From IMG/VR virus record IMGVR_UViG_3300048583_000051, positions 1-25,185 of that record: a stretch of DNA of 25,185 nucleotides; one strand, 5' to 3'. The notes below the pieces were generated by a model. It worked only from the letters and a program-made list of their open reading frames with translations. It did no database searches and was not told the DNA's origin. Shown piece by piece: positions 1 to 25,185 of this stretch (position 1 is the stretch's first letter; each line of letters opens with the position of its first letter). Position numbers and translations under genes: made by a program. Origin of the DNA: a virus.

Positions 1-2653
1 ATGGCGATGCACCAAGGTTCTGTTGACGGCTAAACGACAACCGGGCCCACAGAGCATCAGCGGCCGAGCTCGTTGTATTACCTGCATACATGCCCGGATA
101 TCTAACCCAGTTTTCGTAGATTGATGAACTAATCAACTCACCCCATACACGCACTTCATCAATTTGACCAGCAAATCCGGTTCCAAATGTTGCACTGGTT
201 GTTCCAAGGGACATGGTAGCCGGACTACTCCAAACGGCCTTAACAGCTCCGGCCGACTCGCTGACCACAGAGTATTCGACAATATCGTCATCTAAGGTTC
301 GTGCAACCTTCAGGGTTACGTTCGTTGGAGTATTCTGGATTTGAACGGAGTAGAATGTGCCGTCAGTAAGGTTAGTCAACATTGAACTGGATACTGCAAC
401 GGTTGTTGCTCCACTCTTGAGAGCGACGTATCCGGTTGATCCTGTGTATGGAACAATCGCAAGTGCCCACGATGATCCAAACTGTAGGAGCGACTGCGTG
501 ACATTTGAAACTGTAGTGCTAAACCGCACATCGACAGTTTGGTTGAGCAGGCTCGATCCGGCCCACGGTATTTCTATGGTGTTACCGGAACTGAAGTTTG
601 CCGTATTGGTAAGTTCTTCAAATAGTTCGTAACTTTGTGATGTAAAGAATGTCGTTGGTGCGCTTGACTCGCGGACGGTAATCGTTGTCGGCAACACACC
701 ATAGCAGTTAAGAAGTGCGCGGAGTCCCTGCTTAGTTCCCTTGGCCTTAAGCAAGTAGATGTGGTTATGTAAGAACCGTTTCCATGTTTCAGCGGAGTAG
801 TCTTGGTATAGCTTGTCAGTGCCAACCACATAGTTGAATAGGTCTTTAGATGAGAACTGATTTGGTGAGTTAATACCAAAACTCTTAGCCACATTCCAAA
901 CAAGGTCTTTCGATAGACCGGAGTTAGGATCACTACTACGATCAAACATCTTCGGCATTGCATCAATATACACCTTAATCATATCGAAGTGATGGCCGAT
1001 CATCTTGAAGAAGTTGATATACTCAACCGATGACTCGTCCATCTTGATATAATCTGGAATGTTGTTAATGATGTAGTTTACATTCCAGTTGTCATAAAGT
1101 ATTGCGATGGAGCTCTGACCTTCATACCAATCGAGTGCAACGCTGGATGTGGTGTGAGCTACTGATCCACTAATCTTTGGCCATGTTGCATCGGGATTAT
1201 ACATGAAGTCATCGTCATCATCCTTGCTGAATGACGAGGAGTATGCCGATCCCGATCCATAGTAGAGGAACCGTTCATACCCGTCAAATGAACGAATAAC
1301 GCCATCACGCTCCTCAGCAAATCGCTGAACAGATGGGTATGTGAGTGATGAGGTAACAAATCCGGTGAGACTTGAGCTGACTGCGTTGATGGCTCTGTTG
1401 TAATCCTCGACCATTTCGAGCTTCTTCTTGAATACGGCAAGTCGGCTTTCTGCTGAGCTGAAGTGGACAAAGTTTGTGTAATCGGTGTAATCTATATTGA
1501 GCTCAGCACCTTCAAGCGCAGTGGTAAACCACTCTCGTAATACTTCATCCTCTGGATTGATTAGATCAAATGCTCCAGATGAATACAGCGTGCGTTCGGT
1601 TACGTTGTCTACCGTGTATCCTGTAAGATCGGCAACTCTGACATCTCTGTTTGGTGGACGCAGATAGACCTTTGGTTCTTCCGCTGGAGTGTAGTAGAAG
1701 AACGCCAAATCAATGAGCGGTGGTGCGATTTCACGCGATACCCACAGAGAAGTCTTTAGAGGTATTGGCCGAGGAAGCGGTCGATACAACTTAAACAGAA
1801 TGGTAGATTTATCCGGATCGTTTGGATCAAGCGCCCAGTTGGTTACTAGAGCTTGATAATCACGCCCAAAGTTCAGTAGTGTCTTAAGGACACGATCTTG
1901 ATCGTAATAGTTTTCTATCTTACCGTCAATAACTTGATTGAATGACGATAGCATTGCCTGTGCAAACGGCAGTGGAATGGGTCTAATCTCTAGTCTGTAC
2001 TGGTGCGCAGTTGGTTCGTGATTGAATGTCGGAATAGCTGGATTGACATTCAAGTTGACCGATATGACTTTTACTCCCGGTATAATAATGGGGTCGGGTG
2101 GAGGCGTTGTCGTTGGTCTTGGCGGCACGGACTGCGAAAGAAACGGTGGATTGACTGATCCAGTAAGAGTTGGATCAAGCGGAGTATACGGAGAGTCGCC
2201 TTCCCGCGGAATAGACCCCGGACCTGTATATGGTATTGCGGTTTCCGCTAGGGCCAGTTGTAGGGAAATATTTCCATACTTTAAGTTTGGGTTGCTTGTA
2301 GTCGATAGTGACGGAGCACGCTGAATGACTAGTCGCTTGATCGGCGGGTAGGTGTTTGGATAGTCCGTTCCACGAGCTAGCGTTACCGATGCATTTGTAG
2401 CCAAATAGCTAAGAAACAGCGTTCTAACACCACTGACATCTTTTGTAAATAACAGTTGCCCCTCACGACTATACGCAGTAATGCGCATTGGTTGTGTGAT
2501 GCTGTATGCTGTAAACGTTATCCGTTCTGTTCCATACGGGACTTCCCATGTAATAGCAGAGTCTGCGTTTGGAGAGGACGCAAATAATCCGCCGCCTTTA
2601 TCGACATACGGATTGACTTCTATTGGAAGAACGCCGGAGTAGACTGTAGCCAT
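1..2653 (-). CDS. Large tail/baseplate protein with LamG-like domain (3' end outside window)
   Basis: The frame is open from an ATG at 2653 to the left edge, giving 884 codons without a stop, so the C-terminus is missing. The N-terminal third looks beta-rich, with a Pro-rich linker around residues 165-205. Around residues 590-650 there is a helical stretch including GTKQGLRALLNCYG, which resembles the end of P2 gpI-type tail proteins, often seen where a baseplate protein holds fibres. Residues about 690-860 look like a concanavalin/LamG lectin fold, with GQIDEVRVWGELIS as the typical closing strand. The start lies 1 nt after the stop of the preceding gene, so translation is probably coupled. 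Inference: a virion protein linking the baseplate to receptor-binding elements. The fold calls come from pattern recognition, not a search. Confidence 0.85.
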   Translation of the reverse strand, partial: MATVYSGVLPIEVNPYVDKGGGLFASSPNADSAITWEVPYGTERITFTAYSITQPMRITAYSREGQLLFTKDVSGVRTLFLSYLATNASVTLARGTDYPNTYPPIKRLVIQRAPSLSTTSNPNLKYGNISLQLALAETAIPYTGPGSIPREGDSPYTPLDPTLTGSVNPPFLSQSVPPRPTTTPPPDPIIIPGVKVISVNLNVNPAIPTFNHEPTAHQYRLEIRPIPLPFAQAMLSSFNQVIDGKIENYYDQDRVLKTLLNFGRDYQALVTNWALDPNDPDKSTILFKLYRPLPRPIPLKTSLWVSREIAPPLIDLAFFYYTPAEEPKVYLRPPNRDVRVADLTGYTVDNVTERTLYSSGAFDLINPEDEVLREWFTTALEGAELNIDYTDYTNFVHFSSAESRLAVFKKKLEMVEDYNRAINAVSSSLTGFVTSSLTYPSVQRFAEERDGVIRSFDGYERFLYYGSGSAYSSSFSKDDDDDFMYNPDATWPKISGSVAHTTSSVALDWYEGQSSIAILYDNWNVNYIINNIPDYIKMDESSVEYINFFKMIGHHFDMIKVYIDAMPKMFDRSSDPNSGLSKDLVWNVAKSFGINSPNQFSSKDLFNYVVGTDKLYQDYSAETWKRFLHNHIYLLKAKGTKQGLRALLNCYGVLPTTITVRESSAPTTFFTSQSYELFEELTNTANFSSGNTIEIPWAGSSLLNQTVDVRFSTTVSNVTQSLLQFGSSWALAIVPYTGSTGYVALKSGATTVAVSSSMLTNLTDGTFYSVQIQNTPTNVTLKVARTLDDDIVEYSVVSESAGAVKAVWSSPATMSLGTTSATFGTGFAGQIDEVRVWGELISSSIYENWVRYPGMYAGNTTSSAADALWARLSFSRQQNLGASP

Positions 2654-2654
2654 A

Positions 2655-3641
2655 TTATGTTCCCGGTATCACGGTTACAGGTGGACGAACGATGATACCA
2701 CCACCTGCGCCGGACGACGGAGGCGCTGGGGTGTTTGTCGGTGAGTTATTTGCAAGACATGTATCAAGCTTTGGATCGCCCGCTTCATAGTATTGATCCG
2801 ATCCAGGCGGACAAATGTATGCGTTATCCGGTTTTGTAGAGGTGTAGGTATTTTGGGTAACATTGAACCACCACTTATTATCCACTGGCACATTCCTTCT
2901 TGGTATGACTTGTGCTGCTGCGCCCACCGCTTCAAACTCACCGCGGCTAACAAATACTGGTCCGGTAAGGTTCATCGGGAACACATCAATAACTAACGAG
3001 TTGGCATAGTTTCTTGTTGAAGTTTTGCTCAAATCACGAGCATTCAGTTCATCAAAGGCCACTTCAATCTCAACCGTTGTTAATGATGGCACTTCCATGC
3101 GGTTATTGGTTATTCCAAGTAGCTTCATGTAACTTGGAACATTAAATGATACCATTAGTCGAGTATTGACCGTCTGATTTCTAAACCAGAACTTTTGAGT
3201 GGCATTTGCATGTGGAACACCAACATGAAATAGCCAATCGGCTCCAAAAGTGTTAGGCCACCATTCATACATCTGCAATACACTTATTGCTCGAAACGTG
3301 TCCGGTGGATCAACATACGGTGTATACGAAATCGTCGGGTTAACGACTTGTGGCGTTGGTGGAGTTGGCTCCGGCCGGGGAATGGGAGCATCATCTGGTT
3401 CTGGAACTCTTGGAGAATACTTGTTAAGGCACAACGTGCCCAACGGGTCTTGCGCCTCGTAATATTGATACCCACCCGGCGGACAGACAATAGCATCAAT
3501 GGGCACCTTGTATGTCCATATACCACGCGTGACATTGAACCATGTTCCAGGCTGCGTTCCTGTTGCAGTTCCGGGTAACGGAGGTGGAACGTCCGGATTT
3601 GGATTATACTCGTCGTTTGTTGGAAAGGGCAGTTTAGCCAT
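2655..3641 (-). CDS. Adhesin-like structural protein with two Cys-paired CPPG modules
   Basis: This 328-residue protein has no recognised whole-length family. It carries a roughly 43-residue module at residues 34-75 and again at 257-299. Each starts W-(F)-N-V-T, then has CPPG, then YYE..DP, and ends with C-L. The two cysteines are exactly 18 residues apart in both (C53/C71 and C277/C295). The same module occurs three times in the next upstream gene. The middle part (about 115-235) looks like a beta-sandwich and weakly resembles the middle domain of that neighbour, so the pair may be diverged paralogues. Pro-rich linkers flank the modules. It lies between the PA14 protein and the large LamG protein, which suggests a virion surface component. 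A secreted fibre-like role is inference. Confidence 0.85.
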   Translation of the reverse strand: MAKLPFPTNDEYNPNPDVPPPLPGTATGTQPGTWFNVTRGIWTYKVPIDAIVCPPGGYQYYEAQDPLGTLCLNKYSPRVPEPDDAPIPRPEPTPPTPQVVNPTISYTPYVDPPDTFRAISVLQMYEWWPNTFGADWLFHVGVPHANATQKFWFRNQTVNTRLMVSFNVPSYMKLLGITNNRMEVPSLTTVEIEVAFDELNARDLSKTSTRNYANSLVIDVFPMNLTGPVFVSRGEFEAVGAAAQVIPRRNVPVDNKWWFNVTQNTYTSTKPDNAYICPPGSDQYYEAGDPKLDTCLANNSPTNTPAPPSSGAGGGIIVRPPVTVIPGT

Positions 3642-3644
3642 ATG

Positions 3645-5111
3645 TTACCTTATGTCAACCCCGTATTTAGACAAACAGGAGTCGCCTTCTGGATCGCCGT
3701 ACTCATAGAATGTCGTTGATCCTGGCGGACAGATATTTCCATTTGGGTCGCTTTCATAGCGACCGCGTGTTGCGTTATACCAAATCCCGGTTGGTGCCGG
3801 TGCCGGCTCCGTTGTAGTTGGAGGCGGTGGTGTCGGCGTAGGTGTCGGAGTTGGTGTCGGAGCCGGCGCCGGTGCTGGATCGGTCGGGGAGGTTGGCGTT
3901 GTATTACCAACTCCATACGATGACAAGCATCGAGGCCCATCTTCATCCCCAAGCTCGTAGAAGGTATTACCACCCGGAGGACAGATGTATGCGCCGGGCG
4001 TCGGACTAGATACGATAATACCCTGTGTTGCGTTATACCACAGTCCTGTCGGCGCTGGATTTGCTGGATCGATATTTGGGTCAGTTCCGGTAGATGTTCC
4101 ACCGTTAGCCGCAAGACATGCTGGTCCTTGTGGGTCGCCAAACTCATAGAAGGTAGTTCCGCCCGGCGGACAAATGTAGACATTGGCTGGAATGCTCTCA
4201 ACCCAAACACCGCGCGTAGCATTGTAATAGTTGTATTGTGTCGGTGGGAATGTGTCTATGACAATCGTGGCTAATGACACCACATCAACAATACAACGTG
4301 CAACCGCATATCCTTCTGGATAGTTGTTAATATCGCTGAGATTAAACCGCAGGTATGACGTTGCTTCTTGGCCGGGATTAAGATCAAATGTAGACGGTTC
4401 AAAGTATATTCCGTTAATACCCCGGAGGGTAACCCGCAATAATAGATTGGTGCTTGTGTTTCGTAGTCCTACCGGAGCTTCTGGAATAGGAGTATAGCTA
4501 TCCTTGATGTAGGTGCGATCTATACTTGTGATTGATACCGCAACAAAGTCTGCCAGATTGATCGTTGGCGTTGCATCTTCCGGCACCGGAGCGGTGGGAG
4601 TCGGCGCAGTAGGCGCAGCTTGTTCTAGATTGAACTTAAGAATTGCGTCACCGTTGTTGGTCGGTGATGCTGCCCAGAGCTCCACTCTAATCGTATGTAT
4701 TCCAGTGGTTCCCACAGTAACGGAAGTCGATGAACTAAACTGGTCACGATTACTCCAGCGATCAATGACCAATACATTGTCAATGTAGATACGCATACCG
4801 TCATCGCACGTATACGCAAACTTGTATTTACCAGCGACCAAACTATACTGACGTTCCCATGAATACATGTACCCAGGCGGAAGAGCGTTTAAGTAGTTTA
4901 GCTCGTTGATGAACCGGGTAGATACCGGAGTTGTAGAGTATACCGCAGACGGTGAAACCGTATTAACCGCACGCCATCTCTTTTCCAGCCAGAATGTTGT
5001 ATTAACGGATGGAGCTATGGGACTACTTTGTGCGGTAGTAGTCGTTGTAGTCGGCGTAGTCGTTGTTGTGGTTGGCGCCGTAGTGGTTGTGGGTGTAAAT
5101 GGAATAGTCAT
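3645..5111 (-). CDS. PA14-domain adhesin with Thr/Pro-rich linkers and three CPPG modules
   Basis: The protein has 488 residues. It opens with an almost pure Thr/Pro stretch (residues 5-27). A PA14-like domain follows at about 38-162, with the hallmark core YKFAYTCDDGMRIYIDNVLV and the later IHTIRVELW strand. PA14 domains are beta-barrels that commonly bind glycans. Residues about 185-290 form another beta-rich domain. Three copies of the CPPG module follow at 295-337, 357-400 and 443-484, with cysteines at 314/332, 377/395 and 461/479, always 18 apart. A Pro-Thr/Pro-Ala linker (about 411-440) separates copies two and three. The start ATG overlaps the preceding stop (ATGA). Inference: a receptor- or glycan-binding tail protein. 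The Thr-rich head may be a flexible tether or an O-linked modification target. Confidence 0.88.
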   Translation of the reverse strand: MTIPFTPTTTTAPTTTTTTPTTTTTTAQSSPIAPSVNTTFWLEKRWRAVNTVSPSAVYSTTPVSTRFINELNYLNALPPGYMYSWERQYSLVAGKYKFAYTCDDGMRIYIDNVLVIDRWSNRDQFSSSTSVTVGTTGIHTIRVELWAASPTNNGDAILKFNLEQAAPTAPTPTAPVPEDATPTINLADFVAVSITSIDRTYIKDSYTPIPEAPVGLRNTSTNLLLRVTLRGINGIYFEPSTFDLNPGQEATSYLRFNLSDINNYPEGYAVARCIVDVVSLATIVIDTFPPTQYNYYNATRGVWVESIPANVYICPPGGTTFYEFGDPQGPACLAANGGTSTGTDPNIDPANPAPTGLWYNATQGIIVSSPTPGAYICPPGGNTFYELGDEDGPRCLSSYGVGNTTPTSPTDPAPAPAPTPTPTPTPTPPPPTTTEPAPAPTGIWYNATRGRYESDPNGNICPPGSTTFYEYGDPEGDSCLSKYGVDIR

Positions 5112-6034
5112 ACGAAGATGAACCTATTGTCTACAAGACCAGCATCTTGTAATTGTTTACATGCTTTGTTAATACCTAGACGAACATACTCAAGTAGTTC
5201 GGCTCGTTGAACTCGGAAGTTCTGAAAATCTGCTGCCAATGCATCCAATGAATACTGACGAGCTAGAGGTAATACTCGGTCAAGCATTAACGCAAACTCA
5301 GCGTTGGTATCAGAGTTATCCAACCGATCCTGTAGCGACGGAACCAAATCATCAGCCGGCGTCGGATCGTAGAACTTGTTTGGGAAACTGCTTGCATATG
5401 CTTGATATAGTCCATCTATCTGAGCCTTGAACAAATCCAACTCTATTGCATCACCCGGCGCTTCTGTTCCATCCAGAGCAAATCCAAATGTCTGATCGGT
5501 TAGTGCTTGTGCTTCAAGTCGGGGCACGGATGGAGTAACAAAGTCTACGATGTCAGCAACTACTCTAGGTTCTGGTAGTATTGCAGACACCTTGACTTCG
5601 GTTCGATCATCCGATACATCCTTAAGATATAGCTGGTATGAATCCGGAAGGCTTTCGTCAGCACCGACTTCATTGACAAAGAAGTTTGCGACGAAGCTGT
5701 ATCGACCCGGATCAATTCCAATGCGATTTACAATATCTTTGAGATTGAGATTGATGTATTCGTAGATAAAGTTGGTAGGCTGGCCATCGACATTTCCAGA
5801 GTCTAGAATGGTTGACAGTCCAATTGTAGGATCGAAATATTCTAGTGTGACAAAGTTGGCAAATGTGCCGTCTGGATTGTATATCCATAGTTCTATTACA
5901 TCACGGGTAGATGTTCCAAAGAGAACGTTTTTCTGCCAGCCCTTGATAAACTTCTCATCGACGGCCGAAATACGGGACGGTCGCTGATTAACAAAGGTAG
6001 TGATTTCTTCTGGATAGTTACTTTGATTAGCCAT
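5108..6034 (-). CDS. Unknown virion protein, 308 residues
   Basis: I do not recognise a named family. The first half (about 1-165) contains GRYSFVANFFVNEVG and YLKDVSDDRTEVKVSAI, a pattern I associate with baseplate-attached structural proteins of large myoviruses. The second half (about 195-300) is predicted mostly helical. The protein ends FIFV, two residues after a cluster of charged residues. It sits within a tight structural operon: it starts 1 nt after the stop of the 119-residue gene and overlaps the PA14 gene by 4 nt. Inference: a baseplate or tail-fibre connector. There are no membrane segments, signal peptide or enzyme motifs. Confidence 0.8.
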   Translation of the reverse strand: MANQSNYPEEITTFVNQRPSRISAVDEKFIKGWQKNVLFGTSTRDVIELWIYNPDGTFANFVTLEYFDPTIGLSTILDSGNVDGQPTNFIYEYINLNLKDIVNRIGIDPGRYSFVANFFVNEVGADESLPDSYQLYLKDVSDDRTEVKVSAILPEPRVVADIVDFVTPSVPRLEAQALTDQTFGFALDGTEAPGDAIELDLFKAQIDGLYQAYASSFPNKFYDPTPADDLVPSLQDRLDNSDTNAEFALMLDRVLPLARQYSLDALAADFQNFRVQRAELLEYVRLGINKACKQLQDAGLVDNRFIFV

Positions 6035-6035
6035 A

Positions 6036-6395
6036 TTATTCTTCAGTCACCGATGCTGTCAAGAACTGTCTAAATGCCCGGTCAATGGTTCGTTCTACTT
6101 GTGCACGATCATACAACGGCGAGTACAGCTGAACGCTGTTCCATTGGATGCTTCCTGTATCATTTAAATCTGCCACAAGGAAGTCGGCTTGGTCACGGCG
6201 ATATTGAAAGAGTTCGCCGCTACTATCATCAAGTTGTCGTATGCCTGGCAACGTGCCCGACACTAGTTGAAGTCGTGGGTCAGTATCATACTTGATAGCG
6301 TCGTTCAGATAGTTGCTTGTATAGAGCACATCCGGGCGACGAACCTGCTCAAAGATACTACCGCTTATCTGTGTCGAGATTAACTGACCCGCCAT
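6036..6395 (-). CDS. Small unknown virion protein, 119 residues
   Basis: No family is recognised. The 119 residues are polar and mixed alpha/beta, with the C-terminal third (about 85-115) likely helical. There is no signal peptide, membrane segment or metal motif. It lies between the DNRLRE-like protein and the 308-residue structural protein, with gaps of 1-2 nt, so it is almost certainly cotranscribed and cotranslated with them. The context suggests a small baseplate-associated protein. Coding status is supported by the tight gene packing and by the absence of any better frame on this stretch. Confidence 0.75.
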   Translation of the reverse strand: MAGQLISTQISGSIFEQVRRPDVLYTSNYLNDAIKYDTDPRLQLVSGTLPGIRQLDDSSGELFQYRRDQADFLVADLNDTGSIQWNSVQLYSPLYDRAQVERTIDRAFRQFLTASVTEE

Positions 6396-6397
6396 GG

Positions 6398-7432
6398 TTA
6401 CTGCCTAATAGTAAAGAGTTTGGGGTCACTTACAATCTTCGTGACTCCATTCTGCACAATCTTATACTTCAATCGGTATTGCCGCAATGGATACAGAGCT
6501 TCAGTATTGAACTCAACGTAGCTGTCTCCACCGTCAATACTGATTGGCGAATACTCATCAAACGGAATGATATCCACTCCGGATGCTACATCTGTTACAG
6601 CAAAGTAGGATGTGCTAGGTAGATAATATGTTCCACGGTATGCTGTAAAGAGCGTTGTAAATGTCTTGAGTGGATAGGTTTCACGAACATTTAGATACAC
6701 TCGAGCCGTTTCGCCGCGTGAATAGGCTGACTGTAGGGTGTAGCTCTCAATCTTTGCCTCGTCAAGTTCTGCACTGGATGTATACGATCCGGTAACATAC
6801 ACTTGGTCATTTACCTTGGCTACGAGTGTAGGACGGTGAATGGTGTGCGTATCTTTGCTAAAGAACTTGATGATGCCCTTGTTACTACCGTTGGCTTCTG
6901 ATCCTGTAGCAAACTTGAGAACCATTCCGTGATTTGATCCACTATTGATCCACCAATGCACCATGTTGGTTACATCAATGACAACATCTTTTGTGTAGCT
7001 ATCTAGGACATAGGATGCACTGACTGCGGTGTGGTAGGTGTTCCCCGGATAGATAGACGATGTTTGTGTTCCCGTCCATAGCGCACCAGATGATGCATAC
7101 TTCCACGATACACCGTTATCTTCCTCACGAACGTCTTGATAATAATATCCAGCACCTTCCGTCCAACTTTCACTAACCGGAAATACTTCAATCACCTCTC
7201 CTAGCTTGATCTTTTCAGAAAACGCTACACGCAATACAAGTTCGTATTGTGACGCAGTAGTCAATCCGGTTAGATCGAACTGAACAAGGGATCGAACTGC
7301 TCCATATAGTCTGCTAGTTTCCGATCCGTTGGTTAGCTTGCCGACTTCAAGCATCTCATCCAACCCAGTTTGCCGGGTTGGGGAGCGCTCATAGATTGAA
7401 GCGTCTTGAGTTGGAAAATAAAATCGTCGCAT
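6398..7432 (-). CDS. Structural protein with DNRLRE-like beta domain
   Basis: The 344-residue protein begins with RRFYFPTQDASIYERSP and continues with a pattern typical of DNRLRE-type (carbohydrate-binding-module-like) domains. These features are an early D-A-S-I-Y strand, SLVQFDLTGL, ELVLRVAF, VSESWTEG, VVIDVTNMVHWWI, and the closing FFSKDTHTIHRPTLVAKV near residue 210. In bacterial surface proteins such domains bind polysaccharide or help build filaments. The C-terminal part (about 220-344) looks like one or two more beta-sandwich domains. The gene follows the gp6-like gene after 11 nt. Inference: a baseplate-attached fibre or adhesin. The domain assignment rests on motif order, not a search. 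Confidence 0.82.
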   Translation of the reverse strand: MRRFYFPTQDASIYERSPTRQTGLDEMLEVGKLTNGSETSRLYGAVRSLVQFDLTGLTTASQYELVLRVAFSEKIKLGEVIEVFPVSESWTEGAGYYYQDVREEDNGVSWKYASSGALWTGTQTSSIYPGNTYHTAVSASYVLDSYTKDVVIDVTNMVHWWINSGSNHGMVLKFATGSEANGSNKGIIKFFSKDTHTIHRPTLVAKVNDQVYVTGSYTSSAELDEAKIESYTLQSAYSRGETARVYLNVRETYPLKTFTTLFTAYRGTYYLPSTSYFAVTDVASGVDIIPFDEYSPISIDGGDSYVEFNTEALYPLRQYRLKYKIVQNGVTKIVSDPKLFTIRQ

Positions 7433-7443
7433 AGGCTATACCA

Positions 7444-9378
7444 TTATTGTATTGCCGAAGCAATAATATCGGTGTCGGGGTAACGCAATTCAAACAGACA
7501 GGGATCAAGACTTGGGTAAATAATCCCATCTACCGTAGCCGACGGAATGTCATAGATGAAGTTTTCGTAGTCCGATCCATCCTTGAAACTATAGCGGTTG
7601 AACACTTCAACGGAAGTAACGCTTTGAACACCTTCGACCAGTGCAATCTCCGTATATAAGTCATTGAGAATGATTGGTTGGTTCATCTGCCAACGATCAA
7701 TCTCAAAGAAGGTCTTAACCGCATCAATACTTCGGGCGATGACTTCGTTCATGTTGTAGTTCTTGAACACCACTACTCTAAACTTCACGCCAATATTGAC
7801 GACAAACCCATCTAGAATGCGGATTTCATCGGTCAAAATACGGTAGACATCCAAGTATCGCTTAAGATTATGCTTGACATCACGATTAAGTCGAGTTACC
7901 TTCTTGTCCTTGTTGTATCCGAGCACATAAAGATTGACGACATTTGGTGCTGCTGGATTGTCAGCAAATACTCCACCAACCGGAGCTTCTTGGTTAGTGT
8001 TTCGAAGAATGTTGTTGATCTGCTCATCTGGAGCGACAAAGACCTTTGCCACTCCACCAAACTTGCCGGGCATTGCATACGAACGAACCAAGTAATCCTC
8101 TGGTGTTACCAATCGATTTTGGGCGTTGAAGAATGCAAGAGCGTTCTGACGGATTTCCTCTACGGAGTCCTGTCCCTTGCCGCCGACGGCCGGGTCTGGA
8201 TTATTGACCGCAACAGATGCAACAACGTCATTGTATAGAGCACGTTCCTGAGCACTAAACCCAAGCGGATTGTTTAGGATGGAGATATCCGCAATGTCAG
8301 TAATGGTGTTTGATGGAACATTCGACTCTAACCCACCGCCTACGGTATAGGTTACCGTCATGGTAGTATTGGACGGAGACAAACCATATGACTTACTTGA
8401 CAGGAAGTCTGCGGGATCGATGGTGGTGGATGCTAACGTATCCTCGTATTCCGAGTTTGCAATCTTACGAGGATCGAGGTTGATTAGTGTGCTGGTTTCA
8501 TCCAAAATACCAGAGCCAAAGTTTAGTTCTGCTTCATAATCCTCGTTATATCGTAATACAAATCGGCGGGGAACTCTCTTAGCACGAAGCACGTAACTTG
8601 GTGGAATACCTTCATCTGATCCAGTGTATGCGCTAGAGTTCAAACTAGCGTCAAACACAAGGTCTTGGGCCAAGTAATCTACTTGATACCACTTGTTTCC
8701 AGCTGCATCTACTACATCAATGATCTCTAATACATTCTCGTCGGGTAACTTAAACTTGGAGAACCGCTGAGCTGATCCAAATGAGTAGTCATACGTCTTT
8801 ACGGTGCCGGCTACTACCTTTACCTTCTTACGGATAAGATAGGTCAACGGCTTGTTGTTAGCGTCTACAGCATATACGGTGATTTCACGTTCGGTCGGAT
8901 CGGAAAAGTCAACAATGTCTACGCTACGGAATGTAGTGCCATCATACTCCGGAGCAGAAAATAGAGCCCCAGCATCAACGCGGAGGTAGTATTTTTCGTC
9001 GGGAATGTAATCAGTTGTAATACCAGTAGCTGGACAAATCTGAAAGATGTCAAGGTCGGTATATGCGGCTGTGGAGGGCTTGACGCGATAACCTAGAGCC
9101 TGAGCAATGGAGATAATGTTATCCTGCTCTTCGGCATACTGGATAAGGTTCTCTCGAAACTGTGTGTCAATGTAGTAAGACAATACATCGCCCACATATG
9201 ATGCCATTTCAATCATCATCATACCGGGAGATGCTTCATTGAAATCGTTGTAGCTGTCGGGGAAGTAGGTCTTTGCAAACTCAATCAGATTTTGACGAAA
9301 CTCTGGAAAGGTTTTATTGAGATACTTCACTTCCTTGGTTACTGGAGCGAACGACTTTTGGATTTTTCTTATTGACAT
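7444..9378 (-). CDS. Baseplate wedge protein, T4 gp6-like (baseplate J family)
   Basis: At 644 residues it is close to the usual length of T4 gp6 relatives. Residues about 20-100 carry the family signature: an N-terminal helical segment, then FNEASPGMMMIEMASYVGDVLSYYIDTQ and a stretch naming the AQALGYRVKPS turn. T4 gp6 forms the hexameric ring of wedges around the baseplate hub and transmits the contraction signal. The central and C-terminal parts contain LVTPEDYLVRSYAMPGKFG (about residue 430) and the VDAVKTFFEIDRWQMNQPI segment, both typical of baseplate J-like folds. It sits directly after the gp25-like gene, the standard gp25-gp6 order in T4-like phages. The start follows the previous stop by 1 nt. 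Confidence 0.95.
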   Translation of the reverse strand: MSIRKIQKSFAPVTKEVKYLNKTFPEFRQNLIEFAKTYFPDSYNDFNEASPGMMMIEMASYVGDVLSYYIDTQFRENLIQYAEEQDNIISIAQALGYRVKPSTAAYTDLDIFQICPATGITTDYIPDEKYYLRVDAGALFSAPEYDGTTFRSVDIVDFSDPTEREITVYAVDANNKPLTYLIRKKVKVVAGTVKTYDYSFGSAQRFSKFKLPDENVLEIIDVVDAAGNKWYQVDYLAQDLVFDASLNSSAYTGSDEGIPPSYVLRAKRVPRRFVLRYNEDYEAELNFGSGILDETSTLINLDPRKIANSEYEDTLASTTIDPADFLSSKSYGLSPSNTTMTVTYTVGGGLESNVPSNTITDIADISILNNPLGFSAQERALYNDVVASVAVNNPDPAVGGKGQDSVEEIRQNALAFFNAQNRLVTPEDYLVRSYAMPGKFGGVAKVFVAPDEQINNILRNTNQEAPVGGVFADNPAAPNVVNLYVLGYNKDKKVTRLNRDVKHNLKRYLDVYRILTDEIRILDGFVVNIGVKFRVVVFKNYNMNEVIARSIDAVKTFFEIDRWQMNQPIILNDLYTEIALVEGVQSVTSVEVFNRYSFKDGSDYENFIYDIPSATVDGIIYPSLDPCLFELRYPDTDIIASAIQ

Positions 9379-9379
9379 A

Positions 9380-9754
9380 TTAGAACGCCAAGATTATACT
9401 ATCGGTGATATTCGCATTGGCCGGAATGGAAAATGCGATTGTTACATAAATCTTGTTTCGATCCTCATCCGGTTGAACTTGCACATTCTGTATGACGATG
9501 TATGGCAACCATGTTCGGACGGCTTCTTCGATAGAACCCCGAATCGAGGATTCGGTATTTTTCGTAATAGGTGCAAACAAGTGTTCGTATATATTGCATC
9601 CAAATCGGGGCTGCATAATCCGTTCACCCTTTTTTGTCAATAACAGGTTGGTCAAGTTTGACTTCGCCTGGGTGACTATATCGAACCCCTGCTGAAAATA
9701 CCCATTCGATCCTCGCTTGACAGGTAGTGTTATACCAAGAGGCGTCTGTGCCAT
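9380..9754 (-). CDS. Baseplate wedge protein, T4 gp25-like
   Basis: The 124 residues match the gp25/GPW family in length and layout. An N-terminal PLGITLPVKRG precedes a strand/helix with F.QGFDIVTQAKSNLTNLLLTKKGERIMQPRFGC, the hallmark LLLT..GER..P.FG turn. A helical part and a final beta strand follow. In contractile tails this protein joins the wedge to the sheath and nucleates sheath assembly. It lies 6 nt after the 156-residue gene and 1 nt before the gp6-like gene. No strong ribosome site is adjacent; the nearest AGGGAG lies 12 nt upstream, inside the end of the preceding gene, which fits translational coupling. Confidence 0.95.
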   Translation of the reverse strand: MAQTPLGITLPVKRGSNGYFQQGFDIVTQAKSNLTNLLLTKKGERIMQPRFGCNIYEHLFAPITKNTESSIRGSIEEAVRTWLPYIVIQNVQVQPDEDRNKIYVTIAFSIPANANITDSIILAF

Positions 9755-9760
9755 AAATAC

Positions 9761-10231
9761 TTACACTCCCTTCTTTTTGGCGTCCATTGCCTTCATAAGC
9801 TGGCTGTAGTCACGGGTTAGAGCGGAAACCACATGATCGGGAAGTTCATCGGCGGCAACCGGAACGGCTGTGCCATGCTCGGTAACCTTATTGAATACCG
9901 GAGGAACTGCCATGGCGGTCGGGTGAGATACCGGAGGAGCCTCAGCATCTCCCATTCGTAGACCATTGCCGTAACCCAAAAGTTCCGTTAAGCTGGTCTT
10001 ATCGAAAGACTTACCGCCCAAAAGCGGCCATTCTTCCTCGTCCACGGACTCTCGCAACGGCTGACGGGGCTTCTTTGAAGCGACCGGTGCAGGCGTCATA
10101 CTTTCTGCCAGTTTCTTCATGTGAAGTTGAACCACTTCACTTACAACAATAGGAAGAACTACTGGCAAATAGTTGCGAACTTCTTCCCTGACGATCTCGT
10201 GGATCATTTTTTCTAGGTCTTGACGCTTCAT
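9761..10231 (-). CDS. Unknown protein with N-terminal coiled coil, next to baseplate genes
   Basis: No family is recognised. Residues 1-45 are predicted as a long amphipathic helix (many I/V/L at heptad spacing), possibly a coiled coil. Residues 46-60 are Pro/Lys-rich, and the rest is low-hydrophobic and probably flexible, ending with a Lys-rich tail. A clear AAGGAG lies 5 nt before the ATG at 10231. The gene sits between the spike gene and the gp25-like gene, 9 nt after the former. Possible roles, by inference only, are a tail assembly chaperone-like factor or a small baseplate component. Confidence 0.75.
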   Translation of the reverse strand: MKRQDLEKMIHEIVREEVRNYLPVVLPIVVSEVVQLHMKKLAESMTPAPVASKKPRQPLRESVDEEEWPLLGGKSFDKTSLTELLGYGNGLRMGDAEAPPVSHPTAMAVPPVFNKVTEHGTAVPVAADELPDHVVSALTRDYSQLMKAMDAKKKGV

Positions 10232-10240
10232 ACATTCTCC

Positions 10241-11665
10241 TTAGCTGTGCAGCGACTGACGGGATGCGGCCCGCTCGGGGCGTGAATTGCGAGCTGCTAC
10301 ATAGTTGTCTACGCTTAACCATTTGTTTGCATTTTGAACTTGAATACGGAACTTCGTTACGGCCTTGATAACATCCGGTCCAGCTCCAGCCGGCCCAACG
10401 TGTGTCATGGCCCACTTCGGGAACGCCGCTTGTAAGTCGGTGAGGAACTTCACCAACATAGATTGCAGCTGATTTCCAAGCACAATGCGTTCGTTAGCTC
10501 TATCCCCACCAAGATAAATCTTTTGAGCAACTAGACGAATGTTCTCAGCGTTGACAGCAAACCGGCCAGCTGTCGTCCATGTTGATGCGCCACGAACATC
10601 CAATCGATAATCATTACCCACCCAAAACTTGAAGTCTTTTCCAATGTTCTGTGTGTTACTTCCACGGATTTCTATCTTGCGATCCTTATCAATCCAGCTC
10701 CAATAATCTCCAGCACTATCGACCGTAAAGTTCTTGTTTGTCGTAAAGTGAATACCATTACTGCTATGAAACAACATCTTGTCGGTCTTGGTATTGACCA
10801 CAAATCGATCTGTATTGACGACTATCTGGTTCTTGTCCAATAAGTTTGGAAAATCCGGTATCGACTTAGCGTGAATGGTTCGGTTGGATTGAGTTGAAAA
10901 CTCCAAGGGAACCTGCTGATCGGCCACTATCCAGATTGACGAAAGGTCACGGTTGATATTTTCCATGACCAACCCATAGATACTTCCCTTTGTCTGCCGT
11001 TCGTTTGCACTGGGACCAACTCGTAGAAGTAGGTTTGGTGCTTGATTTTTTTCCGTGGATCGAAAATACTTGCTTGTCTTGTAAGCTGCACCCATTCTAA
11101 TCGACTGTCCATGCCGGCCTTCATACAGAATGTCCCCTTCAAGAGATCGTAGACGAAAAATGGTTTGATCGTCTATGAAATACTTGCCCAACGATTTCTG
11201 CTCACCAGACTGACGAATGGGAGTTCCGGCCGTTACTTGATTTCGGTCTGCTTGTCCGGCGCCGCCTGCCTTAGACGGCGACATTTCGTCATTTAAAAAC
11301 GGAAAGTTGTGTGCCGTCGTTCTACTTGACGTATTGATCTTTTTGTGGTAGTAAAATCGATTTAACGCACGTTCAATAAGAACAACTTCGCCGATCAACG
11401 GGTAATCTGTAACGTTGGCATCAATGGGATACGCCCAGTTGAGTAGGGAGTTATCCCGAAACATGTTTGATCGCAACATGCGGAACTTGATTGCTCCAAC
11501 ATTGTAGCCGTCCGCACTTGCTACATACTCTGGATGTTCGTCATTGACGATTACATCCACCACCACCGCCTCTTGAACAAAATCAGTTCCTATTACCGCG
11601 GTAGGTAGTTGTTGTGCAAATGGATTTGGGTTAGAAACAACCGTATTACTTACCGTCTGTCGCAT
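10241..11665 (-). CDS. Baseplate hub/central spike protein, T4 gp5-like without lysozyme domain
   Basis: The 474-residue protein has an N-terminal OB-fold-like region (about 25-110, VVDVIVNDEHPEYVAS to GEVVLIERALNRFYY). A linker comes next. From about 275 to 400 there is a run of short repeating beta strands such as NQIVVNTDRFVVNTKTDKM and IEIRGSNTQNIGKDFKF, the pattern of the triple-stranded beta-helix spike. T4 gp5 carries an inserted lysozyme between these parts. Here no lysozyme catalytic motif is visible and the linker (about 110-275) is different. The C-terminus (about 400-474) is helical. Its 5' end overlaps the preceding gene by 20 nt, with AAGG just before the ATG. Inference: it forms the membrane-piercing spike trimer. 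Confidence 0.88.
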   Translation of the reverse strand: MRQTVSNTVVSNPNPFAQQLPTAVIGTDFVQEAVVVDVIVNDEHPEYVASADGYNVGAIKFRMLRSNMFRDNSLLNWAYPIDANVTDYPLIGEVVLIERALNRFYYHKKINTSSRTTAHNFPFLNDEMSPSKAGGAGQADRNQVTAGTPIRQSGEQKSLGKYFIDDQTIFRLRSLEGDILYEGRHGQSIRMGAAYKTSKYFRSTEKNQAPNLLLRVGPSANERQTKGSIYGLVMENINRDLSSIWIVADQQVPLEFSTQSNRTIHAKSIPDFPNLLDKNQIVVNTDRFVVNTKTDKMLFHSSNGIHFTTNKNFTVDSAGDYWSWIDKDRKIEIRGSNTQNIGKDFKFWVGNDYRLDVRGASTWTTAGRFAVNAENIRLVAQKIYLGGDRANERIVLGNQLQSMLVKFLTDLQAAFPKWAMTHVGPAGAGPDVIKAVTKFRIQVQNANKWLSVDNYVAARNSRPERAASRQSLHS

Positions 11666-12062
11666 GAACCTTCGCCTTCGCTTTTGCGGTGTCTACGGCT
11701 TCTTCAACTTCGTGGATGACCTTAATCATATCCTCTCGAGCATTAGCCAAGAGTCGGTTCTTTTCATCTTCACTCAACAACATATCATCATCCTTGGTTG
11801 TTGTAAGACGAAGTTCTGCAGCGGATTGACGCTGAACGATATTAGCCATCTTGATAAGCTGTTCATCGTTCTTGACGCCCGTGTCCAGCATTTGCTGAAT
11901 AATAGGCCCAAGCATTACCACATCGTCCGGACGCTTGATGAGCTTAGCAAACTCCTGCACCAAGGAAACAATCTCGGTTTTTTGTGTTTTGTGGTTTTCG
12001 TAAATATCTTTGAATAGATCGCCTAATGACTTACCTTCAAAGATTTGGGGATCGGTTCGCAT
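11646..12062 (-). CDS. Small helical protein upstream of the spike gene
   Basis: The 138 residues are almost entirely helical and charged: the GKSLGDLFKDIYENHKTQK start, a middle segment with KRPDDVVMLGPIIQQMLDTGVKNDEQLIKMANIV, and an Ala/Lys-rich C-terminal helix. I recognise this as a type found beside tail genes of large myoviruses but cannot name a function. The ATG at 12062 is served by AGGAGGG 6 nt upstream. That site is buried in the 3' arm of an 11-bp hairpin followed by five U residues, so expression may depend on terminator read-through and hairpin opening. It overlaps the spike gene by 20 nt. There are no signal, membrane or catalytic motifs. Confidence 0.82.
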   Translation of the reverse strand: MRTDPQIFEGKSLGDLFKDIYENHKTQKTEIVSLVQEFAKLIKRPDDVVMLGPIIQQMLDTGVKNDEQLIKMANIVQRQSAAELRLTTTKDDDMLLSEDEKNRLLANAREDMIKVIHEVEEAVDTAKAKAKVHATDGK

Positions 12063-12063
12063 G

Positions 12064-12098
12064 AAAAACCCTCCTATGTCTATAAATACATAGGAGGG
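12064..12098 (-). terminator. Intrinsic terminator whose stem contains the next gene's ribosome binding site
   Basis: On the minus strand CCCTCCTATGT (12098-12088) and ACATAGGAGGG (12079-12069) form a perfect 11-bp stem with an 8-nt loop, followed by TTTTT (12068-12064). This is a canonical rho-independent terminator just after the sigma gene stop. The 3' arm ends in AGGAGGG, which is the ribosome site for the ATG at 12062. The gene after it can therefore only be reached by read-through, antitermination or a transcript that does not fold this stem. Confidence 0.8.
12081..12088 (+). promoter_or_regulatory. T4-late-promoter-like TATAAATA, antisense to genes
   Basis: The plus strand reads TATAAATA, the T4 late -10 consensus, in the loop of the terminator hairpin. 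All genes here run the other way, so a functional promoter would make antisense RNA. Chance occurrence is possible. See the findings for similar sites. Confidence 0.2.
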
Positions 12099-12104
12099 CT
12101 AAGT

Positions 12105-12884
12105 TTACATCGTTTCGTTGTATTTGAAGAACTTATCTTCGTTCTCCCCAATGGTTCCGTGAGAGTGATATTCGATCAACTGTTCTGCAATGTGTTCCCT
12201 CATTTTGGTAACCACCTTGGTTATATATGAGGTTTTGCAGTCAGTCTGTTCTCGTATAAGGAGATAGAGGTTCTTCTTGTTGAAGTTCTCTATGCCTTCC
12301 GCCCGTCTAAATAGCTCGAGCACAGCGTGAGCAATGTCTTGATCTCGTTTCTTCTTGAAGAACCGATGCATATTGTTTTCCCAATATGACACCATCAAGC
12401 GAACAAACTCCGACGTATCCTGTTGGGACTCCGTGTCAGGCACTTCCAACTGAATGACTTCTTCGATGTTGATGACCGACTCGGGCCCCGATGAGTCGCT
12501 TAAAGAGACTGACCGCTTGGTGTCCTTCCAAGCATTGTTGTTGTGCAGAATGAGGTAGTTCTTAGCGATGACGCTGAAATAGGAGAACGCTCGTCCCTTG
12601 TCCTTGGTAAACTTATGGAGATTACACAATAGGTGGGAGACTACCTGTCGTTTCAAAACTTCGAATTTTGCCGTGATTGATGGAAACTTGAAGCGATTGA
12701 TGACATTTTCAGCCATCTTGTCCAGCGGATAGTCGAGTCGAGTTCGGAATATGATCTCACGTTCTTCTGGATCGGTCGATGTATTATACTCCAATACCGC
12801 TCGTTCGGTATCTTCATTCCAATAAATCCGTTCGCCGGGCCGTGGTGGTCGGCTATTGTCTGTTACTGCTTTCTTTCTAGGCAT
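12105..12884 (-). CDS. Late sigma factor, T4 gp55-like
   Basis: I chose the ATG at 12884 (259 residues) because GGGAGG lies 7 nt upstream. An upstream-extended reading to 12935 would overlap the previous gene by 59 nt. The key segment is around residues 85-125: HKFTKDKGRAFSYFSVIAKN followed by YLI, matching the sigma region 2-like core that gp55-type factors use to bind the -10 element of late promoters. T4 gp55 directs host RNA polymerase to late genes together with the sliding clamp and gp33. A charged, Ser/Glu-rich stretch (about 128-155) and a C-terminal helical part follow. No region 4 for -35 recognition is visible, as expected for gp55. The gene overlaps the previous gene by 8 nt and is followed by a terminator. 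Confidence 0.88.
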   Translation of the reverse strand: MPRKKAVTDNSRPPRPGERIYWNEDTERAVLEYNTSTDPEEREIIFRTRLDYPLDKMAENVINRFKFPSITAKFEVLKRQVVSHLLCNLHKFTKDKGRAFSYFSVIAKNYLILHNNNAWKDTKRSVSLSDSSGPESVINIEEVIQLEVPDTESQQDTSEFVRLMVSYWENNMHRFFKKKRDQDIAHAVLELFRRAEGIENFNKKNLYLLIREQTDCKTSYITKVVTKMREHIAEQLIEYHSHGTIGENEDKFFKYNETM

Positions 12885-13164
12885 TTTCGCCTCCCTTGAC
12901 ACTAAAAAAGTCTTTGAGTTGGAGGACGACCCCATGAATGCCTTTGTAGATCACTCCGACTTCATCGTCCTGTTCAAACGATCCCCGGAGGTCGATCTGC
13001 TTAAGCTGATGTAGAATTTGTTGTGTAGCGGTGTCAAGATTTTGGAAGAAAGTGAGATAACTTGCAATCTCATCTTCCATCAACTCGGTTTTCCTCAGCA
13101 AGTTCCAAGTAACGTATCCCAACACGCAATTCAATAAAACACTTAGGATTAGTCCATAGATCAT
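12877..13164 (-). CDS. Small single-pass membrane protein
   Basis: The 95 residues start with a hydrophobic segment (residues 1-22, MIYGLILSVLLNCVLGYVTW), enough for one membrane span. A mostly helical cytoplasmic or periplasmic part of about 70 residues follows, with KTELMEDEIASYLTFFQNL. This is a family I associate with genes beside the late sigma factor in marine T4-like phages, with no known function. It overlaps the lysozyme-like gene by 4 nt (ATGA) and the sigma gene by 8 nt, so the three are translationally linked. A spanin or pinholin role is possible given the neighbour but is not shown. Confidence 0.8.
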   Translation of the reverse strand: MIYGLILSVLLNCVLGYVTWNLLRKTELMEDEIASYLTFFQNLDTATQQILHQLKQIDLRGSFEQDDEVGVIYKGIHGVVLQLKDFFSVKGGENA

Positions 13165-13775
13165 ATATCGTAACCACCGAATGTGGTGATGTAATCGGAG
13201 ATGTGTCGTCCATTGCCATCCACCACTCTAAAGTTGTATTTTTCAGGATAGAAAAATGCTAATACTCCACCGGGACCAACTAGATGGGCGCCAGCAAGAA
13301 TACCAGACTTTGTAACATACACGCCGTTTACCGTCTGATTACTGTAGGTATCAATCACGGTCTTAAGCGTGCGTTCATTCTTCTTCAGGAGAAGAACCAT
13401 TGCTGAGTCCTGCAATGCTACGTCAGCTAGAAACTCCTCATTACTAATATGAGAAAATCCAATCCCATTAAGGGTCTTTCTACCAAACTGGTATTTACCC
13501 ATATAGCCATACTTGTTGACCACATCTGTTCGTCCCATACCCTCCGCATGAGCCAACTTCGCCATGAACTGATGAAGTTCACCGCGCTTCGGAATACTAT
13601 ACTTGCGACGCTTTTTCTTGATTATAACTGCGGCCTGCACTGGTTGCGCTGGACGTAGTGTATCAATCGCATGTGATGTAGGCATCACATCCGACACTGG
13701 CTGTGGGCGAGTCACGAAGTAGTTGCCAAAAAAGATTAGTATGGCTGCCCAAAAGACTAGTAATCGTTTTTTCAT
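13161..13775 (-). CDS. Lytic transglycosylase/lysozyme-like protein with N-terminal anchor
   Basis: The 204-residue protein has a Lys-Lys-Arg start and a hydrophobic segment at 5-20, which could be a signal-anchor or cleavable signal. A Pro-rich and Lys-rich linker runs to about 64. The catalytic part (65-204) has AHAEGMGRTDVVNKYGYMGKYQFG, with E78 as the likely catalytic glutamate before the G-Y-M-G-K-Y-Q-F motif of the transglycosylase-like lysozyme fold. AGAHLVGPGGVLAFF is the usual substrate-groove helix. It would cleave the glycan strand of peptidoglycan in the periplasm. The ATG overlaps the IMPDH-like gene stop by 4 nt. No holin is certain nearby. Alternative reading: a virion-associated wall hydrolase rather than the main endolysin. 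Confidence 0.8.
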   Translation of the reverse strand: MKKRLLVFWAAILIFFGNYFVTRPQPVSDVMPTSHAIDTLRPAQPVQAAVIIKKKRRKYSIPKRGELHQFMAKLAHAEGMGRTDVVNKYGYMGKYQFGRKTLNGIGFSHISNEEFLADVALQDSAMVLLLKKNERTLKTVIDTYSNQTVNGVYVTKSGILAGAHLVGPGGVLAFFYPEKYNFRVVDGNGRHISDYITTFGGYDI

Positions 13776-14863
13776 CGTAGTAAATGGGGATGCGCCTCGT
13801 TCAGACCAGCCGCAGTAATACGTTCAAATACGGCTCGATCTCGGAACGAGTCTAGGTTGTGAGCTCCAACATAACTCATGGAACTCTTAATGCCGTCCAT
13901 AATATCTGATACGACGGTTGATACAGAACCTCTTGACGGAACCATTTTTGATGCGCCTTCAACATGCTCTGCTGCTCCCTTATGCAGCAACTTCGATGTG
14001 GCAGAAGCAAGACCACGGTAAATCTTCATATGACGAACATTCGGCCACTGGCCGTCTACAAACACTTCACCCGGCGCTTCATCAGTGCCGGCGAACAGGC
14101 TGCCGATCATCACGGTGTCAGCACCAGCAGCTAAAGCCTTTGCAGCGTCACCCGGATACCGGATACCGCCGTCAGAAATCACGGGCACATCGACCTCATA
14201 GGCGGTGTCCACGATTGCCTGTAGTTGGGGGACTCCGACACCGGTGCGAACTCGCGTCTCACAGACCGATCCTCCACCCACACCAACCCGGAGTCCATCT
14301 GCGCCCCACTCAACCAAATCACGTGCAGCTTGGACGGTGGCAATCGAGCCAGCAATGATGTCCGCCTTGATCCCACTAGACTTCAACTTCGTGATCGTAT
14401 TCTTGACATGACGATGGTGTCCATGTGCCACATCAATAACTAAGACATTGACCCCGTTTTTGACGAGTTCTTGAGCGCGCTCTACTGCGTCACCGTTTGC
14501 TCCTATTGCTGCTGCTACCGGATACTCCAAGTTAGAACAGATCAATCTAACGAACTGAGCCTGATTTGCTTGTTCTTCAATGGTCATGAACCGATGGATG
14601 ACGCCTAGTCCACCAAGCTTGGCAATAACCGACGCCATATTACCATCGCACACCGTGTCCATCGGAGCGGCGATTAGTGGTATTTGGATGTCGTAGTTGA
14701 CCGATACTTGAGTGGATGTATCTACATTAGAACGACTCTCGACTTCACTATACTGCGGAATGATCTGCACATCATCGAACGTCAACGCTGTTCTTGGCGA
14801 TGTGGTTACTGTGCTTGTCCACATAGGGAACGAGTTATCGAACGATAGTGGAGTATTTGGCAT
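13772..14863 (-). CDS. IMP dehydrogenase/GMP reductase family enzyme without CBS domains
   Basis: I chose the ATG at 14863 (363 residues) because AGGA lies 8 nt upstream; the longer frame would need a TTG. The TIM-barrel signatures are clear. FDDVQIIP is at the start. [11 protein letters not shown] is near residue 62. The phosphate/active-site loop [15 protein letters not shown] has the nucleophile at C201. [21 protein letters not shown] follows, then [13 protein letters not shown] and YRGLAS. IMPDH makes XMP from IMP with NAD; GMP reductase makes IMP from GMP with NADPH. The end, F-RITAAGL-EAHPH, resembles IMPDH. The flap lacks the Arg-Tyr dyad IMPDH uses for hydrolysis and the two CBS domains are absent, so GMP reductase or an unusual activity is equally possible. 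It overlaps the glycosyltransferase gene by 29 nt. Confidence 0.9.
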
Positions 14864-15590
14864 TTTGCTGTTCCTGTCTGTCAATAGTCTTGAAGTGACG
14901 AATGGCGAAAAACTCTAGCGGTGGGAAGTTGGAGATCATACGATGTCCTGTTAGTGTCTCGTGCACCTTTCCTGTCCACTGGATGTGTGGAGCTCTCTTG
15001 TATAGCCGTGTCTGATAATCGGGCCACATGACGCATGGTTCCTGAAACTCTACGGTTCCATTTTCACCAATCGTATGTTCAATACTGTATGCTTTGAGTA
15101 AATCGATTTCAGGTTGAGTCAGTTTCTTCATTACCGTGGGAAGGTTTTCCACTTGAGTGACGAACCACCCCCATTTGTTGCAGTGTTCTAGCGTCAATCC
15201 ATCCACGGTATTAATACGAGGAAGTCGATACGCTTCAACGTGAGGATTTTCATCAATGATGCTGGGGATGCTTGCAATGAGTTCGTCCAAGACCCACTCA
15301 TCTGCATCCAAGTTCAATATCCAATCACCGGTGCATTGTCCCGTCATAAAGTTCTTTTGGGCTGCAAAATCTTCATTCAAGTGTCGAAAATGAACCTTAG
15401 TTTCTACGACATTCTGTCCTACCCAATCGAGGATTTGCTTGGTATAATCGTCTGTAGAATAATCATCAATAATGACCAGCTCACATGGAAAGCCGGGATA
15501 ATCATCTGTAAAGCGCTGGTATCGTCTAACAAAGTCCTCTACATAAGCGCCTTCGTTGTGGGTCATGGTAGCAATAGAAAGTTTTTGCAT
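14835..15590 (-). CDS. Family 2 glycosyltransferase
   Basis: The 251-residue protein shows the GT-A fold of GT2 enzymes: SIATMTHNEGAYVEDFV at the start (nucleotide-sugar binding), CELVIIDDYSTDD, NFMTGQCTGDWILNLDADEWV with the metal-binding D95-x-D97, and later aromatic-rich acceptor segments (HIQWTGKVHETL). GT2 enzymes move a sugar from a nucleotide-sugar to an acceptor. In phages they modify DNA, capsid or host surface glycans. Nothing here reveals which. It sits before the IMPDH-like gene, overlapping it, and is preceded by a short gap with a hairpin. The ribosome site GGAACGGA ends right before the ATG. Confidence 0.88.
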   Translation of the reverse strand: MQKLSIATMTHNEGAYVEDFVRRYQRFTDDYPGFPCELVIIDDYSTDDYTKQILDWVGQNVVETKVHFRHLNEDFAAQKNFMTGQCTGDWILNLDADEWVLDELIASIPSIIDENPHVEAYRLPRINTVDGLTLEHCNKWGWFVTQVENLPTVMKKLTQPEIDLLKAYSIEHTIGENGTVEFQEPCVMWPDYQTRLYKRAPHIQWTGKVHETLTGHRMISNFPPLEFFAIRHFKTIDRQEQQNAKYSTIVR

Positions 15591-15636
15591 ATCCGTTCCG
15601 ATGTGCTGTTTACTATTCAGTAGTATGAAATAGGAT

Positions 15637-15657
15637 GGGGTGATTTTTAGTCACCCC
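15637..15657. terminator. Symmetric hairpin between genes (terminator-like, no U run)
   Basis: GGGGTGA and TCACCCC form a perfect 7-bp stem with a 7-nt A/T-rich loop. It lies between the membrane-protein gene stop (15664) and the glycosyltransferase start (15590). On neither strand is the stem followed by a clear T run, so it may stabilise a 3' end or slow polymerase rather than terminate. Confidence 0.4.
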
Positions 15658-15663
15658 TGTAAT

Positions 15664-16593
15664 CTAATCGTTTGGTGGTCGTAAGTCAATACCGCCGTCG
15701 ATGCGGTATCTATTGTGTGGGGATTCATCCAGTATGTCTACAACTGGATTGTTTACAACTGGGATGGAAGGTGCTTCGGGTGAAGGTTCGGTCACGGGAA
15801 TGGTGGGAGGTTCTCCGTCGTCGTGGTCCGGAGGTGAAACAGCGTCATCCGAGCCTTTGATGGGCTTTGTCAGTGCGTTGAAAGCCATGACCAGAGCCAA
15901 TGCCATTGGATCAAATACAAAGACAATCATTAGAATGAACCATTTTACAATAGTGTCAAGCGGGACGCCGATTGTCTTGGACACATAATAGAAGGTGCCA
16001 ATCTTCGTGCTGGTAGAGAGTTCACTCTTTGCATTGACGTTGCTTAGGGTCAAGCTATCTCGGACAGCATTCAACGAGTCTAGCTGTTGTTGCACCTGCC
16101 GGATATCGATTTCGGCTTGACGCACAATGCGTTGCTGAGTGATGAACCCCTGCTTTCCTACAAGTGTATTCAATCGATCCTCTTGCTGCTGACGGATGCT
16201 CTGTAGCTGAATAGATCGTTGTTCACGTTGTTCAATCTGACGAGAGACATTGGCCACTCGAGCGTCAACCTGCTCAGCAACAGACTGCTTGGCCGTAAAG
16301 TCCTTTGCAGCAGTTGCATACGCTGCACTGAGGTATCCGTAAATACCAATACTGGTAATGAACATCAGCACGACCACTCCAATAGTCATATACGTCTTGA
16401 GCGCCCGCGGGATTTCTTTCCAGTATCGATAGAGGTAACTGGCCCCGACAACCTTACCAAACTCAAGTGATATAGCCATTGCGGTGGCAGCAAGAGGCGC
16501 ACCAATGAATAACTGGGCAATACCGCTGACACTAAACCAAGCGGCAACCATTCCAAGACCAAATGCGGCAATAGCAACGAATACAGGGAACAT
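15664..16593 (-). CDS. Membrane protein with long periplasmic/cytoplasmic coiled coil
   Basis: I chose the ATG at 16593 (309 residues), served by GGAG 6 nt upstream. The longer frame would begin with TTG. There are hydrophobic segments near residues 3-22, 27-45, 66-88 and 218-240. Between the third and fourth lies a Gln/Arg/Glu-rich stretch (about 100-190) that looks like a long coiled coil. The C-terminal 60 residues are Pro/Asp-rich and disordered. The N-terminal part (FGLGMVAAWFSVSGIAQLF) is a conserved type in large phages and I know no function for it. It could be an inner-membrane protein that reshapes the host envelope, but that is inference. A terminator lies just upstream, so it may have its own transcript or be controlled by read-through. 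Confidence 0.82.
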   Translation of the reverse strand: MFPVFVAIAAFGLGMVAAWFSVSGIAQLFIGAPLAATAMAISLEFGKVVGASYLYRYWKEIPRALKTYMTIGVVVLMFITSIGIYGYLSAAYATAAKDFTAKQSVAEQVDARVANVSRQIEQREQRSIQLQSIRQQQEDRLNTLVGKQGFITQQRIVRQAEIDIRQVQQQLDSLNAVRDSLTLSNVNAKSELSTSTKIGTFYYVSKTIGVPLDTIVKWFILMIVFVFDPMALALVMAFNALTKPIKGSDDAVSPPDHDDGEPPTIPVTEPSPEAPSIPVVNNPVVDILDESPHNRYRIDGGIDLRPPND

Positions 16594-16603
16594 CAAACTC
16601 TCC

Positions 16604-16639
16604 AAAAAAGGAAAAAGGGACTAATAGATAATTAGCCCC
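16604..16639 (-). terminator. Intrinsic terminator inside the leader before the membrane protein gene
   Basis: Reading the minus strand, GGGGCTAAT (16639-16631), loop TATCT, and ATTAGTCCC (16625-16617) form a 9-bp stem with one G-U pair, followed by TTTTT, CC and TTTTTT (16616-16604). This is a strong terminator shape placed about 11 nt before the ATG at 16593. It therefore controls or shields that gene, or ends a short upstream transcript. Confidence 0.75.
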
Positions 16640-16643
16640 CCAT
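16632..16643 (-). CDS. Possible 3-codon ORF entering the terminator stem
   Basis: TAGGAG is followed 9 nt later by ATG GGG GGC TAA. The codons GGG GGC and the stop overlap the 5' arm of the terminator, so a ribosome translating this mini-ORF would cover the arm and prevent hairpin formation. It resembles a ribosome-dependent attenuator. Judged by position only. Confidence 0.25.
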   Translation of the reverse strand: MGG

Positions 16644-16655
16644 GAGGTTATTCTC

Positions 16656-16691
16656 CTATGTTATGCTGTTAGAAGGATGACCCGTAACCAT
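16656..16691 (-). CDS. Possible 11-residue leader ORF
   Basis: ATG at 16691 follows GAAAGGAAGGTGATCC with good spacing and encodes MVTGHPSNSIT, then TAG. The start codon lies in the loop of a possible hairpin (GGTGATCCG with CGGGTCATCC, one bulge), with part of the ribosome site in the stem. It may be a regulatory upstream ORF. There is no evidence that the peptide itself matters. Confidence 0.3.
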   Translation of the reverse strand: MVTGHPSNSIT

Positions 16692-16830
16692 TGCGGATCA
16701 CCTTCCTTTCAAACTAATACATGCATTAGCAATTTGTGATTTTGGAAGAACATCGGTTGCGAAGAATAATGCGCTAGTATCATGCACTTCTCCGTTGTAG
16801 GAGGGTTATGATGCGGTGTCTTGCATCGTA

Positions 16831-16838
16831 TATAAATA
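16831..16838 (+). promoter_or_regulatory. T4-late-promoter-like TATAAATA, antisense to genes
   Basis: A second full TATAAATA on the plus strand, in the gap just after the stop of the 198-residue gene. If used, it would transcribe antisense to that gene. No independent support. Confidence 0.2.
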
Positions 16839-16841
16839 TCC

Positions 16842-17438
16842 CTACGTCCAGAGATAGTGACGAATAGAAATGAGTTTCTTCAGGTTCTCCGTATCGGTAT
16901 CTTCTAGCTGTTTGTCAAGCTCCTCGACCACCGACCACAGAGTATAGTCATTGTTATTGTGACGTTGTGCATCCACCGCTTCACCCGAAACCACACCGAT
17001 GGCAGCTAGCCGTGCAGGCCGCTCTGTTGTCCACCAAATATAGAGATCGTGTGCTAAGATATTTGCTTCCGCGTGAGATTGAACTGGACCGAACTCATCA
17101 AACTCCCGCAGCCAGTCCATATGATCCGCTATAAAACGATCATATACGAACCGGCGATTAAATAGGAATAGACGAATACGCTCTAGCCGTGATAACGACT
17201 TCCACCAACGCTTCGCATTATTGTGTGGTAGAACAGGATCAAAATGATTTCGACTGTCGAACTCTGCTGCGCCGATCTCATAGATCATGTAATCCTCAAG
17301 CAAACTAAACATTGCGTGAAGTATACGCTCATCGACTTCGTAATATGTTCCCTTACGGAGTCTCCGTAGTTTCACCAAATGTGGCTGCTCTACGAACCGA
17401 TTGAGACACCAATAATATGCGTTGACGATTGCCTTCAT
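16842..17438 (-). CDS. Unknown conserved-type phage protein, 198 residues
   Basis: No function is recognised. The protein is rich in Trp, Tyr, His and charged residues and largely helical: YYEVDERILHAMFSLLEDYMIYEIG (about 32-56), NNAKRWWKSLSRLERIRLFLFNRRF, and a C-terminal EELDKQLEDTDTENLKKLISIRHYLW. This pattern recurs in large myovirus genomes as a hypothetical protein. It follows the 58-residue CxxC gene after 3 nt in the operon behind the sigma-70 promoter at 18336-18364. No signal peptide or membrane segment. The several Glu/His pairs could bind metal, but that is speculation. Confidence 0.82.
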   Translation of the reverse strand: MKAIVNAYYWCLNRFVEQPHLVKLRRLRKGTYYEVDERILHAMFSLLEDYMIYEIGAAEFDSRNHFDPVLPHNNAKRWWKSLSRLERIRLFLFNRRFVYDRFIADHMDWLREFDEFGPVQSHAEANILAHDLYIWWTTERPARLAAIGVVSGEAVDAQRHNNNDYTLWSVVEELDKQLEDTDTENLKKLISIRHYLWT

Positions 17439-17441
17439 ATC

Positions 17442-17618
17442 CTAGTCCTGTAGTAGTTTGCGTGCTAGCTCGAGAACATGTTTGACTTGTTGCATCGTGA
17501 CTTTGGTGGGGTTCTTTTGCATATACATCCCCCAACAGAAAATACACTCAGACCGGGGTGGGTGAATAGCCTTGTAGGTCTTATGCTTAAGACACTTGAT
17601 TTCCGGTAGCGGTGTCAT
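17442..17618 (-). CDS. Small CxxC protein, 58 residues
   Basis: ATG at 17618 overlaps the stop of the HD gene by 4 nt (ATGA), and the frame is open to TAG at 17442. The protein starts MTPLPEIKCLKHKTYKAIHP, has C9, then SECIFCWGMYM with C25-x-x-C28, and ends in a helix (QQVKHVLELARKLLQD). The cysteines and H12/H19 could bind zinc, although a second CxxC is absent. Its support as a real gene is the coupled start, the dense packing and the 3-nt gap to the next gene. Probably a small regulatory or DNA/RNA-binding protein; not shown. Confidence 0.75.
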   Translation of the reverse strand: MTPLPEIKCLKHKTYKAIHPPRSECIFCWGMYMQKNPTKVTMQQVKHVLELARKLLQD

Positions 17619-18286
17619 CGGGTAAACTTCTGTCTCACTGGATCATTCTCAATCGAAGCCGCCATATGATCGGCCCAGTGCATAATCTTATGGAGATTGG
17701 TGCGCATTGGGAAATACCCAGCGCCATACTGCTTCAGATAGGCCTCGTTGGCCTTATCGTAGAGTCCATCGGTGAGCTTGAGTGCAAGATACTCGTTCTG
17801 AGTGAGCTTGACGCCATACTGCTGGAGGAGGAAGATGGTGCGGTCATTGACCGTCATATACTGCGCATCTTCGTTGTGCTTGTAGGCTTCGTTCTTGTTC
17901 TTACGGTGCCAATCGCTGTCCTGAATGACGTAGTAAGGATCGTCAAGCGTGCCCAGCTTACCTAGATCATGGTGTAGTGCGGTGAACACCAGTTCTTCCT
18001 TGGTGAAATCGATGACGCCACCTTGGTTCTTATAGAGCTTAGCCATCTCCAATGCGCAATCAAGCACGTTGAAGATGTGGTCAAGATACCCACCTTCATA
18101 GGCGTTGTGGTAATGCACTCGTCCACTGGCCGGAGCTTCCTTGATACGTTCAGCGAAATCTTCGTAGAGCTTTAGGAGGGAGCGGGTTCGTTCACTATCA
18201 TCACCAAAGTTTGCCTTGATGGTAGCGACGAGCTTGTCATACTGTTCGTCAGTATGGCTGAGATTGACAAGAGTGGAAAATCCCAT
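17615..18286 (-). CDS. HD-domain phosphohydrolase
   Basis: The 223-residue protein has the HD-superfamily metal pattern: H58 and H60, H70 in YLDHIFNVL, HHDLGKLG with H106-D107, and D206 in WADHMAA. HD enzymes hydrolyse phosphomonoesters or phosphodiesters of nucleotides (dNTPs, cyclic nucleotides, alarmones) using one or two metals. The substrate cannot be read from the sequence. It is the first gene behind a perfect TTGACA/TATACT promoter with a dyad and leads an operon with the CxxC protein and the 198-residue gene. It is probably expressed early by host polymerase, judging by the promoter. It lacks the layout of dNTPase or SpoT proteins. Confidence 0.85.
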   Translation of the reverse strand: MGFSTLVNLSHTDEQYDKLVATIKANFGDDSERTRSLLKLYEDFAERIKEAPASGRVHYHNAYEGGYLDHIFNVLDCALEMAKLYKNQGGVIDFTKEELVFTALHHDLGKLGTLDDPYYVIQDSDWHRKNKNEAYKHNEDAQYMTVNDRTIFLLQQYGVKLTQNEYLALKLTDGLYDKANEAYLKQYGAGYFPMRTNLHKIMHWADHMAASIENDPVRQKFTR

Positions 18287-18317
18287 GATTGTAACCCTTT
18301 AGATTGGAGGAAAAGAT

Positions 18318-18354
18318 GTCCGACTAACTGTATTGAGTATACAACTAGTCGGAC
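18318..18354. promoter_or_regulatory. 9-bp dyad flanking the -10 region (possible operator)
   Basis: GTCCGACTA (18318-18326) and TAGTCGGAC (18346-18354) are exact inverted repeats, centred near 18336 with a 19-bp spacer. They bracket the -10 box of the sigma-70 promoter, and the upstream arm lies within the -35/-10 spacer. This looks like an operator for a dimeric repressor or a 5' hairpin that protects the mRNA. Confidence 0.55.
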
Positions 18355-18364
18355 GGATTGTCAA
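18336..18364 (-). promoter_or_regulatory. Consensus sigma-70 promoter for the HD operon
   Basis: On the minus strand TTGACA (18364-18359) is separated by exactly 17 nt from TATACT (18341-18336). The -35 is perfect and the -10 matches 5 of 6, with ideal spacing. The start would be near 18328-18330, about 42 nt before the ATG at 18286. It reads with host sigma-70, so it does not need the phage late sigma. Confidence 0.85.
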
Positions 18365-18909
18365 GAGGGCATCAGTCCAAGCATGGCTCGATACTTCGAA
18401 CCCTGCTTTGACCATATCTCGAAAATGGTAGGAGTGGTCGGCTTCTTTGATAGCACCATTGGGATACCAAGCTTCTCCAAGTCCTTGAGAAGATAGTCGG
18501 CCTTTTTGTTGTTACATGTCGAGCACGCAGTGACGACATTCTCCCACAAGTCCCGGCCGCCTCGAGCCTGCGGCAGCACGTGGTCACGGGTCAGGAACTC
18601 AGAGTCGCGAAGATCAGACCGATGACGCTGGCAGTATTGACAGGTGTAGCGGTCACGCACGAATAGATTGCGCTGCGTGAGCTGAGCTGGAACGCGGAAT
18701 GTTGGACGCGCCTTGACCATGTTCTTAAGAACGACTTGAATAGGAATGTCATGCTCATGATGAGCACTTCGGATTTTCTGTGTTGGGTGCGACTCAATCA
18801 GCGTTGCCTTTTCCTCAAATACGAGGATAAGACCACGGCGGGCTGACACTACGGCCAGCGGCTCGTAGGTCGCATTGAGCACTACACAACGAATGTGGTC
18901 GATTACCAT
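18361..18909 (-). CDS. HNH endonuclease
   Basis: The 182-residue protein has an N-terminal RCVVLNATYEPLAVVSARRGLIL strand-helix typical of one HNH subfamily. The HNH core follows: C90-Q-Y-C93, LTRDHVLPQARGG with D109-H110, N124, and C129-x-x-C132. The four cysteines bind structural zinc, and the His/Asn residues are the nicking active site. Such proteins may be free-standing homing nucleases, packaging-associated nicking enzymes or host-directed nucleases; which one is not clear. The start ATG has no strong ribosome site, but the stop of the previous gene is 6 nt away. The 3' end abuts the -35 box of the HD promoter. Confidence 0.88.
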   Translation of the reverse strand: MVIDHIRCVVLNATYEPLAVVSARRGLILVFEEKATLIESHPTQKIRSAHHEHDIPIQVVLKNMVKARPTFRVPAQLTQRNLFVRDRYTCQYCQRHRSDLRDSEFLTRDHVLPQARGGRDLWENVVTACSTCNNKKADYLLKDLEKLGIPMVLSKKPTTPTIFEIWSKQGSKYRAMLGLMPS

Positions 18910-18915
18910 AAGAGA

Positions 18916-19389
18916 TTACTTTGATGACTCGTCAATAACAGTGTTGACTTTGTGTTTCTTAAGAAGGGACGATGCCTTATTGGCTAGTTCATATTCTTCG
19001 GTCTTGGTAAACCATGCAATCATTTGCTTCAATGACGCTTCGAAATCCTTGCGATACATTCCAGCTACGTGCGCAGTATTTCCAAGTCGGAAGAACTTGA
19101 TATACTCGGTGTTATCTCGTATACCGGCGGCCATCTTCTGCATCATGAACTGATATACAACGGAACGATGCCGCTTGTATAGCTCATTGAATGTGTGAAT
19201 AGACGAGGTTGGTAGTTTAAGAAGTTTAGTGTCAGGAACGATTACGGTTGGTTGTTCTGCCGGATCGTTTTTTCGATTTTTTACCAGTGGCATTACGTCT
19301 ACTATGCGCACCGGTTGATTTGGGAGACTTTCTTTTTTTGGAGGCGTCTTTTGAAACTTCTCCATTATCCACTTGAACCAGCTCTTCAT
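18916..19389 (-). CDS. Unknown protein, 157 residues, overlapping the zinc-finger gene
   Basis: I chose the ATG at 19389 (MKSWFKWIMEKF) because AAGGAG lies 6-7 nt upstream. The first 60 residues are Lys/Pro-rich and probably disordered. The C-terminal part (about 70-157) is helical (FNELYKRHRSVVYQFMMQKM, LKQMIAWFTKTEEYELANKASSLLKKHK). No family is recognised. The first 158 nt overlap the end of the preceding gene in another frame, which is unusually long. The C-terminal helical part does not overlap and is better supported as coding. Confidence 0.78.
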   Translation of the reverse strand: MKSWFKWIMEKFQKTPPKKESLPNQPVRIVDVMPLVKNRKNDPAEQPTVIVPDTKLLKLPTSSIHTFNELYKRHRSVVYQFMMQKMAAGIRDNTEYIKFFRLGNTAHVAGMYRKDFEASLKQMIAWFTKTEEYELANKASSLLKKHKVNTVIDESSK

Positions 19390-19699
19390 CTGAAATCTCC
19401 TTACCCCGGCTATATGTTTTGCCGTCTGGAGCAACGAAACGACTTTTTAACTGCCATCCCTTCGGCCACCCTGCCTCGACCGTCTTTTCAGATCGAGCTT
19501 TAGTTAGTATCTCGGGCGGCTCGACCTGTCGCTGTACGCATCGAGAGCATGTTACTCTCACAACATCGGCTGGGAGATTTGCAACCCACTCCCCACAAAC
19601 AGCACATTGAAGATCGATGTTACCACAATCTTTCAACTCACGCTGACGTTCAATCTGCTTTTTTGTAGGCTTTATGCGCTTTAAAGTAGATATAGTCAT
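19232..19699 (-). CDS. Zinc-finger protein with basic C-terminal tail
   Basis: The 155-residue protein has two CxxC pairs, C32-A-V-C35 and C51-S-R-C54, separated by 15 residues. This is a zinc-ribbon type finger common in small phage regulators. An early Lys-rich helix precedes it and a mixed segment with APDGKTYSRGKEISDEELVQV follows. The tail (about 108-155) is a Lys/Arg/Ser run, which would bind nucleic acid or could be read-over sequence in a region shared with the next gene. The ATG at 19699 has no clear ribosome site and overlaps the preceding gene by 50 nt, which suggests coupling. The tail is the less secure part. Confidence 0.72.
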   Translation of the reverse strand: MTISTLKRIKPTKKQIERQRELKDCGNIDLQCAVCGEWVANLPADVVRVTCSRCVQRQVEPPEILTKARSEKTVEAGWPKGWQLKSRFVAPDGKTYSRGKEISDEELVQVDNGEVSKDASKKRKSPKSTGAHSRRNATGKKSKKRSGRTTNRNRS

Positions 19700-19895
19700 T
19701 AAACGCTATCAATCGAACTTTCTTTTGATTGGCCTGTTCATTCAGGCGATCAATCATCCATAAATATTCGGTTGGTAGCTCTTTCTTAAAAGAGTTGACC
19801 CGAGCAACTACAGCAAGCAAATCGCCGAGTGACTTGGATCGGTCAACATCACGCGTGAGATATGAGTATTGTGCTGTTAGTTCTTCGTGACTCAT
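19650..19895 (-). CDS. Small unknown protein, 81 residues
   Basis: I chose the ATG at 19895 (MSHEELTAQY) because GGAG lies 6 nt upstream. The longer frame begins with TTG. The protein is polar and predicted helical, ending in Lys-rich sequence. No family is recognised. It is the first gene downstream of the tmRNA in transcription order, with 54 nt between its ATG and the mature tmRNA end. It overlaps the zinc-finger gene by 50 nt. Confidence 0.72.
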   Translation of the reverse strand: MSHEELTAQYSYLTRDVDRSKSLGDLLAVVARVNSFKKELPTEYLWMIDRLNEQANQKKVRLIAFNDYIYFKAHKAYKKAD

Positions 19896-19949
19896 ATCAC
19901 GCTCCAATAATCTATAACAGATTACTCCTTGACTGTTGACATAACAAAG

Positions 19950-20285
19950 TGGACATGGCGGGAGTCGAACCCGCGTCCATGACGCAATACTAACAGGTGT
20001 TTCTACGTGCGTAGCCGAGTTTTGTTCTTAATCGTGGATGGGACACCCGGCAGACCCATACACAACCTAGTCACTTACTCAGAGTTATCGTGCGTGACCT
20101 TCCGATAGTCTGACCTATTTGGACTCGACTTACCGATAATAGGTGTTTCGGTAAGGAGCTAGCTTACGCAGCTAGAGCGAGTTGTTCAGTGCCAGATATT
20201 GTTTGGCTTGGATTTTTAGGGACAATCCAATATCCCTGCACGCTTCATTCTGTTTTTTCGCTCATGTCGAAACCATGACATGCCC
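19950..20285 (-). ncRNA. ssrA: Transfer-messenger RNA (tmRNA)
   Basis: The tRNA-like ends are clear. GGGCATG (20285-20279) pairs with CATGTCC (19957-19951) as a 7-bp acceptor stem with one G-U pair, followed by discriminator A. The T arm GGACGCGGGTTCGACTCCCGCCATGTCC is at the 3' end, written here only as a feature of positions 19951-19978. No CCA is encoded. The 5' end continues with GGTTTCGACATGAGC, the usual D-like loop. The tag frame ends ISGTEQLALAA then TAA (stop 20166-20164), and LALAA is the classic tail recognised by ClpXP-type proteases. The resume codon is uncertain (AGC at 20208 would give SQTISGTEQLALAA). tmRNA frees stalled ribosomes with SmpB; no smpB is in this window. The length, 336 nt, is normal. 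Confidence 0.93.
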
Positions 20286-20296
20286 AGATACCTCTA

Positions 20297-20325
20297 AATC
20301 TACCCGCCCATGATGTAACATTCAA
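20297..20325 (-). promoter_or_regulatory. Possible sigma-70 promoter for the tmRNA
   Basis: Minus strand TTGAAT (20325-20320), 17 nt, TAGATT (20302-20297). Each box matches 4 of 6 consensus bases and the mature RNA start lies 12 nt downstream of the -10. The spacer overlaps a GC-rich hairpin, so the call is tentative. Confidence 0.35.
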
Positions 20326-20332
20326 GGGCGGG
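20303..20332. terminator. GC-rich hairpin between the protease gene and the tmRNA
   Basis: CCCGCCC (20303-20309) and GGGCGGG (20326-20332) form a 7-bp all-GC stem with a 16-nt loop, located 15 nt after the protease gene stop and 18 nt before the tmRNA 5' end. No T run follows on the minus strand. It may stop transcription weakly or mark the tmRNA 5' processing site. Confidence 0.45.
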
Positions 20333-20347
20333 GTTCGTAACAAATGT

Positions 20348-21454
20348 TTACAACTTAAATATAACCTTGGCGAGCCAACCAATGAGCAATAATAGGACGG
20401 CTACAATACCCCCAATAACTAATCCATGATTGTCAGGCGAACCGACAGGCGGCTCAGCGGGTGGTTCTACCGGGGGTGCGACCGGGCTGTAGAGGTCTAC
20501 GCCTAGGAGGTTAGCGACTTCGGTGGCGTGATTGCAGACAGTGAACGATCCATCGTCATTTCCTGCGAACAATAGAGCAACCCAATGTAGCTTGCCGTTC
20601 TCCTCAATCCAGACGCCGGAACCAGAGTCGCCGCCTTGAGAGAAGGCAGTGGTGGACTCTACAATGATCTGATCTTCGAATAGAACTCCACCTTGGTCAT
20701 ACCCGATTAACAGACTAGCTGCGGTGTCGGTAATGGTTCCGCGGGTGACGCCGGTAGTGCGGCCCGACTTGACCACGGACTGACCTTCCAGCGCTGGAAC
20801 GATGCTGGTTGGGGTTCCATCTACATTCAATACATCCGGAATATCGGTGGTTCCATTAGCGGATCGAAGAGCGCAATCAACCTTATTAGCGACATCCTCT
20901 GAAATGGTCATTGGAACAAATCTAAGCAGAGTTCCGATAGCTTCGGTGCCGTTGTCGTAGGGGCCCGGCTGAAGAATTGCGTCATTGATATTTGCACGGT
21001 TCTCGTCAGCGTAGACATGGTTATTGCTGACACGAGCAAGTAGTCCACCGATCCGTTGCTTCACAAGTGGGCCGGCGGTTCCCGCAGTAATCTGGTAGTG
21101 CCCTTCCGATACTCCGGTTGGAACTGGGCGAACCTTCTGCTGATGCTGATATGGGGTATCGGCCGCACTAGCTTTTGGGAGCGTGTTCAACGCTCTGATC
21201 TTTCCCACTTCCTTTACATCTATTTCATCGGGAGTAAGACCACCCATGACCACAGCATTTTTGTTGATGACCTTATCGGCCGCAAGTGCTTGCGTCGATA
21301 CTTTCTTTTCAACATATACGGTAATGGCTTTCTTTCCGGTCTTTTTACCGTTAGATACCTTTTCAGAAATACCAACGCCCACGACGCCAGGAAAGTTCTT
21401 GAAGATATACTCTTGCTTTTCTTTCTTCAGTTTCAAAAGGCGTGGATCATTCAT
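20348..21454 (-). CDS. Membrane-anchored trypsin-like serine protease (NAL1-like)
   Basis: The 368 residues start with an N-terminal domain common to bacterial NAL1-like proteins (PGVVGVGISEKVSNGK, ITVYVEKKV, GGLTPDEIDV). The protease domain spans about 125-320, with H146 in VSNNHVYADENRA, D193 in NKVDCAL, and S277 in the GGDSGS motif. KSGRTTGVTRG and FSQGGDSGSGVW are family hallmarks. The catalytic triad is therefore complete. A Pro/Glu-rich linker (about 323-340) leads to one C-terminal membrane span (about 345-364), with a short basic end. The protease would probably sit on the membrane, tethered at its C-terminus. There is no signal peptide, so which side it faces is unclear. AAGGAG lies 7 nt before the ATG. 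The tmRNA follows directly. Confidence 0.9.
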   Translation of the reverse strand: MNDPRLLKLKKEKQEYIFKNFPGVVGVGISEKVSNGKKTGKKAITVYVEKKVSTQALAADKVINKNAVVMGGLTPDEIDVKEVGKIRALNTLPKASAADTPYQHQQKVRPVPTGVSEGHYQITAGTAGPLVKQRIGGLLARVSNNHVYADENRANINDAILQPGPYDNGTEAIGTLLRFVPMTISEDVANKVDCALRSANGTTDIPDVLNVDGTPTSIVPALEGQSVVKSGRTTGVTRGTITDTAASLLIGYDQGGVLFEDQIIVESTTAFSQGGDSGSGVWIEENGKLHWVALLFAGNDDGSFTVCNHATEVANLLGVDLYSPVAPPVEPPAEPPVGSPDNHGLVIGGIVAVLLLLIGWLAKVIFKL

Positions 21455-21465
21455 CGGCGTGCTCC

Positions 21466-21858
21466 TTAACGGGTTTCAATAAGTGTTGTTGCGACCAACT
21501 CGTTTACTGCATCAACGATCTTCTTACGAGTTCGGCCCATTTCAAACTTCAATCGACGTTCCATAGCCCAATAGTTGTCAACGATCTCATCTATCGTCAT
21601 CCACTTTGATGATGACACGCTGCGCATGATATCACCATACTTGGCTGACATATCGTGGAACATGCCACGGGATATTTCCGACCGCACCAACCCGTTTCGA
21701 TAGACATTCAATCGATACTTTTGGATAGCGGGTTTTGCTGGCGGAGGTGCCGGAACAACCGGCGCCGGGGCAGACTTTTTCTCTGCCACCGGCGGTTTGT
21801 TGTCGTTCACTGGAACCGTTGAAGCAACTTCAGGTGTATCCTGTTTTTCAATAGTCAT
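21466..21858 (-). CDS. Unknown protein with Pro/Ala-rich N-terminus
   Basis: The 130 residues have a disordered N-terminal half (residues 1-45, Pro/Ala/Lys-rich) and a mixed C-terminal half with YRLNVYRNGLVRSEISRGMF and a helical segment WMTIDEIVDNYWAMERRLKFEMGRTRKKIVDAV. The second half could be a winged-helix or similar DNA-binding fold, but I do not recognise the family. It sits between the glycosyltransferase (3 nt before) and the protease (11 nt after), so it is part of the same operon. Confidence 0.75.
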   Translation of the reverse strand: MTIEKQDTPEVASTVPVNDNKPPVAEKKSAPAPVVPAPPPAKPAIQKYRLNVYRNGLVRSEISRGMFHDMSAKYGDIMRSVSSSKWMTIDEIVDNYWAMERRLKFEMGRTRKKIVDAVNELVATTLIETR

Positions 21859-21861
21859 AGT

Positions 21862-23088
21862 TTACCTTTTATCGGACCCTTTTCCGGGTGTAAACTCCTT
21901 CACCCATATTTCTTCCGACTCGTTAACATATTTCATCAATGCTTTGCGTTGACGCTCGAGCCATACCCAATGACGATCATACTTCATCACACGATCCATA
22001 GCATCAACGATGCTCTCAAGGATCGTCGGCTCGGCACAGAAGAAGTCCGGCATCCAATCAACTTCCTTGGATGTAACAATCGGTGTATCTTCGCTCACGA
22101 AATCAGCGGACACGATGTTAAAAGTTTCAGACATGCTGACCTGAAGGCCAAAGTCCATCGATCCAACCAACTCCAAGAATGCGTCTCGCTCGAGCCACGG
22201 ATGTTCAACAAGCTCGTGCTTACCAGCAAGCGGTTCAAACATCTCACGAAGATTGCGAAGAACGGTGTCTCCACGGCCTTCAACTCGTTCCGCATTAATG
22301 TGGAAACGAAGCTTGAGCTTCTTGCGCTCACAGAACTCAATTGCAGCAGCTGCTTGCATCAAGTGATTCTTCATCGGACGAACAGCACCGAAACAACCGA
22401 TGTCGATAACATCACCCGGCTTCCAAGTTGGTGACGGGGTAGCCTTTGACTTGACCGGATAGTAGTTGGGCAAGTAAATGAGCTTGTTGACCAGTGAAGG
22501 ACTGATGGCCTTCATGTACTGCATAAAGTTCTTTTGAGTTTCCCAAGAGTTGAACGACACAAATACATTCGGTTGCACGATGTATTCATTGATCCATTCC
22601 ATTGCAATACCTTCATTGGCTAAGAACGGGATTTCGCTGTGTAGACGAATGATCCACTTGACGTTCGGGTGGAGCTGACGTAACACCTCAAACTTACTTG
22701 GAACAACCCACAATGCTTCGATCACAACTACATCAGGCCGGTATTCGGTTACTGCACGATCAATATCATTGTTATCTACTACTTGGACTGTCTTGCTTTC
22801 AAATCCGTTCTTTACGAGCATGTCGCACACATAGGTGGCGGAGTTCTTAAGACCGGATGATTTTAGTTCCTTACCATATGCGCCATAGAGATGACGCAAC
22901 TTGAGAATAAAGAGAATACGGGGCTTTGGTGGAGCCGGCGGCTTGGGTGGTTTTCCCGGCGGAGTTACAGGCGGCTTACCATTGTTACCGTTTCCATTCC
23001 CGTTGTTGCCATTATTGCCGTTTCCATTGCCGTTGTTGCCATCGTTCCCGTTGTTACCGTTATTCTTATTATCTGCGGGTTTTTTCAT
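21862..23088 (-). CDS. Glycosyltransferase (GT-B/GT4-like) with Asn-Gly repeat N-terminal tail
   Basis: The first 37 residues are an Asn/Gly repeat (NNGNNGNGNG type) and the next 20 are Pro/Lys-rich, forming a long flexible tether. The enzyme part starts near residue 57 with RILFILKLRHLYGAYGKEL. It shows the GT-B layout: VVIEALWVVPSKFEVL, a second Rossmann-like half starting DVIDIGCFGAVRPMKNHLMQ (donor-binding loop), LRFHINAERVEG, and a Glu in SMSETFNIVSADFVSEDTPIV, the family's usual E-x7-E-like region. It would use a nucleotide sugar; the acceptor is unknown. The start ATG lacks a strong ribosome site (GTGAGC 4 nt upstream). Together with the GT2 gene, the phage has two transferases. Confidence 0.88.
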   Translation of the reverse strand: MKKPADNKNNGNNGNDGNNGNGNGNNGNNGNGNGNNGKPPVTPPGKPPKPPAPPKPRILFILKLRHLYGAYGKELKSSGLKNSATYVCDMLVKNGFESKTVQVVDNNDIDRAVTEYRPDVVVIEALWVVPSKFEVLRQLHPNVKWIIRLHSEIPFLANEGIAMEWINEYIVQPNVFVSFNSWETQKNFMQYMKAISPSLVNKLIYLPNYYPVKSKATPSPTWKPGDVIDIGCFGAVRPMKNHLMQAAAAIEFCERKKLKLRFHINAERVEGRGDTVLRNLREMFEPLAGKHELVEHPWLERDAFLELVGSMDFGLQVSMSETFNIVSADFVSEDTPIVTSKEVDWMPDFFCAEPTILESIVDAMDRVMKYDRHWVWLERQRKALMKYVNESEEIWVKEFTPGKGSDKR

Positions 23089-23190
23089 GTATGCTCACTA
23101 TAAAGCGAAGTGTGTACATAACCTTGATAAGAATAGCTTCGCTCAAACCATAAATAGTTTACTTCACTCCTCTTAATGATCCAGCGACAC

Positions 23191-23592
23191 TCATTTTCTT
23201 CGTCGCCGAGGAACAATCCCTACCGACTTTTTGATACTGCTCTTTAGATTATTAATGCGTTTTTCTATTGGTAAGTCTTGATTATATGGAGAAGGTTGAC
23301 CGATAGAGGCCATCAAGCGGCCGTGCTCATCCTGTAGCTGGACGATCTTCTTAATGTCCATATCTACCTTGGTCATTAGTGACTTCTTTTCTGCTCGGCG
23401 AATATCGCCATTTCCGTATGCGGGCGGACCAGGCGGATTTTTACGAAACATATTTAAGTCATCATAACGCTTCAAGTTAGAGGAAATGGACTTATGAATG
23501 GCCTCCATCTGCTTTTTCAAGGCGGCTGCCTTTTGAAACACCGCCTCGCTTCCATCATCGGATTTAAATAGACTACCAAGTTTAATAGGCAT
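23191..23592 (-). CDS. Unknown coiled-coil protein with basic C-terminus
   Basis: I chose the ATG at 23592 (MPIKLGSLFKSDD, 133 residues) because GGAG lies 6 nt upstream. The longer frame reads through the end of the tRNA gene and is not real. Residues about 20-50 and 70-100 look like a helical hairpin. The C-terminus is Lys/Arg-rich (KKSVGIVPRRRRK), which suggests nucleic acid or membrane lipid binding. No family is recognised. The gene is 24 nt from the tRNA-Ser. Confidence 0.78.
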   Translation of the reverse strand: MPIKLGSLFKSDDGSEAVFQKAAALKKQMEAIHKSISSNLKRYDDLNMFRKNPPGPPAYGNGDIRRAEKKSLMTKVDMDIKKIVQLQDEHGRLMASIGQPSPYNQDLPIEKRINNLKSSIKKSVGIVPRRRRK

Positions 23593-23616
23593 TAAATACT
23601 CCAATAATTTGAATAA

Positions 23617-23700
23617 CGGAAGCCACGGGAGTCGAACCCGCAACCCACTTGCGTGGGCGCCTCGTTTCCAGCGAGGTTCCTAGCCATTCGGATAGCTTCC
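23617..23700 (-). tRNA. tRNA-Ser (anticodon GGA)
   Basis: On the minus strand the acceptor GGAAGCT pairs with GGCTTCC (one G-U). The anticodon stem CCTCG/CGAGG encloses loop CTGGAAA, anticodon GGA (Ser, codons UCC/UCU). A long variable arm with CCCAC-GCAA-GTGGG and a T arm with GGGTTCGACTCCC complete the class II shape. The 5' end abuts the stop codon of the neighbouring gene (TAA at 23703-23701). Discriminator is G; no CCA is encoded. Confidence 0.92.
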
Positions 23701-24135
23701 TTACTTCGGTGTATTACCACATTCCTTCTTGTAATATTCAGGCGGATGACCGGGCTGTTTCGTGTGATGCCACATTAGTATGTGGGTCATCTCATGTTTG
23801 ATCAGCGCCTCGTTCAACACATAGTCTTTATGCACATATATTTCATTGTCCCATGCATAGGTATATCCGACATATAATCCCGTGCCCTCAACTTGAAATA
23901 GTTGACCGGCCACCCAAAAGAACTTGACGGTTTGCGTCATCTTTGTCGGTATGAATAATCCTGTGCAGGACTGTATTTCTTTCCACCATCGGCGGTACAT
24001 GAATGGAGCGTTATATTCTTTGACTTGCTTCGGTTCGGAGATATTCACCTGCACCGTGTCCAGACTCGGCGACAGAGGTATCTGTGCCGCTAGTAAGCTT
24101 GGAAGCAACATCATAAGAGCAACGATCTTGTTCAT
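23701..24135 (-). CDS. Exported HExxH putative metalloprotease
   Basis: The 144-residue protein starts with a signal peptide (MNKIVALMMLLPSLLAAQ, cleavage probably after residue 17). The mature part is about 127 residues, with two cysteines (C57, C139) that could form a disulfide. The HEMTH motif (H114-E115-x-x-H118) lies near the C-terminus, followed by HH at 123-124 and H130. H124 would fit the third ligand of an HExxHxxxxxH pattern, although the usual Gly of that motif is replaced by Met. This would be a zinc-dependent peptidase acting outside the cytoplasm, possibly on the wall or a surface protein. The small size and lack of a Met-turn keep this tentative. Confidence 0.75.
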   Translation of the reverse strand: MNKIVALMMLLPSLLAAQIPLSPSLDTVQVNISEPKQVKEYNAPFMYRRWWKEIQSCTGLFIPTKMTQTVKFFWVAGQLFQVEGTGLYVGYTYAWDNEIYVHKDYVLNEALIKHEMTHILMWHHTKQPGHPPEYYKKECGNTPK

Positions 24136-24264
24136 GACATATCCTCGGTAGAACGGGCCGACCTATACCACCTTCATCGAGAAGGTTTCCTCTTGCAAAC
24201 GGTCCTAAGTTCCCGGTGAATGGGTAAATAGTCGTAACGAAAGACAAGAGTACAGCCCAAGGTT
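24136..24264. other. 129-nt gap, no gene seen
   Basis: This stretch lies between the metalloprotease gene start and the next gene's stop. A TTG-initiated frame crosses it but overlaps the metalloprotease gene heavily and shows no coding signature. GAGGATATG gives a ribosome site for the gene starting at 24135. I see no terminator or promoter. Confidence 0.55.
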
Positions 24265-24606
24265 TTATCTCTTTACTACATCCTTTTCAGTTGCGACCGG
24301 AAAGCTATCCAGAACGCTGTCTACTTGAGACTGAATATCGTCCAATACATCTGGATCGTCTGTTTTAGTCCCTACCTGAACCCGGATAACGAACATTCCG
24401 TTCTTATCCTCACCAGCCCCGCTTATTGCAAGAACAGAGTATCCGGAGTGTTTGTGCAGGTTGAGCGGCCGTAGTGCATTTCCAACCCTACGAGTGGCCG
24501 TGGCGATGTCATCCTCTGGCAACTTAACCAACCAAAACAAGTTGGCTTTGGATGGAACCATCTTCATCTGACCTTTAAATCGTTCTACATCCTTTGAGCT
24601 TGCCAT
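24265..24606 (-). CDS. Unknown protein, 113 residues
   Basis: No family is recognised. The protein is mixed alpha/beta, with KANLFWLVKLPEDDIATATRRVGNAL, a glycine-rich turn AISGAGEDKNGMFVIRVQVG and a charged C-terminal helix (DIQSQVDSVLDSFP). This layout could be a small ligand-binding or ribonucleoprotein-like fold, but nothing identifies it. The ATG at 24606 is preceded by GGAGTG about 5 nt away. It follows the SpoT-like gene after 38 nt containing the motifs described in the findings. Confidence 0.72.
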   Translation of the reverse strand: MASSKDVERFKGQMKMVPSKANLFWLVKLPEDDIATATRRVGNALRPLNLHKHSGYSVLAISGAGEDKNGMFVIRVQVGTKTDDPDVLDDIQSQVDSVLDSFPVATEKDVVKR

Positions 24607-24644
24607 AATCCACTCCGCAAAGTTACAACCTTGATAATAAATAG

Positions 24645-25091
24645 TTAGCTATGTAGTTCATCCAACTCTTTCCATATATTTTCAAACTCGCCTTTTCTGT
24701 AGAGAGTTTTCTTGAATAGCGGATACTCTTTCTTATACTTTGATTTTGACGGAACTTCACGCATATTCGCTATACGATCACACAACTTGACGAATACGGC
24801 CATGCGGCTCAATCGGATTTGTGAAAAGGTTTCTTCCTTGGATCGTTTGTTGGTCAAGAGATCGACCACATGGGCCGTCGCTTCTCCAAACCGCTCTACC
24901 AAGTCCTCTTTGGTGTAGTCGGTATCTTCAATAACATCGTGTAGAAAACAGCAGGTTAACGCAAAACTATCTGCTCCATACTGTCGGGCTACGTCCGATA
25001 CTCGCATAAGATGGTAGGTATATGGTTTATCCCCATATAACTGACCAGCGTGTGCTTCTGCAGCAAAGTTGATTGCTTGTGTTATGTCCAT
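24645..25091 (-). CDS. SpoT/MESH1-like alarmone (ppGpp) hydrolase, HD fold
   Basis: The 148-residue protein matches the small stand-alone hydrolase type: AAEAHAGQLYGDKPYTYHLMRV with H27, FLHDVIEDTDYT with H51-D52 and E55-D56, VDLLTNK, and VKLCDRIANM with D105. These are the metal and substrate residues of the SpoT/MESH1 HD domain, which removes pyrophosphate from (p)ppGpp. Synthetase and regulatory domains are absent and the length equals a bare hydrolase domain. It would sit in the cytoplasm and lower alarmone levels during infection. MESH1 relatives can also act on NADPH, so the substrate is not certain. It lies 10 nt after tRNA-Arg. Confidence 0.88.
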   Translation of the reverse strand: MDITQAINFAAEAHAGQLYGDKPYTYHLMRVSDVARQYGADSFALTCCFLHDVIEDTDYTKEDLVERFGEATAHVVDLLTNKRSKEETFSQIRLSRMAVFVKLCDRIANMREVPSKSKYKKEYPLFKKTLYRKGEFENIWKELDELHS

Positions 25092-25101
25092 AACCTCACC
25101 A

Positions 25102-25173
25102 TACCCTCTACAGGAGTTGAACCTGTGCTAATCGCTTAGGACGCGAGTGTGCTATCCATTACACCAAGAGGGC
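25102..25173 (-). tRNA. tRNA-Arg (anticodon CCU)
   Basis: On the minus strand GCCCTCT pairs with AGAGGGT (one G-U). A D arm with GGTGTAATGGATAGCAC, anticodon stem TCGC/GCGA with loop GTCCTAA (anticodon CCT, reading AGG), and a T arm ACAGG/CCTGT around TTCAACT complete the cloverleaf. The outer anticodon-stem pair is mismatched. Discriminator is A and no CCA is encoded. Confidence 0.9.
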
Positions 25174-25185
25174 GACTGTCGGTGA

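Follow-up and report, generated by a model that had tools for sequence, protein, structure and literature searches.

The stretch of DNA analyzed here, a 25,185-bp IMG/VR virus record (the window), carries a genuine and complete one-piece tmRNA gene of ordinary build, on the minus strand. tmRNA frees ribosomes that have stalled and tags what they were making for degradation. Judged from sequence, the window very probably encodes a functional-looking phage tmRNA that would resume translation at the codon GGC and add the tag (A)GTEQLALAA. Phage tmRNAs are already well known as a class, and this one is a fresh example of a known thing, adding one well-formed member.

Detection and anatomy of the tmRNA

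A single tmRNA was called by ARAGORN in the window, a one-piece (ssrA) gene of 337 nt at positions 19949-20285 of the minus strand. Comparison with Rfam using cmscan matched the locus (20285-19947) to RF00023 over the full length of the model (positions 1-374) with 123.5 bits and an E value of 3.4e-48, against a gathering cut-off of 47 bits for this family. The MFE of the RNA was lower than that of 100 of 100 dinucleotide shuffles (z = -2.96), and an origin of the tmRNA by chance is excluded. An initial annotation of this DNA had described a complete one-piece tmRNA, with no strand given, and had proposed ARAGORN and the Rfam covariance models as a check; both programs detect the RNA and assign it to the minus strand.

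All features described below lie on that strand. The 5' strand of the acceptor stem, GGGCAUG (20279-20285), pairs with CAUGUCC (19951-19957) over 7 bp, and the third pair is G-U (G3-U70), an identity element for alanine. The 3' tRNA-like half (19950-19979) comprises the T arm GGACGCGGGUUCGACUCCCGCC, with the stem GCGGG/CCCGC, the 3' acceptor strand, and the discriminator A at 19950; both the 7-bp acceptor stem and the T arm had been recognized initially. Directly 3' of the discriminator stands CUU, so the gene itself does not supply the CCA tail.

Four H-type pseudoknots of crossing stems were found in a listing of all stems of at least 5 pairs, the crossing pairs being picked by order and known tmRNA layout from a list that also includes competing stems. 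Pseudoknot 1 (20208-20237) consists of AGGGA/UCCCU crossed by UUGGAUU/AAUCCAA, pseudoknot 2 (20113-20155) of CUUACCGA/UCGGUAAG crossed by ACCUAUU/AAUAGGU, pseudoknot 3 (20069-20107) of UAUCG/CGAUA crossed by GGUCAC/GUGACU, and pseudoknot 4 (20014-20059) of AUGGG/CCCAU crossed by GCCGGGU/ACUCGGC. The initial annotation would have been abandoned had no pseudoknots been foldable between the tRNA-like ends; all four can be folded there.

Tag and resume codon

ARAGORN and reading of the frame gave a tag of 9 amino acids, GTEQLALAA, encoded by GGC ACU GAA CAA CUC GCU CUA GCU GCG UAA (20164-20193), with the glycine codon GGC at 20193-20191 as resume codon. The stop codon is located at the tip of the helix 5 hairpin, CUAGCU/AGCUAG (20159-20175). 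The LALAA end expected initially is thus present, but the tag itself had been given as TISGTEQLALAA and its frame had been started near an AGC, and both are replaced here.

Before the resume codon stands the motif UAUCU (20194-20198), in which RF00023 and ARAGORN place the equivalent of E. coli A86 at 20197. In E. coli tmRNA, this A, four bases 5' of the resume codon, is the chief frame determinant, and pyrimidines at the position, A86U included, abolish function (PMC2481249). At the UAUCU/GGC junction the A lies at -4 relative to GGC; for GCA, one base later, the base at -4 is U. Because the conserved A is correctly placed for GGC only, we assign GGC as the resume codon, which is also the codon that sits under the resume position in the Rfam alignment. 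Resumption at a glycine codon is documented for a minority of tmRNAs, with 30 sequences (PMC1168896). The initial annotation was right that the codon is not a typical Ala; the oddity and ambiguous frame that it supposed are resolved by the A at -4 and the alignment, which indicate an ordinary Gly codon at the correct 4-nt distance.

Resumption at GCA would instead yield the short, degron-less tag ALNNSL*, and the RNA would then only rescue ribosomes. This rival frame had been noted before, correctly as ending in NNSL but with GCC given as its codon. Our viral survey gave GCA (Ala) more often than any other resume codon (62 of about 95 distinct calls among the matches listed), it stands at position 94, where ARAGORN assigns the resume position in several relatives, and its frame stops after 6 codons. 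However, the U at -4 is the base that abolishes function in E. coli as A86U (PMC2481249), the Rfam alignment does not place GCA under the resume codon, and only the GGC frame has the ALAA end and a stop in helix 5. We therefore consider resumption at GCA very unlikely and retain GGC, which combines the conserved A at -4 with a degron-like end (UAUCU/GGC, GTEQLALAA*).

Carrier phage and neighboring genes

The carrier is an uncultured phage with a contractile tail, of which the window covers a 25-kb fragment. It encodes, on the minus strand, a baseplate wedge protein (7444-9378; PHROG 219/6), 10.6 kb downstream of the tmRNA, and a gp25-like baseplate wedge protein (9380-9754; PF04965), as well as a family 2 glycosyltransferase, HNH and HD proteins, and two tRNAs called by ARAGORN. 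A whole-window DNA similarity search of phage records returned no near relative.

Phages often integrate into tmRNA genes, and this general knowledge lends some weight to the idea that the gene belongs to a host or prophage contig mistaken for phage, or is the remnant of an integration site. The baseplate genes of the contig are nevertheless collinear with other virus records, including the genome of a 484-kb phage, and the tmRNA gene is complete, lies 10 kb from the structural genes, and is accompanied by no recognized integrase among the families found in the window. A host origin of this kind is extremely unlikely. The initial attribution to a phage accordingly holds, given the IMG/VR record, the gp25 and wedge genes, the collinear phage records, and the sister phages with a tmRNA at the matching position.

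Several other features of the locus were observed. Just upstream of the tmRNA lies a predicted protease gene (20348-21454, minus strand; PHROG 20754), for which tblastn found relatives in an Aeropyrum virus (Alphaspiravirus), as a putative serine protease, and in the 484-kb phage, and none among the viral contigs. Between the end of this gene and the start of the tmRNA, an 11-nt inverted repeat (CCCGCCCATGA/TCAAGGGCGGG, 91% complementary) occupies 20303-20332; read on the minus strand, it may form a terminator or a processing hairpin, but no run of T comes after it. An IMP dehydrogenase/GMP reductase-like gene (13772-14884, minus strand; PF00478, E = 6e-107) is shared with the 484-kb phage.

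Proposed function

From the anatomy, the frame that the published A86 rule predicts, and the gene position kept in relatives, we infer a course of transcription, charging, tagging, and proteolysis that would benefit the phage. The RNA would be transcribed during infection; a promoter search of its strand gave nothing sigma-70-like, though phage promoters may differ. Host enzymes would carry out maturation and CCA addition, and, as CCA is not encoded, the RNA should depend on a CCA-adding enzyme. Host alanyl-tRNA synthetase would charge it with alanine through G3-U70, and the charged tmRNA, together with SmpB, would enter ribosomes that had become stuck on broken mRNAs. A search for SmpB genes that covered the window, six related IMG/VR records, and three related phage genomes, several of these sequences being fragments, gave no match, which makes the host protein the likely partner. 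Translation would then resume at GGC and append (A)GTEQLALAA. The LALAA end is of the kind read by Clp proteases, suggesting delivery of tagged proteins to ClpXP/ClpAP and their degradation. SmpB, alanyl-tRNA synthetase, the CCA-adding enzyme, and the Clp proteases are thus presumably all those of the host. By the known role of trans-translation, the phage would keep ribosomes free and clear truncated proteins under heavy mRNA decay.

Relatives with a conserved gene position and changing tags

Relatives of the wedge protein were found at 38-41% identity in the uncultured 484-kb phage LR756508, Microcystis phage Mel-JY01, and Flavobacterium phage immuto, and further relatives at 26 viral-contig loci. 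Above-cut-off tmRNAs were present in five related IMG/VR records and in LR756508. The window and 6/6 of these other tmRNA-bearing records, two of which (G010 and G011) are almost duplicates, have the tmRNA on the strand of the wedge gene and 10.4-15.3 kb upstream of it, and these six are all of the other relative records that reach about 15 kb upstream of that gene. Records with no tmRNA match extend less than about 13 kb upstream, except for two cultured phages, in which the RF00023 search found no tmRNA. The genes between tmRNA and wedge gene are collinear across related records, and in both the window and its nearest relative, G009, the tmRNA stands between an HNH gene and an HD gene, in the same order.

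The tags of the relatives differ from that of the window. They read AEPLKLAA, ANKKSKVISYNFTSKKTSKKSGLALAA, and ADDNVIAYDFSYDEVAVAA, with GTYSNVAYA and GVNNADYESAGFTAEDFAQMDGESLYHGSERKPAAV read from Rfam alignments; these last two depend on our interpretation of the alignments, ARAGORN having given no call or another tag. The resume amino acid is Ala or Gly. In LR756508 the tmRNA (92434-92880; L048 1501-1947) has an apparent 36-amino-acid tag with a Gly start and a PAAV end. The ARAGORN tag for this phage, GRRKPLSW, was rejected, as the resume codon falls at UAACU/GGC in the Rfam alignment. A second RF00023 match in LR756508 (414804-414915, 112 nt) may be a tmRNA reduced to the tRNA-like domain or a tRNA.

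In the tree, the window tmRNA joined that of G009, the nearest relative having one (support, 0.94). All tmRNAs of the related phages did not group together, a pattern compatible both with one ancestor followed by fast change and with repeated replacement at the same place. A difference in tag in every distinct relative and an identity of only about 50-60% between the relatives' tmRNAs might suggest a decaying passenger acquired from a host and functionless in the phage. Against this, the window tmRNA has its acceptor stem, its T arm, all four pseudoknots, and its tag frame intact, the gene occupies the same region in seven records, and its partner in the tree is the tmRNA of the nearest relative; we regard decay as quite improbable and favor a functional RNA.

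A more far-reaching proposal, which we offer tentatively and think unlikely, is that this phage group maintains the tmRNA as a standing component at one place but quickly changes its tag and even the amino acid at which translation resumes. The reason would be that the tag either is adapted to the proteases or adaptors of the particular host or directs infection products to a fate other than that of the host tag. The kept place and changing tags raise a small testable question, namely, whether phage tmRNA tags follow host tag and protease specificity.

Comparison with known tmRNAs

The window tmRNA resembles the bacterial one-piece tmRNA (ssrA, RF00023) in having all structural parts, G3-U70, a tag frame, a stop in helix 5, and a degron-like end; it differs in being phage encoded, in lacking an encoded CCA, and in its Gly resume codon, a known minority (PMC1168896). 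tmRNAs have been described in mycobacteriophages and Bacillus phage G (PMC4131195) and in huge phages (PMC7162821), and are present in Streptomyces phages. The initial remark that only some large phages carry them was fair, but many mycobacteriophages, Streptomyces phages, Bacillus phage G, and huge phages are by now on record. Like those of mycobacteriophages Bxz1, Cali, Wildcat, and others, phage G, Streptomyces phages such as Stanimal, and huge phages, the window tmRNA is complete, lies among phage tRNAs, and presumably uses host cofactors, whereas its phage group and tag differ. DNA-level matches to the Streptomyces phage tmRNAs were limited to the 3' T-arm region.

Viral contigs were surveyed with an exact T-arm pattern and ARAGORN, some of whose calls were permuted or doubtful. 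Among the matches listed, resume codons were mostly GCN, and GGC occurred in six distinct sequences, including that of the window. A GxxQLALAA-like tag pattern run on 84,980 species genomes matched 57 contigs, and ARAGORN called a GGC-resume tmRNA at 47 of these 57 loci, 46 ending in QLALAA or QFALAA and one in QLAFAA. They were mainly from Chloroflexota (SAR202, Dehalococcoidia) and Opitutae, with a few from elsewhere. Since the pattern selects Gly tags by design, the search speaks to existence and recurrence rather than overall frequency; within it, GxxQLALAA tags appear common in Chloroflexota and some other phyla. The exact tag GTEQLALAA was found in no genome of this collection under the pattern used, and DNA encoding it had no match in the viral contigs.

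The Chloroflexota and Opitutae tmRNAs with GxxQLALAA or GEEQFALAA share with the window tmRNA a 9-amino-acid tag, the GGC resume codon, and the QLALAA/QFALAA end, but their overall RNA identity to it is about 60% or less. Signals of host affinity were mixed: the tree placed the window and G009 beside Chloroflexota tmRNAs with weak support (0.74), and global alignment among the pattern-selected genomes favored Opitutae. The tmRNA of IMG/VR contig L093, called by ARAGORN in the viral survey, has nearly the same tag (GETQLALAA) and a Gly resume codon, yet it is not the closest to that of the window in the RNA tree. In L093, too, a trypsin-like protease open reading frame lies close to the tmRNA.
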